Shown here: in pieces, positions 1 to 64,000 of the stretch | Layout: each line of letters starts with the position of its first letter | Numbering within the stretch: the stretch's first letter is position 1 | Origin: Streptomyces sp. NBC_00513 | GTDB taxonomy: Bacteria > Actinomycetota > Actinomycetes > Streptomycetales > Streptomycetaceae | Assembly: GCF_041431415.1 (NCBI RefSeq) | Contig: NZ_CP107845.1 | Coordinates: 4,340,001-4,404,000 of the forward strand | Length of the DNA stretch: 64,000 nt | Direction of reading: 5' to 3' | Position numbers and translations under genes: made by a program | The notes under the pieces: model-generated | What the model was told of the DNA's origin: nothing | What the model saw: the letters and a program-made list of their open reading frames with translations, nothing else | The model's database searches: none

Positions 1-1
1 G

Positions 2-391
2 GCCCCGGCCCCCGACCCGGACCTCGCACTCCAGCGCCAGGTGGTCGGCGCCTTCTTCGCCGCGGCGCGGGACGGCGACTTCGAGGCGCTCGTCTCGGTG
101 CTCGACCCCGACGTGGTCCTGCGCTCCGACGGCGGCGTGACGCGCGCCCGCCACACGCTGGTGTTCAACGGCGCCCGCACGGTGGCCTCGCAGGCGATCA
201 CCTTCGGTTCCCTCTCGCCGTTCGCCCGCCCCGCGCTGATCAACGGGACCGCCGGCGTCATGGTCGTGATGGACGGCCGCCGCCTGTCGGTGATGGCCTT
301 CACGGTCGTCGGAGGCAGGATCGTCGCCATCGACGTCCTGGCCGACCCGGAACGCCTGAAGGAGCTCGACCTGAGCGCCCTCGACCTCTGA
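2..391 (+). CDS. ECF sigma factor, SnoaL-like C-terminal domain (5' truncated by window edge)
   Basis: About 129 residues of an open frame that enters from the left edge, so the sigma-70 regions 2 and 4 are outside the window. The visible part reads as an NTF2/SnoaL-like cone domain: a helix (VVGAFFAAARDGDFEALV) followed by beta strands ending ...VVGGRIVAIDVLADPERL. This is the C-terminal extension typical of SigJ-type (ECF41-like) sigma factors, where it modulates sigma activity. The DPERL ending and the GRIVAID strand are characteristic. The family assignment is inference because the sigma regions are not seen; a free-standing SnoaL protein is the alternative. Confidence 0.7.
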   Translation, partial: APAPDPDLALQRQVVGAFFAAARDGDFEALVSVLDPDVVLRSDGGVTRARHTLVFNGARTVASQAITFGSLSPFARPALINGTAGVMVVMDGRRLSVMAFTVVGGRIVAIDVLADPERLKELDLSALDL

Positions 392-400
392 GTCACGGGT

Positions 401-440
401 CCCCGGCCGGGGCATGCGCGCGGACGCGCCCCGGCCGGGG
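401..440. terminator. GC-rich hairpin between convergent genes
   Basis: Inverted repeat with arms at 401-413 and 428-440 (CCCCGGCCGGGGC / GCCCCGGCCGGGG) around a 14-nt loop. It starts ten bases after the sigma-factor stop and lies before the end of the converging gene, so it could terminate both. There is no T-run, as is usual in Streptomyces. Confidence 0.65.
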
Positions 441-451
441 CGCGGCGCACC

Positions 452-922
452 TCACGCGGACAGGCCGCAGGCGCCGAGCAGCTCGCCGGGGCTGTCGCAG
501 ACACCGAGTACGTCGGCCGCGGCCCGTCGGATCTCCGGCTCGGGATCGTCCAGCGGGCCCGGAAACTCGGGCAGGGCCTGTGTCCACGCCGCAGACCAGC
601 CGGGATCGAGGAACCGGGCATCGACGCGACCGGCTTCCGCCGCCTGCATCGCCACGAGTTCCAGCATCGCGCGGCGGCTCGGAACCCGCGGTGTCGCAGC
701 CAGACGGAGTACGAAGGGCAGAGCGGCCGAGGCGGCGGAACAGACCCGGCCACCCTGGTGGAAGAGCAGATTGAGCAGTTCGTCCGAGGCGCCGTCCGCG
801 TCGTCCCGATCCGGACCCGCGCATCGGCGGAGCAGTGCGGGAACGTCCTCGGCGGACCCGTAATTGTGCTTCAGCGCAGCCCGGTTGATCCTGTCCAGTT
901 CCACTTCCCCTTCCACCCACAT
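452..922 (-). CDS. HEAT-repeat-like protein, probably C-terminally truncated
   Basis: 156 residues, ATG at 922. The sequence is alpha-helical with HEAT-like pieces: ELLNLLFHQGGRVCSAASAALPFVLRL, then RRAMLELVAMQAAEAG, then EIRRAAADVLGVC. Proteins of this type in Streptomyces are usually longer, with further repeats after the DSPGELL element. Here the frame stops within ten residues of that element and a terminator hairpin follows. I therefore suspect loss of the C-terminal repeats, though a naturally short protein cannot be excluded. No enzymatic motif is visible. HEAT repeats usually mediate protein contacts; the partner is unknown. It converges on the sigma-factor gene. Confidence 0.5.
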   Translation of the reverse strand: MWVEGEVELDRINRAALKHNYGSAEDVPALLRRCAGPDRDDADGASDELLNLLFHQGGRVCSAASAALPFVLRLAATPRVPSRRAMLELVAMQAAEAGRVDARFLDPGWSAAWTQALPEFPGPLDDPEPEIRRAAADVLGVCDSPGELLGACGLSA

Positions 923-1033
923 GCGCGCGACCCTACGGGCGGATCGTCCCCGAAGCCCGGCCGAGTGTCGTACGGGGCTCTTCGGGGAAGGCGAAGCCGC
1001 AGTGGCAGGTGTCGTCCCTCACGGAGTGGGAGT

Positions 1034-1057
1034 TATTGCAAGCGTCTGCTTGCAATA
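1034..1057. promoter_or_regulatory. Palindromic operator candidate upstream of XRE regulator
   Basis: Perfect inverted repeat TATTGCAAGC-gtct-GCTTGCAATA (10-bp arms, 4-nt spacer) ending 28 bases before the XRE start codon. A further TAGCAA half-site-like element follows at about 1060-1065. The position overlapping the expected promoter suggests autoregulation by the downstream HTH protein; that link is inference. Confidence 0.6.
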
Positions 1058-1084
1058 GTTAGCAACGTGCGGCAGGATCGGGGC

Positions 1085-1513
1085 ATGGCATCGCTCAACG
1101 TCGGGAACCTCGGCGAGTACCTCCGTGAGCAACGGCGACAGGCCCAGCTTTCGCTGCGGCAACTGGCCGACGCCGCAGGGGTGTCGAACCCGTACCTGAG
1201 CCAGATCGAGCGCGGGCTGCGCAAGCCGAGCGCGGACATCCTCCAGCAACTGGCCAAGGCGCTGCGGATCTCCGCGGAGACGCTGTACGTGCAGGCCGGA
1301 ATCCTGGACGAGCGGGATCGGGACGAGGTCGAGACGCGGGCCGTCATCCTCGCCGATCCGTCCCTCAACGAGCGGCAGAAGCAGGTGCTGCTCCAGATCT
1401 ACGACTCGTTCCGCAAGGAGAACGCGCCGGCCGCGGCAGCCGCCGACGCCGACGCCGCGGTCGACGCCGCGATCGATGCCGACGACGAGCCGCCCCATAC
1501 GAACCGACTGTGA
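1085..1513 (+). CDS. XRE-family helix-turn-helix transcriptional regulator
   Basis: 142 residues from ATG 1085; this start puts the HTH at the normal distance from the N-terminus and lies just after the palindrome. Residues about 8-70 form a classic lambda-repressor-like HTH (LGEYLREQRRQAQLSLRQLA followed by GVSNPYLSQIERGLRKPS). The middle (residues 70-115) is helical and may dimerise. The tail is rich in Ala and Asp (AAAAADADAAVDAAIDADDE), acidic and probably disordered. The gene is followed 17 bases later by the HBHA-like gene, so the two probably form an operon. The regulator is likely to bind the palindrome at 1034-1057. Confidence 0.85.
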   Translation: MASLNVGNLGEYLREQRRQAQLSLRQLADAAGVSNPYLSQIERGLRKPSADILQQLAKALRISAETLYVQAGILDERDRDEVETRAVILADPSLNERQKQVLLQIYDSFRKENAPAAAAADADAAVDAAIDADDEPPHTNRL

Positions 1514-1530
1514 TCCGGGAGGACCAGCAC

Positions 1531-2121
1531 ATGGCCATCGCCGATGACCTGAAGAAGACCCTCACCGACCCGACCCCGCTCTACTTCGCCGCCGGCACCG
1601 CCGACCTCGCGGTGCAGCAGGCCAAGAAGGTGCCCGGGTTCATCGAGCAGCTGCGCGCCGAAGCCCCCGCACGCATCGAGGCCGTGAAGAACACCGACCC
1701 GAAGGTCGTCCAGGAGAGGGCCAAGGGGGCGCAGGAGGCGGTCACCGCCAAGGTCGCCGAGGTCTTCGGGGCGATCGACCCGAAGAAGCTGGGCGAGACC
1801 GCCCAGGACCTGGCCCTTCGCGGTGTGGGCGTGGCCGCCGAGTACGCGGTGCGCGCCAAGGAGACGTACGACAAGGTCGCCGAGCACGGCGAGCAGGCCG
1901 TACGCGCCTGGCGCGGCGAGCTGACCGACGAGATCGTCGACATCGCCGAGGTCGTGGAGCCGGCGGCGCCCGCGAAGTCGGAGCCGGCCGCCGAGCCGGT
2001 GGCCGCCGACGCCTCCGCCGACGCCTCCGCCTCCGCCGAGGAGAAGCCGTCCGCCCGGAAGACCACGGCGCGCAAGAGCACCGCGAAGAAGACGGTCGCC
2101 GCGACCGGCGACAAGAGCTGA
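1531..2121 (+). CDS. Heparin-binding haemagglutinin (HBHA)-like helical protein
   Basis: 196 residues from ATG 1531, chosen because GGGAGGA (1517-1523) lies eight bases upstream; an ATC/GTG-type start at 1510 would add seven residues and overlap the XRE stop. Residues 1-140 are a long amphipathic, coiled-coil-prone helix region (DLKKTLTDPTPLYFAAGTAD, AVQQAKKVPGFIEQL). This matches the N-terminal part of mycobacterial HBHA and its actinobacterial relatives. The C-terminus is Ala/Pro/Glu-rich and ends in basic KTTARKSTAKKTVA repeats, like the lysine-rich heparin-binding tail of HBHA. There is no signal peptide. In Streptomyces the role is unknown; binding to polyanions (DNA or cell-wall polymer) is inference. 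Confidence 0.75.
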   Translation: MAIADDLKKTLTDPTPLYFAAGTADLAVQQAKKVPGFIEQLRAEAPARIEAVKNTDPKVVQERAKGAQEAVTAKVAEVFGAIDPKKLGETAQDLALRGVGVAAEYAVRAKETYDKVAEHGEQAVRAWRGELTDEIVDIAEVVEPAAPAKSEPAAEPVAADASADASASAEEKPSARKTTARKSTAKKTVAATGDKS

Positions 2122-2153
2122 CGCGACCGGCGACAGAGCCGATCGGACAGGCG

Positions 2154-2186
2154 ACGGACCGGGCACCGGGAAGGTGTCCGGTCCGT
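2154..2186 (+). terminator. Hairpin after the HBHA-like gene
   Basis: Arms 2154-2167 and 2173-2186 (ACGGACCGGGCACC / GGTGTCCGGTCCGT), 14 bp with a single G-T wobble and a 5-nt loop, beginning about 30 bases after the stop codon. Confidence 0.6.
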
Positions 2187-2262
2187 TGTCATGGGTGAGG
2201 GCCGCTTCCCCCGGTAGCGTGGGGGCGAAGGGCATCAGACGCGGAAGAAGGTGGTCGAGGCG

Positions 2263-2601
2263 ATGTTGATGAACGGTTTCGACAACGGGGTCATCCCGTT
2301 GCTCGGATACGCCATGCTGGCGCTCGCCGTCGTGGCCTTCGTGCTGGCGCTGATGGCGCGCGACGACGCCTACCGGGCGGCCGACAAGAAGACCAAGACC
2401 TTCTGGCTGGTCATCCTCGGCATCACGATCCTCGTGGACTTCTTCCTCGGGATGCTGTTCCTGCAGATCGCCGGCCTGGTGGCCTCCATCGTCTTCATGG
2501 TCGACGTTCGACCTGCCCTGAAGCAGGTGTCGGGCGGCGGTCGGCGCAGCGGCGGCAGCAGCAGCGACGGTCCGTACGGTCCGTACAACGGCGGCCGATA
2601 A
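2263..2601 (+). CDS. DUF2516-family small membrane protein
   Basis: 112 residues from ATG 2263, with AGAAGG about ten bases upstream; in-frame GTG 2251 and ATG 2269 are alternatives. Three hydrophobic segments are visible: VIPLLGYAMLALAVVAFVLA, TFWLVILGITILVDFFLG and LQIAGLVASIVFMVDVRPAL. A basic loop, YRAADKKTK, separates the first two. This layout and the VDVRPAL end of the last helix match DUF2516 of actinobacteria. The C-terminus is a Gly/Ser/Tyr-rich cytoplasmic tail (GRRSGGSSSDGPYGPYNGG). Function is unknown. The next gene is on the opposite strand. Confidence 0.75.
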   Translation: MLMNGFDNGVIPLLGYAMLALAVVAFVLALMARDDAYRAADKKTKTFWLVILGITILVDFFLGMLFLQIAGLVASIVFMVDVRPALKQVSGGGRRSGGSSSDGPYGPYNGGR

Positions 2602-2642
2602 GCGCTCTCGCAGGAACTCCCGGCCGGGGGTCCCGGTGGTGG

Positions 2643-2663
2643 GCCCGGCGCCGTGCGCCGGGC
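2643..2663 (-). terminator. Hairpin at the end of the PP2C phosphatase gene
   Basis: Perfect 9-bp arms GCCCGGCGC (2643-2651) / GCGCCGGGC (2655-2663) with a 3-nt loop, beginning immediately after the TGA of the minus-strand phosphatase gene. Confidence 0.5.
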
Positions 2664-3992
2664 TCAGCCCTCCGCGCGGGAGAGCAGGACCACGGCGACG
2701 TCGTCGGTCAGCTCGCCGCCGTTGAGGCGCCGGGCCTCGGTGACGGAAGCCTCCAACAGGCTCTCGCCGCTCAGCCCCTGATCCAGATGCCGGTTGATCA
2801 TCTCGATCATTCCGTCCTGTCCGAGCCGTTCCTTGCCCTGGCCGATCTTCCCCTCGATGAGGCCGTCGGTGTAGAGCATGAGGCTCCAGGTCCCGCCCAG
2901 CTCGACCTGGCGGCGGGGCCAGCGGGCCTTGGGGAGCAGTCCGAGCGCCGGCCCGCTGTTCTCGTACGGGAGGAGCCGCGCGGCCCGACCCGGCCTGGAG
3001 ATCAGCGGTGCCGGATGACCGGCCAGGCAGAGGCCGGCGCGCCGACCGTCCGGGGCGATGTCCACGGTGCACAGCGTCGCGAAGATCTCCTCGCAGGGGC
3101 GCTCCACCTCCAGCACCTCCTGGAGCGTGGCCAACAGATCGTCCCCGCACAGTCCCGCGAGGGTCAGCGCCCGCCAGGCGATGCGCAGCTCGACACCGAG
3201 GGCGGCCTCGTCGGGGCCGTGGCCGCAGACGTCGCCGATCATCGCGTGCACGGTGCCGTCCGGGGTGCGGACCGTGTCGTAGAAGTCCCCGCCGAGCAGG
3301 GCCCGGCTGCGGCCGGGCCGGTAGCGGGCGGCGAAGCGGAGGTCGGAACCCTCCAGAAGGGGGTTCGGGAGCAGTCCGCGTTCCAGGCGGGCGTTCTCCT
3401 GGGCCCGGAGTTTCGATTCCGCGAGCTTGTACTGGGCTATGTCGGCGCGCTTTCTCTCCACGGCGTAGCGGATGGCCCGGCTCAGCAGCCGTCCGTCGAG
3501 CTCGTCGCGGAAGAGGTAGTCCTGGGCGCCCACCCGTACCGCCTCGGCGGCGTGCTCCGCGTCCGCCTCGGCGGTCAGCACCAGCACGGCGTGACGCGGG
3601 GCGAGCCGCAGGACCTCGCGGAGCGTGGCGAACCGGTCGTCGGCGGTACCGGGTCCCGGGTTGGCGAGCGACAGGTCCAGCAGGATGCAGTGCACGTCGG
3701 GAGTGAGCAGCCGGGTGGCCTCGGTGAGGTTGCGGGCGGTGCGCAGTCGTATGCGATGGCCGTCGGCGTCCAGTATCTCGGGCACGGTGAGGCCGCCCGC
3801 GGGATCGTCCTCGATGACCAGGAGGGTCAGGGACGTCTGCGCGGGTACGGGGACCGGGATGGTGGTCGGGACGTGCTCGACGGCGGTGGCCAACAGGGCC
3901 TGGCCGCCCTCCGTGGCGAGGTTCTCCCTCTGCCGCGGTATGGGTAGGGGCATCGTCTCCGGTTCCTTCCCTCCCCCCGAGGGTGCGCTCAT
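2664..3992 (-). CDS. Response-regulator receiver / PP2C (SpoIIE-type) serine phosphatase fusion
   Basis: 442 residues. Residues about 55-170 are a CheY-like receiver: acidic pair in LLVIEDDPAG, phospho-acceptor Asp in HCILLDLSL, Thr in VLVLTAEAD and a Lys-like position near QDYLFRDE. A helical linker (ERKRADIAQYKLAESKLRAQ) follows. Residues about 210-440 are a PP2C/SpoIIE domain with the metal-binding motifs GGDFYDTV, GDVCGHGPDEAA and LTDDVAVVLL. Such proteins dephosphorylate anti-anti-sigma factors of the STAS type, with activity set by receiver phosphorylation. The cognate kinase is not adjacent. The gene is monocistronic and ends in a hairpin. Confidence 0.88.
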   Translation of the reverse strand: MSAPSGGGKEPETMPLPIPRQRENLATEGGQALLATAVEHVPTTIPVPVPAQTSLTLLVIEDDPAGGLTVPEILDADGHRIRLRTARNLTEATRLLTPDVHCILLDLSLANPGPGTADDRFATLREVLRLAPRHAVLVLTAEADAEHAAEAVRVGAQDYLFRDELDGRLLSRAIRYAVERKRADIAQYKLAESKLRAQENARLERGLLPNPLLEGSDLRFAARYRPGRSRALLGGDFYDTVRTPDGTVHAMIGDVCGHGPDEAALGVELRIAWRALTLAGLCGDDLLATLQEVLEVERPCEEIFATLCTVDIAPDGRRAGLCLAGHPAPLISRPGRAARLLPYENSGPALGLLPKARWPRRQVELGGTWSLMLYTDGLIEGKIGQGKERLGQDGMIEMINRHLDQGLSGESLLEASVTEARRLNGGELTDDVAVVLLSRAEG

Positions 3993-4458
3993 GCGCTCGA
4001 CCCTAGCGGGCCGGAACGGGGGAGCGGAATGGCGGTCCGGTGGAGGTCCCGGGGAGGGCCTCCGTCATATGCCGTTATCGCGGGGGAAATGCGGGCTGAT
4101 GGGATGACCAAGCTCACGGTGGGAGGACCGAAGTCCCGGCTGCCGAGATGACCCGATGTGGGCTTCACCACGCGCACCGGGCGAAACCGACCCCCGCGGG
4201 GGTCCCCGCCAGGGGTACCCGGCCCGGAGTGGGAAGCGGAGCCCGCCCCGGGAGCCCGCCCCGGGAGCCCGCCCCGGGAGCCCGCCCCGGGAGCCCGCCC
4301 CGGGAGCCCGCTCCGGGGGCCCGGCCCGGTACCCGTCGGAAGCCCGACCCGGACCCACCGGGCCGCCGGGCACCGTGGGCCGCGCGTCACGCGCCCACGG
4401 CCCCGCCCGGATCGGGCCGGCGAGAACCCCGCCACCCCATGGACCGGCCGCTGCGCGG
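3993..4458. other. Intergenic region with 13-bp tandem repeats, no gene seen
   Basis: Several reading frames stay open here only because of extreme GC content and the repeat; their translations are Pro/Gly/Arg/Ala low complexity. The left part should hold the promoter of the PP2C gene, and the right part the 3' end of the NlpC/P60 transcript. Apart from the tandem array at 4239-4316 I see no recognisable element. Confidence 0.55.
4239..4316. repeat. 13-bp tandem repeat, six copies
   Basis: Unit GAGCCCGCCCCGG starts at 4239, 4252, 4265, 4278 and 4291 as perfect copies. A sixth at 4304-4316 carries one substitution (C to T). The period is not a multiple of three, so the array does not encode a repeated peptide in one frame. 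It lies between two minus-strand genes. Confidence 0.9.
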
Positions 4459-5559
4459 CTACGCGTCCGGGCGGACGACCGCCTTGATCGGCATCGAGCC
4501 CGCGCCCGCCATCGTCACGTCGCGGCCGGGTCGTGGCGCGTGGACCATGGCCCCGTCCCCGACGTACATCCCGACATGGCTCGCGTCGTCGAAGTAGATG
4601 ATCAGATCGCCCGGCCGCATGTCCTTCACGGCGACCTTCCGCAGCCGCAACTGCTCCTGCGAGGTCCGCGGGATCGCCTTCCCCGCCGCCAGCCAGGCCT
4701 GTGAGGTCAGGCCCGAGCAGTCGAACGACCCCGGGCCCGTGGCGCCCCACTCGTACGGCTTGCCCACCTGGGCTGTGGCGAACTGGACCGCCCTCTTGCC
4801 CGCGTCCGTCGCCTTGCCGCTGACGTCCTTCATCGCGCCGGACGACAGCCACTGCGTCTGCGCCTTGTACTGGGCTTCCTGCTCCAGCTGGAGCAGCCGG
4901 GCCTTCTCCTCGGCCTCCAGCTTGCTCTCCAGGTCCTGCGCGGCCTTGATCTTCTCCTCGATCCGCTTCTTGGACTTCTCCCGCTCGACCCGGTTCGTCT
5001 CCAGCTTCTGCCAGACCGTGCTCGCGTCCTTCGCGTACCGCTGGAGGTCGTGCTGGGTGCGGTCGAGCTCGGTCAGCAGGTCCGTGGTGGCCTTCTCGCC
5101 CTGCCGCAGCCGGTCCTTGGAGTCCAGGAACTGGCTCGGACTGTCGCTCAGCACCAGCCGCGCGCCCGCCGGCAGTCCGCCCGAGCGGTACTGGGCGCGG
5201 GCGGCGGCGCCGGCCCGGTCCTTCAGCCCGCTGATCCGCTCGCGGCCGGCCACGATCAACTGCGCGATCTGGACGATCCGCTCCGACTGGACCTTCGTCT
5301 CGCTCTCCGCGAGGTTGTAGGCGTCCGTGGCGCTTCCGGCCTGGCGGTACAGATCCTCTATCTCCTTGCGGATCTGCTCCAGGGACTTGGCTCCCGGTTC
5401 GGGCGTGGGCGCCGCCGGCGCTCCGGGCACGGAGGGAGCGGCGGGTGCCGCGTGCGCCGTCCCCGAGAGTCCGAGGCCCGGGGCCGTCAATATCGCCATC
5501 GCGCACAACAGTGTGAGAGCGGATGCGCCCCGTCGGTGCGCTCGCTTCACGGTCCCCAT
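4459..5559 (-). CDS. Secreted NlpC/P60 peptidoglycan endopeptidase
   Basis: 366 residues. A signal peptide covers residues 1-37 (RRGASALTLLCAMAILTAPG core, cleavage after ...TAHA). A Pro/Ala linker is followed by a long coiled coil (about 58-235, many EEK/RIEEKIK stretches), as in RipA/PcsB-type hydrolases. The C-terminal NlpC/P60 domain (about 250-366) has the catalytic Cys in GSFDCSGLTSQAW, the His in DASHVGMYVGDG and a third polar position in MVHAPRPG. These enzymes cleave D-Glu-gamma-meso- or LL-DAP bonds in the stem peptide outside the membrane; the coiled coil usually restrains or targets them. The ATG at 5559 has GGGGG upstream on the coding strand. Confidence 0.92.
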   Translation of the reverse strand: MGTVKRAHRRGASALTLLCAMAILTAPGLGLSGTAHAAPAAPSVPGAPAAPTPEPGAKSLEQIRKEIEDLYRQAGSATDAYNLAESETKVQSERIVQIAQLIVAGRERISGLKDRAGAAARAQYRSGGLPAGARLVLSDSPSQFLDSKDRLRQGEKATTDLLTELDRTQHDLQRYAKDASTVWQKLETNRVEREKSKKRIEEKIKAAQDLESKLEAEEKARLLQLEQEAQYKAQTQWLSSGAMKDVSGKATDAGKRAVQFATAQVGKPYEWGATGPGSFDCSGLTSQAWLAAGKAIPRTSQEQLRLRKVAVKDMRPGDLIIYFDDASHVGMYVGDGAMVHAPRPGRDVTMAGAGSMPIKAVVRPDA

Positions 5560-5770
5560 GGTCCCCCCAGGTGCCCCGCGTCAGACCGATGTCATCCCAC
5601 ACCAGATCTGACTATTCATCAGTAACTTGGCACTGCCTTCGGGATGGTGCCACGAGTCCGTGAATTCCGACACCCTTGCGGATGCCCCCCTGATCATCAC
5701 CGGCCACGTCACGCCCGCCCCTGACGACTCAACGGGCCGCTCCGGGCGCGGGTTCCCCGACACGCGAGGT

Positions 5771-6583
5771 TCACCCCGTCGGGCGCAACGCCTCCCAACG
5801 CACCGTCAGTTCCCCCTGCCTCCACCGCACCGGCCCGTCCGCCAGCGGCCAAGTCCCGGCCAGGGCCCGGGCCGTGCGGATCCAGCGCTGCCGCGCCCCG
5901 TACGAGGCGTACGGGGCCGCCGCCGCCCACGCCCGGTCGAAGTCGCGCAGGAACGCGTGCACCGGCTCACCCGGGACGTTCCGGTGGATCAACGCCTTCG
6001 GCAGCCGCTCGGCCAGGTCCGACGGCCGCTCCAGCGACCCCAGCCGGGTCGCGAACGTCACCGTGCGCGGCCCCTGCGGACCGAGCGCGACCCACACGTG
6101 CCGGCGCCCGATCTCGTCGCAGGTCCCCTCGACGAGCAGCCCGCCGGGGGCCAGCCGGGCGCACAGCAGCCGCCACACCTCCTCGACCCGCTCCTCGTCG
6201 TACTGGCGCAGCACGTTCGCGGCGCGGATCAGCATCGGTGCCTCGCCGCCGTCCAGGGGCACCTCGAAGCCGCCGTGCCGGAAGGTCAGGCCCTCCCGTT
6301 CGTACGGCTTGGCACCCGCCACCCGCGCCGGCTCGATCTCGATGCCGACCACCCGCACGGCGGGGGCCGCGGCGCGCAGCCGCGCCAGCAGTTCCACCGC
6401 CGTCCACGGCGCCGCCCCGTAACCCAGGTCGACCGCGACGGGAGCCGTCGCCCGCCGCAGCGCCGCCCCGTGCGTCGCCGCGATCCAGCGGTCCATGCGG
6501 CGCAGACGATTCGGGTTCGTGGTCCCGCGCGTCACGGTGCCCACGGGGCGTCTCGGGGGCGGCGGGGTGCTGCGGGAGGCCAT
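5771..6583 (-). CDS. Class I SAM-dependent methyltransferase-like protein
   Basis: 270 residues from ATG 6583, chosen because the upstream in-frame extension is low-quality and Arg-rich. Motif I is degenerate (VAVDLGYGAAPWTAVELL, DLGYGAAP in place of DxGxGxG). It is followed by an acidic strand end, VRVVGIEIEPARV, and a later APGGLLVEGTCDEIG strand. The C-terminal third (RDFDRAWAAAAPYASYGARQ, WPLADGPVRWRQGELTVRW) is conserved in a Streptomyces protein usually encoded next to mshA. The substrate is unknown. The gene is divergent from mshA, with 209 bases between them. Confidence 0.75.
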   Translation of the reverse strand: MASRSTPPPPRRPVGTVTRGTTNPNRLRRMDRWIAATHGAALRRATAPVAVDLGYGAAPWTAVELLARLRAAAPAVRVVGIEIEPARVAGAKPYEREGLTFRHGGFEVPLDGGEAPMLIRAANVLRQYDEERVEEVWRLLCARLAPGGLLVEGTCDEIGRRHVWVALGPQGPRTVTFATRLGSLERPSDLAERLPKALIHRNVPGEPVHAFLRDFDRAWAAAAPYASYGARQRWIRTARALAGTWPLADGPVRWRQGELTVRWEALRPTG

Positions 6584-6792
6584 GCACCGAGCGTATGCGG
6601 AGCGCACACCCAACATAAAAATCCGGCAAACGACCGAGGAAAACGGTGCCCCCCGGAATGCGGGGCACCGCCGTCCGGGTTGCACTGCTGGAAGAGCGCC
6701 GCCCGCGCTCCGTTCGCCATGCCGTCCGCGCGGCACCCGGTGTACGCGTCGTACGAGTCGCCCGAGTCGTCCGAGCGAGAGGAACTGCTCCC

Positions 6793-8175
6793 TTGAGCCA
6801 GTACGTGTCCCGCCTCGGCGGCAGCATCAGCGGTCGGATAGCCGCCGCCCGCAGCACCCGTCACGACCCGCCGCGCCTGCGCCTCCCGGCCGTCGGCCAC
6901 CACCGCAAGCCGCGCCGCGTCGCCATGCTCAGCGTGCACACCTCACCGCTGCACCAGCCGGGGACCGGCGACGCGGGCGGGATGAACGTGTACATCGTCG
7001 AGCTCGCCAAGCGCCTCGCCGCGATCAACATCGAGGTCGAGATCTTCACCCGGGCCACCACCGGAGGGCTTCCGCCGGCCGTCGAGCTGGCCCCCGGCGT
7101 CCTCGTACGACACGTGGACGCGGGCCCGTACGAGGGCCTCGCCAAGGAGGAGCTGCCGGCGCAGCTGTGCGCCTTCACCCACGGTGTGATGCAGGCCTGG
7201 GCCGGGCACCGCCCCGGCTACTACGACCTCGTCCACTCCCATTACTGGCTCTCCGGCCACGTCGGCTGGCTCGCCGCCGAACGCTGGGGCGTGCCCCTCG
7301 TCCACGCCATGCACACCATGGCCAAGGTCAAGAACGCGGCGCTGGCCGAGGGCGACACGCCCGAACCGGCCGCCCGCGTCATCGGCGAGACCCAGATCGT
7401 CTCCGCCGCCGACCGGCTGATCGCGAACACCGCCGAGGAGGCGGACGAACTCGTACGGCACTACGAGGCCGACCCCGGGAAGGTGGCCGTCGTCCACCCC
7501 GGGGTGAACCTCGACCGGTTCACCGTCGGCGACGGCCGCGCCGCCGCCCGCGCCCGCCTCGGGCTGCCCCGGGAAGCCGTCATCCCCCTCTTCGCGGGCC
7601 GCATCCAGCCCCTCAAGGCCCCCGACGTCCTGCTGCGGGCCGTCGCGGAGCTGGTGGACCGGGACCCGACGCTGCGCAGGCGGCTCTTCGTCCCCGTCGT
7701 CGGCGGGCCGAGCGGCAGCGGGCTCGCCAAACCGGAGGGGCTCCAGAAGCTCGCGGCGAAACTCGGCATCGCGGACCTCGTGCACTTCCAGCCGCCGGTC
7801 GCGCAGGACCGGCTCGCGGACTGGTTCCGCGCGGCCTCCGTGCTGGTCATGCCCTCCTACAACGAGTCCTTCGGGCTCGTCGCCCTGGAGGCCCAGGCCA
7901 CGGGCACGCCCGTCCTGGCCGCCGAGGTCGGCGGCCTGCCGGTGGCCGTCAACGACGGGGTCACGGGCATCCTCGTACCCGGCCACGACCCGGTGGACTA
8001 CGCCCGTGAGCTGCGGCGTTTCGTGGACGACCCCGGGCTCACGGACCGGATGGGCGGCGAGGCGGCCCGGCACGCGCAGTTCTTCGGCTGGGACACCGCG
8101 GCGGCGGGCACCGCCGACGTCTACACCGCGGCCATGCATGATCATCGCCGTCGCGTACGCTCCCACCATGGCTGA
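6793..8175 (+). CDS. mshA: D-inositol-3-phosphate glycosyltransferase (mycothiol biosynthesis)
   Basis: 460 residues from TTG 6793, chosen because GAGAGGA (6777-6783) lies nine bases upstream and the N-terminus then reads [10 protein letters not shown] as in Streptomyces MshA. GT-B fold, family GT4: N-terminal acceptor half with [20 protein letters not shown] (inositol-phosphate side) and [13 protein letters not shown]. The C-terminal donor half has [17 protein letters not shown] and the E-x7-E motif [19 protein letters not shown]. It transfers GlcNAc from UDP-GlcNAc to 1L-myo-inositol-1-phosphate, the first committed step of mycothiol, in the cytoplasm. Its stop overlaps the start of the YbjN-like gene, implying translational coupling. 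Confidence 0.95.
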
Positions 8176-8659
8176 CACCGCCGAGATCATCGAAGCCACG
8201 CTGAACGGCGCCGAGCTGAGCTGGGAGAACCCGGACCCGGGCACGTACGTCGTCCAGCTCCCCGGCACCCGCAAGCTCTCCACGACCTGCTCGCTGCGCG
8301 TCGGCAAGCACTCCCTGTCGGTCAACGCCTTCGTCATCAGGCACCCCGACGAGAACGAGGCGGGCGTCCACCGCTGGCTGCTGGAACGCAACCTCAAGCT
8401 GTACGGGATGGCCTACGCCGTCGACCGCCTCGGCGACGTGTACCTGACGGCCCGACTGCCGCTGACCGTGGTCACCCCGGACGACCTGGACCGACTCCTG
8501 GGCACCGTCCTGGAGGCGGCGGACGGCGCCTTCAACACCCTGCTGGAACTCGGCTTCGCGAGCGCCATCCGCCGCGAGTACGAATGGCGGGTCTCCCGCG
8601 GCGAACCGACCTACAACCTCGACGCCTTCAAGCACCTGACCCGCCCGGCGGGCACCTGA
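8168..8659 (+). CDS. YbjN-domain protein
   Basis: 163 residues from ATG 8168, overlapping the mshA stop by eight bases; ATG 8138 is an upstream alternative. The fold resembles YbjN/type III secretion chaperone-like proteins: [20 protein letters not shown], then [20 protein letters not shown], then [20 protein letters not shown]. The tail [17 protein letters not shown] ending is conserved in actinobacteria. The biochemical function of the family is unknown. The tight coupling to mshA is conserved in Streptomyces and suggests co-expression with mycothiol synthesis, not necessarily a direct role in it. Confidence 0.85.
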
Positions 8660-8660
8660 C

Positions 8661-8700
8661 CCGAGCCTTCGCGCGGAAGGCCGAGCCTTCGCGCGGAAGG
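8661..8700. terminator. Duplicated 20-bp hairpin unit (tandem terminators)
   Basis: CCGAGCCTTCGCGCGGAAGG occurs twice in immediate tandem (8661-8680, 8681-8700). Each unit holds the hairpin GCCTTC-gcgcg-GAAGGC. It sits between the convergent YbjN-like and MFS genes, so it probably terminates both. Confidence 0.7.
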
Positions 8701-8705
8701 CCGCG

Positions 8706-10046
8706 TCAGAGTTCGGCCGGGGTCGCGGCCGGCGTCCGCTCCGGCGTCGGCGCCTGGACCACCCCGGCGGGCTGGGCCGCCGGCACCTGGGCCGGGACCG
8801 GGGCCTCGACCACGGCGACCGCCGGCGCCGCCGACTCGCCGACCTCGGGCAGGTTGCGCATCAGCAGCCAGTAGCCCAGCGCCGCCACCGTGCCCAGACC
8901 GGCGGTGCCGGCCCACAGCCAGGAAGCGCCGAACCGGTCGATCGTGAACCCCGCCATCAGGGGCGCCACCAGCGAGGCCACGGCCCAGGACAACGTGTAC
9001 ATGCCCTGGTAGCGGCCCCGGCCGTGCAGCGGGGACAGTCGGGCGACCAGCCCCATCTGCGTCGGCGAGTTCACGATCTCGGCCAGCGTCCACACGCACA
9101 CGGCCAACCCCAGGCTCCACACGGCCCCGCCGAAGGCCGTCAGCGCGAACCCGTACCCGGCCAGCAGCGCCGACAGGACCAGCAGCATCTGCGGATCCCG
9201 GTGCTCGATGAACCGGGTGACCGGGATCTGGAGCAACACGATCAGCACCCCGTTCACGGCGATGACGAGCCCGTAGTCACCCGTCGAGAATCCGGCCTCG
9301 CCCATGGCCAGCGGCAGTCCGAACGAGCCCTGCATGAAGATCAGCGAGATCAGGAACGACAGCCCGACCACACCCATGAACCGGCCGTCCCGCAGCACCG
9401 TCCCCATCCCGATCTCAGGCTCGGCCGCCGCCTTCTCCGCGGCGCTCTTCTCCGGCCGGGACTCGGGCAGCTTCACGAACACCAGCACCGCGCACACCAG
9501 GGTCAGCGCGGCCTCGCCCAGGAACCCGGCGAGGTAGCTGTACTCGGCGATGAACCCCGCCACCGTCGCGGACACGGCGAAGCCCAGGTTGATCGCCCAG
9601 TAGTTCAGCGCGAAGGCCCGGACCCGGTCCTCCGGCCGCACGAGGTCCGCCATCATCGCCTGCACCGCCGGGCGCGAGGCGTTCGAGGTCATGCCCACCA
9701 GCAGGGCCACCGCGGCAATCGCCGCCGGGTGTTCCATGAAGCCGAGCAGCGCCACCGAGAACGCCGTCGACGCCTGCGCCGCCACCAGCGTCGGCCGCCG
9801 TCCCAGCCGGTCGGTCATCACCCCCGCGACCAGCGAGGACACCACACCGCCCAGCCCGTGCAGGGCCACCACCAGACCGGCGAACGAGCCCGAGTAGCCC
9901 CGCTCCAAGGTCAGGTACAACGTCATGAACGTCGCGACGAACGCCCCGAGCCGGTTGACGAGGGTGCTCGTCCACAGCCACCAGAACGCGCGCGGAAGAC
10001 CCCCCACGCTTTCCCGGGCAATCCGCGTCAAACGGCCTGTGAACAT
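8706..10046 (-). CDS. Major facilitator superfamily transporter
   Basis: 446 residues from ATG 10046, chosen because GGGGGAA lies just upstream on the coding strand; the frame extends 15 residues further without a good site. Twelve hydrophobic segments can be counted. The MFS motif A between helices 2 and 3 is clear (GVMTDRLGRRPTLVAAQ), and a weaker repeat lies between helices 8 and 9 (RFIEHRDPQMLLVL). The C-terminal tail (SAAPAVAVVEAPVPAQVPA) is Pro/Ala/Val-rich and cytoplasmic. The substrate is not predictable; the closest general type is drug or small-molecule efflux. It is divergent from gpmA and convergent with the YbjN-like gene. Confidence 0.88.
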   Translation of the reverse strand: MFTGRLTRIARESVGGLPRAFWWLWTSTLVNRLGAFVATFMTLYLTLERGYSGSFAGLVVALHGLGGVVSSLVAGVMTDRLGRRPTLVAAQASTAFSVALLGFMEHPAAIAAVALLVGMTSNASRPAVQAMMADLVRPEDRVRAFALNYWAINLGFAVSATVAGFIAEYSYLAGFLGEAALTLVCAVLVFVKLPESRPEKSAAEKAAAEPEIGMGTVLRDGRFMGVVGLSFLISLIFMQGSFGLPLAMGEAGFSTGDYGLVIAVNGVLIVLLQIPVTRFIEHRDPQMLLVLSALLAGYGFALTAFGGAVWSLGLAVCVWTLAEIVNSPTQMGLVARLSPLHGRGRYQGMYTLSWAVASLVAPLMAGFTIDRFGASWLWAGTAGLGTVAALGYWLLMRNLPEVGESAAPAVAVVEAPVPAQVPAAQPAGVVQAPTPERTPAATPAEL

Positions 10047-10253
10047 ACGGATTCCCCCAGGATATGTAAGTGTCTCTACGGCTTTCCGCATGCTACGAAC
10101 GTCCGTGGTGCCCCGCCAGTCAATTGACGCCGAACGTCAAACGACCCCCTCCCGAGTACCGAACGAGCGGGTCCCCGCGGCCCGTACGAAAGCCCCCCGA
10201 GCCCCCTGGACACCGCGCGCGAGCGCCCCGGGGCGTCCATTAGGCTCGTACGC

Positions 10254-11015
10254 ATGGCCGACGCACCGTACAAGCTGATCCTCCTCCGCCACGGCGAGAG
10301 CGAGTGGAACGCGAAGAACCTGTTCACCGGCTGGGTGGACGTCAATCTCAACGAGAAGGGCGAGAAGGAGGCGGTCCGCGGCGGTGAGCTGCTCAAGGAC
10401 GCCGGCCTGCTCCCCGACGTCGTGCACACCTCGCTCCAGAAGCGCGCGATCCGCACCGCGCAGATGGCGCTCGAGGCAGCCGACCGTCACTGGATCCCCG
10501 TCCACCGCTCCTGGCGCCTGAACGAGCGCCACTACGGCGCCCTCCAGGGCAAGGACAAGGCCCAGACCCTCGCCGAGTTCGGCGAGGAGCAGTTCATGCT
10601 GTGGCGCCGCTCGTACGACACCCCGCCGCCGGCCCTCCAGGACGGCACGGAGTACTCGCAGTCCGAGGACCCGCGCTACGCGACCATCCCGCCGGAGCTG
10701 CGCCCGAAGACCGAGTGCCTCAAGGACGTCGTCGTCCGCATGCTGCCGTACTGGTACGACGGCATCGTCCCGGACCTGCTCGCCGGCCGCACCGTCCTGG
10801 TCGCCGCGCACGGCAACTCGCTGCGCGCCCTGGTCAAGCACCTGGACGGCATCTCCGACGAGGACATCGCGGGCCTCAACATCCCGACCGGCATCCCGCT
10901 CGCCTACGAGCTGGACGCCGAGTTCAAGCCCCTCAACCCGGGCGGCACCTACCTCGACCCGGCCGCCGCCGCGGCCGCCATCGAGGCCGTCAAGAACCAG
11001 GGCAAGAAGAAGTAG
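10254..11015 (+). CDS. gpmA: 2,3-bisphosphoglycerate-dependent phosphoglycerate mutase
   Basis: 253 residues, full family length. Phospho-acceptor His13 lies in [18 protein letters not shown]. Further active-site elements are [25 protein letters not shown] and the second His in [19 protein letters not shown]. The C-terminus has the flexible tail of dPGM enzymes ([20 protein letters not shown]). It interconverts 3- and 2-phosphoglycerate in glycolysis and gluconeogenesis. A strong terminator follows 17 bases after the stop, so it is transcribed alone. Confidence 0.96.
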
Positions 11016-11032
11016 TCCCAAGCCACGAACAG

Positions 11033-11068
11033 CCCCCCGTCCGCCGTTTCCCGGCGGACGGGGGGTTT
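11033..11068 (+). terminator. gpmA terminator
   Basis: Perfect 14-bp arms CCCCCCGTCCGCCG (11033-11046) / CGGCGGACGGGGGG (11052-11065) with a 5-nt loop, followed by TTT. Confidence 0.9.
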
Positions 11069-11108
11069 CTCGTCGTACGGGCCCCCTCTTCCTCCTAAGC
11101 TCCCGCAC

Positions 11109-11363
11109 ATGAGTACGAGTTCCCCGCAGGGCAAGTCAGAGGCACCGCACTCCGTGTCCGTGGCCGGGGCGGTGCTGCGCGAGGACGGCCGGCTCCTGGC
11201 GATCCGTCGCGCGGACAGCGGGACGTGGGAACTGCCGGGCGGAGTCCTCGAACTCAGCGAGTCCCCGGAGGTCTACGCGGTCCGGCTCCCGGACGCCCTG
11301 GACGGTGCGGGCCCCCACGTCCGCAGCCATGACGGCAGGCGCCCGACGGGAACCTCCGTATGA
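11109..11363 (+). pseudogene. NUDIX hydrolase remnant with internal deletion
   Basis: 84 residues. The N-terminal half is a good NUDIX start (SVAGAVLREDGRLLAIRRAD, then GTWELPGGVLELSESPE), reaching the first part of the NUDIX box. The REUxEExGU half of the box, which binds the catalytic metal, is missing. The frame continues directly as VYAVRLPDALDGAGPHVRSH DGR, which resembles the C-terminal tail of the same Streptomyces NUDIX family. The simplest reading is an in-frame deletion of the catalytic middle, leaving a short ORF with no activity. The stop overlaps the next start (ATGA). Confidence 0.65.
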
Positions 11364-11728
11364 CGTCCTCGCCCGCGGCGGGAGGTGCGCCGCGAAAGTT
11401 GAGCGAGCTGCACGACGTCCACGACTTCCTGGATGAGGTACGCCTACGACCGGGCATGCACCTGCGTCCCCCCTTCCCGCTCCGGGATCTCCAATCGATC
11501 CTCTACGGGTACCGCGTCGCCACCGAGGTACACGGCGCACCAAGCATGGGGATCTTCGAGCACTTCGGCCCCTTCGGCGAATGGTTGTGGCCTCGGCTCG
11601 ACATGCGGTACCCAAGCGCCCTGGGCTGGGCGGTGGAGATCGAGCGAGCAGCCGAGGCGGCGGGCACGCCGGCCGTGGAGTTGTTCTTCGAGCTCCTCGA
11701 CGAGTTCCGTGCCGAGACCGGGCCCTGA
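11360..11728 (+). CDS. Conserved hypothetical protein
   Basis: 122 residues; ATG overlaps the preceding stop by four bases. Core elements are HDVHDFLDEVRLRPGMHLR, LQSILYGYRVATEVHG, FGEWLWPRLDMRYPSALGWA and VELFFELLDEFRAE. I recall similar Streptomyces proteins of about 100 residues that act as orphan cytosolic proteins, sometimes beside toxin-like loci, but no function is known to me. No signal peptide, membrane segment or catalytic motif is visible. Confidence 0.65.
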   Translation: MTSSPAAGGAPRKLSELHDVHDFLDEVRLRPGMHLRPPFPLRDLQSILYGYRVATEVHGAPSMGIFEHFGPFGEWLWPRLDMRYPSALGWAVEIERAAEAAGTPAVELFFELLDEFRAETGP

Positions 11729-11797
11729 GGGTTTCCCGGACCCGCTCGGCGGCGACGCTCGCGCCTTCGGCCCGCTCCGCGTGCCGTGCAAGCCCGT

Positions 11798-11995
11798 TCA
11801 GTGGTCGTCGAGCGCCACGGCGAACGCGTCGGGCTGTTCGCGCCGGAGGACATCACATCGGTCGTGGTAGACCAGGACGGCTTCCTGGAGGGAGCGTCCG
11901 AGGTGCTCGTGGATGGTCTTGATCGCGGAGATGGTGCGGCCCGCGAGGATCTCACTGTCGGCGATGGTCAGTGGCGCCGGGACGTTTTCCTTCAT
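11798..11995 (-). CDS. Small conserved protein, possible bL12-C-terminal-like fold
   Basis: 65 residues from ATG 11995; the upstream in-frame extension is low complexity and was dropped. The segment EILAGRTISAIKTIHEHLGR followed by SLQEAVLVYHDRCDVLR resembles the alpha-beta motif of ribosomal protein bL12 C-terminal domains (xILAGRKIxAIKxxRExTGxxLKEA). Such stand-alone domains are common in Streptomyces and have no known function. It converges on the preceding gene. The similarity is by eye only. Confidence 0.55.
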   Translation of the reverse strand: MKENVPAPLTIADSEILAGRTISAIKTIHEHLGRSLQEAVLVYHDRCDVLRREQPDAFAVALDDH

Positions 11996-12420
11996 GCGGG
12001 CAAGATCGCATGCGGAAGTGGTGGAGCGCAGCCGAGATTCGGGGGTGCGGGGCCCGCCGGGCAGTCCGCCGGGCAGTCCGCGGGGCAGGGCGTCGCCCCC
12101 TGGCCTCACGGCCTGTGGCGGTCCGAGGCGGAGCGGCGGCGCAGGGAGAAGCGGGACACCTGTCCACCGGGTCGGGATCGGCCCCTTCGCGCACGAACCC
12201 TCTCACCGGGGCGACCGTGGCCACACCGGCGAACACCGAACAGCGCGAAGACCCACCAGAAGCGCGCGAAGAAGTCCACGCGTCGAACCTGGGGCACACG
12301 GGGATCCGTACATGGCATCCGAGTGAACTCGACTCCCTGCCAAGGGAGTTCGCGTGCACGAAGGACCCCGTCCGACGGGGTCGGACGGGGCCCTCGCATA
12401 CGTGGATCCGGCGGGCGGGG
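11996..12420. other. Intergenic region with hairpin, no gene seen
   Basis: About 425 bases. Open frames here give Arg/Pro/Ala-rich translations without start sites worth calling. A perfect hairpin at 12366-12390 (CCCCGTCCGA-cgggg-TCGGACGGGG) lies 30 bases downstream of the Cys-rich peptide gene and is its likely terminator. A second small inverted repeat, CTCCCTGCCAAGGGAG, lies close to it. Confidence 0.5.
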
Positions 12421-12570
12421 TCAGCCGCCGCACTGGCAGGGGGCGCCGGACTGGCAGCCGCAGCCGCAGCCCGAGCCGCACCCGCAGGCCGCGAGCAACG
12501 GAAGGCGGAGCGGCTCCCGGGGCTGCGGCTGCTCGTGTTCCGGGGTGATGGGGACGGGGGAATCGGACAT
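12421..12570 (-). CDS. 49-residue cysteine-rich peptide (metal-binding candidate)
   Basis: ATG 12570 is preceded by a near-perfect AGGAGG ribosome binding site six bases upstream, which argues strongly that this short frame is translated. The N-terminal half is Pro/Glu-rich (MSDSPVPITPEHEQPQPREP). The C-terminal half, after LRLPLLAA, carries seven Cys in 22 residues as CGCGSGCGCGC then PCQCGG. The CGC and GCGC spacings resemble metallothionein-type Cu/Zn binding or a multiply crosslinked peptide. There is no signal peptide, so a cytosolic metal-binding role is more likely than a secreted bacteriocin. Transcription probably ends at the hairpin 12366-12390. It lies next to phoU but has its own RBS and about 200 bases of spacing. 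Confidence 0.7.
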   Translation of the reverse strand: MSDSPVPITPEHEQPQPREPLRLPLLAACGCGSGCGCGCQSGAPCQCGG

Positions 12571-12767
12571 GGATCCTCCTCGCAGGCGGCGTGCGCACAG
12601 GTCGTCGTCGTACGGCGTGGTGCCTTCGTGCCTTCGTGCCTTCGCCTCATTCATGCCCAGCCGCACCGGCGCGTCAACGGCGCATTGGGGCTCGCCCCGA
12701 CCAGACGGCACCCCGCCCCCGACTCGACGACGCCCCGCCCCCGACCCCGTCCGGCCGGTCACACGCG

Positions 12768-13445
12768 TCAGATGCCCTCCACCTGCGTGGGCTGCTGGAG
12801 CTCGTCCGCGTGTTCGCCCGTCACCAGGTACACGACGCGCTTCGCGACCGACACCGCGTGGTCCGCGAACCGCTCGTAGTACCGGCCCAGCAGCGTCACG
12901 TCGACGGCCGTCTCGATGCCGTGCTTCCAGCGGTCGTCCATCAGGTGCTGGAACAGCGTGCGGTGCAACTGGTCCATCTCGTCGTCGTCCTGCTCCAGTT
13001 GGAGGGCCAGGTCGACGTCCTTCGTGATGATGACCTCGGCCGCCTTCGCCATCAGGCGCTGCGCCAACTGGCCCATCTCCAGGATGGTCGCGTGCAGGTC
13101 ACGCGGTACCGCCGTGTCCGGGAAGCGCAGCCGCGCCAGCTTCGCCACGTGCTGCGCCAGGTCGCCGGAGCGCTCCAGGTCGGCGCTCATCCGCAGCGAG
13201 GTCACGACGATGCGCAGGTCGGTGGCGACCGGCTGCTGCCGGGCCAGCAGGGCGATGGCCCGCGCCTCCAGGTCGTGCTGGAGGTCGTCGACCTTCTGGT
13301 CCCCGGCGATGACGCTCTCGGCCAGCTTCAGGTCGGCGTCGAGCATGGAGGTCGTGGCCCGCCCGATCGCGGAACCGACGAGCCGGGCCATCTCGACCAG
13401 GCTTTCTCCGATCGAGTCCAGTTCCTCGTGGTACGCGTCGCGCAT
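12768..13445 (-). CDS. phoU: Phosphate transport system regulator PhoU
   Basis: 225 residues, the usual length. Two tandem three-helix PhoU repeats are visible; metal-binding-type motifs lie in each (LRMSADLERSGDLAQHVAK, and YERFADHAVSVAKRVVYLV). PhoU links the Pst transporter to the PhoR kinase and lowers PhoP activation when phosphate is plentiful. It is divergent from phoR-phoP, and the 230-base gap holds a PHO-box-like element oriented toward phoU. Its 3' end lies about 200 bases from the Cys-rich peptide start. Confidence 0.95.
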   Translation of the reverse strand: MRDAYHEELDSIGESLVEMARLVGSAIGRATTSMLDADLKLAESVIAGDQKVDDLQHDLEARAIALLARQQPVATDLRIVVTSLRMSADLERSGDLAQHVAKLARLRFPDTAVPRDLHATILEMGQLAQRLMAKAAEVIITKDVDLALQLEQDDDEMDQLHRTLFQHLMDDRWKHGIETAVDVTLLGRYYERFADHAVSVAKRVVYLVTGEHADELQQPTQVEGI

Positions 13446-13572
13446 GGTGGTCCCTCTCTCGACTGCTCGCCCGCTGATGTCGCGGACTCTTACTACTACT
13501 GCCCTATCGCTGCGTGGCTTCTTGCCTCACGTTGCCACGGTGGGCCTCGAACGCGTCCGACTCCGGCACCGC

Positions 13573-13602
13573 AAGTGAATCAACCCCGTCGCCAGGGTGA
13601 AC
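13573..13602 (-). promoter_or_regulatory. PHO-box-like PhoP binding site
   Basis: On the minus strand the sequence reads GTTCACCCTGG, then CGACGGGGTTG, then ATTCACTTGC in 11-base steps. The first unit matches the core PHO-box direct-repeat unit GTTCACCC, and ATTCACTTG matches a weaker third unit with a poor middle unit. It lies in the phoU / phoRP divergent promoter region, where PhoP sites are known in Streptomyces. Confidence 0.6.
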
Positions 13603-13675
13603 TCTGGGCGACGAGTGTTCGAGCTGCCACCCGAACGGCTGTGGAAGTGTCGTTGCACCTGCTTAACCTGGGTGC

Positions 13676-14914
13676 ATGGACGTGAACGCGGCGGTCGCCG
13701 CAGCTGCAGCGATTGCCGGTCTTTGCACCGGTGTGATCGCGATGCTGGCGTTCCGCTGGAGCGAGCGCGACCAGGCCCGCCCCACCCGGAGCTCCATGCG
13801 CCCCGACATCAACGCGGTGCTCCCGCCCGGCGTGGACACCGTGCTCTCCGTGCTCCGCTCCTCCGCCGTCGTCCTCGACGAGGGTGACGCGGTGGTCAAG
13901 GCCAGCTCGGCGGCGTACGCGCTGGGGCTGGTCCGCGGCGGCAAGCTCGCCGTGGAACCCATGCTCCACATGGCGCGCGACACCCGCCGGGACGGCGAGA
14001 TACGACAGATCGAACTGGACCTGCCCCGCCGCGGCACCGGCCGCGGCGAGGCCCTCGCGGTCTCCGCCCGAGTGGCGCCGCTCGGCTCCCGCCTGGTGCT
14101 GCTGCTCGTCGAGGACCTCACCGAGGCCCGCCGCATCGAGGCGGTGCGCCGCGACTTCGTCGCGAACGTGTCGCACGAGCTGAAGACCCCCGTCGGGGCG
14201 ATCTCCCTCCTCTCGGAGGCGGTCATGGACGCCTGCGACGACCCCGAGGCGGTCAGCCGCTTCGCGGGCCGGATGCAGATCGAGTCCACCCGCCTGATCA
14301 ACCTCGTACAGGAGCTCATCGACCTCTCCCGGGTGCAGAACGACGAGGCCCTGGAGGACGCCGAGCCCGTGCGGGTGGACACCCTCGTGGCCGAGGCCAT
14401 CGACCGCTGTCGGCACACGGCCACCTCCAAGCAGATCACCATGGCCGCCGGCGGCACCGCCGAACTGCGGGTGTGGGGACATCGGGGGCAGCTGGCGGCG
14501 GCCCTCGGAAACCTGGTGGAGAACGCCGTCAACTACAGCCCGGCCCGGACCCGCGTCGGCATCGCCGCGCGCCGGGTCACCGCGCCGGGAGGAGACTTGA
14601 TCGAGATAGCCGTGACCGACCAGGGCATCGGCATCCCGGAGAAGGACCGCGAACGTGTCTTCGAGCGCTTCTACCGCGTGGACCCGGCCCGCTCCCGCGC
14701 CACGGGAGGAACCGGACTGGGTCTCGCGATCGTGAAGCACGTGGCGGCATCGCACGGCGGGGAGGTGTCGGTGTGGAGCTCCGAGGGCCAGGGCTCCACG
14801 TTCACCCTGCGCCTGCCCGAAGCGGCCGCGCAGGCCCCTGCGACGGCCCCCGCACCCGCCCGACCCCTGCTTGAAACAGAAACAGCCATCCCTGCCCCGG
14901 AGGTCCTTCCGTGA
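13676..14914 (+). CDS. phoR: Phosphate-sensing histidine kinase PhoR (SenX3-like)
   Basis: 412 residues. One N-terminal membrane segment (residues about 6-26, AAVAAAAAIAGLCTGVIAML) is followed by a PAS-like cytosolic region. The HisKA domain has the phospho-acceptor His in FVANVSHELKTPVGAISLL. The ATPase domain shows N box ALGNLVENAVNYSP, G1 VTDQGIGIPEKD, F box RVFERFYRV and G2 GGTGLGLAIVKH. The C-terminal tail is Ala/Pro-rich. It autophosphorylates on low phosphate and passes the phosphate to PhoP. The stop overlaps the phoP start by four bases (GTGA). Confidence 0.95.
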   Translation: MDVNAAVAAAAAIAGLCTGVIAMLAFRWSERDQARPTRSSMRPDINAVLPPGVDTVLSVLRSSAVVLDEGDAVVKASSAAYALGLVRGGKLAVEPMLHMARDTRRDGEIRQIELDLPRRGTGRGEALAVSARVAPLGSRLVLLLVEDLTEARRIEAVRRDFVANVSHELKTPVGAISLLSEAVMDACDDPEAVSRFAGRMQIESTRLINLVQELIDLSRVQNDEALEDAEPVRVDTLVAEAIDRCRHTATSKQITMAAGGTAELRVWGHRGQLAAALGNLVENAVNYSPARTRVGIAARRVTAPGGDLIEIAVTDQGIGIPEKDRERVFERFYRVDPARSRATGGTGLGLAIVKHVAASHGGEVSVWSSEGQGSTFTLRLPEAAAQAPATAPAPARPLLETETAIPAPEVLP

Positions 14915-15591
14915 CCCGAGTGCTCGTCGTCGAGGATGAGGAATCCTTCAGCGACGCCCTGTCCTACATGCTCCGCAAGGAGGGCTTCGAGGTCGCCATC
15001 GCCGCGACCGGGCCCGACGGGCTCGACGAGTTCGAGCGCAACGGCGCCGACCTCGTCCTCCTCGACCTGATGCTCCCCGGCCTGCCCGGCACCGAGGTCT
15101 GCCGGCAGCTGCGCGGCCGTTCCAACGTCCCCGTGATCATGGTGACCGCCAAGGACAGCGAGATCGACAAGGTCGTCGGGTTGGAGATAGGAGCCGATGA
15201 CTACGTCACCAAGCCCTTCTCCTCGCGGGAGCTGGTCGCCCGCATCCGCGCGGTGCTGCGGCGCCGCGGCGAGCCGGAGGAGGTCACCCCGGCGGCCCTG
15301 GAGGCCGGCCCGGTACGGATGGACGTCGACCGGCACGTGGTCACGGTCTCCGGCGGCAAGGTGGACCTCCCGCTCAAGGAGTTCGACCTGTTGGAGATGC
15401 TGCTGCGCAACGCGGGCCGCGTACTGACCCGCATGCAGCTCATCGACCGGGTCTGGGGCGCCGACTACGTCGGCGACACCAAGACCCTCGACGTCCACGT
15501 CAAGCGCCTGCGCGCCAAGATCGAGCCGGACCCGGGCGCCCCGCGCTACCTGGTCACCGTGCGCGGCCTCGGCTACAAGTTCGAGCCGTAG
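14911..15591 (+). CDS. phoP: Phosphate response regulator PhoP
   Basis: 226 residues, GTG start inside the phoR stop. Receiver domain: acidic pocket in VLVVEDEESF, phospho-Asp in ADLVLLDLMLPGLPG, Thr in VIMVTAKDSE, Lys in DDYVTKPFSSREL. OmpR-type winged-helix C-terminal domain: LKEFDLLEMLLRNAGRVLTR, DTKTLDVHVKRLRAKIE, and VTVRGLGYKFEP at the end. It binds PHO boxes upstream of pst, phoA/phoD and its own operon, and also affects antibiotic and nitrogen genes in Streptomyces. A very strong terminator follows. Confidence 0.96.
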   Translation: MTRVLVVEDEESFSDALSYMLRKEGFEVAIAATGPDGLDEFERNGADLVLLDLMLPGLPGTEVCRQLRGRSNVPVIMVTAKDSEIDKVVGLEIGADDYVTKPFSSRELVARIRAVLRRRGEPEEVTPAALEAGPVRMDVDRHVVTVSGGKVDLPLKEFDLLEMLLRNAGRVLTRMQLIDRVWGADYVGDTKTLDVHVKRLRAKIEPDPGAPRYLVTVRGLGYKFEP

Positions 15592-15636
15592 GCCGGCGCC
15601 TCCGACCCGACCCGGGTCGGACCGCGCAACGGGAAA

Positions 15637-15680
15637 CGGGAAGGGCCCCCGACCGCCGGAGCGGTCGGGGGCCCTTCCCG
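15637..15680. terminator. Bidirectional 20-bp-arm terminator
   Basis: Perfect 20-bp arms at 15637-15656 and 15661-15680 around the loop CGGA, in the gap between phoP and the converging lipoprotein gene. It is one of the strongest hairpins in the window. Confidence 0.92.
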
Positions 15681-15704
15681 TACGTGCGTCGTGACGGCCG
15701 GGGC

Positions 15705-16382
15705 TCAGTGCCCGGCGCTCTGCGACGGGGAGCCCGAGGGCTTGCCCGAGGTCGCGCCCGACGGGGTGCCCGCGGCGGACCCGGAGGGGCCACCGGACGG
15801 GGTGCCCGAGGGGGATCCGGAGACGGTACCGGACGGGGAGGCCGACGGGCTCGGCGCGGCGGCCGGGGCCACGGTCGGGCCGTAGCCCGCGTACATGCCC
15901 GCGGCCGGGACGACGAAGGCGTCCAGCGCCACGTCGCCGGTGCTGCTGAGCTGGAAGGTGACCTTCTGGACGTTTCCGTCCTCGACGGCCTCGCGGCCGC
16001 CCACGACCACGGCGGAGGCGTTGCCCGTGCCGCCCAGGACGACGGAGCCGCCGGCAGGCACGGTGATCTTGCCCGCGCCCTCGGCGTTCTTCAGGACGAC
16101 CTTGCTCTTGCCACCCGCGAGGGTGATGCCGTCAAGGGTCTGCGCCTGGGTGCCGGTGTTGAAGACCGTCGCCGAGACGGCCGCCGGGCCCTTCTTGTCC
16201 TGCTCGCTCTGGGTGATCACCAGGGCGTTCTGGATCTTGATGTCGCCCTTGGTGATGGCGGCGTTGTCCGGCTTGATCTCGAGGGTCTGGGCGTTGTTGC
16301 CCGCTCCGCATGCGGCGAGCGCAGCGATCGAGAAGACGACGGCGGTAGCGGCGAGGGCGCCGCGTCGAAGGCTGCGGCTCAC
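15705..16382 (-). CDS. Secreted lipoprotein, beta-rich (PCu(A)C/DUF461-like)
   Basis: 225 residues. Lipoprotein signal with lipobox ALAAC (Cys25) after a basic N-terminus. Residues 30-165 are beta-rich (IKIQNALVITQSEQDKKGPA, VSATVFNTGTQAQTLDGITL, AGKITVPAGGSVVLGG), an Ig-like arrangement similar to the PCu(A)C copper-chaperone superfamily. The Met/His copper ligands of true PCu(A)C proteins are not evident. The C-terminal 60 residues are a Gly/Ser/Pro linker (repeated SGTPSGGPSG) that would span the cell wall. It is adjacent to phoP but on the opposite strand behind a terminator. Function is uncertain. Confidence 0.75.
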   Translation of the reverse strand: MSRSLRRGALAATAVVFSIAALAACGAGNNAQTLEIKPDNAAITKGDIKIQNALVITQSEQDKKGPAAVSATVFNTGTQAQTLDGITLAGGKSKVVLKNAEGAGKITVPAGGSVVLGGTGNASAVVVGGREAVEDGNVQKVTFQLSSTGDVALDAFVVPAAGMYAGYGPTVAPAAAPSPSASPSGTVSGSPSGTPSGGPSGSAAGTPSGATSGKPSGSPSQSAGH

Positions 16383-16994
16383 GGCGGCGGCAACTCCTTG
16401 GACGTTCGGACGGAGGGTGGACGCCCCCAGCCAGTGCGCTGGGAGGTTCCCCCTGGGGCGGCTGAGGGAAGCCGCCCTAAGGGTGTGTCAGCGCGCTTAG
16501 GTTACCGAGCCGCCGCCCCGCCCCCGCACCCGACCCTCCGCAGCGCGCCGGCCGCCCTGCGCCGGTTCCGCGATCACCCCGCGATCTTCGGGGGATCCGC
16601 CCGTGATCTCGCATTCCCCATATCGCGCGCCGGCCGTTCGATGATCAATTCCGGGATTCCTTCGAACACCCCTCGATGATCAATTCGGGATTGGGCCGGA
16701 ACCGCCCCGTACGCCAGCCCGCCAGTCGAACGGAGTAGTCGGGTTTTCGGTTACCGAAACGGGCAAAACGGGATGTACGTCACACTGGACGGGGCGTCTG
16801 TCAGGTGTAACGTGGCCGTTTCTCCTGGTCCGCACAGCGCCTCCGACCTGCGAATACCCCCTTCCGGAAGTCCTTCGCAGCACGTTCGCCTCGCTGTTGT
16901 CAAGCCCCGAGATGTGCCCTGACCTGCGAAAACGCCATTCATAACAGTCCGTTCTCGTGTTACCCTGGATAGCCACGGAAGGGGTACCTGTCAC
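16383..16994. other. 612-base promoter region between lipoprotein gene and carD
   Basis: No gene seen. The region is less GC-rich than its surroundings. It holds a direct repeat CGATGATCAATTC(C)GGGATT at 16639-16658 and 16674-16692. It also holds the palindrome TTCGGT-t-ACCGAA at 16746-16758. The carD promoter should lie toward the right end, near the AT-rich stretch around 16930-16970 (CATTCATAACAG, GTTACCCTGGAT). The region left of 16500 should hold the lipoprotein promoter. Confidence 0.5.
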
Positions 16995-17477
16995 ATGACG
17001 TTCAAGGTTGGCGACACCGTGGTCTATCCCCATCACGGGGCCGCGCTGATCGAGGCCATTGAGACTCGTCAGATCAAAGGCGTGGACAAGACCTACTTGG
17101 TGCTCAAGGTCGCCCAGGGCGACCTGACGGTTCGTGTGCCTGCGGACAATGCGGAGTTCGTCGGTGTTCGCGACGTAGTCGGCCAGGACGGGCTGGACCG
17201 GGTCTTCGAGGTGCTTCGCGCACCGTATGCCGAAGAGCCGACGAACTGGTCCCGGCGCTACAAGGCAAATCTGGAGAAGCTCGCTTCTGGCGATGTCATC
17301 AAGGTCGCCGAAGTCGTGCGTGACCTGTGGCGTCGTGAGCGTGAGCGCGGGCTTTCCGCGGGTGAGAAGCGCATGCTCGCCAAGGCGCGCCAGATCCTGG
17401 TGAGTGAACTCGCGCTCGCCGAGAACACCAACGAGGACAAGGCCGAGGCTCTCCTCGACGAGGTTCTCGCGTCCTGA
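16995..17477 (+). CDS. carD: CarD/CdnL-family RNA polymerase-binding regulator
   Basis: 160 residues, the usual length. The N-terminal Tudor-like RNA polymerase-interacting domain is clear ([20 protein letters not shown], then [20 protein letters not shown]). The C-terminal helical domain with the DNA-minor-groove Trp follows ([20 protein letters not shown], then [20 protein letters not shown]). CarD binds the beta subunit and stabilises the open complex at housekeeping, especially rRNA, promoters. GGAAGGGG lies ten bases before ATG. carD-ispD-ispF is a conserved actinobacterial order; here 331 bases separate carD and ispD. Confidence 0.94.
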
Positions 17478-17808
17478 CGCGAACACCGGTCTTACACGAC
17501 CGGTCGTACACAGTCGTGCCGCGGTGCCCGATGACAAGGAAACTTGTCGCCGGGCGCTGCGGCATGTCTGTACCCATGCTTGTGCGTACTGCCTGCGCTG
17601 CTTGTTCCACGGAACGCGCTCCGCGGTGCCCACCCTGCTGGTTTTCACACTGTGGTGCAACCCTCACCGAGGTGCGGATCTCACTGGCGTGCCGGGTCCG
17701 GGCAGCCGGCTCGACCGGTCGTCACGGAAGGGGCGAGGGCGTCGCACCCGGCACCCTTGAGGCCATACCCATGTCGGCCGAAGTCACAAACCTGGCTCGG
17801 AGCTACTG
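17478..17808. other. carD-ispD intergenic region with structured elements
   Basis: No gene seen. It contains the perfect palindrome ACGACCGGTCGT (17496-17507) and the hairpin GACAAG-GAAA-CTTGTC (17533-17548), whose loop is a GNRA tetraloop. Either could be a terminator remnant for carD or part of the ispD leader. The ispD ribosome binding site is GGAG at 17799-17802. Confidence 0.5.
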
Positions 17809-18555
17809 ATGTCTGACGAAACGCGTACCCCCCGCACCGCCGCCGTGATCCCGGCGGCCGGGCGCGGGCTGCGCCTCGGCCCCGGCGCCCCCAAGGCGCT
17901 GCGGACCCTCGGCGGGATCCCCATGCTGATCCACGCCGTCCGCGCGATGGCCCGCTCCCGCGCGGTCTCCCTCGTCGTGGTCGTCGCCCCGCCCGACGAC
18001 GCGCCCGAGGTGCGCCGCATGCTCGACGAGCACGCGCTGCCCGAGCGGACCGAGGTCCTCGTGGTGCCCGGCGGCGCGACCCGCCAGGAGTCCGTGCGCG
18101 CCGGGCTCGACGCCCTGCCGGCCGACGTCTGCGCCGTGCTGATCCACGACGCGGCCCGGCCGCTGGTACCCGTGGACACCGTCGACTCCGTCGTGGAGGC
18201 CGTCCGTCAGGGTGCCCCCGCCGTGGTGCCGGCGCTGCCGTTGGCCGACACCGTCAAGGAGGTCGAGCCCGGGAAGCCCGGCGAGCCCGAGCCGGTGGTC
18301 GCCACGCCCGACCGGGCCCGACTGCGCGCCGTGCAGACCCCGCAGGGCTTCGACCTCGCCACTCTCGTACGGGCCCACGAGCGGGTCGCCGTACGGGGCG
18401 AGGGCGCGACCGACGACGCCGGCATGGTGGAACAACTGGGCGTCACCGTCGTGGTGGTGCCCGGCCACGAAGAGGCCTTCAAGGTCACCCGTCCGCTCGA
18501 CCTGGTCCTCGCCGAGGCCGTACTCGCCCGCAGGAGGGCCACCGATGCCTACTAG
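17809..18555 (+). CDS. ispD: 2-C-methyl-D-erythritol 4-phosphate cytidylyltransferase
   Basis: 248 residues. The nucleotide-binding N-terminus is [20 protein letters not shown] (GxGxRxGxxxPK pattern). It is followed by the conserved [20 protein letters not shown] and [17 protein letters not shown]. The C-terminal [11 protein letters not shown] and the [11 protein letters not shown] and [21 protein letters not shown] elements complete the family pattern. It couples CTP with MEP to give CDP-ME in the non-mevalonate isoprenoid pathway. The stop overlaps the ispF start by 11 bases, so the two are translationally coupled. Confidence 0.95.
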
Positions 18556-19051
18556 TCCCTTGATCCCGCAGGTCGGCATCGGCACCGACGTGCACGCCTT
18601 CGAGACCGGCCGCGAACTGTGGTGCGCGGGCCTGCTGTGGGACGGGGAGGACGGCCTCGCCGGTCACTCCGACGGCGACGTCGCCGCCCACGCGGCCTGT
18701 GACGCCCTCTTCTCGGCCGCCGGTGTCGGCGACCTCGGCGCGCACTTCGGTACCTCCCGCCCCGAGTGGTCCGGCGCCGCCGGCGTCGTCCTGCTGGCGG
18801 AGGCCGCCCGGATCGTACGGGCCGAGGGCTTCGAGATCGGCAACATCGCGATCCAGGTGATCGGCGTCCGCCCGAAGATCGGCAGGCGGCGCGAAGAGGC
18901 ACAGAAGGCGCTCGCCGCCGCCGCGGGCGCCCCTGTCGCCGTGTCCGGAACCACGACCGACGGCTTGGGCCTGACCGGCCGGGCCGAGGGCCTCGCCGCC
19001 ATCGCCACGGCCCTCGTCTACCGGACGAACACCGGGAAATCGCCCGAGTGA
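18545..19051 (+). CDS. ispF: 2-C-methyl-D-erythritol 2,4-cyclodiphosphate synthase
   Basis: 168 residues from ATG 18545, preceded by AGGAGG at 18532-18537. Metal-site residues lie in [10 protein letters not shown], and [20 protein letters not shown]. The conserved [17 protein letters not shown] and the C-terminal [19 protein letters not shown] (CDP-binding and cyclodiphosphate site) are present. It converts CDP-ME 2-phosphate to MEcPP with release of CMP. It is coupled to ispD; cysS starts 91 bases downstream. Confidence 0.96.
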
Positions 19052-19142
19052 GAGCGTTCGCGCCGGGTCTCGCGCCACAAACGTCACCCCGCGTCCCCAA
19101 AGGGTCGCGGGGCACTGCTACGCGCGCACTACCCTGGATGCC

Positions 19143-20543
19143 GTGACTATTCGCCTGTACGACACCAGCGCCCGGCAGATCCGTGACTTCACCCCCCTCA
19201 CGCCGGGCTGTGTCTCGATCTACCTCTGTGGCGCCACGGTGCAGGCCGCCCCGCACATCGGGCACGTCCGTTCGTACCTGAACTTCGACATCATGCGCCG
19301 CTGGTTCGCCTACCGCGGCCTCGACGTCACCTTCATCCGCAACGTCACCGACATCGACGACAAGATCATCGCGAAGGCCGAGACGCAGGGCCGCCCCTGG
19401 TGGTCGATCGGCTACGAGAACGAGCGCGCCTTCAACGACGGCTACGACGCGCTGGGCTGCCTCCCGCCCACGTACGAGCCCCGCGCCACCGGTCACGTGC
19501 CGGAGATGATCGAGATGATGCGCACGCTCATCGAGCGCGGTCACGCCTACGAGGCGGACGGCAACGTCTACTTCGACGTGCGTTCCTTCCCCGGCTACCT
19601 GGAACTCTCCAACCAGAACATCGACGACCTGCGCCAGCCCTCCGAGAAGGGCATCACGGGCAAGCGGGACCCCCGCGACTTCGCGATGTGGAAGGCCACC
19701 AAGCCCGGCGAGCCCGACTGGGAGACGCCCTGGGGCCGCGGTCGTCCCGGCTGGCACCTCGAATGCTCCGCCATGGCGCACAAGTACCTCGGCAGTGCCT
19801 TCGACATCCACGGCGGCGGGCTCGACCTGATCTTCCCGCACCACGAGAACGAGATCGCCCAGGCCAAGGCCTACGGCGACGAGTTCGCGAAGTACTGGGT
19901 GCACAACGCCTGGGTCACCATGTCCGGCGAGAAGATGTCCAAGTCCCTCGGGAACTCGGTCCTCGTCTCCGAGATGCTCAAGCAGTGGCGCCCGATCGTC
20001 CTGCGCTACTACCTCGGCACCCCCCACTACCGCTCGATGATCGAGTACAGCGAGGAGTCGCTGCGCGAGGCGGAGTCGGCCTTCGCGCGCATCGAGGGCT
20101 TCTACCAGCGCGTCATCGAGAAGGCCGGCGGCCCCGTGGAGCCCGCCGCGGAGGTCCCGCTCGCCTTCGCCGAGGTCATGGACGACGACCTCGGCGTCCC
20201 GCAGGCGCTCGCCATCGTCCACACCGCGGTCCGCCAGGGCAACAGCGCCCTGGCCGCCGACGACAAGGACGCGGCCATCGCGCGCCTGTCCGAGGTGCGG
20301 GCCATGCTGGGCATCCTCGGCCTGGACCCGCTCGACCCGCACTGGGCGGGCGAGACCGACCGGGGCGAGGACCTGCACGGCGCCGTGGACACGCTCGTAC
20401 GCCTCGTCCTGGAGCAGCGCGAGTCCGCCCGCGGCCGCAAGGACTGGGCGACCGCCGACACCATCCGCGACCAGCTCCAGCAATCCGGCCTGGTCATCGA
20501 GGACAGCCCCACGGGACCCCGTTGGACGCTCGGCCCCCGCTGA
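19143..20543 (+). CDS. cysS: Cysteine--tRNA ligase
   Basis: 466 residues from GTG 19143. Zn-binding Cys lies in [20 protein letters not shown], which also contains the HIGH motif. The conserved [14 protein letters not shown] and the [13 protein letters not shown] metal site follow, and the KMSKS loop is [13 protein letters not shown]. The C-terminal anticodon-binding DALR-like domain is helical ([20 protein letters not shown]). The family length is normal. Besides translation, cysteinyl-tRNA synthetase relatives (MshC) act in mycothiol synthesis; the KMSKS-type sequence and full C-terminal domain here mark this as the true CysRS. Confidence 0.96.
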
Positions 20544-20652
20544 GCCCACCGGAGCAGTACCACCGGAGCAGTCCGACTGTGCCGCCCGGCCCCCCGGGCG
20601 GCACACTCTTCATACGTACATACCGCAGCACCAACGAAATCAGGTAGAAGTC

Positions 20653-21624
20653 ATGGCCGGGAACAGCCAGCGCAGGAACCGTCGCACGTCCAACAAGAAG
20701 GGCGCGACGGTCGGCAGCGGTGGCCAGCGGCGCAGGGGCCTGGAGGGCAAGGGCCCCACGCCCAAGGCCGAGGACCGCAAGAAGCACAAGGCGAACCGCA
20801 TCAGCAACGCGATGGCCCGGCAGGCGGCCAAGCGCCGCCCGGCCCCGCGCCGCGGCGGTCCCAAGGGCACGAGCGAGATGGTCGTCGGCCGCAACCCGGT
20901 CTTCGAGGCGCTGCGTGACGGTGTTCCCGCCACGACCCTGTACGTCCAGCAGTTCATCGAGAACGACGAGCGCGTCCGCGAGGCCCTCCAGCTCGCGGCC
21001 GAGCGCGGCAACATCCACCTGATGGAAGCCCCGCGCCCCGAGCTCGACCGGATGACCAACGGGCTCAACCACCAGGGCATGGTGCTCCAGGTCCCGCCGT
21101 ACGAGTACGCGCACCCGGAGGACCTCACCGCCGCCGCCTACGACAACGGCGAGGACCCGCTGATCGTCGCCCTCGACGGCGTCACGGACCCGCGCAACCT
21201 CGGTGCGATCGTCCGCTCCGTCTCCGCCTTCGGCGGCCACGGCGTGGTCATCCCCGAGCGCCGCGCCGCCGGCATGACCGCCGGTGCCTGGAAGACCTCG
21301 GCCGGCACGGCCGCCCGTACCCCCGTCGCCCGCGTCACCAACCTGACGCGCGCCCTCCAGGAGTACAAGAAGGCCGGCATGACCATCGTCGGCCTCGCCG
21401 CCGAGGGCACCCACACGGTGAACGACCTGGAGGCGCTCGTCGGTCCCGTCGTCATCGTGGTCGGTTCCGAGGGCAAGGGCCTGGGCCGTCTGGTCGGCGA
21501 GAACTGCGACCACCTGGTCCGGATTCCGATGCCCGGTGGCGCCGAGTCCCTCAACGCCGGTGTGGCCGCGGGCGTCGTCCTGTACGAGGCCGCACGCCGC
21601 CGCGCCGAGGCCCCCCGCCTCTGA
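20653..21624 (+). CDS. rlmB: 23S rRNA (guanosine-2'-O)-methyltransferase, SpoU/TrmH family
   Basis: 323 residues. A basic, disordered N-terminus (about 80 residues, [18 protein letters not shown] and further KKHKANRIS) precedes an L30e-like substrate-binding domain ([20 protein letters not shown]). The SpoU catalytic knot domain shows motif 1 [16 protein letters not shown], motif 2 [16 protein letters not shown] and motif 3 [20 protein letters not shown]. It methylates G2251-equivalent in the peptidyl-transferase P loop; some Streptomyces relatives act on other 23S positions. cysS-rlmB adjacency is conserved. Confidence 0.92.
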
Positions 21625-21750
21625 TCCGCGCCCGATCGCCCGACCCGGTCCGCACCCCAGTCACGTACTCGGGTCCCTGCTCCGGTCCGTCGGAGGGCCG
21701 CCCCCGGAGGCGGCTTCCGGCGGACCGGGGCAAGGGGCACCGGTACGGGG

Positions 21751-22377
21751 TCAGTTCCCCAGGCCCGCCAGGCGGGCGCGCAGCAGGGCCGCCATGGTGA
21801 AGGCGTCCGTGATCCGGCCGTCCGCGACCATCGCCTCCGCCTCGTCGAACGGCACCGTCAGCGCACTGCGGATGCCTTCCCCGTGCGCCGGCTCGCCCAT
21901 CCCGTCGATCCGTGCCGCGTACAGCAGCACCCGGTCGCCGAGCAACCCCGTGTCGGGGTGCAGCACGCCCAGCGGGATCAGCTCCCGCAGCGCCGCCCCG
22001 ATCTCCTCGCGCAGCTCCTTGGCCGCGTTCGCCGGATCGTCCAGACCGCCGGTACCGAAGCCGCGGGGCAGTTCCCAGTGCCAGGACCGGGTGGCGTGCC
22101 GGAAGTGCTCGATCAGCACCACCTCGCCGTCCAGCAGCGGCAACACCACGCACCCCGGCTCGGCCGTCGTCCCGATCGACCGGATGTACGTGCCTTCGCG
22201 ACCGTCCGGGAAGCGCACCGGGTCGCGCAGCAGCGTCAGGTACCGGTCCCGGTAGAGGACCCCGCCCGCCGCCGCGACGGCCGCCGGGTCGGTCAGGATC
22301 TCGATCCCGTCCGGCAGGTTGCGGAACAGCTCGGGCCGCGCCGCGCGCAGGGCCTCGTACTCGTCGACTCCGGTCAT
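21751..22377 (-). CDS. NUDIX hydrolase, ADP-ribose pyrophosphatase-like
   Basis: 208 residues from ATG 22377. Beta strands before the box (YIRSIGTTAEPGCVVLPLLD, then VVLIEHFRHATRSWHWELPR) are typical of ADP-ribose pyrophosphatases. The NUDIX box is GFGTGGLDDPANAAKELREE followed by IG; spacing in the first half is non-standard but the ELREEIG metal-binding part is intact. The C-terminus (DEAEAMVADGRITDAFTMAA) is usual for this group. Likely substrates are ADP-ribose or other nucleoside-diphosphate sugars. It probably shares a transcript with the larger upstream gene, 44 bases away. Confidence 0.85.
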   Translation of the reverse strand: MTGVDEYEALRAARPELFRNLPDGIEILTDPAAVAAAGGVLYRDRYLTLLRDPVRFPDGREGTYIRSIGTTAEPGCVVLPLLDGEVVLIEHFRHATRSWHWELPRGFGTGGLDDPANAAKELREEIGAALRELIPLGVLHPDTGLLGDRVLLYAARIDGMGEPAHGEGIRSALTVPFDEAEAMVADGRITDAFTMAALLRARLAGLGN

Positions 22378-22421
22378 GGGCGTCCCCCGTCGTATCGTCT
22401 CGGCCCGTTCGGCCGGTTCGG

Positions 22422-24026
22422 TCAGTCCGTCTGGCGGTCCGCGAGCCGGCCGGGGCCGCCCGGGTGACGGTCCGTGGGGGTGACCTCGGCTCCGAGGACC
22501 CGCAGGATCGTCGTCCAGTCCCTCTGGAGACTGCCCAGCCTCAGGGCCGGAAACGTCATGCTGTGGCTCAGTCCTCGTCCCAGCCCGCGCGCACCGCCCC
22601 GGTCGCGGAACTGGAGCCGGATCGTCAGCGGGCCCGCCGTCGCGACGAGGAGGGCCAAGGCCGCCTCCGGCACCGACGGGGTCTCGCCGGCCAGCACCTC
22701 CATCGCGATCCCGGCCGACTCCAACACCAGCACCGTGGCGATCTCGCGGCGGAAGCCGGTGTCGGAACTGCTGAGCCGACGGGTGACCTGGAGCATCCGC
22801 GCGTGCCGGCGGGCCACCTCGCGGGTACCGGCCGTGAACTCCTCCTTCGAGGGCAGCCGGCCATCCGCGAAACTGCCGTCCAGGAAGGCCGACAAAGTGT
22901 TGATGTACGCCCGCCACTCCTCCTCCCGACGCAGCAGCACCACGTCCGCCAGACCCAGCCCCGCGTACGAATTGGGTCCGTCGACCGCCCGGTGCAGGTC
23001 GTCGGCGATCAGGGCCCGCAGCAGCAGCCCGATGGCCTCCGGGTCGTTCTCGCGGGGATTCTCCCGGCGGAGTTCCTGGAGGGCCGATCGGGGCGGGGAG
23101 TCCGGCGGGGTGAGCGCCACCAGGCCGCTCGCGGTGGGGACGCCCAGGTTGTAGAGCAGGTCGATCAGCTGCTTGAAGGGCACGATGTGCGGCCCGTCGA
23201 GCAGCAGGTTCTCGTACGGTTCGGTGCCGGGCCGCGAAAGGAACCGCTGGTAGACGGCATTGCGCGTGATCGACTGGTCGTTGTCCTGGTCGCCGGCCCA
23301 GATGTAGAGGTCCCGCAGGATCCCGTCGCGCATGGCCTGGGCCTGCGCGATGGAGATGCCCAGGCTCGACGCCAGCTCGGCCGCGTCGAGCCGCTTCAGG
23401 ACGGAGAGCTGCTGGGAGAACCAGTTGCCGATCCGGGCGGTGGTCGGCCCGTTGCGCGCGTCGTCCCAGTCGAAGCGGACGAGCGAGGGATCGGCCTCCT
23501 CCTCCAGCAACCGGCTCCACGCCGTGTGGACCCGGCGGTCGTAGCCCCAGGCGAAGTCGGTGGTGGCCGTGCGTTCGGCGAACAGGAAGGGGACGAGGGC
23601 GCGGGAGTTGAGCAGCTTGGCGAACGCGCCGCGCTCCAGCGGATCGGCGGTCGGCAGGTACGAGGAGTACAGCGCCTCGTTGTTGAGGATGAACGCCCGG
23701 TTCACGACCAGGGTCCCGCTGTTCACGAGGGAGCGGCGCAGTTCGCCGGCGGCGGCCGCGACCGTCTCGGGGGAGGGGCCGGACACCGCGTCCGGGTGCT
23801 GTCGGGAGGAGGCGAGTTCGGCGGGCAGCCACTGGTTGTCCAGGGCCTGGGCCATCACCGGATAGTCCGTGAGGTCGCCGAAGACCAACTGGTTCGGCTC
23901 CCGCCGCGCCGGTTGCAGCGGATTCAGCGGGGGGCCGTTCGGGTCACCCGCCGTCAGGACCTCCGCCCCCGCGGACGGCTCTTCCGGTTCACCTGACTGT
24001 TCCTGCTCGGACGTGCGAATGGACAT
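22422..24026 (-). CDS. Large hypothetical protein, mostly helical
   Basis: 534 residues from ATG 24026, preceded by GGGGGGAGCC on the coding strand. I do not recognise the family. The N-terminal 60 residues are Pro/Glu-rich. The rest is helical with many Trp/Leu pairs (AFAKLLNSRALVPFLFAERT, WGYDRRVHTAWSRLLEEEAD, RIGNWFSQQLSVLKRLDAAE, GDQDNDQSITRNAVYQRF). There is no signal peptide and no clear transmembrane helix; one hydrophobic stretch near residue 470 (AALALLVATAGPLTI) could be buried. No catalytic motif stands out. It is upstream of the NUDIX gene and divergent from the DoxX gene, so a link to nucleotide or membrane stress is possible but unproven. Confidence 0.65.
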   Translation of the reverse strand: MSIRTSEQEQSGEPEEPSAGAEVLTAGDPNGPPLNPLQPARREPNQLVFGDLTDYPVMAQALDNQWLPAELASSRQHPDAVSGPSPETVAAAAGELRRSLVNSGTLVVNRAFILNNEALYSSYLPTADPLERGAFAKLLNSRALVPFLFAERTATTDFAWGYDRRVHTAWSRLLEEEADPSLVRFDWDDARNGPTTARIGNWFSQQLSVLKRLDAAELASSLGISIAQAQAMRDGILRDLYIWAGDQDNDQSITRNAVYQRFLSRPGTEPYENLLLDGPHIVPFKQLIDLLYNLGVPTASGLVALTPPDSPPRSALQELRRENPRENDPEAIGLLLRALIADDLHRAVDGPNSYAGLGLADVVLLRREEEWRAYINTLSAFLDGSFADGRLPSKEEFTAGTREVARRHARMLQVTRRLSSSDTGFRREIATVLVLESAGIAMEVLAGETPSVPEAALALLVATAGPLTIRLQFRDRGGARGLGRGLSHSMTFPALRLGSLQRDWTTILRVLGAEVTPTDRHPGGPGRLADRQTD

Positions 24027-24126
24027 GTGCGGCTCCCCCCAGATGACCGACTGACACAACTCCCTTGATTCTCCCACCAGATGGGGTCACGCCGCCGAAC
24101 ATTGGTTCCATCTCGCCACATCCGAT

Positions 24127-24165
24127 GGGATCTTGACGGGTCTCGGACAGATCCCTGATGTCAAG
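24127..24165. promoter_or_regulatory. Interleaved inverted repeats in divergent promoter
   Basis: Two inverted repeats interlock: GGGATCT (24127-24133) with AGATCCC (24149-24155), and CTTGAC (24132-24137) with GTCAAG (24160-24165). The order A-B-A'-B' is pseudoknot-like in RNA or could be two overlapping operators in DNA. It lies 32 bases before the DoxX gene. Confidence 0.4.
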
Positions 24166-24196
24166 GCAGTGTCCTAAGCACTGATCACTCGGTTAG

Positions 24197-25774
24197 ATGA
24201 GTGTGGACACCAGAACGTCAGGGTTCGACGACCAGCCCGCGCTGAGCATGGTCAAGGTGCCGTGCGATCCCGCACAGGTCATCGTCAACCACGCCAGCTT
24301 CCGCGTGCGGCTCGCACCGAGCCCGAGCGCGCGTTCCAAGCCCGCGAGCGCCCCCGGCCGCGCACCCGTCCTCGGCGTCGCGGCCGCGGCCGCCGTCGCC
24401 GGGGCCACCCGCCGCCGGGCCCCCGTCGTCTGGAGCGGCAAGGCCGCCCCCGGCGACTCCGCGGCCATGGGGGGACTCCTCCAGGCCGTACGGGAGGCCG
24501 GGCGCGGCTCCGACGAGTACGACGGCGGCGCCACCCAGACCATCCCGCGCGTCGACCTCGCGCAGGACCTCGCCGACGACACCCTCGGCACGCCGACCGT
24601 CATCGGCCAGCGCACCTACGGGGACCCGGACGAGACGCGTCCGTTGGCCGCCGTACGGGACCTGTCGTACGGCCCGCGCGACGGCGACGGACCGGGCGGA
24701 GGCGGGATGGACTCCCGTCGGGCCGCCGCCGACTCCCGCGCCCAGGCCCAGTACTACCCCGGCCGCCGGATGAACCTGGGCGTCGTGCTGCTCCCGCTGC
24801 GCGTCTTCCTCGGTTTCATCTCCATCTACGCCGGCATGGGCAAGCTGTGCGACCCCGTCTACTTCGACGGCGGCGAACGCGGCTCCATGGTGACCTGGCT
24901 GCACACCCTCCAGCCGTGGGCACTCGCCGAGCCGCTGCGCGACTTCGCGCTCGCGCACCCGGTCGGCGCCGGCCTCAGCGTGGCATTCCTCCAGGTCATC
25001 GTCGGCGTGCTCACGGTCTTCGGCCTGTGGCAGCGGTTCGCCGCCAGCTTCGGGGCGCTGCTGTCGGCCGCCCTGCTGATGACGGTCAGCTGGAAGACCG
25101 TTCCCGCCTACGACGCGCCCGACATCATCTACCTGGCCGCCTGGAGCCCGCTGATCATCGCCGGCGCCCCCGTCTACTCCCTCGACGGACGCCTCGCCGG
25201 CGAGGCCTGGCGCACCCTCGGCCCGCGCAGCGAGGTCTGGCGGCTGCGCCGGCGGGTCCTGCGGCGCGGAGCCGTCATGGCCACCGTCGTCTGTGGACTC
25301 ACCCTGCTCATCGGCTCGCTGCTCGGCGGCGCCGTCCGCTCCACCGCCGTGGTCACCGTCCCCGGACCGGGCCGCGCCCCCAGCAACTACCTGCCGGGGA
25401 CCCCGCTGCCGCAGACCCCGACCAAGCAGCAGCCGTCGCCCCGACAGTCCGCCCCGAAGCAGCCCGCGAAGAAGGCCACGCCGTCGGCCGGAGCCTCGGC
25501 CCCGACCGGCAAGCCGAGCCGCGGCAGCACCGGTTCCCCGGCCCGCGAGACCGCCGGTGCCGGAGCGCAGTCGCCCTCCGCGACCCGCGGCGCCGGCAGC
25601 CAGAGCAGCCCGCGCAGCAGCGCCCCGCGCCAGTCCAGCCCGCAGAAGGCGCCGTCCTCGTCCTCCGGGAACGGCAGCGCGGGCAGCGCGACGGGCGGCA
25701 ACGGCAGCGGTGGCGGCAGTGGCGGCACCCCGGCCAGGAAGCCCGGCCTGGTGGGCGGCCTGATCGGCGGCTGA
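24197..25774 (+). CDS. DoxX-family membrane protein with long flexible ends
   Basis: 525 residues. The N-terminal 190 residues are cytosolic and poorly structured. DoxX core (about 195-390): four hydrophobic segments, including LGVVLLPLRVFLGFISIYAG (with the conserved GMGKLCDPVYFDGGE turn), GAGLSVAFLQVIVGVLTVFG, FGALLSAALLMTVSWKTVPA and a final MATVVCGLTLLIGSLLGGAV. The C-terminal 130 residues are Ser/Pro/Gly/Gln/Lys-rich low complexity ending in GGLIGG. DoxX proteins relate to thiosulfate:quinone oxidoreductase subunits and to a mycobacterial redox complex with SodA and SseA; the substrate here is unknown. A perfect 15-bp-arm terminator follows. Confidence 0.82.
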   Translation: MSVDTRTSGFDDQPALSMVKVPCDPAQVIVNHASFRVRLAPSPSARSKPASAPGRAPVLGVAAAAAVAGATRRRAPVVWSGKAAPGDSAAMGGLLQAVREAGRGSDEYDGGATQTIPRVDLAQDLADDTLGTPTVIGQRTYGDPDETRPLAAVRDLSYGPRDGDGPGGGGMDSRRAAADSRAQAQYYPGRRMNLGVVLLPLRVFLGFISIYAGMGKLCDPVYFDGGERGSMVTWLHTLQPWALAEPLRDFALAHPVGAGLSVAFLQVIVGVLTVFGLWQRFAASFGALLSAALLMTVSWKTVPAYDAPDIIYLAAWSPLIIAGAPVYSLDGRLAGEAWRTLGPRSEVWRLRRRVLRRGAVMATVVCGLTLLIGSLLGGAVRSTAVVTVPGPGRAPSNYLPGTPLPQTPTKQQPSPRQSAPKQPAKKATPSAGASAPTGKPSRGSTGSPARETAGAGAQSPSATRGAGSQSSPRSSAPRQSSPQKAPSSSSGNGSAGSATGGNGSGGGSGGTPARKPGLVGGLIGG

Positions 25775-25797
25775 CCGGACGGAACGACGGTACGGGG

Positions 25798-25832
25798 GAG
25801 GGCCCGGCGCGCGAGGAGCGCGCCGGGCCCTC
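25798..25832 (+). terminator. DoxX gene terminator
   Basis: Perfect 15-bp arms GAGGGCCCGGCGCGC (25798-25812) / GCGCGCCGGGCCCTC (25818-25832), loop GAGGA, about 25 bases after the stop. A short direct repeat GATCGGCCCGGGGAAG follows, at about 25897 and 25917. Confidence 0.9.
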
Positions 25833-25934
25833 TCGCGTGCCGCCGTGCTTTCGCGGCCGGGTCGGTGAGGTGAATGATCGGGAGGTTCGGGGAGGGATCG
25901 GCCCGGGGAAGGATGGATCGGCCCGGGGAAGCGC

Positions 25935-26705
25935 TCAGGCGCCGCTCTGCGCGGCCAACTCCCTGGCGGCCTCGGTGAGGTCCTTGGCGGTGTCGATGGC
26001 CCGCCAGTAGGCGCCCTGGGGCAGCGGGAAGCCCGCCAGGCGGCGTTCCCGGGCCAGCCGGGGGAAGGTGGTCCGCTCGTGATCGCCCAACTCGGGCAGG
26101 AGTTCGGCGAACTCGGGGCCGAAGACGTACACGCCGGCGTTGACCGGATAGGGCGACGGCGGAGCCTCGATGAAGTCCAGCACCTGCCCGAACTCGTTCG
26201 TCTCCACGACCCCCCACGGGATCCGCGGGCGGGCCAGCGCGAGCGTCGCGGTCGCACCGCGCTCCGTGTGGAAGGCCGCCATCTCCCGCAGCGAGAACCG
26301 GGTCCAGATGTCGCCGTTGGTCGCGTACCAGGGCTGGTCGGGGTACGGGAGCCGGCGCGCGGCGTACTTCAGGCCGCCGCCACGCCCCAACGGCTCCTCC
26401 TCGACCACCGTGGTCACCCGCAGCGGCAGGCGCGCCCGGGCCAGCCAGTCCTGGAGGACCTCCGCGAGATGCCCGCAGGACACCACCGCGTCGGTGACCC
26501 CTTCGGAGGCGAGCCAGGCGAGTTGGTGCCCGATGATCGGGATCCCCGTGCCCGGGATCTCGACCATCGGCTTCGGCCGGTCGTCCGTATACGGGCGCAG
26601 CCGCGAACCCTGGCCACCCGCCAGGATCACTGCCTGGGTCGGGCGGGCCGGGAACGCGGCCGCGTCATGGGTGGATTGGGGTGCTGCGGAGGGAGCGTCG
26701 GTCAT
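25935..26705 (-). CDS. Sugar-phosphate nucleotidyltransferase
   Basis: 256 residues from ATG 26705. The nucleotide-binding signature AVILAGGQGSRLRPYTDDRPKPMVEIPGTG is complete (GGxGxRLxPxTxxxPKPM; read as two stretches, AVILAGGQGSRLRPYTDD and RPKPMVEI). It is followed by GHLAEVLQDWL, the GRGGGLKYAARRLP region and the metal-binding Asp in WYATNGDIWTRF. Length and motifs fit the NTP_transferase family (glucose-1-P thymidylyl- or mannose-1-P guanylyltransferases) without the C-terminal hexapeptide domain. The sugar and nucleotide cannot be told from sequence alone. Neighbours are a small secreted protein and msiK. Confidence 0.85.
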   Translation of the reverse strand: MTDAPSAAPQSTHDAAAFPARPTQAVILAGGQGSRLRPYTDDRPKPMVEIPGTGIPIIGHQLAWLASEGVTDAVVSCGHLAEVLQDWLARARLPLRVTTVVEEEPLGRGGGLKYAARRLPYPDQPWYATNGDIWTRFSLREMAAFHTERGATATLALARPRIPWGVVETNEFGQVLDFIEAPPSPYPVNAGVYVFGPEFAELLPELGDHERTTFPRLARERRLAGFPLPQGAYWRAIDTAKDLTEAARELAAQSGA

Positions 26706-26757
26706 GGCGGTCAGAGTAGGGAGACCCCGACTCCGGCGGAGGGCGACGCGGCGTGCG

Positions 26758-27171
26758 TCAGCCCATGGAGGCGACGCCGGTCGCGTACGAGGTGTCGCAC
26801 ACGGGCCGGGCGAACGACTGCGCCTTCGTGGGCCCGTACGCGTCCACCGCGGCACGGCCGAGTGCCCGCGCGATGCCCACGCAGTGCGCGGCGAGGGACG
26901 GACGCCGGTCCACCTCCTGCTGGAGGTGCGTCAGGACCGCCCCGGGCTGTGCGCCGTCCTGCAGCTCGGTGAGCAGCTTGTCGCGCAGCACGTCCTGTGC
27001 GGCGCGCGGCTTCGCGGGGACGGACACACCCTCGGCGGACGCGGTCAGGACCTGGGACGAGGACGTGTCCGACCAGGGGACCATGGTGACCGCGAGGGTG
27101 CCGGACAGGACCAGGACGACGGGCAGGACCAGGGCGAGGGAACGGCCGATACGGCGGGCAGAGTGGGTCAC
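26758..27171 (-). CDS. Small exported hypothetical protein
   Basis: 137 residues. The N-terminus has a basic patch (SARRIGRSLA) and a hydrophobic core (LVLPVVLVLSGTLAVTMV), so it is exported or anchored by a single helix. The rest is helical (QDVLRDKLLTELQDGAQPGA, VLTHLQQEVDRRP) with two Cys (AAHCVGIARAL and ARPVCDTSY) that could form a disulfide outside the cell. I do not recognise the family. It lies between the nucleotidyltransferase gene and msiK on the same strand. Confidence 0.65.
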   Translation of the reverse strand: MTHSARRIGRSLALVLPVVLVLSGTLAVTMVPWSDTSSSQVLTASAEGVSVPAKPRAAQDVLRDKLLTELQDGAQPGAVLTHLQQEVDRRPSLAAHCVGIARALGRAAVDAYGPTKAQSFARPVCDTSYATGVASMG

Positions 27172-27391
27172 GAGGGCGAGAGTAGCGCTCGGTGAGGATT
27201 TGGCGACATCCAGTCACTCGGTCGGGGGATGGTTCGACGTGGTTTTTCGAATAGAGGGTTGACGAGTAGGGCTGAATGGCCCGGTCTGCCGGGGTTCCCG
27301 CGGGGGTTGGCGGGGTAGTGGCGGCCGGGGCCGGCTCGGGTTCGGCCGCCGCTCTCGCGGTACCCACCGGCTGTCCGCGTACAACTCGTGC

Positions 27392-27424
27392 CGAAGGGGC
27401 GCCCCTTGGCGGAGCGCCCCTTCG
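27392..27424 (-). terminator. msiK terminator
   Basis: Perfect 11-bp arms CGAAGGGGCGC (27392-27402) / GCGCCCCTTCG (27414-27424), 40 bases beyond the msiK stop on the minus strand. Confidence 0.8.
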
Positions 27425-27464
27425 TGTGTCACCCGTTCACGGCTCATCTGCCGCCGTGTGGACG

Positions 27465-28553
<1,089 letters not shown>

Positions 28554-28601
28554 GGTGATGAATCCCTTCTACCGGCAGGAACGTGCCGGACGATCCGAGT
28601 G

Positions 28602-28617
28602 GAAGGTCTAGTCCAGT
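28602..28617. promoter_or_regulatory. DasR-responsive-element-like site upstream of msiK
   Basis: GAAGGTCTAGTCCAGT; on the other strand ACTGGACTAGACCTTC matches the dre consensus A(C/G)TGGTCTAGACCA(C/G)T at 12 of 16 positions. It shares the core AAGGTCTAGTCCA with the site before nagK at 49990-50005. Confidence 0.6.
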
Positions 28618-28809
28618 AATCGGACTCCGCCCGACGCTACCCCGGCCACGCCCGTTCTGTCAGCACCCGGAGGACGGCGACTTGGATGCCGTCGGGCGGG
28701 ACGAGGCGACCCCGCGCCGGGCGGGGTGGGGTGCGCGGCGGACTGTCCGGTGCGTCCGTGAACGTGATGGCCCCGCGAATGGCCCGCTGTGTAAAGTGAT
28801 GACGGTTGC

Positions 28810-28884
28810 GCCTCCTTAGCTCAGTCCGGCCAGAGCAACGCACTTGTAATGCGTAGGTCATCGGTTCGAATCCGATAGGGGGCT
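28810..28884 (+). tRNA. tRNA-Thr (anticodon TGT)
   Basis: Cloverleaf can be folded by eye: acceptor GCCTCCT / AGGGGGC with discriminator T, D stem GCTC / GAGC, anticodon stem ACGCA / TGCGT with loop CTTGTAA (anticodon TGT, reading ACA), and T arm ATCGG-TTCGAAT-CCGAT. No CCA is encoded. A strong hairpin follows at 28894-28924. Confidence 0.95.
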
Positions 28885-28893
28885 CCGCGCGTG

Positions 28894-28924
28894 AAGGCCC
28901 CGGATCCTTGTGGTCCGGGGCCTT
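28894..28924. terminator. Terminator after tRNA-Thr, shared with converging gene
   Basis: Perfect 11-bp arms AAGGCCCCGGA (28894-28904) / TCCGGGGCCTT (28914-28924) with a 9-nt loop, between the tRNA and the 3' end of the FAD oxidoreductase gene. Confidence 0.88.
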
Positions 28925-28943
28925 CGGCGTGTGCCGGCGGGGG

Positions 28944-30332
28944 TCAGTGGCGGCCCGACACGCGGTTCGCGAGGCGGGCCAGGGCGGTGGTGTTCGGGGT
29001 GCCGGTGGCGCTCTCGCGGCGGTCCGCCTGGCGGTAGGCGGCGTACAGGGCGTGGACGCCGAGCCAGCGGAAGGGCTCCGGCTCCCAGCGGCGGACGCGG
29101 TGGTCGACCCAGGGGAGGGTGGTCAGCTCCGTGGAGTCGCCCAGGACGAGGTCGCGCAGGGTGCGGGCGGCGAGGTGGGAGGTGGCCACGCCGGAGCCGA
29201 CGTAGCCGCCGGCCCAGCCGAGACCCGTGAGGCGGTCCAGGGTCACGCCGGCGCACCAGTCGCGGGGGACGCCGAGTACACCGGACCACGCGTGGGTGAT
29301 CTCCGTACCGGCCAGCCGCGGGAAGAAGGAGGTCAGGAGCGTGGTGAGGGCGGTGACGGTGGCGGGGTCGGTGCTGCCCGTGTTCTCGGCGCCGGCCGCG
29401 CGCGAGGCGAAGCGGTACGGGGCGCCGCGGCCGCCGATCGCGATGCGGTCGTCGGCGGTGCGCTGGGCGTACATGTAGGCGTGGGCCATGTCGCCCAGCA
29501 CCTCCCGGCCGGACCAGGCGAGGGAGTCCCAGACCTCGGGCGCCAGCGGGGCCGTCGCGATCATCGAGGAGTTCATCGGGAGCCAGGACCGCTTCTGGCC
29601 CTTGAGGGCGGCCGTGAAGCCCTCCGTGCAGCGCAGTACGTACGGGGCCCGGACGGTGCCGTGGGCGGTGACGGCCCGGCCGGGGGCGATGTCGGTGACG
29701 GGGGTGGACTCGTGGATGACGACGCCCAGCCGTTCGCAGGCGGCGGCCAGGCCCAGGACGAGCTTCAGGGGGTGGACGCGGGCGCCGTGCGGGGACCAAC
29801 TGGAGCCCACGGCGTCGGCGATGTCGACGCGGGCCCGGGTGTCGGTGGCGTCGTACAGCTCGCGGTCGCTCTCGCCGAAGGCGAGCTCGGCGGCGTGGAA
29901 GGCCTTGAGGCGGGCCAGTTGGGCGGGGGTGCGGGCGACTTCGAGGACGCCGCCGTGGTGGATGTCGGCGTCGATGCCCTCCTTGGCGGCGGTGCGGATG
30001 ACCTCGGTGACGGTGTCGTTCATGGCCCGCTGGAGGCGGCGCGCGGCGTCGTGGCCGTGGAGTTCGGCGTAGCGGTCGCGGCCGGCGACACCGTTGTAGA
30101 GCCAGCCGCCGTTGCGGCCGGAGGCCCCGTAGCCGCAGGTCTTCTGCTCCAGGACGGTGACGCGGAGGTCGGGTGCGGAGGTCTTGAGGTGGTAGGCGGT
30201 CCACAGGCCGGTGTAGCCGCCGCCGACGATGACGACGTCGGCCGTGGCGTCGCCGGTGAGGGGGGTGCGGGGCGGCCGGGGGGCGCCGGCGTCCGTCGCG
30301 TGCCAGAAGGAGATTCCGCCGTTGATCGTCAT
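28944..30332 (-). CDS. FAD-dependent amine/amino-acid oxidoreductase (DAO family)
   Basis: 462 residues. The dinucleotide-binding motif is ADVVIVGGGYTGLWTAYHLK, preceded by the short N-terminal substrate lid. The sequence QKTCGYGASGRNGGWLYNGV is typical of gamma-glutamylputrescine oxidase (PuuB/OrdL)-like enzymes and related DAO-family oxidases. The C-terminal FAD element is LGWAGGYVGSGVATSHLAAR. It probably oxidises a secondary or primary amine with FAD; the substrate is unknown. The start lacks a good Shine-Dalgarno. The gene lies downstream of a methyltransferase gene on the same strand, 134 bases away. Confidence 0.85.
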   Translation of the reverse strand: MTINGGISFWHATDAGAPRPPRTPLTGDATADVVIVGGGYTGLWTAYHLKTSAPDLRVTVLEQKTCGYGASGRNGGWLYNGVAGRDRYAELHGHDAARRLQRAMNDTVTEVIRTAAKEGIDADIHHGGVLEVARTPAQLARLKAFHAAELAFGESDRELYDATDTRARVDIADAVGSSWSPHGARVHPLKLVLGLAAACERLGVVIHESTPVTDIAPGRAVTAHGTVRAPYVLRCTEGFTAALKGQKRSWLPMNSSMIATAPLAPEVWDSLAWSGREVLGDMAHAYMYAQRTADDRIAIGGRGAPYRFASRAAGAENTGSTDPATVTALTTLLTSFFPRLAGTEITHAWSGVLGVPRDWCAGVTLDRLTGLGWAGGYVGSGVATSHLAARTLRDLVLGDSTELTTLPWVDHRVRRWEPEPFRWLGVHALYAAYRQADRRESATGTPNTTALARLANRVSGRH

Positions 30333-30466
30333 GGGGGAGTTGCTACACCTCGTCGCGAAGGGGTGTCCAGGGACGCGGTGCCGGGTCCCCGGGCGGGATC
30401 CGCGGCCTTCTGGCTGATGCGGCGGGTGCGCGGGAGGACGTAGGCGCGCCGTCGGCCGGGGGCGGG

Positions 30467-31189
30467 TCAGGGGCGGCGGCCGGCCACGAACCAGCGGGCG
30501 GGGAGCATCACGGGGGTGCCGTCGGCGCCGGTCTCGCTCATCGCCAGGGCCGTCGCGCCCTCGTCGAGGACGTGCAGGCCGGCGTCGCGCAGCAGCCCGG
30601 CGATCTCGCCCTCGGCGACCTCGCCGGGCCGCAGGTCGTGTTCCTTGACGCGGCGCAGTTTCGGGGAGGGCCCGCCGGTCCGTTCGGCGTGGTCCTGGAG
30701 GACGGCCTTCGCCTCGCCGGTCGGTTCCAGGACCAGCGCCCGGCCGCGGTCCCCGACGAGGGTGGCGACGGACGCGGCGACCGCCGGCCGGTCCTCGGGG
30801 TCGCTCTGGTGCAGGACGGCCCGCATGTAGACGTGGGTGTCGCCGAGCCGGTCGTGGAGGGCGTGGGCCTGGGCGTCGTCGGCCAGGTTCAGCTGCTCGT
30901 ACGTGGCGGTGCCCGCCGGGTCGGCGCGGCGGGCGTGCGCGACGGCCGCCGCGCACAGGTCGACGCCGACGACGACGGCGAACCGGGTGGCGAGGTGGCG
31001 GGTCTGGGTGCCGTTCCCGCAGCCGAGGTCCGCGAGGGGCAGGGCGGGGTCGGCGTGGGGGGTGAGGAGGGCGATGTCCCGTTCGGCGGTCAGGGAGGCG
31101 TCCGCGTCCCAGAACGCTTCGCCCGCTTCGCCGTTGCTCTGCTCCCAGAAGCCGTCCCAGGCCTTGCGGTAGCGGTCGGACACGGTCAT
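30467..31189 (-). CDS. SAM-dependent methyltransferase (class I)
   Basis: 240 residues from ATG 31189, with GGAGAA eight bases upstream on the coding strand. Motif I is LPLADLGCGNGTQTRHLATR, and motif II acidic residue lies in VVVGVDLCAAAVAHAR. The N-terminus (WDGFWEQSNGEAGEAFWDAD) is an alpha-helical lid. A later strand VGDRGRALVLEPTGEAKAVL carries motif III-like features. The substrate is unknown; the type resembles small-molecule methyltransferases. It is divergent from the APH-type kinase gene. Confidence 0.82.
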   Translation of the reverse strand: MTVSDRYRKAWDGFWEQSNGEAGEAFWDADASLTAERDIALLTPHADPALPLADLGCGNGTQTRHLATRFAVVVGVDLCAAAVAHARRADPAGTATYEQLNLADDAQAHALHDRLGDTHVYMRAVLHQSDPEDRPAVAASVATLVGDRGRALVLEPTGEAKAVLQDHAERTGGPSPKLRRVKEHDLRPGEVAEGEIAGLLRDAGLHVLDEGATALAMSETGADGTPVMLPARWFVAGRRP

Positions 31190-31305
31190 GTGTGGTTCTC
31201 CCTCGGTGCTCCGGCATACCGGTGTCGACGGGGTGCGTACCCCGGGTGGCGGCGGGTCATCCGGGGTCCGGCGCGGCACAGGTGTGCGGACGTAGGGTCG
31301 GGAGG

Positions 31306-32202
31306 ATGGTGGAGATTCCGACCGGATTGGTCGAGGCCCAGATCAGGTACAACGGCGACGCGGGGCGGGAGTTCATCGCCGTGTTGCCGGCGCGGGCGGC
31401 GGAGTTCCTGGAGCGGTGGGAGCTGACGCGGACGGGCCCGGGGCTGCACGGGGTGACGGCGTTGGTGCTTCCGGTGGAGCGGTCCGACGGCACACCGGCC
31501 GCGCTGAAGTTGCAGGCGTTGGACGAGGAGAGCGCGGGGGAGCACCTCGCGCTGCGGGCGTGGGGCGGGGACGGCAGCGTACGGCTGCTGGACCACGACG
31601 CGTCGACGGGCACGATGCTGCTGGAACGGCTGGACTCGGACCGGCACCTGTCGGTGCTCGCCGCCCGGGACGTGCGGCAGGCGGTACGGGTGATCGCGGA
31701 ACTGTTGGCGCGGTTGACGGCCCTGCCGGCCCCGGCGGGACTGCGCGGCCTGGGCGACGTGGCGGGCGCGATGCTGGCGGACGTGCCCGCCGCGCTCGGG
31801 CGGGTGGACGAGCGGGGGCGCGGGGTGCTGCGGAACTGCGCGGCGGCGGTGGCGGAGGTGATGGGGGAGCCGGGGGATCGGCTGCTCCACTGGGACCTGC
31901 ACTACGACAACGTGCTCGCGGGCGGGCGGGAGCCGTGGTTGGCGATCGACCCGAAGCCGCTGTCCGGCGATCCGGCGTTCGACCTGATGCCGGCGATCGG
32001 CGACCACTTCGCGGCGGACGACGTGTGGTGGCGCCTCGACCTGATGACGGAGGTGATGGGCCTGGACCGGGATCGGGCTCGGGCCTGGACGTTGGGGCGG
32101 GTGTTGCAGAACTGCCTGTGGGACGTGGAGGACGAGGAGCCCTTGCAGGAGGAGCAGTTGGTGACCGCCGAACTGCTGTTGGCCGGCCGCCGGGTGGGGT
32201 GA
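31306..32202 (+). CDS. Aminoglycoside/hydroxyurea phosphotransferase-family protein
   Basis: 298 residues from ATG 31306. GGAGG abuts this ATG directly, so the adjacent in-frame GTG 31309 may be the true start. Kinase-like fold with ATP-binding strand LHGVTALVLPVERSDGTPAA LKLQALD, catalytic loop GDRLLHWDLHYDNVLAG (HxDxxxxN) and metal-binding Asp in WLAIDPKPLSGDPAFDLMPA. This is the APH(6)/streptomycin 6-kinase-like group that is widespread in Streptomyces as a core gene. The substrate need not be an antibiotic; aminoglycoside resistance is possible but not shown. Confidence 0.83.
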   Translation: MVEIPTGLVEAQIRYNGDAGREFIAVLPARAAEFLERWELTRTGPGLHGVTALVLPVERSDGTPAALKLQALDEESAGEHLALRAWGGDGSVRLLDHDASTGTMLLERLDSDRHLSVLAARDVRQAVRVIAELLARLTALPAPAGLRGLGDVAGAMLADVPAALGRVDERGRGVLRNCAAAVAEVMGEPGDRLLHWDLHYDNVLAGGREPWLAIDPKPLSGDPAFDLMPAIGDHFAADDVWWRLDLMTEVMGLDRDRARAWTLGRVLQNCLWDVEDEEPLQEEQLVTAELLLAGRRVG

Positions 32203-32204
32203 GG

Positions 32205-32284
32205 GCCGGCGGGCGGGGTGACGACGGACGCGGGGTGAAGGTCGCAGGGCGGGGTGACGGTCGCCTGGCGGGGTGACGGTCGGC
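32205..32284. repeat. Imperfect GGCGGGGTGACG tandem repeats
   Basis: The unit GGCGGGGTGACG recurs at about 32212, 32249 and 32267, separated by related GGTCGC-type spacers. It fills the gap between two convergent genes and may act as a folded 3' region; no clean terminator hairpin was found. Confidence 0.55.
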
Positions 32285-32289
32285 CGGGC

Positions 32290-33339
32290 TCAGGGGACGA
32301 GGACGACCTTGCCCGTGGTGTCGCGCGACACGAGGGCGTCGTGGGCGGCGGCCGCCCGGGACAGGGGATAGCGCTGGATCGACGGCCGCAGTCGGCCGGC
32401 CGCGGCCTCCGCGAGGGCCCGGGTCTCCAGGGCGCGAATCGGGTCCGGGTCGCCGACGCGTCGCATCATCGCCGGGCCGAGGACGACCTCGCTGGTGACG
32501 CTGCGGGCCGTGAGGGCGGCGTGCTCGGCGTCGGTGAGGGTGAGCTCGCCGCCCGACCAGCCGAAGACGAGCCGGCGACCGCCGGGCGCGAGCAGGTCGA
32601 GGGCCGCCCGTGCGACGGCCCCGCCGACGGAGTCGAAGACGACGTCCACCCCGCCGGGGTGGTGGGCGCGTACGGCCTCCGCCCAACCGGGGTCGTTGTA
32701 GTCGAGGGCGAGGTCGGCGCCGTTGGCGTGGGCCAGGCCCGCCTTGACGGAACCACCGGCGAGGGCGACGACGGTGGCGCCCGCGTTCTTCGCGTACTGC
32801 ACGAGCAGCGTGCCGATGCCGCCGGCGGCGGCCGTGACGACCGCGACGGAGCCCGGTCCGAGGTCGGCGAACCCGAGGATCCCCAGGGTGGTGCGGCCGG
32901 TCCCGATCATGGCGACGGCCCGGGCGGCGTCGAGGCCCGGTGGTACGGGGTGCAGCCGGTCGGCGGCGGCGACCGCGTACTCGGCGTACCCGCCGGGGGC
33001 GAACCCGAGGTGGACGACGACCTCGCGCCCGAGCCAGGCGGGATCGGTGCCGGGCCCCAGGGCGTCGACGGTGCCGGCGACCTCCCGGCCGGGGACGGTC
33101 GGAAGCTCGGGGAGGGCGGGGGCCGGCCCCTGGACGCCCTGGCGGAGCGCGGTGTCGAGGAGGTGGACACCGGCGGCGGCGACGGCGATCCGGACCTGCC
33201 CGGGGGCGGGCACGGGTACGGGCACGCGCTCGTAGGTGAGGTTCTCGGCGGGGCCGAAGGCGTGCAGGCGCACGGCGTTCATGGTGTCGGGGGTGGCGGT
33301 CGCGCCCGGGCGGGTGTTCGTGTCGGGGGTGGTGTTCAT
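32290..33339 (-). CDS. Zinc-independent quinone oxidoreductase (MDR family)
   Basis: 349 residues from ATG 33339; ATG 33282 (MNAVRLHAFG) is a plausible alternative that removes a 19-residue Thr/Pro-rich leader. GroES-like N-terminal domain (MNAVRLHAFGPAENLTYERV, PTVPGREVAGTVDALGPGTD) and Rossmann domain with SVAVVTAAAGGIGTLLVQYA. The catalytic-zinc ligands of alcohol dehydrogenases are absent, as in quinone oxidoreductase (Qor/zeta-crystallin) proteins. It is expected to use NADPH to reduce quinones or enones. Convergent with the kinase gene. Confidence 0.86.
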   Translation of the reverse strand: MNTTPDTNTRPGATATPDTMNAVRLHAFGPAENLTYERVPVPVPAPGQVRIAVAAAGVHLLDTALRQGVQGPAPALPELPTVPGREVAGTVDALGPGTDPAWLGREVVVHLGFAPGGYAEYAVAAADRLHPVPPGLDAARAVAMIGTGRTTLGILGFADLGPGSVAVVTAAAGGIGTLLVQYAKNAGATVVALAGGSVKAGLAHANGADLALDYNDPGWAEAVRAHHPGGVDVVFDSVGGAVARAALDLLAPGGRRLVFGWSGGELTLTDAEHAALTARSVTSEVVLGPAMMRRVGDPDPIRALETRALAEAAAGRLRPSIQRYPLSRAAAAHDALVSRDTTGKVVLVP

Positions 33340-33507
33340 GGGCTCAGCCTCGGACCTCGACCGGGGTTGAGGTCAAGGGTTGCCGGGGGTTGCCGGGGTC
33401 CCCGGGGGTCTTCGGGGCCTCCGATGACCGTCGGGGTTCTTCGGGTGTCTTCGAGGGCCCGCGGGGGGCTTCGGGGCTTTGTCAGTGCGGTGGGCCACGA
33501 TGGGGCG

Positions 33508-34182
33508 ATGGTGCGAAACGAGCGGGCTCGGACGGTGAAGGCGGCGCGACGGCCGGAGGTGCGGCTGCCGGAGCTCGCGGCGTGGCCGGGCGGCGAACTG
33601 GAGCCGGACGGGGACTACGACGGGCTCGAGTTCGCGGACCTCGACCTGGTCGGGCAGGAGGGGATCGGGGCGCGGTTCATGGACTGCGCGCTGCGGCGGT
33701 GCGCACTGGACGAGACGGGGCTGACGAAGGCCCGTTTCCTGGACTCGGTACTGGAGGGGGTGAGGGGGGTGGGAACGGACCTGTCGGGGGCCTCGCTGCG
33801 GGACGTGGAACTGGTGGAGGCCCGCCTGGGCGGGATCCAACTGCACGGCGCCGTACTGGAACGGGTCGTCGTACGGGGCGGCAAGATCGACTACCTGAAC
33901 CTGCGCGGCGCCCGCCTCAAGGACGTGGTGTTCGAGGGGTGCGTGCTGGTCGAACCGGACTTCGGGGGCGCGGTGCTGGAGTGCGTGGAGTTCCGGGAGT
34001 GCACCCTGCGCGGGGCGGACTTCAGCGGGGCGCGGATGACGGACGTGGACCTGCGGGAAGCGACCGAGCTGGGCATCGCACGCGGTGTGGACGCGCTGTC
34101 GGGGGCGGTGATCAGCCCGTCGCAGCTGTTCGACCTGGCTCCGGCACTGGCGGCTCAGCTCGGGCTGCGGGTGGTGCCGTAG
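33508..34182 (+). CDS. Pentapeptide-repeat protein
   Basis: 224 residues from ATG 33508 (GTG 33511 adjacent). The sequence follows an A(D/N)Lxx-like five-residue rhythm over most of its length (FADLDL, FMDCALRRCALDE, LSGASLRDVELVEARL, LNLRGARLKDVVFEGC, LRGADFSGARMTDVDLREA), which folds as a right-handed quadrilateral beta-helix. Function is not defined; some relatives mimic DNA and protect gyrase (Qnr/MfpA), but those are longer and dimeric. The 168 bases upstream are G-rich, with several GGGG runs and no other element. Confidence 0.82.
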   Translation: MVRNERARTVKAARRPEVRLPELAAWPGGELEPDGDYDGLEFADLDLVGQEGIGARFMDCALRRCALDETGLTKARFLDSVLEGVRGVGTDLSGASLRDVELVEARLGGIQLHGAVLERVVVRGGKIDYLNLRGARLKDVVFEGCVLVEPDFGGAVLECVEFRECTLRGADFSGARMTDVDLREATELGIARGVDALSGAVISPSQLFDLAPALAAQLGLRVVP

Positions 34183-34201
34183 GCGGGGGCGGGGGTGGGG
34201 G

Positions 34202-34705
34202 CTACGCGGGGACGCGGGGGAAGCGGGACTGGAGCGTCCAGATGACCGGGTTGTCGCCGAGCCCGTCGTGCATGTCGACGAGGTCCGCGATCACGTCGTG
34301 CAGGAAGTCCCGGGCCTCGCGGCGCAACAGGCGGTGCGTGAAGGTCAGCGGGTCCTCCTCGGCCGGCATCCAGTCGGCCTCGATGTCCACCCAGCCGAAG
34401 CGGCGCTCGAACAGCATCCGGTCGCTGGACTCGGTGAAGTCCAGTTCGGCGTACTGCCGGTTGGCGGAACGGCTTCCGCGCGGGTCCTGGTCGAGTTGCT
34501 CGACGATGTCGCAGAGCGCCCAGGCGAAGTCCAGTACCGGAACCCATCCCCAGGCTGTGGACACTTCCCGGTCCGCGTGGGTGTCGGCGAGGTAGACGTC
34601 CCCGCAGAACAGGTCGTGGCGCAGCGTGTGGACGTCCGCCGAGCGGTAGTCGGTCTGCGGGGGGTCGGGGAAGCGCCGGGAGAGGGAGTAACCGATGTCG
34701 AGCAC
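34202..34705 (-). CDS. Conserved hypothetical protein
   Basis: 167 residues from GTG 34705, chosen because the family begins (V/M)LDIGYSLSRRF; the in-frame upstream extension is low complexity. Conserved blocks are DVHTLRHDLFCGDVYLAD, STAWGWVPVLDFAWALCDIV, LDFTESSDRMLFERRFGWVD and FHDVIADL-type helix LRREARDFLHDVIADLVDMH. It seems to be a Streptomyces-specific cytosolic protein. No catalytic motif, signal peptide or membrane segment is seen. It ends against the pentapeptide gene (convergent) and is downstream of the M4 protease gene by 61 bases on the same strand. Confidence 0.7.
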   Translation of the reverse strand: MLDIGYSLSRRFPDPPQTDYRSADVHTLRHDLFCGDVYLADTHADREVSTAWGWVPVLDFAWALCDIVEQLDQDPRGSRSANRQYAELDFTESSDRMLFERRFGWVDIEADWMPAEEDPLTFTHRLLRREARDFLHDVIADLVDMHDGLGDNPVIWTLQSRFPRVPA

Positions 34706-34766
34706 GTACCCGATGGTGTCACGGGCGCGCCCCTCCCGGCGCCGGGGCCCCGGGAGGGCCCGTTGA

Positions 34767-35939
34767 TCAACGGACGTTGACGGCCGTCCACGCGGCGGCG
34801 ACCCGGGCGACCTGCACACTGCCCGCGCCGTGCAGTTCGGTCGCGGCCTGGAGGGTGGCCGCGCGGGCGCGGGAGTAGTTCGTCGTGGAGGTCATGTACC
34901 GGGTGAGAGCCCGGTACCAGATGAGGGTGGCCTCCTCGCGGCCGATGCCGAGCAGCTTGGAACCGTCGTGGGTGGGGGAGTCGTAGGAGACGCCGTTGAT
35001 CACCTTGGGGCCGCTGCCCTCGGCGAGCAGGTAGTAGAAGTGCCGGGCGGGACCCGAGGCGGCGTGCGGATCGAGGGAGCCGAGGTCACGGGACCAGTAG
35101 TCGCGGGAGACCCCGTCCGCGCTCGGGCGGTCCATGCGGTGGGGCGGACCGTCGAAGGCGCGCTCGCCGAGGAGGTAGTCGCCGATGTCGACCTTGTTGT
35201 CGGCGAAGAACTCCCCGGCGGTGGCCAGGATGTCGGAGGTGCCCTCGTTGAGCGCGCCCGGCTCCCCGGAGTACCCGAGGCCGGCGGTGGAGGCGGTCAG
35301 ACCGTGGGCGAGCTCGTGGCCGACGACGTCGAGGCTGGTGGGCGGGCGGCCGGGAACGGAACCGTCGCCGTAGCTGACGCAGGCGCAACTGCCGTCGAAG
35401 AAGGCGTTGCCGAAGTTCGTGCCGTAATGGACGCGCGAGGTGGTCCCCACACCGTCCCCGCGCACGCCGGCCCGGCCGAAGGCGGCCAGGTAGAAGTCCC
35501 AGGTCACGGCGGTGCCGTACTGGACGTCCACGGCGGCGGTCTGCCGGTTCGCGGCGGTGCCGCTGCCCCAGACGTTGTCGGCGTCGGTGAAGAGGACCCC
35601 GGGGCCGGAGGTCTGGTTGAGGGCGTCGAGCGTGCGCTGATCGCCGCGCGAGGGGTCGCGGAGCTGGTACGTGGTCCCGACGCGGGTGGTGGAGAGGGGC
35701 ACGGTGCCGGCGTACTGACTGCGCCCGGTTCCCTGCGGGGTGGCGGGGGTTCCGGGTGCGGTGCCTGTGGTGCCTGTGGTGGTGGCGGTGGTGGCGGTGG
35801 TGGCGGTCCCCTGCGGGGTGGTGGTGGTGCCTGCGGTGGTGGTTCCGGGTGCGGTGCCCGCGGCGGTGGCGGTCGCGGTGAGGGCCGTGAGGGTGGCGGC
35901 GGTGCCGAGGAGGACGGCGAGACGGGTGAAGGTGGTCAC
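34767..35939 (-). CDS. Thermolysin-like M4 metallopeptidase lacking the large propeptide
   Basis: 390 residues. Signal peptide residues 1-26 (RLAVLLGTAATLTALTATAT). A Thr/Pro/Gly linker (residues 27-75, repeated TGTTGTAPGTPATPQGTG) takes the place of the usual 200-residue FTP/PepSY propeptide. The catalytic domain begins at TGRSQYAGTVPL. Zinc motif SLDVVGHELAHGLTA, third ligand in GALNEGTSDILA, substrate-binding NAFF-like GNAFFDG and the C-terminal active-site His region DPHAASGPARHFYYLLAEG. The linker would normally be expected to block secretion or folding, since M4 propeptides act as chaperones, so how it matures is unclear. The upstream region is the 0.78-kb repeat-rich gap. Confidence 0.88.
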   Translation of the reverse strand: MTTFTRLAVLLGTAATLTALTATATAAGTAPGTTTAGTTTTPQGTATTATTATTTGTTGTAPGTPATPQGTGRSQYAGTVPLSTTRVGTTYQLRDPSRGDQRTLDALNQTSGPGVLFTDADNVWGSGTAANRQTAAVDVQYGTAVTWDFYLAAFGRAGVRGDGVGTTSRVHYGTNFGNAFFDGSCACVSYGDGSVPGRPPTSLDVVGHELAHGLTASTAGLGYSGEPGALNEGTSDILATAGEFFADNKVDIGDYLLGERAFDGPPHRMDRPSADGVSRDYWSRDLGSLDPHAASGPARHFYYLLAEGSGPKVINGVSYDSPTHDGSKLLGIGREEATLIWYRALTRYMTSTTNYSRARAATLQAATELHGAGSVQVARVAAAWTAVNVR

Positions 35940-36261
35940 TCGGGCTGCTCCTTTGGGGGCCGGGCCGGGTGGGCCGGGGGCCGGGGCCGGGTGTGGTGGC
36001 GGCGCGGAGCGAGCGTGTCACCGGGCGGGGGTGACATGGCAGGGGCATGGCGGGAATCGGGGCGGGGTTGTCCGAACCGCGCGCCCGCCTGTCCGGAACC
36101 CCACGGGTCCCCTGCGGGGTGCGGTTCGGGGGTCTCCGGGCCGAGCCCCGGGGCCCGGGCCCCGCGCCGAGCCCCGGGCCGGGGTTGCCAGAGGCCCGCG
36201 CCACCGTCGCGCGAAGCGGCCCCGGCTCCGCCGGGCGTCACGGGGCTCCGCCCCGTACCCC

Positions 36262-36346
36262 GCGCCTCAAACGCCGGCGGGGCTGGATTGGGCGGCCCGT
36301 ACCGGAAGGGCACCCGCCCCCCCAGCCTCGCCGGCGCTTGAGGCGC
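36262..36346. repeat. REP-like inverted-repeat element
   Basis: 25-bp arms GCGCCTCAAACGCCGGCGGGGCTGG-type at 36262-36286 and CCAGCCTCGCCGGCGCTTGAGGCGC-type at 36322-36346, with two mismatches and 35 bases between. Sequences of the type CTCAA(G/A)CGCCGGCG(A/G)GGCTG are, to my knowledge, frequent intergenic elements in Streptomyces genomes. Confidence 0.75.
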
Positions 36347-36393
36347 CCGGCGCAGCCGGGGCCGGCGGCAACCGGCCGCAACCACCACCCGGC

Positions 36394-36640
36394 GCAGCCG
36401 GGCCCCGCAGCCGGGCCCCGCAGCCGGGCCCCGCAGCCGGGCCCCGCAGCCGGGCCCCGCAGCCGGGCCCCGCAGCCGGGCCCCGCAGCCGGGCCCCGCA
36501 GCCGGGCCCCGCAGCCGGGCCCCGCAGCCGGGCCCCGCAGCCGGGCCCCGCAGCCGGGCCCCGCAGCCGGGCCCCGCAGCCGGGCCCCGCAGCCGGGCCC
36601 CGCAGCCGGGCCCCGCAGCCGGGCCCCGCAGCCGGGGCCG
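36394..36640. repeat. 13-bp minisatellite, 18 perfect copies plus one imperfect
   Basis: Unit GCAGCCGGGCCCC repeats without change at 36394 + 13n for n = 0 to 17; the nineteenth copy at 36628-36640 reads GCAGCCGGGGCCG. The perfect homogeneity suggests recent expansion by slippage or unequal exchange. Both ends merge into a duplicated flank. Confidence 0.95.
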
Positions 36641-36722
36641 GCAGCAACCGGCCGGACCACCAACCACCCGGCGCAGCCGGGCACCGCGGCCGGGGCCGGT
36701 GGTAATCGACCGCGAGCGGTCC

Positions 36723-37343
36723 TCAAGGCAGCAGGCGCTGTTCCTTCGCCACCGACACCGCCCCCGCGCGCGTGTCCACGCCGAGCTTGTCGTAGATGCG
36801 GCCCAGGTGGGTCTTGACCGTGGCTTCGCTGATGAACAGGGCCCGGGCGATGTCCCGGTTGCCGAGGCCGCGGGCCAGTTGGCCCAGGATGTCCAGTTCA
36901 CGGTCCGTCAGGGTGGGCCGGGTGCCCCGCATGTGGGCCATCACCCGGCTGGCCACCGGCGCGGAGAGCGTGGTGCGGCCGGCCGCCGCGGAGTGGATCG
37001 CGGCGAAGAGTTCCTCGGGGCGTTCCGCCTTGAGGAGGTAGCCGGTGGCGCCCGCCCCGATGGCCCGGGTGATGTCGGCGTCGGTGTCGTAGGTGGTGAG
37101 TACCAGCACGTGCGGCGGGTCGGTGAGCGCCGTGATGCGGCGGGTGGCTTCGACGCCGTCGATGCCCTCGCCGAGTTGGAGGTCCATCAGGACCACGTCG
37201 GGGCGGAGTTTGGCGGCCAGTGCGACGGCTTCCTCGCCGCTGCCGGCTTCGCCGAGCACCTCGATGTCGGGTTCGCTGCCCAGCAGGGCGAGCAGGCCGG
37301 CGCGGACCACCACGTGGTCGTCGCAGAGCAGGATCGTGGTCAT
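36723..37343 (-). CDS. senR: NarL/LuxR-family response regulator, SenR-like
   Basis: 206 residues. Receiver: acidic pair in LLCDDHVVVRAGLLALLG, phospho-Asp in DVVLMDLQLGEGIDG, Thr in VLVLTTYDTDADI, Lys in GYLLKAERPEEL. LuxR-type HTH at the C-terminus: LTDRELDILGQLARGLGNRD, then ISEATVKTHLGRIYDKLGVD. The start overlaps the kinase stop by four bases (ATGA), so it pairs with it. Identification as SenR rests on the neighbouring SenS-like kinase and HbpS-like gene, the known haem/redox triad of Streptomyces. In S. reticuli SenR controls furS-cpeB and hbpS. Confidence 0.85.
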   Translation of the reverse strand: MTTILLCDDHVVVRAGLLALLGSEPDIEVLGEAGSGEEAVALAAKLRPDVVLMDLQLGEGIDGVEATRRITALTDPPHVLVLTTYDTDADITRAIGAGATGYLLKAERPEELFAAIHSAAAGRTTLSAPVASRVMAHMRGTRPTLTDRELDILGQLARGLGNRDIARALFISEATVKTHLGRIYDKLGVDTRAGAVSVAKEQRLLP

Positions 37344-38641
37344 CCGGTGGGCTCCAGGGGGATCGAGGCGGAGAGGACCGTGCCCTCGCCCGGGGTGGAT
37401 TCGACGGTGAGGTCGCCGCCGAGCTGGCTGACGCGGGCGCGTATGGCCGGGAGTCCGTGGCCGCGGTGGCCGGGTACGGGCCCGCCGGGGACGGGCCCGC
37501 CGGGGACGGGCCCTCCGGGGACGGGCCCGCCGGGGACGGGCCCGCCGGGGAGACCGGGACCGGCCGCGCGAGGTAGGGCCCCGGCCGGGGCGGATCCGCC
37601 CCGGCCGGCGGCCTGCGGGGATTGCCTGAAGCCGTGGCCGTCGTCCGCGATGTCCAGGACCACCTGGTCGCCCAGGAAGCTCAGGGTGAGGGCGGCGGTT
37701 CGGGCGCCGGAGTGTTCGCGGACGTTGGCCAGCGCGCCTTGGGCGATCCGCAGGAGGGCGGATTCGGCCCGGTCCGGGAGGGGGGTCGGGGTGCCCTCCA
37801 GGTGGAAGCGGACCTCGATGTCGGGGCCCGCGTCGAGTGCGCGCAGGGCGTCGGCGAGGCCGGCGCCGCCCGCGAGTTCCGGCGGGGCCAGGTCGTGGAC
37901 CAGCCGGCGGGCCTCGGCGAGGCCGCGCGCGGCGATGTCGGTGGCGGTACGGACGTGCGCGCGGGCGGTGCCGGGGTCGCTGTCCCAGGTGCGGTCGGCG
38001 GCCTGGAGCAGCATCTGCTGGCTCGACAGGTGCTGGGCCAGGGTGTCGTGGATCTCCATGGACAGTCGCTGGCGTTCCGCGAGGGTGCCCTCGCGGCGCT
38101 CGGTGGCGGCGAGTTCCCGGCGGGTGCGGATCAGGTCGTCGATCAGGACGCGCTGGGCCTCGGCCTGGCGTTCGGTGTGGACGAAGACGGCCGTGGCGAG
38201 CGCGGCGACCGCGGGCGGGGCGAGCAGCAGGTTCGGGTCGAAGTCCTGGGACAGCTTCAGCTGGGCGGCCACCACGAACACGGTGAGCAGGGCCACGAGC
38301 ACGACGGCCGCGCGGGGCGGCAGGGTGCGCAGTCCCGTGTAGAAGAGCGGTACGGCACACCACGCGAAGCTCGGCGCGAGGACGACGAGGACCACCCAGG
38401 TGGCCACCACCAGGCCGAGCCACAGGAGCCGGCGCAGGGTGGGTGCGGCGCCGAGGGCGGGGCCCAGGACGTACAGCAGGGCGAGGACGATGCTGAGCGC
38501 GATGATCCACGGGGTGCGGGGCTCGCCGGGGTGCCGGAGCAGGAAGCGGGCCACGGATGCGCCGAGGAGCAGGAAGAACGCCGTGTGCATGACGGTGGCC
38601 AGGGCGCGGGTGTCGGGTTTCCGCGGCGGTGCGTGGCTCAC
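37340..38641 (-). CDS. senS: Sensor histidine kinase, SenS-like, with a repeat insertion in the ATP lid
   Basis: 433 residues from GTG 38641, preceded by CAGGAGC; an ATG at 38677 would add 12 residues. Five hydrophobic segments occupy residues 12-155, the topology of SenS. The HisKA_3 phospho-acceptor is His198 in RQRLSMEIHDTLAQHLSS. The ATPase domain has N box LLRIAQGALANVREHS, G1 LDIADDGHGF and G2 HRGHGLPAIRARVSQLGG. Between G1 and G2 lies a 50-residue Gly/Pro/Ala insertion with five PVPGG repeats. SenS responds to HbpS/haem and redox stress and phosphorylates SenR. HbpS lies divergently 266 bases away. Confidence 0.85.
   Translation of the reverse strand: MSHAPPRKPDTRALATVMHTAFFLLLGASVARFLLRHPGEPRTPWIIALSIVLALLYVLGPALGAAPTLRRLLWLGLVVATWVVLVVLAPSFAWCAVPLFYTGLRTLPPRAAVVLVALLTVFVVAAQLKLSQDFDPNLLLAPPAVAALATAVFVHTERQAEAQRVLIDDLIRTRRELAATERREGTLAERQRLSMEIHDTLAQHLSSQQMLLQAADRTWDSDPGTARAHVRTATDIAARGLAEARRLVHDLAPPELAGGAGLADALRALDAGPDIEVRFHLEGTPTPLPDRAESALLRIAQGALANVREHSGARTAALTLSFLGDQVVLDIADDGHGFRQSPQAAGRGGSAPAGALPRAAGPGLPGGPVPGGPVPGGPVPGGPVPGGPVPGHRGHGLPAIRARVSQLGGDLTVESTPGEGTVLSASIPLEPTG
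37476..37550 (-). repeat. In-frame 15-bp tandem repeat within senS
   Basis: Five copies of ACGGGCCCGCCGGGG (37476, 37491, 37506, 37521, 37536; the third has CCCTCC). The period keeps frame and encodes PVPGG repeats on the minus strand in the ATP-lid region of SenS. Confidence 0.93.
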
Positions 38642-38775
38642 GGGGTGCTCCTGGGGTGGGGTGGTGCGTACGTCCATCCTGACGCGTCGGCGAGGCCTTC
38701 GAACGGAGCCGCCGGTGCGCGCGCCGATCGCGGGCGCGCTCTGACCAGCCAATCCGCCCGAGCACCCGGCGCGCA

Positions 38776-38791
38776 TCGACCGATCGGTCGA
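38776..38791. promoter_or_regulatory. 16-bp perfect palindrome in senS-hbpS divergent promoter
   Basis: TCGACCGATCGGTCGA is a perfect palindrome 135 bases from the senS start and 117 bases from the hbpS start. It is a candidate SenR operator. Whether it matches the experimentally defined SenR site could not be checked. Confidence 0.5.
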
Positions 38792-38907
38792 CCCCCGGGT
38801 CATCCGGTGCGCCGGCCGTCGCGAGCCGGTACGGCGACGGGCGGACGGGGTTCCCGGGCCGAGGCTTGGAGCAGCAGGAAACGAGTCCGACGCATCCAGG
38901 AGCAGAC

Positions 38908-39468
38908 ATGAACACCCGCACCCGCGTTCTCACCGGTACCGCTCTCGCCGTCGCGCTCGGCGCCGGGACCTTCGGCGCCGCCGGCGCGAGCGCCGCGCAG
39001 AGCGAGTCCGCCCCGGCCGCCGCCGTCCAGGCCGCTTCCTCGAAGAAGGACGACGACAGGAACTTCACCACCTCGACCCACCTCACCGTCGACGCCGCCT
39101 CCCGCGCCGCCCAGGCCGCGCTCAAGGCCGCCGAGAAGGAGGGCCAGAAGGTGACGGTCGCGGTCGTGGACCGCAACGGCAACACCCTGGTCACCCTGCG
39201 CGGCGACGGCGCCGGCCCGCAGTCCTACGAGTCGGCGCAGCGCAAGGCCTACACGGCCGTGTCCTGGAACGCCCCGACCTCGGTGCTGGCCGGCCGGCTC
39301 GCCCAGACCCCGAACCTGAAGGACATCCCCGGCACCCTCTTCCTCGGTGGCGGCACCCCGGTCCAGGCCAAGGGCGCCCCGGTCGCCGGCATCGGCGTGG
39401 CCGGCGCCCCGAGCGGCGACCTGGACGAGAAGTTCGCGAAGGCCGGCGCGGACTCCCTCGCCAACTGA
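38908..39468 (+). CDS. hbpS: Secreted haem/iron-binding protein of the GlcG/HbpS family
   Basis: 186 residues from ATG 38908, with AGGAG six bases upstream. Signal peptide residues 1-30 (RVLTGTALAVALGAGTFG, cleavage near ASAAQ). A short Ser/Ala/Lys linker is followed by the GlcG/HbpS domain (about 50-186): HLTVDAASRAAQAALKAAEK, VTVAVVDRNGNTLVTLRGDG, and GGGTPVQAKGAPVAGIGVAG. HbpS from S. reticuli is an extracellular octamer that binds haem and iron and modulates the SenS kinase. The neighbouring divergent senS-senR pair supports this role. In the absence of iron/haem stress HbpS is thought to inhibit SenS. Confidence 0.88.
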   Translation: MNTRTRVLTGTALAVALGAGTFGAAGASAAQSESAPAAAVQAASSKKDDDRNFTTSTHLTVDAASRAAQAALKAAEKEGQKVTVAVVDRNGNTLVTLRGDGAGPQSYESAQRKAYTAVSWNAPTSVLAGRLAQTPNLKDIPGTLFLGGGTPVQAKGAPVAGIGVAGAPSGDLDEKFAKAGADSLAN

Positions 39469-39560
39469 CCCCGCCCGGCCCTGTCGACGCCGTATGCCCC
39501 GCCCGGCCCTGTCGTCCGCGCCGACTGACCCCGCCCGGCCCTGTCGTCGACGCCGTGTCC
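39466..39560. repeat. Three near-copies of a CCCCGCCCGGCCCTGTCG unit
   Basis: CCCCGCCCGGCCCTGTCG starts at about 39470, 39497 and 39530, the outer two preceded by CTGA. It begins at the hbpS stop and runs into the peptidase promoter. Two small hairpins could form, but no clear terminator. Confidence 0.6.
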
Positions 39561-39588
39561 CGCCGGGTGCCCGCTTAGGATCGAACGC

Positions 39589-41001
39589 GTGGATCAACGC
39601 GCGCTCTCCCGCCTCGCCGCCCCCGCCCTCGCCGCCCTGATCGCCCTCACCGCGGGCTGTACGGGCGACACCGTGCAGGGGCGGCCGGGTGCGTCCGGGG
39701 TCCGCGATCCGTACTTCCCCAAGGCCGGCAACGGCGGCTACCAGGTGGACCACTACGACCTCGACCTGGCCTACGACCCGGCCGACAAGCAGCTCCACGG
39801 CACGGCCGTGATCACGGCCCGCGCGAAGCAGGGGCTCAGCTCCTTCAACCTCGATTTCGCGGGCCTGCGCGTCGAGGACGTCACCGTTCAGGGCGCGGCG
39901 GCCCGGTTCAACCGGTCGGGGACCGAGCTGACGGTGCGCCCGCCCGAGGACCTGGAGAAGGGCGAGGTCTTCCGTACCGAGATCGACTACACGGGTACGC
40001 CGAAGCCCGTCACCGACCCGGACGGCTCCGAGGAGGGCTGGATCACCACCGCGGACGGGTCCGTCGCGGTGGGGGAACCGGTCGGTTCGATGGGCTGGTT
40101 CCCCGGCAACCACCACCCGAGCGACAAGGCGACCTACGACATCAGGCTGACCGTCCCGAACGGCTACGAGGCCGTGTCCAACGGCGAGCTGCGCTCCCGC
40201 ACCGCGGTCGGCGACGGCCAGACCGAGTTCGCCTGGCACAACGCGGAGCCGATGGCGAGCTACCTGGCGACCGCCGCCATCGGGAAGTTCAAGGTGTCCA
40301 CCGGCCGCACGCCCTCCGGCATCGGCGTCTACAACGCCGTGTCCCCGGACGAGGCGCCGGCCAGTGCGGCCGCGCTGGCCCGGATCCCCGAGGTCGTGGA
40401 GTGGGGCAGCGGCAAGTTCGGGCCGTACCCCTTCGGCACGGTGGGGACGATCGTGGTGCCGGACGGGACCCTCACCTACGCGCTGGAGACGCAGACCAAA
40501 CCCGTCTACTCGGGCGCTCCCGACGAGGTGCTGATCGTGCACGAGCTCGCGCACCAGTGGTTCGGCGACTCGGTGTCGCCGAAGTCCTGGAAGGACATGT
40601 GGCTCAACGAGGGCTTCGCCACCTACGCCGAGTGGATGTGGGCCGAGGAGCACGGCGGGCTCAGCGCGGAGAAACGGTTCGACGCGTTCCTCGCCGGCGA
40701 CACGAAGGTCGATCCGGACGCCGGCTCCGACTGGGGCGCCTTCCCGCCGGCCGACCCGCCGGGCCCGGAGGACATCTCCGAGGCGCCCGTGTACGCGCGC
40801 GGCGCGATGGTGCTGCACCGGATCCGCCAGGAGGTCGGGGACGAGAAGTTCGCCGCGCTGCTGCGCGGTTGGGCCGTGGAGCACCGGCACGGCAACGCGA
40901 GCACGGCCGACTTCACCGCCTACGCGGAGAAGAAGACGGGGCACGACCTCACGGAGGTCTGGGACGTGTGGCTGTACGGCGAGGACCGCCCCGAGGCATA
41001 G
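39589..41001 (+). CDS. M1-family metallopeptidase, lipoprotein
   Basis: 470 residues from GTG 39589. Lipobox ALTAGC (Cys24) follows a short hydrophobic segment, so it is anchored outside the membrane. N-terminal beta domain (YQVDHYDLDLAYDPADKQLH) as in aminopeptidase N. Catalytic domain with zinc motif VLIVHELAHQWFGDSVSP then WLNEGFATYAEW (HExxH-18-E). The exopeptidase GAMEN loop is replaced by GTLTYALETQTK, a common variation in the smaller Streptomyces M1 lipoproteins. The C-terminal helical domain is shortened (ends at VWDVWLYGEDRPE), so it lacks the long HEAT-like domain IV. Function is probably extracellular peptide processing. Confidence 0.87.
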   Translation: MDQRALSRLAAPALAALIALTAGCTGDTVQGRPGASGVRDPYFPKAGNGGYQVDHYDLDLAYDPADKQLHGTAVITARAKQGLSSFNLDFAGLRVEDVTVQGAAARFNRSGTELTVRPPEDLEKGEVFRTEIDYTGTPKPVTDPDGSEEGWITTADGSVAVGEPVGSMGWFPGNHHPSDKATYDIRLTVPNGYEAVSNGELRSRTAVGDGQTEFAWHNAEPMASYLATAAIGKFKVSTGRTPSGIGVYNAVSPDEAPASAAALARIPEVVEWGSGKFGPYPFGTVGTIVVPDGTLTYALETQTKPVYSGAPDEVLIVHELAHQWFGDSVSPKSWKDMWLNEGFATYAEWMWAEEHGGLSAEKRFDAFLAGDTKVDPDAGSDWGAFPPADPPGPEDISEAPVYARGAMVLHRIRQEVGDEKFAALLRGWAVEHRHGNASTADFTAYAEKKTGHDLTEVWDVWLYGEDRPEA

Positions 41002-41112
41002 CCCGTCGCCTCCCGTCACCGGCCCCGCCCCGCCCCGAGGCCTGACCGACGCCCCGAGGCCTGACCGGCGGGCCGAGGGCCGACCGGCGGGCCGCGCGTT
41101 CGGGGCGGCGGC

Positions 41113-41643
41113 TCAGAGGGCCTTGCGCAGGACGGTGCAGGGGCGCCCGAGTTCCCGGTCGGCGGCCTGACGCAGGGGCACGTACCCCTGGGCGCGCCAG
41201 AAGGCGAGGGCGCCCGGGTTGTTGTCGAGCACGGCGATGCGCAGACCCGCGCGCCCCGCGGTACGGAAGCGGTCCGCGACGAGGCCGGCGAGGGTGCCGC
41301 CGTGTCCTGCGCGGTGCGCGGTCGCGTCGATGAGGAGGAGACCGATCCAGGGGTCCGGGTCGGTGGAGTCCGGGTCGCCCGGGGAGGGCCCGTCCCGGTG
41401 CGCGAGCGTGGCGGCCAGTCCGACGAGACGGCCGGCGGAGCGGGCCATCAGTACCTCGGCGCCCTCGTGGGAGAGTTCGCCGGCGAGGGCCTCGGCGACC
41501 TGTTCCACCGTGATGCGGGCCGGGTCGGGGAAGTCGCCGCTGAGCTCGAAGAACGCGCGGTTGGTCGCGTAGAGCGTGGCGATCTCGGTGAGGACCGGGC
41601 CGGGGAGGGCGCCGTCGACGGGAACGAGCGGGTGCAGGATCAC
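41113..41643 (-). CDS. GNAT-family N-acetyltransferase
   Basis: 176 residues. The core GNAT motif A lies in WIGLLLIDATAHRAGHGGTL (RxxGxG/A-type HRAGHGGTL), followed by AGLRIAVLDNNPGALAFWRAQGYV, the classic C-terminal half. The N-terminus (ATLYATNRAFFELSGDFPD) is typical of a Streptomyces subgroup. The substrate is unknown. It is separated by a bidirectional terminator from terD, on the same strand. Confidence 0.85.
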   Translation of the reverse strand: MILHPLVPVDGALPGPVLTEIATLYATNRAFFELSGDFPDPARITVEQVAEALAGELSHEGAEVLMARSAGRLVGLAATLAHRDGPSPGDPDSTDPDPWIGLLLIDATAHRAGHGGTLAGLVADRFRTAGRAGLRIAVLDNNPGALAFWRAQGYVPLRQAADRELGRPCTVLRKAL

Positions 41644-41656
41644 CGGGCGAACGGTA

Positions 41657-41695
41657 GCGAAGCCCCCTCCCCGGACGGGGGGGAGGGGGCTTCGC
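41657..41695. terminator. terD / GNAT intergenic terminator
   Basis: Perfect 16-bp arms GCGAAGCCCCCTCCCC (41657-41672) / GGGGAGGGGGCTTCGC (41680-41695), 7-nt loop. It follows terD (minus strand) and precedes the GNAT start, so it should end the terD transcript. Confidence 0.88.
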
Positions 41696-41715
41696 CGGCG
41701 GCGGGGCCGCGGAGA

Positions 41716-42291
41716 TCAGACGTTGACGCCGAAGTCCTGGGCGATGCCGGTCAGGCCGGAGGCGTACCCCTGGCCGACCGCGCGGAACTTCCACTCGGCG
41801 CCGCTGCGGTAGAGCTCACCGAAGACCATGGCGGTCTCGGTCGCCGCGTCCTCGGAGAGGTCGTAGCGGGCGATCTCGGCGCCGCCGGCCTGGTTCACGA
41901 CGCGGATGTACGCGTTGCGGACCTGGCCGAAGTTCTGGCTGCGGGCCTCGGCGTCGTAGATGGAGACGGGGAAGACGATCTTGTCGACATCGGCCGGCAG
42001 GCCGGCGAGGTTGACGTTGATGGCCTCGTCGTCGCCCGAACCCTCACCGGTGCGGTTGTCACCGGTGTGGACGATGGTCTGGTCCGGGGTGGACTTGTTG
42101 TTGAAGAAAACGAAGTGACCGTCGGAGACGACCTTGCCCGTCGGGTTGACGGCGATGGCGGAGGCGTCCAGGTCGAAGTCGACACCGGTCGTCGTACGGA
42201 CGTCCCAGCCGAGGCCGACCGTGACGGCACTGAGGCCCGGGGCCTCCTTGGTGAGCGAGACGTTGCCGCCCTTGGACAGGCTTACTGCCAT
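41716..42291 (-). CDS. TerD-family stress/tellurite-resistance protein
   Basis: 191 residues, the usual TerD length. Family signatures are [20 protein letters not shown], then [20 protein letters not shown] with the Ca-binding-type acidic loop, [20 protein letters not shown] and the C-terminal [20 protein letters not shown]. TerD proteins bind calcium and take part in tellurite and general stress tolerance; Streptomyces has many paralogues, some affecting sporulation. No other ter genes are adjacent. A strong terminator follows. The region upstream (154 bases) holds its promoter and that of arfB. Confidence 0.93.
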
Positions 42292-42445
42292 TTTGACTGG
42301 TGTCCCTTCGTCGTCACATGACCGCGAGATGTGGCCAAGTTACCGCTGCCCTTCATAACGCGGGGAGGGGGTCCGTAGGTTCCAGGGCCCCCTTCCCGGC
42401 GAAAAATGGGTGACGGGGCCGGGCGGGGGCGGGATCATTGGGGAC

Positions 42446-42871
42446 ATGCCTGGTCCCTATGTCATTCGTGGTTCGGTCGTGTTGCCCGAGGGGGAGCTCG
42501 GCTGGCGGTTCTCGCGTTCCTCCGGGCCGGGGGGTCAGCACGTCAACACCTCGGACTCGCGGGTCGAGCTGCTGTTCGACGTGGCGGCGACCAAGGCGCT
42601 GCCGGACGTGTGGAAGGAACGCGCGCTGGAGCGGCTCGCCTCGCGGCTGGTGGACGGGGTGGTGACGGTGCGGGCGTCCGAGCACCGCTCGCAGTTCCGG
42701 AACCGCGAGATGGCGCTCGTGCGCCTGGCCGCGCTGCTGGCGGAGGCGACGGCGCCGCCGCCGAAGGCCCGGCGGGCCACGAAGATCCCCCGGGGCATCA
42801 ACGAGCGGCGGCTGCGGGAGAAGAAGGCCCGGGGCGAGACGAAGCGCGGGCGGACCGCGCGGGACTGGTAG
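42446..42871 (+). CDS. arfB: Peptidyl-tRNA hydrolase ArfB (YaeJ/ICT1)
   Basis: 141 residues from ATG 42446. RF-1-like catalytic domain with GGQ (residues 29-31) in FSRSSGPGGQHVNTSDSRVE. The C-terminal basic tail (TKIPRGINERRLREKKARGE) enters the mRNA channel of stalled ribosomes. It rescues non-stop ribosomes independently of a stop codon and is a back-up to tmRNA. The short gap to the flavin reductase gene (convergent) contains a GGGGCTCCGCCCC hairpin near 42884. Confidence 0.92.
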   Translation: MPGPYVIRGSVVLPEGELGWRFSRSSGPGGQHVNTSDSRVELLFDVAATKALPDVWKERALERLASRLVDGVVTVRASEHRSQFRNREMALVRLAALLAEATAPPPKARRATKIPRGINERRLREKKARGETKRGRTARDW

Positions 42872-42945
42872 CGACCGTCGGGGCTCCGCCCCGCATCCCG
42901 CGCCCGGGACCCCGAATCCCCGCGCCCCGCCCCCGGATTCCCGCC

Positions 42946-43548
42946 TCAGCCCGCCAGGTGGCGGTAGCGGCCGCGGAAGTGGGCCAGCGGCGGCGCGTCC
43001 GGGTTCGGCAGGGTGGTCGTGAGGACGCGGGCGAGGACCAGGGTGTGGTCGCCGGCCTCGACGCGTGACTCGGTACGGCATTCCAGGGTGGCCAGGGCGC
43101 CGGTGAGCAGCAGGGCGCCGGAGACGGCGCCGCGGACCTGGGGCAGGCCCTCGAAGAGCAGGCGGTCGCTGATCCGGCCCTTCATCGCGAACCTGCCCGC
43201 CACCTGGAGCTGGCCGTCGGCCAGGATCGAGGCCCCCCAGAGCGGCTGCTCGGCCATCAGGTCGTCCATGCGGGAGCCCTCGCGCAGGCTCACCAGGACC
43301 ATCGGGGGATCCAGGGAGACGGACATGAAGGCGGTCGCCGTCATGCCGACGTCCTCGCCGCGCGGGCCGTCCGTCGTCAGGGCGGGTTCGTGTGCGGTGA
43401 TCAGGCACACGCCCGCCGTGAGCCGGGACATGGCGGCGCGGAACTCGTCGTTGCTCACCCCCTCAGGATGCGGGGTCGGGAACGGGGCGGGAGGTACGGG
43501 AGTCGTGTTCGGCACGCCTGGAACGCTAGTCTCACCGTCTCGCCGCAC
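42946..43548 (-). CDS. Flavin reductase-like FMN-binding protein
   Basis: 200 residues from ATG 43548; GTG 43515 (VPNTTPVP) is an alternative and neither has a clear Shine-Dalgarno. The split-barrel FMN-binding domain is complete: FRAAMSRLTAGVCLITAHEP, VGMTATAFMSVSLDPPMVLV, SRMDDLMAEQPLWGASIL and a C-terminal LECRTESRVEAGDHTLVLAR with the conserved GDHTL. Such proteins supply reduced flavin to two-component monooxygenases or act as NAD(P)H:flavin reductases. No monooxygenase gene is adjacent. It shares the upstream region with cdgB (divergent), which holds the Crp-like site. Confidence 0.85.
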   Translation of the reverse strand: MRRDGETSVPGVPNTTPVPPAPFPTPHPEGVSNDEFRAAMSRLTAGVCLITAHEPALTTDGPRGEDVGMTATAFMSVSLDPPMVLVSLREGSRMDDLMAEQPLWGASILADGQLQVAGRFAMKGRISDRLLFEGLPQVRGAVSGALLLTGALATLECRTESRVEAGDHTLVLARVLTTTLPNPDAPPLAHFRGRYRHLAG

Positions 43549-43687
43549 ACATCGGGCGCAAGTCCGAGCCGCGTCCCGGCCCCTTGGCCTAGGCCATCAC
43601 CCCTCGTTTGCCCTCGGAAATGTGGGGGAGCGCTCCCAGCGGACGTACGGCCTGAAGGGTGTCGGGAAGACCCCGTTATTCATCTCA

Positions 43688-43703
43688 TGTGACTTGAGTC
43701 ACA
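43688..43703. promoter_or_regulatory. Crp-type operator TGTGA-N6-TCACA
   Basis: TGTGACTTGAGTCACA matches the canonical TGTGA-N6-TCACA Crp site and also the Streptomyces Crp consensus GTG-N6-GNCAC. It lies 127 bases before the cdgB start and 140 bases before the flavin reductase start. A second small inverted repeat (CACTG-tgatt-CAGTG, 43745-43759) follows. BldD half-sites (TnAC / GTnA) are also present but with four instead of five central bases. Confidence 0.7.
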
Positions 43704-43829
43704 GAGGGCAAGATTTGTTGACCCTGTGTACCTGCCGCACAGCTCACTGTGATTCAGTGGACGGGACACCGCAACGAAACGCCGATGACAAACCTGGAGT
43801 TGCTGTCGAGGTCTCGGGGAGAGCGAGCA

Positions 43830-45539
43830 ATGGAGACCGAGTCGGAGCCGTACGTCCGTCTTGCGACCCTGCGGCAGCTGCATCGGGTGGTGGCCGAACT
43901 CAATACGGCCCGGAGCCTCGCGGACACCCTGCAGACCGTCGTGGACGGCATCGTCGTGGGCCTCGGCTACGAACTCGCCTGTGTCAACCTCGTACGCCCT
44001 GACGGGGATCTCGTCGTTGCCGCCTTCGCCGGCGACCCCGCCGCCGAGGCGCTGATCACGGGTCGCGTCGGATCCCGCCCCGCCTGGGACCGCCGGCTGA
44101 CGATGGGTGAGAACTGGGACGGGCTCCGCTTCATCCCGCACACCGAGGGCTGGGTCCTGATGGAGGACGACGTCCCCCAGTGGCACACCGACGGCCCCGA
44201 TCCGCGCTTCGAGGACGAGTGGCACCCCGAGGACCGGCTCTATGCCCCCATGTATGCGTCCGGCGGGGAACTTCTGGGTGTCATTTCGGTGGACAGACCG
44301 CGCAACGGGCGTCGCCCGGGCGCGTGGGGGCGCGAGGCGCTCCAGATGTACGCCTTCCAGGCGGCGATTGCGATCAGCAACGCACGCCTTCGCGCGAACA
44401 TGCAAAGGGCCCTCGTCCGGCTCGAAAGGGAGCAGCAGGCGCTCCGCGCCAGCGAGGAGTCGTTCCGCCAGGCCTTCGAGTACGCGCCCAGCGGAATGGC
44501 CATCGCCGAGATGGGCGGCGACCAGCACGGTCGGCTGCTGCGCACCAACGACGCGCTGTGCCGGCTGCTGGGCCGGCCGGCTTCCGTGCTGCGCCGGTAC
44601 TCCTTCTCCGACCTCGTGCACCCCGAGGACATCGGCACCCTGCTGCGGACCTCCGCCGAGGGCGGGCGGGCCGAGCTGAGGCTGGGCCGGCGCGACGGTA
44701 CGTACGTGTGGGTGTCGCTGCGCAACTCCGTGGTGGCCGACGCGGCCGACGGGCCCCGCTTCCTGCTCACGCACGTCGAGGACATCGAGGAGCGAAAGCG
44801 CCACGAGCTACAGCTCGCGCACCGGGCCAGCCACGATTCGCTGACCGGCCTGCCGAACAGTGCCGAGCTGCGCTCCCGCCTGGGGGCGCGGCTCTGTCGC
44901 AGGCCCCAGTCCGTGCGCGCCACGGCCGTGGAGGCGCTGGACGCGGCCTTCGAGGGGCGGCCCGAGGGGGGTGGTGCCGTCGAGCACGGCTTTCAACCCG
45001 ACGTCCCGCACGGATTCGCGGCGCCCGACCCGTTCGAGTTCCCGGGCGCCGCGGTGGGCGGGGCGACGGCCGCCGGCGAGGCGGGGCCGTACGACCACCA
45101 CGTGCACGCGGTGGCGCCCGACCCGGAGATCGACGACGGAACGAAGGGCCTGGCCGTCCTCTTCTGTGACCTGGACGGATTCAAGTCGATCAACGACCGG
45201 TTCGGGCACCACACGGGTGACGCGGTCCTGATCGAGGTCGCCCGGCGGCTGACGACGTGCGTCAGGGACGGTGACACCGTCGCTCGGCTGGGTGGTGACG
45301 AGTTCGTCGTCCTCGCGGACGGGCTGGGGGCGGCCGACGCCGCCGACCTGGCCGTCCGGCTGCGCAACGCGATCATTCCGCCGATCAGGGTGGACGGCCG
45401 GGCGGTCCGCGTCGGAGCGAGTTTCGGCATCGGCTGGGCCGGCTGTGGGATGTCCGCGGACGAGGTGCTCCGCTCCGCCGACCAGCGGATGTACATCGAG
45501 AAGAGGTCCCGTTCCAAGGCGCACCGCAGGGCCGGCTGA
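43830..45539 (+). CDS. cdgB: Diguanylate cyclase CdgB (GAF-PAS-GGDEF)
   Basis: 569 residues from ATG 43830, chosen because GGGGAGAG lies eight bases upstream and the family starts METESEPYVRLATLRQLHR. GAF domain about 30-190, PAS domain about 205-330 with PAC (VSLRNSVVADAADG and VEDIEERKRHELQLAHRA). GGDEF domain with active site VARLGGDEFVVLADG and an RxxD inhibitory site (RDGD) five residues before it. A 70-residue low-complexity insertion separates DSLTGLPNSAELRSRLGARL from KGLAVLFCDLDGFKSIND. It makes c-di-GMP, which acts through BldD and WhiG-RsiG to hold Streptomyces in vegetative growth. A Crp-type site lies in the promoter. Confidence 0.92.
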   Translation: METESEPYVRLATLRQLHRVVAELNTARSLADTLQTVVDGIVVGLGYELACVNLVRPDGDLVVAAFAGDPAAEALITGRVGSRPAWDRRLTMGENWDGLRFIPHTEGWVLMEDDVPQWHTDGPDPRFEDEWHPEDRLYAPMYASGGELLGVISVDRPRNGRRPGAWGREALQMYAFQAAIAISNARLRANMQRALVRLEREQQALRASEESFRQAFEYAPSGMAIAEMGGDQHGRLLRTNDALCRLLGRPASVLRRYSFSDLVHPEDIGTLLRTSAEGGRAELRLGRRDGTYVWVSLRNSVVADAADGPRFLLTHVEDIEERKRHELQLAHRASHDSLTGLPNSAELRSRLGARLCRRPQSVRATAVEALDAAFEGRPEGGGAVEHGFQPDVPHGFAAPDPFEFPGAAVGGATAAGEAGPYDHHVHAVAPDPEIDDGTKGLAVLFCDLDGFKSINDRFGHHTGDAVLIEVARRLTTCVRDGDTVARLGGDEFVVLADGLGAADAADLAVRLRNAIIPPIRVDGRAVRVGASFGIGWAGCGMSADEVLRSADQRMYIEKRSRSKAHRRAG

Positions 45540-45607
45540 GCCGATCGGCCGCCCGTGGGTGCACGTGTTCGGGGTAGGCTCCCGTGGGTCGAAAGGAGTG
45601 ACCTGCG

Positions 45608-46666
45608 ATGACGACGCCCGCGAACAACGGCCCGAACAGTGGGGCGAACAAGCCCGAGGACGACGATCCGTTCGGCTACCTCTACGCGGACGGCCAGGCC
45701 GCCGGAGCCACCCCGCCCACGTCGGGCGGTGGGTACGGCTACCCCGGCCCGACGGGCGGGGGCCAGGCCGGAGCGCAGCCCGGTGTCCCCCGGACCTCGT
45801 ACAACCAGGTGCGTACGGTCGGCGACCGGTCGTCCCGCGGCCAGCGCGGTGCCGTCCCGTACCAGCAGGCCCCGCAGTCCTACGAGGCCCAGTACCAGGC
45901 CCCCGAGGCGCTCCAGGCGGGCGGCTACGGGGTTCCGCCGCAGCACCAGTCCGCACAGCAGACCCAGGTGGTCACGGCTCCGGGCGGGCACGGCGGGCAC
46001 GGTGGCGGTGGCGGTGGCGGCGGCTCCAGCCGTCGCGGGCTGCTGATCGCGGCGGTCGCGGTGGTCGGCGCGGTCGTGATCGGCATCAGCGCGGCGCTCG
46101 TCTTCGGCAACGAAGGCAACAAGAAGGGCAAGGACGACAAGGGCCAGGCGGCCGGTCAGTCCCAGCAGCCGGCTTCCCCGAAGGAGTCGACGAAGCCCGA
46201 ACCGAGCGGCTCCCCGGAGGCCTCGCAGGCGCCGCTGCCGAAGGGCGACGCGGCGGGCGCCGGCATGTTCCTGTCGGGCGGGGCGAAGTTGCAGAGCGCC
46301 GTGCCCGGGTCGAAGAGCACCGGCGGCCAGTACGTGGGTGAGTTCAACCACCAGGGCGCCGCGCTGACGTGGACGGTCGACCTGCCCGAGGACGGCAAGT
46401 ACACGCTCTTCGTGAACTACGGGGTGCCGGGCAAGGACGCGAAGGCGACCCTGACGATCAACGGGCAGAGCCCCAACCAGAGCCTGAACCTGGCGAACTT
46501 CGCCAAGGCGTCCGAGGGCGCCTGGGACAAGGGGTGGACGACCACCTTCGCCTGGATAAACCTGAAGAAGGGCACGAACACGATGAAGATCTCGTGTGAG
46601 GCCGGGGACAAGTGCGAGACGATCTTCGACCAGCTCAACCTGGGCCGGGGACACATCAGGCGCTGA
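45608..46666 (+). CDS. Membrane-anchored carbohydrate-binding (CBM35-like) protein
   Basis: 352 residues. The N-terminal 140 residues are Pro/Gln/Gly/Tyr-rich and cytosolic, ending in GGHGGHGGGGGGGG. One transmembrane helix (about 144-166, RRGLLIAAVAVVGAVVIGIS) leads to a Lys/Ser/Pro linker. The C-terminal 125 residues resemble a CBM35/CBM6-type beta-sandwich (QYVGEFNHQGAALTWTVDLP, GKYTLFVNYGVPGKDAKATL, WINLKKGTNTMKISCEAGDK). It may bind cell-wall or extracellular polysaccharide. It is adjacent to cdgB and followed by a strong hairpin. Confidence 0.75.
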   Translation: MTTPANNGPNSGANKPEDDDPFGYLYADGQAAGATPPTSGGGYGYPGPTGGGQAGAQPGVPRTSYNQVRTVGDRSSRGQRGAVPYQQAPQSYEAQYQAPEALQAGGYGVPPQHQSAQQTQVVTAPGGHGGHGGGGGGGGSSRRGLLIAAVAVVGAVVIGISAALVFGNEGNKKGKDDKGQAAGQSQQPASPKESTKPEPSGSPEASQAPLPKGDAAGAGMFLSGGAKLQSAVPGSKSTGGQYVGEFNHQGAALTWTVDLPEDGKYTLFVNYGVPGKDAKATLTINGQSPNQSLNLANFAKASEGAWDKGWTTTFAWINLKKGTNTMKISCEAGDKCETIFDQLNLGRGHIRR

Positions 46667-46714
46667 CCGGGCGCGGTACCCGCGACGGAAGGGCCGAACG
46701 CACGGGCCGAACGA

Positions 46715-46756
46715 AACGGGCGGGGCGCACCACGCGAGTGGCGCGCCCCGCCCGTT
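46715..46756. terminator. Terminator between CBM-like gene and sugar kinase gene
   Basis: 14-bp arms AACGGGCGGGGCGC (46715-46728) / GCGCCCCGCCCGTT (46743-46756), perfect complement, between two convergent genes. Confidence 0.85.
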
Positions 46757-46781
46757 CGTCTTCCGGCCCCGCGTCGGATCC

Positions 46782-47768
46782 TCAGGTCCGGCGTCCGACG
46801 CGGCGGTTGTGGGGGCGCGCGCCCCGGTGGGTGTCCGGCGGGCCGGTCGGGGCGGCGCCCGTGACGGCGACGGTGTCGCGGAACTCCTCGTAGGTGCGCG
46901 CGTCGAACTCGCCCGCCGCCGGTGCGTGGACGGTGGCCGCCGAGAGGGCGACGGCGCGGGTCAGCCGCTCCGGCCAGTCCAGTCCCTCCGCCAGGCCCGA
47001 CAGCAGGCCGGCGACCACGGAGTCGCCGGCCCCGGTGGGGTTGCCGCTGAGCACGCGGGGCGGGGTCGCGCGCCAGGTGCCGTCGGCGGTGTCGGCGAGG
47101 AGGCCGCCAGGTCCGAGCGAGGTGACCACGGCGTGGGCGCCGCGCCGGCGGGCGTCGCGGGTGGCGGGCAGCGGGTCGCGGGAGCCGGTGAGTTCGGCGA
47201 GTTCGGCCGCGTTCGGTTTGATCATCTCGGGGCGGGCGGCGACGCCCCGGCGCAGGGCCTCGCCGCCGGTGTCGAGCAGGACGGGGACCCCGGCGGCGCG
47301 GGCCGTCCGTATGAGCAGCGCGTAGGAGCCGACCGGTACGCCGGGCGGCAGGCTGCCGCACAGGGCGACCGCCCGGGCGCCGGCGAGGAGTTCGCCGTAG
47401 CGGGACAGGAACCCGGTCCACTCGGCGGGGGTGATGTGCGGGCCCGGTTCGTTGAACTGCGTGGTGTCGCCCGAGGCTTCGTCGACGACGGCCAGGGTGC
47501 GGCGGGTGTCGCCGGCGCAGGGGACCAGGGCGTCCACCACGCCGGGCGAGTCCGCGAGCAGGTCGCGCAGGACCGTGCCCACCGGCCCGCCCGCGAAGCC
47601 GGTGGCGGTGACCTCGTGGCCGAGGGCCGCGAGGACGCGGGCCACGTTGAGGCCCTTGCCGCCGGGGCGTTCGCAGGCGCCGGTGACCCGGTGCGAGGTG
47701 TGCGGGTGCAGTCGCGGCACCCGGTAGGTGACGTCGAGTGCGGTGTTGAGCGTCACGGTGAGGATCAT
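46782..47768 (-). CDS. PfkB-family sugar (phosphate) kinase, 1-phosphofructokinase type
   Basis: 328 residues. N-terminus TVTLNTALDVTYRVPRL and the glycine pair CERPGGKGLNVARVLAALGH are typical of FruK/LacC kinases. The catalytic motif is LSGNPTGAGDSVVAGLLSGL (anion hole GAGD with catalytic Asp). The final 40 residues are a Thr/Pro/Arg-rich tail beyond the fold. It may phosphorylate fructose-1-P, tagatose-6-P or an amino-sugar phosphate. It is on the same strand as nagA and nagK, 101 bases downstream of nagA, so a role in amino-sugar or hexose-phosphate metabolism is likely. Confidence 0.85.
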   Translation of the reverse strand: MILTVTLNTALDVTYRVPRLHPHTSHRVTGACERPGGKGLNVARVLAALGHEVTATGFAGGPVGTVLRDLLADSPGVVDALVPCAGDTRRTLAVVDEASGDTTQFNEPGPHITPAEWTGFLSRYGELLAGARAVALCGSLPPGVPVGSYALLIRTARAAGVPVLLDTGGEALRRGVAARPEMIKPNAAELAELTGSRDPLPATRDARRRGAHAVVTSLGPGGLLADTADGTWRATPPRVLSGNPTGAGDSVVAGLLSGLAEGLDWPERLTRAVALSAATVHAPAAGEFDARTYEEFRDTVAVTGAAPTGPPDTHRGARPHNRRVGRRT

Positions 47769-47869
47769 GGCAGGCCCCGGTCTCGGTGGATGCCGGGATC
47801 ATGCCAAACGGAAGGCGGCCCGCCCAGTCCCGCCGGCCGACCGCCCCGTTCCCGCCGCCGATCCGGCGC

Positions 47870-49021
47870 TCAGGAAACCGGGCTGACGATCCATTCGCCG
47901 CGCCGCATGACTCCCTTGACCTCGAACTCCGCGTCCAGGACGACCAGATCGGCGTACTTGCCGGCTTCCAGCGAGCCGACCTCGTCGTACAGGCCGAGGA
48001 GCTTCGCCGGGTTCGCGGAGATCGCCTGGACGACGGACTCGACGGGGAGCTTGTCCACGGTCACCGACCGCTTGAAGGCGGTGTCCAGGGTCAGGGTGGA
48101 ACCGGCGATGGAGCCGCCTTCGACGAGGCGGGCCACGCCCTCCTTGACCTCGACCTCCAGCGGTCCGAGGTGGTAGGTGCCGTCGCCGAACCCGGCCGCG
48201 TCCATCGCGTCGGTGATCAGCGCGACGCGGTGGGCGCCCGCGTGGTGGAAGGCCAGTTCCAGCATGGCGGGGTGCAGGTGCGTGCCGTCGTTGATCAGCT
48301 CGACGGTGACCCGCTCGTCCTCCAGCAGCGCCGCGATCGGGCCGGGGGAGCGGTGTTCCAGACCGGGCATGGCGTTGTAGAGGTGGGTGGCCACGGTCGC
48401 GCCCGCGTCGATGGCCTGGCGCGTCTGCTCGTACGTGGAATCGGTGTGGCCGATCGCCGCGATGACCCCGTGCTCGGCCAACAGCCGTACGGAGTCCAGC
48501 CCGCCCGGCAGCTCGGTGGCCAAGGTGAACATCCGGGCGGCCCCGTGCGAGGCGTCGATCAGCTTGCGGACCTCGGCCGGGTCGGGATCGCGGAGCAGGT
48601 CCTCCTTGTGCGCTCCCTTGCGGCAGGGGTTGATGAACGGCCCCTCGAAGTGGATGCCCGCGATCTCGCCCTGCTGCGTCAGTTCGGCGAGCAGGCCCGC
48701 GCGCCGGGCCAACTCGTCGAGGTCCCCGGTGACCGTGGAGGCGATCACCGTCGTGGTGCCGTGCTCGCGGTGGGTGCGTACCCCCCGGAGGACCTCTTCG
48801 GCGGTGCCGGAGGTGAAGGAGGCGCCGCCCCCGCCGTGATTGTGCATGTCCACGAAGCCCGGGACGATCCAGTGTCCGGTCAGGTCCACGACGCGGGTGT
48901 CCTCGCGGGCGCTGCCCGCGACGCGCTCGCCGTCGACGATGACGCGACCGCCCGCCACGATCCCGGTGGGCAGCACCACCTTGGCGCCGGAGAGAACAGT
49001 GCTGTGCGCGCTTCCGGACAT
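47870..49021 (-). CDS. nagA: N-acetylglucosamine-6-phosphate deacetylase
   Basis: 383 residues. Amidohydrolase fold with metal motif GFVDMHNHGGGG, Glu in IHFEGPFINPCRKGAH, His in AAIGHTDSTYEQT and THLYNAMPGLEHRSPG, and catalytic Asp in VALITDAMDAAGFGDG. It removes acetate from GlcNAc-6-P, giving GlcN-6-P for NagB. Its ATG overlaps the nagK stop by one base (TGATG), so the order is nagK-nagA, as in other Streptomyces. A DasR-like box precedes nagK. Family length is normal. Confidence 0.95.
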   Translation of the reverse strand: MSGSAHSTVLSGAKVVLPTGIVAGGRVIVDGERVAGSAREDTRVVDLTGHWIVPGFVDMHNHGGGGASFTSGTAEEVLRGVRTHREHGTTTVIASTVTGDLDELARRAGLLAELTQQGEIAGIHFEGPFINPCRKGAHKEDLLRDPDPAEVRKLIDASHGAARMFTLATELPGGLDSVRLLAEHGVIAAIGHTDSTYEQTRQAIDAGATVATHLYNAMPGLEHRSPGPIAALLEDERVTVELINDGTHLHPAMLELAFHHAGAHRVALITDAMDAAGFGDGTYHLGPLEVEVKEGVARLVEGGSIAGSTLTLDTAFKRSVTVDKLPVESVVQAISANPAKLLGLYDEVGSLEAGKYADLVVLDAEFEVKGVMRRGEWIVSPVS

Positions 49022-49962
49022 CAGGCAGGTACCTCCGTGGCGAGTAGGTCCCAGGCGAGCAGCCCTGCGCCCAGGCATCCGGCGGTGTCCCCGAGGGCCG
49101 CCGGAACGATCTCGGGCAGCCGCTGGAACGTCACGCGCTCCTCCACGGCCGTCCGAAGTGGTGTGAACAAGGTTTCCCCCGCCTCGGCGAGCCCGCCACC
49201 GATGATCAGCGTGCGGGGGTCCAGCAGGGTGATCGCGGTGACCAGGCCGTCGGCGAGAGCGCCGATGGCGGCCTGCCACACCGCCCGGGCGCGTGCGTCG
49301 CCGGAGGCGACGGCCTTGGCGCAGTCGGCCGCGTCGGCTTCGGGGTCGCCGGAGGCGGCGGCCCAGGCGCGGCTGACGGCGGAGGCGGAGGCGAGGGTCT
49401 CCAGGCAGCCGTGTTGGCCGCAGCCGCAGGCGGGTCCGCCGGGGCGGACCACGATGTGACCGATCTCGCCGGCGTAGCCGTGCGCGCCGGCCTCGATGCG
49501 GCCGGCGATGCCGATGGCGCCGGCGATGCCGGTGCCGAGGGGGACGAAGAGGAACCGGTCCGCGCCCCGCCCCGCCCCGATGCGGCCCTCCGCGAGTCCG
49601 CCCGTGCGCACGTCGTGGCCGAGGGCCACGGGGATGCCGCCGAGGCGTCTGCCGAGGAGTGCGCGCATGGGTACGTCGCGCCAGCCCAGGTTCGCCGCGT
49701 AGACGGCGATCCCGTTCTCGGCGTCGACGATGCCGGGCACGGCCACGCCGGCGGCCGAGGCGGCCGTGGAGTAGCGGGCGCGGCCCAGGTCGAGGAGTTC
49801 GCAGGCGAAGTCCAGGATCGTCTCGACGACGGCCTCGGGGCCCCGCTCGCGGCCGGTGGCGCGGCGTGCCTCGTGCAGCAGGGTGCCGTCCTCGGCGACG
49901 AGGGCGGCCTTCATCCCGGTGCCGCCCACATCGAGGGCGATGACGTGTTTCACGGGTTTCAC
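49021..49962 (-). CDS. nagK: N-acetylglucosamine kinase, ROK family
   Basis: 313 residues. ATP-binding VIALDVGGTGMKAALVAEDG, catalytic Asp in VALGHDVRTGGLAEGRIG, and the ROK zinc-binding CGCGQHGCLETLASASA. A second glycine motif LIIGGGLAEAGETLF completes the fold. It phosphorylates GlcNAc imported without PTS, or released from murein, to GlcNAc-6-P, which nagA then uses. The start (ATG 49962) has no strong RBS. Expression should respond to DasR through the box at 49990-50005. Confidence 0.92.
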   Translation of the reverse strand: MKPVKHVIALDVGGTGMKAALVAEDGTLLHEARRATGRERGPEAVVETILDFACELLDLGRARYSTAASAAGVAVPGIVDAENGIAVYAANLGWRDVPMRALLGRRLGGIPVALGHDVRTGGLAEGRIGAGRGADRFLFVPLGTGIAGAIGIAGRIEAGAHGYAGEIGHIVVRPGGPACGCGQHGCLETLASASAVSRAWAAASGDPEADAADCAKAVASGDARARAVWQAAIGALADGLVTAITLLDPRTLIIGGGLAEAGETLFTPLRTAVEERVTFQRLPEIVPAALGDTAGCLGAGLLAWDLLATEVPA

Positions 49963-49989
49963 AGAGACAGTCTCGCGCGCTTGGGAGGC

Positions 49990-50005
49990 AAAGGTCTAGT
50001 CCAAT
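49990..50005. promoter_or_regulatory. DasR-responsive-element-like site upstream of nagKA
   Basis: AAAGGTCTAGTCCAAT, 28 bases before the nagK start. The opposite strand, ATTGGACTAGACCTTT, matches the dre consensus at 12 of 16 positions. A DasR site upstream of nagKA is known in S. coelicolor. Confidence 0.8.
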
Positions 50006-50108
50006 GGGGAGGATTGTTGAGCGGCCATACAAAATCGGGACCCTGGTCCGGCAACAGTCCGGACACGGTCCGGGCCCGGGGCGCTCCAGGATGTGGACGC
50101 GTCGCCAA

Positions 50109-50124
50109 AGTGGTGTAGACCTTA
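50109..50124. promoter_or_regulatory. Second DasR-like site, upstream of the sugar-binding protein gene
   Basis: AGTGGTGTAGACCTTA, 40 bases before the GTG start. It matches the left half (AGTGGT) and the TAGACC part of the dre consensus, with a mismatch in the core (G for C). Confidence 0.5.
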
Positions 50125-50163
50125 CGTCGAATCGTACGTACAACAAGGGGTGGATCGAGAACT

Positions 50164-51465
50164 GTGAAGGGCCGTTACCTGAGCCTGGCCGCGACCGGGG
50201 CCGCGCTGTGCCTGACCACGACGCTGACCGGTTGCGGATCCGTGTCGGCGCTCACCGGGGACAACGAGGTGACCCTCCGGGTCGTGGCGGCCGACTACGG
50301 CGACAATCCGCAGAACTCCTCGACCGGCTACTGGAAGGGCCTCGCCGAGAAGTTCCAGAAGGACCACCCGGGCGTCAAGGTCGAGGTCAGCGTCTACTCC
50401 TGGACCGAGGTCGACGCGAAGGTCGCCGAGATGGTCAAGGCGAACAAGGCCCCCGACATCGCCCAGATCGGCGCTTACGCCGACTACGCCGAGGCGGACA
50501 AGCTCTACACCGCCGACGAGCTGCTCTCCGTGCAGACCGAGGCCGACTTCCTCGCCCCGCTCGCCGACGCCGGCAAGCACAAGCGCACCCAGTACGGCCT
50601 GCCCTTCGTGGCCAGCACCCGACTGCTCTTCTACAACGAGAAGATGCTCACGGACGCGGGCGTGCTGGCGAAGGACGCCAAGGGCGGCTGGCAGCCGAAG
50701 AGCTGGGCGGAGCTGGAGGCGGCCGCCAAGAAGCTCAAGGGCAACGGCGTCCCCACCCCCTTCGCGCTGCCGCTCGGCCGCGAGGAGGCCCAGGCGGAGA
50801 CGATGAACTGGCTCCTCGCGGGCGGAGGCGGCTACACCGACAACGAGGAGAACTACTCGATCGACTCCGCGGAGAACGTCAAGACGCTGGAGTTCCTGCG
50901 CGACAAGCTGGTCGGCCAGGGCCTGACCGGCTCCGTCGAGCCGGGCAAGTACGACCGCCAGGGCGCCTTCGACGCCTTCACCCGGGGCGAGGTCGGCATG
51001 CTCAACGGCCACCCCACGCTGATCAAGCAGGCCACCGCGAAGGGCCTCAAGTTCGGCATGGTGCCCATGCCCACGGTCGACGGCACCGAGCACTCCGCCA
51101 TGGGCGTCGCCGACTGGGTGATGGCCTTCAAGAACGGCCACAAGAAGGAGTCCGGGCAGTTCCTCGACTTCCTGTACGAGGCCGACAACGTGACCTCCTT
51201 CACCAACCAGTACGGCCTGCTGCCCGTCACCACCAGCGGCTTCCGGGCCATGCAGAACGCCACTGGCGGCTCCGCCCCGCAGCTGAAGACCTTCCTGGCG
51301 GCCCTGCCCACCTCGAAGCTGTACCCGGTCGGCAAGAAGTCCTGGGCGGGCGTCAGCGAGGACGTGAAGAAGAACATCGGCTCGACCGTCAAGCCCGGCG
51401 GCAACCCCGAGAAGGTCCTCGGCGAGATCGCCCAGTCCGCGCGGAAGGCGGACGGGGACCAGTGA
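50164..51465 (+). CDS. ABC transporter sugar-binding lipoprotein (orphan)
   Basis: 433 residues from GTG 50164. Lipobox TTLTGC (Cys24). Family 1 extracellular solute-binding fold: VTLRVVAADYGDNPQNSSTG, KVEVSVYSWTEVDAKVAEMV, APDIAQIGAYADYAEADKLY, and PFVASTRLLFYNEKMLTDAG. C-terminal helices include SAMGVADWVMAFKNGHKKES. The substrate is unknown, but the context (nagK-nagA and a DasR-like box) suggests an amino sugar or chito-oligosaccharide. No permease or ATPase gene is adjacent, so it must use permeases elsewhere and probably MsiK, encoded in the same window. Confidence 0.88.
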   Translation: MKGRYLSLAATGAALCLTTTLTGCGSVSALTGDNEVTLRVVAADYGDNPQNSSTGYWKGLAEKFQKDHPGVKVEVSVYSWTEVDAKVAEMVKANKAPDIAQIGAYADYAEADKLYTADELLSVQTEADFLAPLADAGKHKRTQYGLPFVASTRLLFYNEKMLTDAGVLAKDAKGGWQPKSWAELEAAAKKLKGNGVPTPFALPLGREEAQAETMNWLLAGGGGYTDNEENYSIDSAENVKTLEFLRDKLVGQGLTGSVEPGKYDRQGAFDAFTRGEVGMLNGHPTLIKQATAKGLKFGMVPMPTVDGTEHSAMGVADWVMAFKNGHKKESGQFLDFLYEADNVTSFTNQYGLLPVTTSGFRAMQNATGGSAPQLKTFLAALPTSKLYPVGKKSWAGVSEDVKKNIGSTVKPGGNPEKVLGEIAQSARKADGDQ

Positions 51466-51529
51466 CGCCCGCGCCGCACCGCCCCGGGGCCGCCGGGGCG
51501 GTGTCGGTGGCCGGCGTTAATCTGGCCGT

Positions 51530-51766
51530 ATGACGGACGACGGGCGGTTGACGGCCACCGAGGCCGCCGTGCTCGCGTACGAGGGACGTACCTGGTCGGG
51601 GCCCGGCGCCAAGGAGCGGGCCATCCGCGAAGGACTGGGCATGCCCCCCGTCCGGTACTACCAGCTGCTCAACGCCCTGATGGACGATCCGCGGGCACTG
51701 GAGCACGCCCCCGGCACGGTCAACCGACTCCGCAGGATCCGCGAAGCGCAGCGGGCCCGGCGATAG
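51530..51766 (+). CDS. DUF3263-family small helical protein
   Basis: 78 residues. Sequence begins MTDDGRLTATEAAVLAYEGR TWSG, then GPGAKERAIREGLGMPPVRY YQLLNALMDD. The PVRYYQLLNAL helix-turn-helix-like arrangement (a region 4-type HTH) is the DUF3263 signature. A DNA-binding or sigma-interacting role is possible but not shown. It lies between the sugar-binding gene and otsB, 33 bases upstream of otsB, so it is likely to be co-transcribed with otsB. Confidence 0.85.
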   Translation: MTDDGRLTATEAAVLAYEGRTWSGPGAKERAIREGLGMPPVRYYQLLNALMDDPRALEHAPGTVNRLRRIREAQRARR

Positions 51767-51799
51767 CCGTCCCACGACCGGACCGTTAGGGTCGTCCCC

Positions 51800-52651
51800 A
51801 TGGGGAGCCACCCGCACGATCTGCCGATGCCCGTGCCCGCCACAGCCGCCGGACGCGAGGGGCTCGAAGCCCTGCTCCGCGCACCGCGCCGGTCCGTCGT
51901 CGCCCTCGACTTCGACGGCACCCTCGCCGACATCGTTCCCGACCCCGACCAGGCCCGCGCGCACCCGGACGCCGTACCGGCGCTGGCCGCGCTCGCCCCC
52001 GAGGTGGCCGCCGTCGCCGTCGTCACCGGCAGGCCCGCCGGGGTCGCCGTCCGCTACGGCGGGTTCGCCGGCGTCCCCGGACTGGAGCACCTGGTGGTGC
52101 TCGGGCACTACGGGGCCGAGCGGTGGGACGCCGTCACCGGCATCGTGCACGCGCCCGCCGAACACCCCGGGGTGGCGGCCGTACGCGCCGAACTCCCGGG
52201 CTTCCTGGAGTCCATCGGGGCCTGGCGCGGCACCTGGATCGAGGAGAAGGGCCAGGCGCTGGCCGTCCACACCCGCAGGGCCGCCGACCCGGAAGCGGCC
52301 TTCGCCGCGCTCCGCGAGCCCCTCGCCGACCTCGCGGCCCGACACGGGCTGATGGTCGAGCCGGGCCGGGCCGTGCTGGAGCTGCGACCGCCCGGCATGG
52401 ACAAGGGCGTCGCCCTCACCGAGTACCTCGCGGAGGTGGGCGCCGAGGCGGTGCTCTACGCCGGGGACGACCTCGGGGACCTCGCCGCCTACGCCGCCGT
52501 CGAGAAGCGCCGCGCCGACGGACTGCCCGGGCTGCTCGTCGCCAGCGGCTCCGAGGTGCCCGAACTCGCCTCCCGCGCCGACCTCGTCCTCCCCGGCCCC
52601 GGACAGGTCGCCGCCCTCCTCGCGACGCTGGCCGCGACCCTGCGCGCCTGA
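51800..52651 (+). CDS. otsB: Trehalose-6-phosphate phosphatase
   Basis: 283 residues. HAD fold: motif I VVALDFDGTLADIVPDPDQA (nucleophile Asp), motif II VAVVTGRPAGVAVRYGG, motif III Lys in PPGMDKGVALTEYL, motif IV AVLYAGDDLGDLAAYAAV. The cap domain carries the T6P-binding GTWIEEKGQALAVHTRRA. It completes trehalose synthesis from T6P. It is convergent with otsA, which lies directly downstream on the opposite strand, an arrangement also found in S. coelicolor. Confidence 0.94.
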   Translation: MGSHPHDLPMPVPATAAGREGLEALLRAPRRSVVALDFDGTLADIVPDPDQARAHPDAVPALAALAPEVAAVAVVTGRPAGVAVRYGGFAGVPGLEHLVVLGHYGAERWDAVTGIVHAPAEHPGVAAVRAELPGFLESIGAWRGTWIEEKGQALAVHTRRAADPEAAFAALREPLADLAARHGLMVEPGRAVLELRPPGMDKGVALTEYLAEVGAEAVLYAGDDLGDLAAYAAVEKRRADGLPGLLVASGSEVPELASRADLVLPGPGQVAALLATLAATLRA

Positions 52652-52674
52652 CGACCCCGGCGGCCGCCGCCCGC

Positions 52675-54108
52675 TCACGCGTCCCGCAGGGTGTCCAACT
52701 GGGCGCGGAACCAGCGGGCCGGGGGAAGGGCCGTCGCGGCGGCGGCCAGCCGCTTGGTGCGCTCCGTCCGCTCCGACCTCGGCATCGTCAGCGCCAGGTG
52801 CAGCGCCTGCGCCGTCTGCGTCACGTCGAACGGATTGACCGTCAGCGCGTCGTCGCCCAGCTCCCCGAACGCCCCCGCACCCGTGGACAGGACCAGGGCG
52901 ACGCCCCGCTCCGAGACCACCGGGATCTCCTTCGCCACCAGGTTCATGCCGTCCCGCACCGGGTTGACCAGCGCGACGTCCGCCAGCCGGTAGGCCGCCA
53001 GGGAACGCGCGAAGTCGTCCTCCACCGACACCAGCACCGGCGTCCAGTCCTCCGTGCCGAACTCCGCGTTGATCTCCGCGGCGAGCTCCGCGACCGCCTC
53101 CGTGTACGACCGGTACACCGCGAGGTCCTGCCGCGAGGGGTACGCCGACGCCAGGTGCACCACCTTGCCCACCCACTCGGGGCGGGTGGCGAGCAGCTCC
53201 CGGTAGGCCAGCAGACCGCGCAGGATGTTCTTCGACAGCTCCGTGCGGTCCACCCGCACGATCGTCTTGAGGTCGCCGACCTCCGCGCGCAGCGCCGCCA
53301 GCTTCGCGTCCACCTCCGGGCGGTGGGCCAGCGCCCGCAGCTCCTCGCCGTCCACGCCCAGCCCGAAGACCGCCACCTCGGTGCTCCGCTGCGGCCAGAT
53401 CGAGTACCGGCGGTGCTCGACCCTCGTGCCGTGCACCTGTGCCCTGCCCCACGCGTCGTCCAGCTCCATGGACCCCAGGAACGCCGCCGCCCACTCCTGG
53501 GTGTGGAAGCCGAGCAGGTCCGCGCCGAGCATGCCCCAGGACAGTTCCTCGACCACGTACTGCGGGAGGATCCGCAGGGAGTCCGGCGAGGCCCACGGGG
53601 TGTGCGTGAAGTGCGCGATCCGCAGGTCCGGCCGCAGGACCCGCAGCATGCCCGGCACCAGCGCCAGGTGGTAGTCCTGCACCAGCACCGACGCGCCCTC
53701 GCCGGCCTCCTCCGCGAGCGCCTCCGCGAAGGCCCGGTTGTAGGCGCCGTACGACTCCCAGAGCCGCCGGAACTCGGCGTCGAAGGCCGGCTCGCGCGGG
53801 ATGTCGTACAGGTGGTGGTGGGTGAACCAGAGCACCGAGTTCGCGATGCCGTTGTACGCGTCGTCGTACACCGCCGGATCGATGTCCAGCATCCGGACCC
53901 CGGGCTCGGACACGCCCCGACGCACCGCCTCCCGGTCCGCGTCCGACAGCGCCGCGCAGATCCACACCGTCTCCGGCTGCTCCGCGAGGGCGGCGGAGAG
54001 CCCGGAGACCAGACCGCCCCCGCCGCGCCGGGTGTCGAGGGTGCCGTCGTCGGCGAGGGAGTACGAGAGCGGGCCGCGATTCGCGGCGACGAGTACCTGA
54101 GAAGCCAT
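52675..54108 (-). CDS. otsA: Trehalose-6-phosphate synthase (GT20)
   Basis: 477 residues. GT-B fold: VLVAANRGPLSYSLADDGTL with GGGLVSGL, acceptor-site ALVPGMLRVLRPDLRIAHFT then HTPWASPD, and the donor half with VRVDRTELSKNILRGLLAYR and NPVRDGMNLVAKE. It joins UDP- or GDP-glucose with glucose-6-P to give T6P. The N-terminus is complete. Neighbours otsB (convergent) and gpgS (same strand, upstream) point to an osmoprotectant cluster making trehalose and glucosylglycerate. Confidence 0.94.
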   Translation of the reverse strand: MASQVLVAANRGPLSYSLADDGTLDTRRGGGGLVSGLSAALAEQPETVWICAALSDADREAVRRGVSEPGVRMLDIDPAVYDDAYNGIANSVLWFTHHHLYDIPREPAFDAEFRRLWESYGAYNRAFAEALAEEAGEGASVLVQDYHLALVPGMLRVLRPDLRIAHFTHTPWASPDSLRILPQYVVEELSWGMLGADLLGFHTQEWAAAFLGSMELDDAWGRAQVHGTRVEHRRYSIWPQRSTEVAVFGLGVDGEELRALAHRPEVDAKLAALRAEVGDLKTIVRVDRTELSKNILRGLLAYRELLATRPEWVGKVVHLASAYPSRQDLAVYRSYTEAVAELAAEINAEFGTEDWTPVLVSVEDDFARSLAAYRLADVALVNPVRDGMNLVAKEIPVVSERGVALVLSTGAGAFGELGDDALTVNPFDVTQTAQALHLALTMPRSERTERTKRLAAAATALPPARWFRAQLDTLRDA

Positions 54109-54153
54109 GCGCCGAACCTAGCCCGACCGGAACCCGCTCAAACGTCCGGTTCG

Positions 54154-55164
54154 TCACGCCACCCGGCGGCCCGCGTACTCCTTGACCTCGATCATCGGCG
54201 GCCGTTCCTCGGTGTCGACGGCGTACGTCCGCGGCACGAAGCCGTCCGGGCCCCGCTCGAACTGCGTCAGTTCCGGCCGTACGAGGTGCCCGCGCGACAG
54301 ACGCAGTTGCGCCGTCCGGTAGATCGCCGCGGCCATCCGGCCGAGCGCCTGACCGTCCTGGTGCCGATGCACCCGTACGCCGACGTCCACCTGGGCCAGC
54401 GCGTCCAGTCCGACCGTGTGCAGCGCGTCCACCAGCAGCCCCAGCTCGACGCCGTAGCCGACGGGGAACGGCAGCCGCTCCAGCAGCGACCGGCGCACCG
54501 CGTACTCGCCGCCCAGCGGCTGGACGAAGCCCGCCAACCGCGGCCAGTGCAGGTTGAGCAACGGGCGGGCCACCAGCTCGGTGACCCGGCCGCCCTGGCC
54601 GGGCGCGTCACCGAGCGGGCGGTCGTACATCGCCTTCACGAACTGCACCTCGGGATCCGTCAGCAGCGGGCCGACGATCCCGGACACGAAGGAGGCCGAG
54701 AAGTCACGCAGGTCGGCGTCCACGAAGCAGACGACGTCGCCGGTCGTGGCCAGCAGCGAGCGCCACAGCACCTCGCCCTTGCCGGGCAGGGCCGGCATCC
54801 GCGGCAGGATCTCGTCGCGGTGCACCACGCGGGCGCCGGCCTTCGCGGCCACCTCGGCCGTCCGGTCGCGGGAGCCCGAGTCGACGACCACCAGCTCGTC
54901 CACCAGCGGCGTCCCCGGCCCCTCGATCAGCTCGCGGCGGATCACCTCGACGATCTCGCCGACCGTGGCTTCCTCGTCGAGCGCGGGCAGCACCACACTG
55001 ACCGTGGTGCCCGCCGCCCGTTTCCGGTCGAGCAGCTGGTCGAGCGGTCGATCGGCAGCGGACCAGGAGCGCTCGGCCAGCCAGCGCTCCACCTCTTCCA
55101 GCACTTTCGGCACTCCCTGATGGGTCGGTCGATCGTCGGCGGTTTGGGGCGAAATGTGATCCAT
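54154..55164 (-). CDS. gpgS: Glucosyl-3-phosphoglycerate synthase
   Basis: 336 residues. GT-A fold, family GT81: N-terminal VSVVLPALDEEATVGEIVEV, DXD-type metal site TTGDVVCFVDADLRDFSASF, acceptor/donor elements FVKAMYDRPLGDAPGQGGRV and GGEYAVRRSLLERLPFPVGY. It transfers glucose from NDP-glucose to 3-phosphoglycerate, the first step to glucosylglycerate and (in mycobacteria) methylglucose lipopolysaccharide. The phosphatase GpgP is not in the window. The gene is divergent from the SAM-riboswitch leader. Confidence 0.88.
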   Translation of the reverse strand: MDHISPQTADDRPTHQGVPKVLEEVERWLAERSWSAADRPLDQLLDRKRAAGTTVSVVLPALDEEATVGEIVEVIRRELIEGPGTPLVDELVVVDSGSRDRTAEVAAKAGARVVHRDEILPRMPALPGKGEVLWRSLLATTGDVVCFVDADLRDFSASFVSGIVGPLLTDPEVQFVKAMYDRPLGDAPGQGGRVTELVARPLLNLHWPRLAGFVQPLGGEYAVRRSLLERLPFPVGYGVELGLLVDALHTVGLDALAQVDVGVRVHRHQDGQALGRMAAAIYRTAQLRLSRGHLVRPELTQFERGPDGFVPRTYAVDTEERPPMIEVKEYAGRRVA

Positions 55165-55303
55165 CTCGCCGTTCGGACGGCTGTCTCAACCGCCCGGGGC
55201 TTCGGTTACAGTCTTGAACAACGCGATGGACCACCGCATGCCGGGGGTCCGCGTGTACAAACGCCCGGGCCCGCCATGGAGTGCGTCACCCGGTGCCATA
55301 CCG

Positions 55304-55457
55304 CTCATCCAGAGGGGCAGAGGGACACGGCCCGTTGAAGCCCCGGCAACCCTCCAGTCGGTCTCGCGATCACGCACATCCGCTGCGTCAGCGAGGTCCC
55401 CGGCTAGGGAAGGTGCCAATTCCGTCTCATGGCGAAGTGCGCCATGGGGAAGATGAG
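55304..55457 (+). ncRNA. SAM-I (S-box) riboswitch controlling metM-metO
   Basis: P1 is formed by CTCATC (55304-55309) and GATGAG (55452-55457). The P2 kink-turn region reads CAGAGGGGCAGAGGGAC then GGCCCGTTGAAGCCCCGGCA, with ACCCTCC on the 3' side; these are the hallmark S-box elements. The J3/4-P3 side carries GGTGCCAATTCCG, the conserved core sequence. The 3' strand of P1 runs into AGGAG (55456-55460), which lies upstream of the metM start. This fits control by sequestering the ribosome binding site when SAM is bound, although a terminator is not excluded. SAM-IV looks less likely because P2/P3 follow the SAM-I order. Confidence 0.93.
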
Positions 55458-55476
55458 GAGAAAGGGCCTCGCCATC

Positions 55477-56760
55477 ATGGCTGCACAGACCGTCGCAACC
55501 TCTGCCGAAACCGTAGATCTCGGACCCGCCACCGGCCTTTCCTGCCGCGAGTGCGCCACCCGCTTCGAACTCGGTCCGATCTTCGCCTGCGCCGAGTGTT
55601 TCGGACCGCTCGAAGTCGCCTACGACCTGCCGACCGGTGACCCCGAGGCGCTGCGCGCCGCGATCGAGGCCGGTCCGAACAACATCTGGCGCTACGCGCC
55701 GCTGCTGCCCGTCCCGGCGGACGTGGCCTCCAAGCCGAGCCTGAACCCCGGCTTCACCAAGCTCGTGGACGCCGAGAACCTGGCCAAGGAGCTGGGCGTC
55801 ACCGGCAAGCTCTACGTCAAGGACGACTCCGGCAACCCGACGCACTCCTTCAAGGACCGCGTCGTCGCCATCGCCGTCGAGGCCGCCCGCGCCTTCGGCT
55901 TCACCACCCTCTCCTGCTCCTCCACGGGCAACCTGGCCGGAGCCGTCGGCGCCGCGGCCGCCCGCGCCGGCTTCCGGTCCTGCGTGTTCATCCCGCACGA
56001 CCTGGAGCAGGGCAAGGTCGTCATGGCCGGTGTCTACGGTGGCGACCTGGTCGGCATCGAGGGCAACTACGACGACGTCAACCGCTTCTGCTCCGAGCTC
56101 ATCGGCGACCCGCTCGGCGAGGGCTGGGGCTTCGTCAACGTCAACCTGCGCCCGTACTACGGCGAGGGCTCCAAGACCCTCGCGTACGAGATCTGCGAGC
56201 AGCTCGGCTGGCGGCTGCCCGACCAGATCGTCATCCCGATCGCGTCCGGCTCGCAGCTGACGAAGATCGACAAGGGTCTCCAGGAACTGATCAGGCTCGG
56301 CCTGGTCGAGGACAGGCCGTACAAGATCTTCGGCGCCCAGGCCGAGGGCTGCTCGCCCGTCTCCACCGCCTTCAAGGCCGGCCACGAGGTGGTCCGCCCG
56401 CAGAAGCCGAACACCATCGCCAAGTCCCTCGCGATCGGCAACCCGGCCGACGGCCCGTACGTCCTGGACATCGCCCGCCGCACCGGCGGCTACGTGGAGG
56501 ACGTCAACGACGAGCAGGTCGTCGAGGCCATCAAGATCCTCGCGCAGACCGAGGGCATCTTCGCCGAGACCGCGGGCGGCGTGACCGTCGGCGTGACGAA
56601 GAAGCTCATCGACAACGGGCAGCTCGACCCCGCGCTGACCACGGTCATCCTGAACACGGGTGACGGTCTCAAGACCCTGGAGGCGGTGGCCGCGGACAGC
56701 GGGCAGACCGCCACCATCCGCCCGAGCCTGGACGCGTTCCGCGCCGCCGGCCTGGCCTGA
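55477..56760 (+). CDS. metM: Threonine-synthase-like PLP enzyme; probable homocysteine synthase MetM
   Basis: 427 residues from ATG 55477, the first start beyond the riboswitch; ATG 55429 lies inside the aptamer. An N-terminal zinc-ribbon (Cys23, Cys26, Cys38, Cys41 in CREC...CAEC) precedes the PLP fold II domain. PLP Lys126 lies in GNPTHSFKDRVVAIAV; the phosphate-binding CSSTGNLAGAVGAAAARAG and the VIPIASGSQLTKIDKGLQE site follow. By sequence this is threonine synthase (O-phosphohomoserine to Thr). The SAM riboswitch and the adjacent carrier gene indicate methionine synthesis, and Streptomyces has a separate thrC with hom and thrB. I therefore favour MetM, which sulfurates O-phosphohomoserine to homocysteine. 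Confidence 0.88.
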   Translation: MAAQTVATSAETVDLGPATGLSCRECATRFELGPIFACAECFGPLEVAYDLPTGDPEALRAAIEAGPNNIWRYAPLLPVPADVASKPSLNPGFTKLVDAENLAKELGVTGKLYVKDDSGNPTHSFKDRVVAIAVEAARAFGFTTLSCSSTGNLAGAVGAAAARAGFRSCVFIPHDLEQGKVVMAGVYGGDLVGIEGNYDDVNRFCSELIGDPLGEGWGFVNVNLRPYYGEGSKTLAYEICEQLGWRLPDQIVIPIASGSQLTKIDKGLQELIRLGLVEDRPYKIFGAQAEGCSPVSTAFKAGHEVVRPQKPNTIAKSLAIGNPADGPYVLDIARRTGGYVEDVNDEQVVEAIKILAQTEGIFAETAGGVTVGVTKKLIDNGQLDPALTTVILNTGDGLKTLEAVAADSGQTATIRPSLDAFRAAGLA

Positions 56761-56793
56761 CCCTCCCCCGTACTCCGGAAAGGCAGTAGCGCC

Positions 56794-57072
56794 ATGAGCG
56801 TCAACGTCCGCATCCCCACCATCCTGCGCACCTACACCGGCGGCCGGGCCGAGGTGTCCGCCGAGGGCGCGACCCTCTCCCAGGTCATCGAGTCCCTGGA
56901 GAAGAGCCACCCGGGCATCGCCGCCCGCGTCCTGGACGACCAGGGCAAGCTGCGCCGCTTCGTGAACGTCTACGTCAACGACGACGACGTGCGCTTCGAG
57001 GGCGGGCTGCAGACGGCGACGCCCGACGGCGCCGGCATCTCGATCATTCCGGCGGTCGCGGGCGGCTGCTGA
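56794..57072 (+). CDS. metO: MoaD/ThiS-family sulfur carrier protein MetO
   Basis: 92 residues. Beta-grasp fold: VRIPTILRTYTGGRAEVSAE, helix LSQVIESLEKSHPGIAARVL, and LRRFVNVYVNDDDVRFEGGL then ISIIPAVAGGC. The C-terminus is Gly90-Gly91-Cys92, so the usual terminal diglycine is capped by Cys. A protease must remove Cys92 before adenylation and thiocarboxylation, as with other capped carriers. The carrier would donate sulfur to the reaction catalysed by the upstream enzyme. It lies 33 bases after metM, in the same transcript, and a terminator follows. Confidence 0.87.
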   Translation: MSVNVRIPTILRTYTGGRAEVSAEGATLSQVIESLEKSHPGIAARVLDDQGKLRRFVNVYVNDDDVRFEGGLQTATPDGAGISIIPAVAGGC

Positions 57073-57144
57073 CCCGTCCGGACTTCCGCCGACGGACTTC
57101 CGCGGGGACTTCCCCCGAGGGTCGTGCGTCGACAAGAGCAAACC

Positions 57145-57182
57145 GAATTGCCCCTTCCGCCGATAAGCGGAGGGGGCAATTC
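57145..57182 (+). terminator. metM-metO terminator
   Basis: Arms 57145-57160 and 57167-57182 (GAATTGCCCCTTCCGC / GCGGAGGGGGCAATTC), 16 bp with one mismatch, loop CGATAA, followed by TGGTTGATT. Confidence 0.85.
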
Positions 57183-59657
<2,475 letters not shown>

Positions 59658-59693
59658 TCCGCCTCCGGCAGATCGGCAGTTCCGTTCGCGTTC

Positions 59694-59726
59694 CGAAGGC
59701 GGCACCCCGCGGGGGTGCCGCCTTCG
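59694..59726 (+). terminator. groEL2 terminator
   Basis: Perfect 15-bp arms CGAAGGCGGCACCCC (59694-59708) / GGGGTGCCGCCTTCG (59712-59726), 3-nt loop, 37 bases after the stop. Confidence 0.93.
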
Positions 59727-59785
59727 GGCGTTCCGCGGGGCGGACGCGGGGGCGTCGGGAGCGCCGCGGGTGGTTGACTGGACGG

Positions 59786-60385
59786 ATGACTGACGTGTTC
59801 ATCAAGATCTGTGGGTTGCGGACCGCGCGGGACGTCGACACCGCCGTCGATGCCGGGGCCGACGCCGTCGGGTTCGTCTTCGCGCCCGGCAGCCCGCGTA
59901 CGGTCGACGCCGCCGGCGCGCGCGAGCTCGCCGCCCGGGTGCCGGCCGGGGTCCTCACGGTCGGGGTGTTCCGCGGGCAGTCGGTGGAGGAGGTCGGGCG
60001 GCTGACGCGGGAGAGCGGGGTGCGCTCCGTACAACTGCACGGTGACGAGGGGCCCGAGTACTACGAGGAACTGCGCGCGGAGGGCCGGACGCTGATCCGC
60101 GCGACGGCCGCCGCCGTCGCCGCCGCGGGGGAGTACGGCGAGGACCTGCTGCTGATCGACGCACCGGACCCGGGCTCGGGCAAACCGTGGAACTGGGGCT
60201 CGGCGGAGTTCACCGCACCCGAGGGACGCTGGCTCCTGGCGGGCGGGCTGACCCCGGGCACCGTGCGCGAGGCGCTGGTGACCACCGGGGCGTGGGGCGT
60301 GGACGTGTCCAGCGGGGTGGAACGGGAGCGCGGGGTCAAGTCCCCGGAGCTGATCCGTGCGTTCATCGAGGCCGCGCGGGGCTGA
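59786..60385 (+). CDS. trpF: Phosphoribosylanthranilate isomerase
   Basis: 199 residues from ATG 59786; ATG 59774 adds four residues. TIM-barrel with the catalytic Cys9 in DVFIKICGLRTARDVDTAVD and GADAVGFVFAPGSPRTVDAA. Further conserved strands are LTVGVFRGQSVEEVGRL, SVQLHGDEGPEYYEEL, catalytic-Asp strand LLLIDAPDPGSGKPWNWGSA and phosphate-binding WLLAGGLTPGTVREAL and VDVSSGVERERGVKSPELIR. It isomerises PRA to CdRP in tryptophan synthesis. Streptomyces usually relies on the bifunctional PriA for both HisA and TrpF steps, so a separate intact trpF, without other trp genes, is notable. Confidence 0.88.
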   Translation: MTDVFIKICGLRTARDVDTAVDAGADAVGFVFAPGSPRTVDAAGARELAARVPAGVLTVGVFRGQSVEEVGRLTRESGVRSVQLHGDEGPEYYEELRAEGRTLIRATAAAVAAAGEYGEDLLLIDAPDPGSGKPWNWGSAEFTAPEGRWLLAGGLTPGTVREALVTTGAWGVDVSSGVERERGVKSPELIRAFIEAARG

Positions 60386-60491
60386 CCCGAGGCGGCGCAC
60401 CCCGGCGCAGACCGTTGCCGAACGAAGTCACGTGATTACTCTCGGCAAGATTCATGTGTGCGGGTACAGGTCGGATGGGCATGCCACAGGC

Positions 60492-61232
60492 ATGGACACG
60501 GACATGTTCGGATGGTTGCGGCGCCTGACCCGCCGCCTCGCCCCAGGGGACGGAGGCGGTGGCGCCGCGGTGTACTCGCCGCGCCGCGCCCCCGCCTTCA
60601 CCGCCGACTTCGCCTCGCCCACCCAGTGGATCGCCGGCCGCTCCTGGGCCTATCCCAACGGCGGCCCGGTCAATCCGGGCGACAACAAGCTCGACCACCT
60701 CGTCTCCGACCCCTCCTACAGTCGCGGTGGCGTCTTCCGGGCCACGCGACGCCTCGACGGCAACTGGGACGCCGGGCTGCTCACCACGGAGGGCAGCGAC
60801 GAAGGCTTCATGGTGCGCACCGGCGACGTCCTGGAGGCGCGGGTGAAGCTGCCGGCGGAGCGCGGTGCCTGGCCCGCCATCTGGACCTGGCGCGACGGCG
60901 GCCAGGAGATCGACGTCTTCGAGTACCACCCCGACAACCCCGACCTGCTGGAACTGTCCAACCACGTCCGGGACGCGCACCGCTACCACCGTGACCCGTC
61001 GGTGCGGCCCGGCGCGTGGCTCGACCTGAAGGTCGAGTTCGGGCGGAACTCGGTCGTCTGGTGGGTCAACGGGGCCCGCGTCTTCAGCGACGGACGGGGC
61101 GTGGGCCGCTCCTGGCGCGCGTACCTCATCGTCAACCTGTCGGTGTGCGCGGGCCGGTACCACCCGGCGCCCGACCCCGGGGCCAGGGAGATGTCGTACG
61201 AGGTGTCCCAACTGCGGGTGTACCGGGGCTAG
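60492..61232 (+). CDS. Glycoside hydrolase family 16-like protein, no signal peptide
   Basis: 246 residues from ATG 60492 (ATG 60504 also possible). Jelly-roll fold with the GH16 catalytic motif EIDVFE in RDGGQEIDVFEYHPDNPD (ExDxxE; nucleophile and acid/base Glu with the assisting Asp). The aromatic platform elements RGAWPAIWTWRDG and SVVWWVNGARVFSDG and the C-terminal MSYEVSQLRVY are typical. GH16 enzymes cut beta-1,3/1,4-glucans, agar or related polymers, outside the cell. Here the N-terminus (MFGWLRRLTRRLAPGDGG) is basic and lacks a cleavable signal, so it may stay cytosolic or be exported non-classically. Confidence 0.82.
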   Translation: MDTDMFGWLRRLTRRLAPGDGGGGAAVYSPRRAPAFTADFASPTQWIAGRSWAYPNGGPVNPGDNKLDHLVSDPSYSRGGVFRATRRLDGNWDAGLLTTEGSDEGFMVRTGDVLEARVKLPAERGAWPAIWTWRDGGQEIDVFEYHPDNPDLLELSNHVRDAHRYHRDPSVRPGAWLDLKVEFGRNSVVWWVNGARVFSDGRGVGRSWRAYLIVNLSVCAGRYHPAPDPGAREMSYEVSQLRVYRG

Positions 61233-61250
61233 GACCTCGCGGTGTCGGTC

Positions 61251-61270
61251 GGGGGTCGGGGGAGACCCCC
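61251..61270. terminator. Small hairpin between convergent GH16 and GNAT genes
   Basis: GGGGGTC (61251-61257) / GACCCCC (61264-61270), 7-bp arms, loop of six bases. Confidence 0.55.
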
Positions 61271-61288
61271 TGACGGCGGGGTTTCGGC

Positions 61289-61870
61289 TCAGGCGTCCGT
61301 GCGCAGGCGGGCGTGCAGGTGCTCGTCGTGCCATCCGTCCGCGTGGAGGAGGGCGCCGCGCATGGTGCCCTCCAGGGGGAAGCCCGCCCCGGTCGCGACG
61401 CGGCACGAGGCCGGGTTGGCCACGGAGTGGGTGATGCGCACGCGGTGCAGGCCCAGTTCCTCGAAGGCCCAGCGGCCGACGCGTTCCGTCGCCGGGACCA
61501 TGGCCCCCTTGCCGCGGCCCTCGGGCAGCAGCCAGTACAGGATCTCCCCGCTCCCGCCCGCCAGGTCGAGGTCCCCGATGCCGATCAGGCCGACCGCCGG
61601 GGCGTCCCCGGGGGCGACGGCCCAGATCGCGGCCTGCTCGTTCTGCCAACGGGACCGGAACACGGCGACCTTCGCGACGGCCTCCGCTTCCGTCATGGGG
61701 ACGGTTCGGTTCCAGTGCACGATGTCCGGGTCCAGGCCGGCGGCGGTCAGGGCGGGCGCGTCCGACGGTTCCCAGGGACGCAGGCGCAGACCGCCGGGAA
61801 GCTCGAACGAGGGCTGCGTCAGGCCGCGCAGCCGGCCGGGCGGGACCACGGCGGGTATCGATTCGATCAT
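61289..61870 (-). CDS. GNAT-family N-acetyltransferase (RimJ/RimL type)
   Basis: 193 residues. The N-terminus LRLRPWEPSDAPALTAAGLD is typical of RimL/SpeG-type enzymes; motif A is EILYWLLPEGRGKGAMVPAT (GRGKG acetyl-CoA pyrophosphate loop), followed by LHRVRITHSVANPASCRVAT GAGF. The substrate may be a ribosomal protein N-terminus or a small amine. The gene is downstream of murP on the same strand, 54 bases away, and could be co-transcribed with murQ-murP. Confidence 0.87.
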   Translation of the reverse strand: MIESIPAVVPPGRLRGLTQPSFELPGGLRLRPWEPSDAPALTAAGLDPDIVHWNRTVPMTEAEAVAKVAVFRSRWQNEQAAIWAVAPGDAPAVGLIGIGDLDLAGGSGEILYWLLPEGRGKGAMVPATERVGRWAFEELGLHRVRITHSVANPASCRVATGAGFPLEGTMRGALLHADGWHDEHLHARLRTDA

Positions 61871-61924
61871 CGGCCCATGATGCCGCCCGGACGGGCCCGG
61901 CGGGTGCGTGGGGTTGGTGCGGGG

Positions 61925-63418
61925 TCAGTGGGTGGGCGCGGGGACGGGTGTCGGGGTGTCCTGGGGGGTGGGCGCCGGTTCGGTGTCGGGTTCCGGGGAG
62001 GTGTTCAGGTCGGTCAGCATCTGCCGGGTGAAGCCGAAGAAGTACGTCGCGACGAAGCCCACCAGGTAGCCGACGGCCAGTCCGCCGGCGTAGATCGCGA
62101 TGGTCGCGCCCATCCCGGCCGTGCCGTCGAGCAGTGGGAACAGGGCCCAGCCGGACGGGCCGATCGCGGTGGAACCGAACGACGAGCCCAGCTGGTTGAG
62201 GAGGCCGACGAAGGCCCCGCCGGCCGCGCCGCCCACGCAGGCGGTGACGAAGGGGCGGCCCAGCGGCAGCGAGACACCGTAGATCAGCGGCTCGCCGACG
62301 CCCAGGAAGCCGGCCGGGAGCGCCGACTTGATGGTCGTGCGGATCGACCGGTTGCGCGGGAGCCGGTAGTACACGGCGATGGCCGCGCCGACCTGGCCCG
62401 CGCCCGCCATGGCGAGGATGGGCAGCAGGACGGTGTGTCCGGACTGCTGGATGAGGGTGGTGTGGATCGGGATCAGGGCCTGGTGGAGGCCCAGCATCAC
62501 CAGCGGCAGGAAGAGCCCGCCGAGGACGAGGCCCGCGAAGGCGCCGCCGGTGGCGAGCAGCCAGTTGGCGAAGGAGCCGATCGCCGTGGAGACCTCGCCG
62601 GCGAGGAACATCAGGCCGTAGAGGGTGACCAGGCCGGAGACCAGCACGGTGAGCGTCGGGGTGACCAGGACGTCCAGCGCCTCGGGGACCCACTTGCGGC
62701 ACCACTTCTCCACCTGGACGGCGAGCAGGGCCGCCGCGAGCGCGCCGAGCACACCGCCCTGTCCGGGGGAGAGCTGCTGGCCGAACGCGTCGATCTTCGC
62801 GACGCCCGGGAAGACGATGATCGCGGCGACCGCGCCGCCGAGGATCGCGGTGCCGCCGAACTCCTTCGCGGTGTTGTAGCCGACGAACACCGCGATCAAC
62901 GACATGAACCCGGACGCGATGGCCGCCAGGGCCGGGACGACCGTCGGCAGCCATCCCGCGTTCGTCAGCACGCCGTTCAGGCCGGCGATGATGCCGCAGC
63001 CGATCAGCGCGGGGATCAGCGGGACGAAGATGTTCGCGATCCGGCGCAGGAACAGTTTGAACGGCGTGGAGTTCCGCGCCGTGCGCGCGTCCTTCATCGC
63101 CGCGCCCTGGGCGGCCAGTTCGTCCGCCGTCACGGGGGCGGGCGGGACGGCCGCCGAGCGGCCCTCCTCCACCAGCGCCTCGAACTCGGGCGTCACCCGG
63201 GCGACGGTGCCCGGGCCCAGGACGATCTGGTACGTGTCGTCCTCGACCACGCCCATCACGCCGGGCACGGCCTTGAGGGCCTCGTCCCGGACCAGGGAGC
63301 GGTCGCGCAGGCCGATGCGCAGACGCGTCATGCAGTGCGCGATGGAGGTGATGTTGTCCGGGCCGCCGACCAGAGGAAGGATCGCGGCGGCCGTGGCGCG
63401 GTTCTTGTCAGTGGACAT
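61925..63418 (-). CDS. murP: PTS EIIBC component, MurNAc/GlcNAc-type (MurP-like)
   Basis: 497 residues. The EIIB domain (residues 1-85) has phospho-Cys29 in NITSIAHCMTRLRIGLRD. The EIIC domain (about 120-470) has ten or so hydrophobic segments; substrate-binding elements include GVGEPLIYGVSLPLGRPF and MLGLHQALIPIHTTLIQQSG. A Pro/Thr-rich tail (EPAPTPQDTPTPVPAPTH) replaces any EIIA, so phosphate must come from a separate EIIA (Crr-like). Adjacency to murQ, with a 26-base gap, suggests MurNAc, or another amino sugar, as substrate. The product would be MurNAc-6-P, split by MurQ. Confidence 0.85.
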   Translation of the reverse strand: MSTDKNRATAAAILPLVGGPDNITSIAHCMTRLRIGLRDRSLVRDEALKAVPGVMGVVEDDTYQIVLGPGTVARVTPEFEALVEEGRSAAVPPAPVTADELAAQGAAMKDARTARNSTPFKLFLRRIANIFVPLIPALIGCGIIAGLNGVLTNAGWLPTVVPALAAIASGFMSLIAVFVGYNTAKEFGGTAILGGAVAAIIVFPGVAKIDAFGQQLSPGQGGVLGALAAALLAVQVEKWCRKWVPEALDVLVTPTLTVLVSGLVTLYGLMFLAGEVSTAIGSFANWLLATGGAFAGLVLGGLFLPLVMLGLHQALIPIHTTLIQQSGHTVLLPILAMAGAGQVGAAIAVYYRLPRNRSIRTTIKSALPAGFLGVGEPLIYGVSLPLGRPFVTACVGGAAGGAFVGLLNQLGSSFGSTAIGPSGWALFPLLDGTAGMGATIAIYAGGLAVGYLVGFVATYFFGFTRQMLTDLNTSPEPDTEPAPTPQDTPTPVPAPTH

Positions 63419-63444
63419 CGTGGTGTTCGCCTTGCTGCCGGGGG

Positions 63445-64000
63445 TCAGCGGGTCTGGGTGAGGGCGGCCCGGAGGTGGCCCTGGGAGGTGGTGAGGAGTG
63501 CGGCCGCGGTGGGGCCGTCGACCCCGCCGAGGATGACGAGGACGGCGTTCTTGACCTCGCCGTCGGTGGCGGTCAGCGCGGCCTCGATCTCCGTGTCGGA
63601 CGCGCCGGTGGCCAGGGCGACGATGCGGCGGGAGCGGGCGCGCAGCTTCTCGTTCGAGGCGCGCACGTCGACCATGAGGTTCCCGTACGTCTTCCCGAGA
63701 CGGATCATCGTCACGGTCGAGAGGAGGTTCAGTACGAGCTTCTGCGCGGTGCCCGCCTTCAGGCGGGTGGAGCCGGTGAGCAGCTCGGGTCCCACGACCA
63801 CCTCGATGCCGTGCTCGGCGGCGGCGGCGAGCGCGGAGCCGGCGTTGCAGGACAGTCCGACGGTGAGCGCGCCGCGTGCGCGGGCGAACTCGACCGCGCC
63901 GACGGCGTACGGGGTGCGGCCGGAGGCGGAGATGCCGACGACGGTGTCGTCGGCGCTCAGCCCGAGGGCGGTCAGGTCCTCGGCGGCCAGTTCCTTGGAG
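63445..64000 (-). CDS. murQ: N-acetylmuramic acid 6-phosphate etherase, C-terminal part (5' end beyond window)
   Basis: About 185 codons visible; the start is outside. Signature EVVVGPELLTGSTRLKAGTA followed by QKLVLNLLSTVTMIRLGKTY and GNLMVDVRASNEKLRARSRR is the SIS-domain MurQ core. It cleaves the lactyl ether of MurNAc-6-P to GlcNAc-6-P and lactate. GlcNAc-6-P then feeds nagA, encoded 14 kb away. The stop lies 26 bases before the murP start, so the two form one operon with murQ first. Confidence 0.92.
   Translation of the reverse strand, partial: SKELAAEDLTALGLSADDTVVGISASGRTPYAVGAVEFARARGALTVGLSCNAGSALAAAAEHGIEVVVGPELLTGSTRLKAGTAQKLVLNLLSTVTMIRLGKTYGNLMVDVRASNEKLRARSRRIVALATGASDTEIEAALTATDGEVKNAVLVILGGVDGPTAAALLTTSQGHLRAALTQTR

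What the first reader, a model, noticed from the sequence alone, without database searches (positions are those of the whole stretch)
55304..57072. SAM-riboswitch-controlled threonine-synthase homologue plus sulfur carrier: a direct O-phosphohomoserine-to-homocysteine route (MetM/MetO)
Seen: an S-box aptamer, then a gene of the threonine-synthase fold with a four-Cys zinc ribbon and intact PLP Lys, then a beta-grasp carrier 33 bases later, then a terminator. Known: SAM-I riboswitches almost always control methionine or SAM genes, threonine synthase uses O-phosphohomoserine, and Streptomyces keeps another thrC with hom and thrB. A methionine route of this kind (MetM with a thiocarboxylated carrier MetO) has recently been reported for Streptomyces. 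Inference: this locus makes homocysteine, not threonine, so the usual annotation as threonine synthase would mislead.
Basis: partly seen in the sequence, partly recalled or inferred. Interest (0 to 1): 0.88.

Follow-up and report, generated by a model that had tools for sequence, protein, structure and literature searches.

The report
Methionine gene pair mislabelled threonine synthase
A Streptomyces gene pair, preceded by a switch for the methionine product SAM and routinely named threonine synthase, almost certainly makes homocysteine for methionine using sulfur handed over by a small carrier protein, as was recently reported for a related strain.

Summary
Confirmed: a SAM-I riboswitch (55302-55459), a threonine-synthase-like PLP enzyme (55477-56760) and, 33 bases on, a ThiS-type carrier (56794-57072), then a strong hairpin. 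Supported: the pair is MetM/MetO, the published O-phosphohomoserine-to-homocysteine route. The genome has a separate hom-thrC-thrB cluster; searches found no MetX, MetA or HcyBio. In 197 Actinomycetota genomes a second thrC-family gene tracks MetM: 71 of 72 against 2 of 125. MetM and ThrC form separate clades. A carrier adjoins MetM in 26 of 30 actinobacterial and 79 of 80 cross-phylum loci; SAM-I precedes it in 22 of 30 and 24 of 80. Additions: the carrier ends GG-C and probably needs uncapping (JAMM and MoeZ-like genes present); the one SAM-IV riboswitch found precedes a SufS-like desulfurase. Against: 17 of 72 MetM genomes also carry MetX; the genome has a cystathionine-gamma-synthase homologue; a cyanobacterial relative was reported as a threonine deaminase. 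Biochemistry was not testable. The system is already known; interest is modest.

The parts
55302..55459 (+). SAM-I (S-box) riboswitch aptamer with an enlarged P3 arm (49 bases not modelled by Rfam)
   Evidence: Rfam RF00162, 75.5 bits, gathering 44.4; aligned with 7 Streptomyces relatives
55304..55309 (+). P1 5' strand CUCAUC
   Evidence: fold and alignment, invariant in 8 of 8
55452..55457 (+). P1 3' strand GAUGAG, running directly into the presumed ribosome-binding site
55455..55466 (+). Shine-Dalgarno-like stretch GAGGAGAAAGGG overlapping P1; proposed expression platform (inferred)
   Evidence: invariant in 8 of 8 Streptomyces; no terminator pattern on the + strand
55477..56760 (+). metM: PLP fold-type II enzyme of the threonine-synthase family, 427 aa, zinc-ribbon-like Cys 23/26/38/41, PLP Lys126
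   Evidence: Pfam PF00291; TIGR00260 270.7 bits; own clade; diagnostic residues
56794..57072 (+). metO: ThiS/MoaD-type sulfur carrier, 92 aa, C-terminus AGGC (GG capped by Cys)
   Evidence: Pfam PF02597; best PDB match 3dwg_C; profile search
57141..57187 (+). strong 3' hairpin after metO, no U-tract
   Evidence: fold -36.1 kcal/mol, z -6.3; not listed by the terminator scan

Best explanation
The locus is a SAM-repressed metM-metO operon for de novo homocysteine synthesis. Proposed chain: the ThrB product O-phosphohomoserine enters MetM (PLP on Lys126) and, as in threonine synthase, loses phosphate to give a PLP-bound unsaturated intermediate. Instead of water, sulfur from the thiocarboxylated C-terminal glycine of MetO is added at the gamma carbon, giving homocysteine and spent MetO. 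MetO here ends GG-C, so a JAMM protease (candidate near CysO-CysM) would first remove the Cys, and a MoeZ-like ThiF-rhodanese protein would adenylate and thiocarboxylate the GG end. High SAM closes P1 of the riboswitch and hides part of the overlapping ribosome-binding site, lowering translation. Shown here: sequence features, genome content, phylogeny, linkage. Reported by others for the S. albulus pair (seen in passages of PMC12172450): homocysteine synthase activity, SAM riboswitch, relief of Met auxotrophy. Inferred: substrate use by this protein, cap removal, the MoeZ step, the translational mode.
For: SAM-I upstream, the only RF00162 match in the genome. Separate thrC, 35% identical (123 of 353 aligned), in hom-thrC-thrB. 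MetX search gives only fragments of at most 24.5 bits, no MetA, no HcyBio. Sample of 197 Actinomycetota: MetM-type in 72; two or more thrC-family genes in 71 of these 72 against 2 of the other 125. Tree: 30 MetM and 27 ThrC rows, each on one side of a branch, SH-aLRT 99 and 96. Residues L153, E177, R225, Y228, S232, S257, G258 in 110 of 110 MetM-type rows against T, A, N, R, Q, N, A in 27 of 27 ThrC rows. Carrier adjoining MetM in 26 of 30 and 79 of 80 loci. SAM-I upstream in 22 of 30 and 24 of 80. JAMM and MoeZ-like genes present. PMC12172450 passages describe S. albulus MetM as a homocysteine synthase with an upstream SAM riboswitch and a metO gene.
Against: NCBIfam TIGR00260 thrC scores it over its cut-off (270.7 against 167.1). 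17 of 72 MetM genomes also have MetX, 3 of 8 same-genus genomes among them, so MetM is not only a substitute for MetX. This genome has a cystathionine gamma-synthase homologue. In 4 of 30 phylum-sample loci (L030, L037, L042, L045) no carrier was found beside MetM. PMC12172450 reports for the Microcystis relative a threonine deaminase activity, weak threonine synthesis at 30 mM O-phosphohomoserine, and no rise of methionine when it was induced. No SAM-I was found in 36 of 36 cyanobacterial and 11 of 11 Nitrospirota loci. Identity to the tested S. albulus protein was not measured.
Confidence: 0.93

Rival explanations
1. It is a second, SAM-regulated threonine synthase; the carrier serves another pathway and is only a neighbour.
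For: TIGR00260 over cut-off; shared fold and catalytic Lys; the Microcystis relative made some threonine at 30 mM O-phosphohomoserine (passage of PMC12172450).
Against: Separate hom-thrC-thrB present; carrier linkage in 79 of 80 loci under seven phylum labels; SAM riboswitch; separate clade and motifs.
Confidence: 0.04
2. Not exclusive of the best explanation: homocysteine in this strain is mainly made by transsulfuration, the cystathionine gamma-synthase homologue using O-phosphohomoserine or another ester, and MetM/MetO is an auxiliary or conditional route.
For: PRK07811 cystathionine gamma-synthase 684.2 bits, cut-off 513; 3 of 8 same-genus genomes also keep MetX.
Against: No MetX or MetA to make the usual esters was found here; such enzymes often run as gamma-lyases (recalled).
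Confidence: 0.15
3. The pair makes cysteine or another thiol (a CysM/CysO-like reaction) rather than homocysteine.
For: MetO's best solved match is 3dwg_C, listed as cfp10A and recalled as CysO of M. tuberculosis; MetO is 54% identical (51 of 94) to the genome's CysO.
Against: A CysO-CysM pair with a JAMM gene near it exists elsewhere; MetM scores far higher with threonine synthase than with cysteine synthase models (270.7 against at most 36.6 bits); a SAM riboswitch precedes it.
Confidence: 0.03

Closest known systems
MetM/MetO of Streptomyces albulus (Hasebe et al. 2024, Appl Environ Microbiol 90:e01247-24; not held, known here through passages of PMC12172450)
   Same: Threonine-synthase homologue with upstream SAM riboswitch and a sulfur-carrier gene metO, same genus
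   Different: No difference was found, but no direct comparison was made: the S. albulus sequences were not obtained
Threonine synthase ThrC (TIGR00260; solved 2zsj, 6cgq, 1uim, 2d1f)
   Same: PLP fold, catalytic Lys, STGN loop; presumed same substrate O-phosphohomoserine
   Different: N-terminal Cys motif; STGNLA instead of STGNTS; E177, R225, Y228, S232, S257; not in hom-thrB; adjoins a carrier
CysO-CysM-Mec cysteine route (M. tuberculosis; route recalled)
   Same: Carrier-based sulfur transfer to a PLP enzyme; MetO 54% identical to this genome's CysO
   Different: PLP partner is of threonine-synthase, not cysteine-synthase type; SAM riboswitch upstream
PtmS3 / PtmS1 / PtmS4 of Streptomyces platensis (PMC6006322, section 7 read)
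   Same: A carrier with GG capped by a single Cys (PtmS3); a JAMM protease (PtmS1) and an activator (PtmS4, written MoaZ homologue there) in the genome
   Different: Studied there as sulfur supply for thiocarboxylic acid antibiotics; orthology of PtmS3 to MetO is inferred from the cap alone
SLIV_16930-SLIV_16925 of S. lividans TK24 (PMC8079986, passages with Table 3)
   Same: RF00162 leader before a two-gene unit
   Different: Listed there under threonine biosynthesis; orthology inferred, sequences not compared

Membership tests
MetM/MetO route | Threonine-synthase homologue distinct from the genome's ThrC | tested here: met
   tree; second thrC in hom cluster
MetM/MetO route | Adjacent sulfur-carrier gene with C-terminal GG | tested here: met
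   56794-57072, AGGC; the GG is followed by one Cys
MetM/MetO route | SAM riboswitch upstream (as described for S. albulus) | tested here: met
   RF00162 75.5 bits
MetM/MetO route | Genome lacks a complete MetX/MetA route | tested here: met
   not universal in relatives: 17 of 72 MetM genomes also have MetX
MetM/MetO route | Sequence identity to the tested S. albulus MetM and MetO | not tested
   sequences not obtained; the paper is not held
MetM/MetO route | O-phosphohomoserine plus thiocarboxylated carrier gives homocysteine; Met auxotrophy on deletion | not testable with these tools
   needs enzyme assay and knock-out
Threonine synthase ThrC (TIGR00260) | Scores over the curated cut-off | tested here: met
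   270.7 against 167.1; the model does not separate MetM from ThrC
Threonine synthase ThrC (TIGR00260) | Groups with ThrC, including that of hom-thrC-thrB | tested here: not met
   separate groups
Threonine synthase ThrC (TIGR00260) | ThrC motif set seen in 27 of 27 ThrC rows (STGNTS, NSxNxxR, GNA) | tested here: not met
SAM-I riboswitch RF00162 | Covariance model over gathering score | tested here: met
SAM-I riboswitch RF00162 | SAM binding and gene control | not testable with these tools
   needs in-line probing and reporter assay
CysO (cysteine-route carrier) | Linked to CysM and a JAMM protease | tested here: not met
   a CysO with CysM and JAMM lies at another locus, L008; metO adjoins metM

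The most novel reading that the evidence does not exclude
Methionine synthesis in Streptomyces runs on a dedicated SAM-controlled sulfur relay: the SufS-like cysteine desulfurase behind the SAM-IV riboswitch supplies persulfide sulfur to the MoeZ-like activator, which loads MetO after JAMM removal of a C-terminal Cys cap, and MetM transfers the sulfur to O-phosphohomoserine. Two different SAM riboswitch classes would thus control donor and acceptor of one pathway, and the cap would be an extra gate present only in some lineages.
Probability: 0.35. Interest if true: 0.55.

Novelty: already known. Interest (0 to 1): 0.33.

Why it matters
Automatic annotation calls this gene threonine synthase, and the named public relatives listed carry that name, so methionine pathways can look broken in genomes that have it. 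The diagnostic residues and the carrier linkage give a simple rule to find MetM candidates in Actinomycetota, Chloroflexota, Cyanobacteria and Nitrospirota. The SAM-IV desulfurase is a testable candidate for the sulfur donor.

Tried and rejected
Considered and rejected: a plain second ThrC; a CysM-type cysteine synthase; upstream starts at 55429, 55444 and 55453 (the frame of 55453 is lost in 4 of 8 relatives; the other two were not checked one by one); control by an intrinsic terminator in the window (none on the + strand), although such hairpins follow the aptamer in L040, L051 and L035 (other loci were not scanned). The Cys motif is not by itself evidence for MetM: I recall archaeal threonine synthases with one.

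Led nowhere: a search seeded with the S. chattanoogensis protein to reach S. albulus MetM listed no S. albulus or S. noursei entry by name among its 120 rows. Solved structures gave ThrC and other PLP enzymes only. No structure prediction was run. Among the listings (searches show 20 of 1,257 and 20 of 69 papers) the only paper on MetM that I saw was PMC12172450; PMC13257386 and PMC12452182 do not contain the word.

Limits: loci were fetched for 30 of the 72 MetM hits (the best scoring, the window's own included). Four of 30 fetched ThrC loci (L056, L062, L065, L076) were dropped before the tree because my fixed-offset extraction failed; the own ThrC was added, giving 27. The first tree used the quick method with very long outgroup branches; a second one of 137 rows, FastTree, again set the 27 ThrC rows apart (100), but warned of long branches meeting. 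The carrier profile was built in part from carriers of the same 30 loci. No genome in the MetX search passed that model's cut-off of 500 bits, control genomes included, so I used E up to 1e-40. The Fisher test of MetM against MetX (17 both, 55 MetM only, 56 MetX only, 69 neither; p 0.0035) ignores kinship. Genome-wide, only two SAM riboswitch families were sought, RF00162 and RF00634.

Full report
WHAT IS THERE. The window lies in an 8.6-Mb genome whose nearest named proteins are Streptomyces. At 55302-55459 (+) is a SAM-I aptamer, 75.5 bits against a gathering score of 44.4, with an enlarged P3 arm (49 bases not modelled). The next ORF starts most likely at ATG 55477: its distance from the aptamer differs by one base between species, which puts the upstream ATG at 55453 out of frame in 4 of 8 Streptomyces sequences. 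It encodes 427 aa with Pfam PALP, PLP Lys126 and four Cys at 23, 26, 38 and 41. After 33 bases comes a 92-aa ThiS-family carrier ending AGGC. A 47-base hairpin follows (57141-57187, -36.1 kcal/mol, z -6.3); it has no U-tract and the terminator scan does not list it.

IS THE ENZYME THREONINE SYNTHASE? By profile it would be called so: TIGR00260 270.7 bits over a cut-off of 167.1, and the named relatives among the 120 listed are called threonine synthase. But the genome holds another thrC-family gene, 35% identical over the aligned part, between hom and thrB. In 197 Actinomycetota genomes, MetM-type proteins (E at most 1e-80) occur in 72. Two or more thrC-family genes (E at most 1e-50) occur in 71 of these 72 but in only 2 of the other 125. 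In a tree of 30 MetM-type, 27 ThrC and 2 other rows, each of the two groups lies on one side of a branch (SH-aLRT 99 and 96; quick method, no bootstrap, two very long outgroup branches). Positions 153, 177, 225, 228, 232, 257 and 258 read L, E, R, Y, S, S, G in 110 of 110 MetM-type rows and T, A, N, R, Q, N, A in 27 of 27 ThrC rows. I recall that the ThrC positions equivalent to 223-228 and 257 hold the substrate phosphate; this was not tested here.

DOES THE GENOME NEED IT FOR METHIONINE? The MetX search gave two fragments only (best 24.5 bits); no MetA and no HcyBio were found. Two strong Cys/Met-metabolism PLP enzymes are present among 10 matches: one scores as cystathionine gamma-synthase, one as cystathionine gamma-lyase. 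Thus the only homoserine activation found is homoserine kinase, giving O-phosphohomoserine. Across the 197 genomes MetM and MetX avoid each other only mildly: 17 have both against 26.7 expected, 69 have neither (Fisher p 0.0035, kinship ignored). Eight of eight same-genus genomes, the own one included, have MetM, and three of the eight also have MetX. So MetM is not simply the gene that replaces MetX.

LINKAGE. A profile made from 13 carriers (12 MetO-type and the genome's CysO) finds one beside MetM in 26 of 30 loci of the phylum sample; L030, L037, L042 and L045 have none (L042 is cut short). It finds one downstream on the same strand, 11 to 577 bases away, in 79 of 80 loci from a scan of named genomes; L129 (Pseudanabaena) has none. 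The 80 are Cyanobacteriota 36, Actinomycetota 19, Chloroflexota 11, Nitrospirota 11 and three others 1 each (labels of metagenome bins may be wrong). SAM-I precedes MetM in 22 of 30 and in 24 of 80: 18 of 19 Actinomycetota, 5 of 11 Chloroflexota, 1 of 1 Acidobacteriota, 0 of 36 Cyanobacteriota, 0 of 11 Nitrospirota, 0 of 2 others. The authors of PMC12172450 had noted a metO-like gene next to the Microcystis thrC (passage).

HOW IT WOULD WORK. Reported (seen only in passages of PMC12172450): Hasebe et al. 2024 identified MetM as a homocysteine synthase in Streptomyces, with a SAM riboswitch upstream in S. albulus, relief of Met auxotrophy, and a carrier gene metO. My recollection of that paper's abstract adds that thiocarboxylated MetO is the sulfur donor and O-phosphohomoserine the acceptor. 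Here MetO ends GG-C. PMC6006322 (section 7 read) describes in S. platensis a carrier capped by a single C (PtmS3), a JAMM protease and an activator (PtmS4); loss of the protease or of the activator abolished the thioacid products. This genome has a JAMM protein near CysO and CysM (CysO ends GG-AK) and a ThiF-rhodanese protein. So both CysO and MetO look capped. The cap is not general: 62 of 79 cross-phylum carriers end at GG, and among eight same-genus carriers the window's and that of L023 end GGC while six end GG.

RIBOSWITCH MODE. In 8 of 8 Streptomyces the P1 3' strand GAUGAG runs into GAGAAAGGG shortly before the start codon, invariant, with no terminator pattern on the + strand of the window. 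Closing of P1 by SAM would hide part of the ribosome-binding site: translational control is inferred, and the spacing from the GAGGAG part to ATG is long, so this is not certain. In L040, L051 and L035, from other families of the phylum, a terminator-like hairpin with a T-run follows the aptamer, so the same aptamer seems wired to transcription there.

SAM-IV AND SULFUR SUPPLY. One SAM-IV riboswitch was found in the genome. The gene after it is a class-V aminotransferase closest to SufS cysteine desulfurases (Pfam Aminotran_5 1.4e-73; TIGR01979 249.3 bits, below its cut-off of 475.1). PMC8079986 names two SAM riboswitch variants in S. lividans: SAM-IV before a cysteine desulfurase (filed under thiamine) and SAM-I before a two-gene unit (filed under threonine); it says that 21 of its 22 predicted leaders were transcribed, and it also lists metH and metK leader RNAs (passages). 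PMC8269248 reports a premature transcript with a predicted SAM-IV riboswitch before a class-V aminotransferase-like gene in S. clavuligerus (passages). I infer that this desulfurase feeds the MoeZ/MetO relay; no test was made, and the protein is below the curated SufS cut-off.

VERDICT. The system is in print, so it is not new. The extra points (diagnostic residues, broad carrier linkage, the cap, the change of riboswitch mode, the SAM-IV desulfurase as donor) are modest additions. I did not meet them in print, but only the held PMC papers were searched, no search was aimed at each point, and the primary paper could not be read.

Noticed in passing
G000:C1:2465966-2466082 (-); L085:5853-7235 (-): Single SAM-IV riboswitch before a SufS-like class-V aminotransferase; possible sulfur donor of the MetM/MetO route.
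   Followed up: partly
L006:7561-8673 (-), G000:C1 near 4.98 Mb: A third threonine-synthase-like PLP protein (370 aa, Cys-rich N-terminus), below the cut-off of each NCBIfam threonine synthase model listed; role unknown.
   Followed up: partly
L008, G000:C1 near 3.18 Mb: CysO here ends GG-AK, next to CysM and near a JAMM protease; both CysO and MetO of this genome look capped.
   Followed up: partly
57844-57906: Two CIRCE-like elements (2 and 1 mismatches; shuffles gave 0) before a GroEL gene starting near 58 kb.
   Followed up: no
28557-28614 (-): msiK RNA motif (RF01747, 54.1 bits), and a tRNA at 28810-28884 (+).
   Followed up: no
L040, L051, L035 after the aptamer: Intrinsic-terminator-like hairpins follow the same SAM-I aptamer in these three relatives, unlike the window.
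   Followed up: partly
L013:1342-1467: Streptomyces sRNA Scr3920 (RF02828, 109 bits) beside the cystathionine-gamma-lyase-like gene.
   Followed up: no
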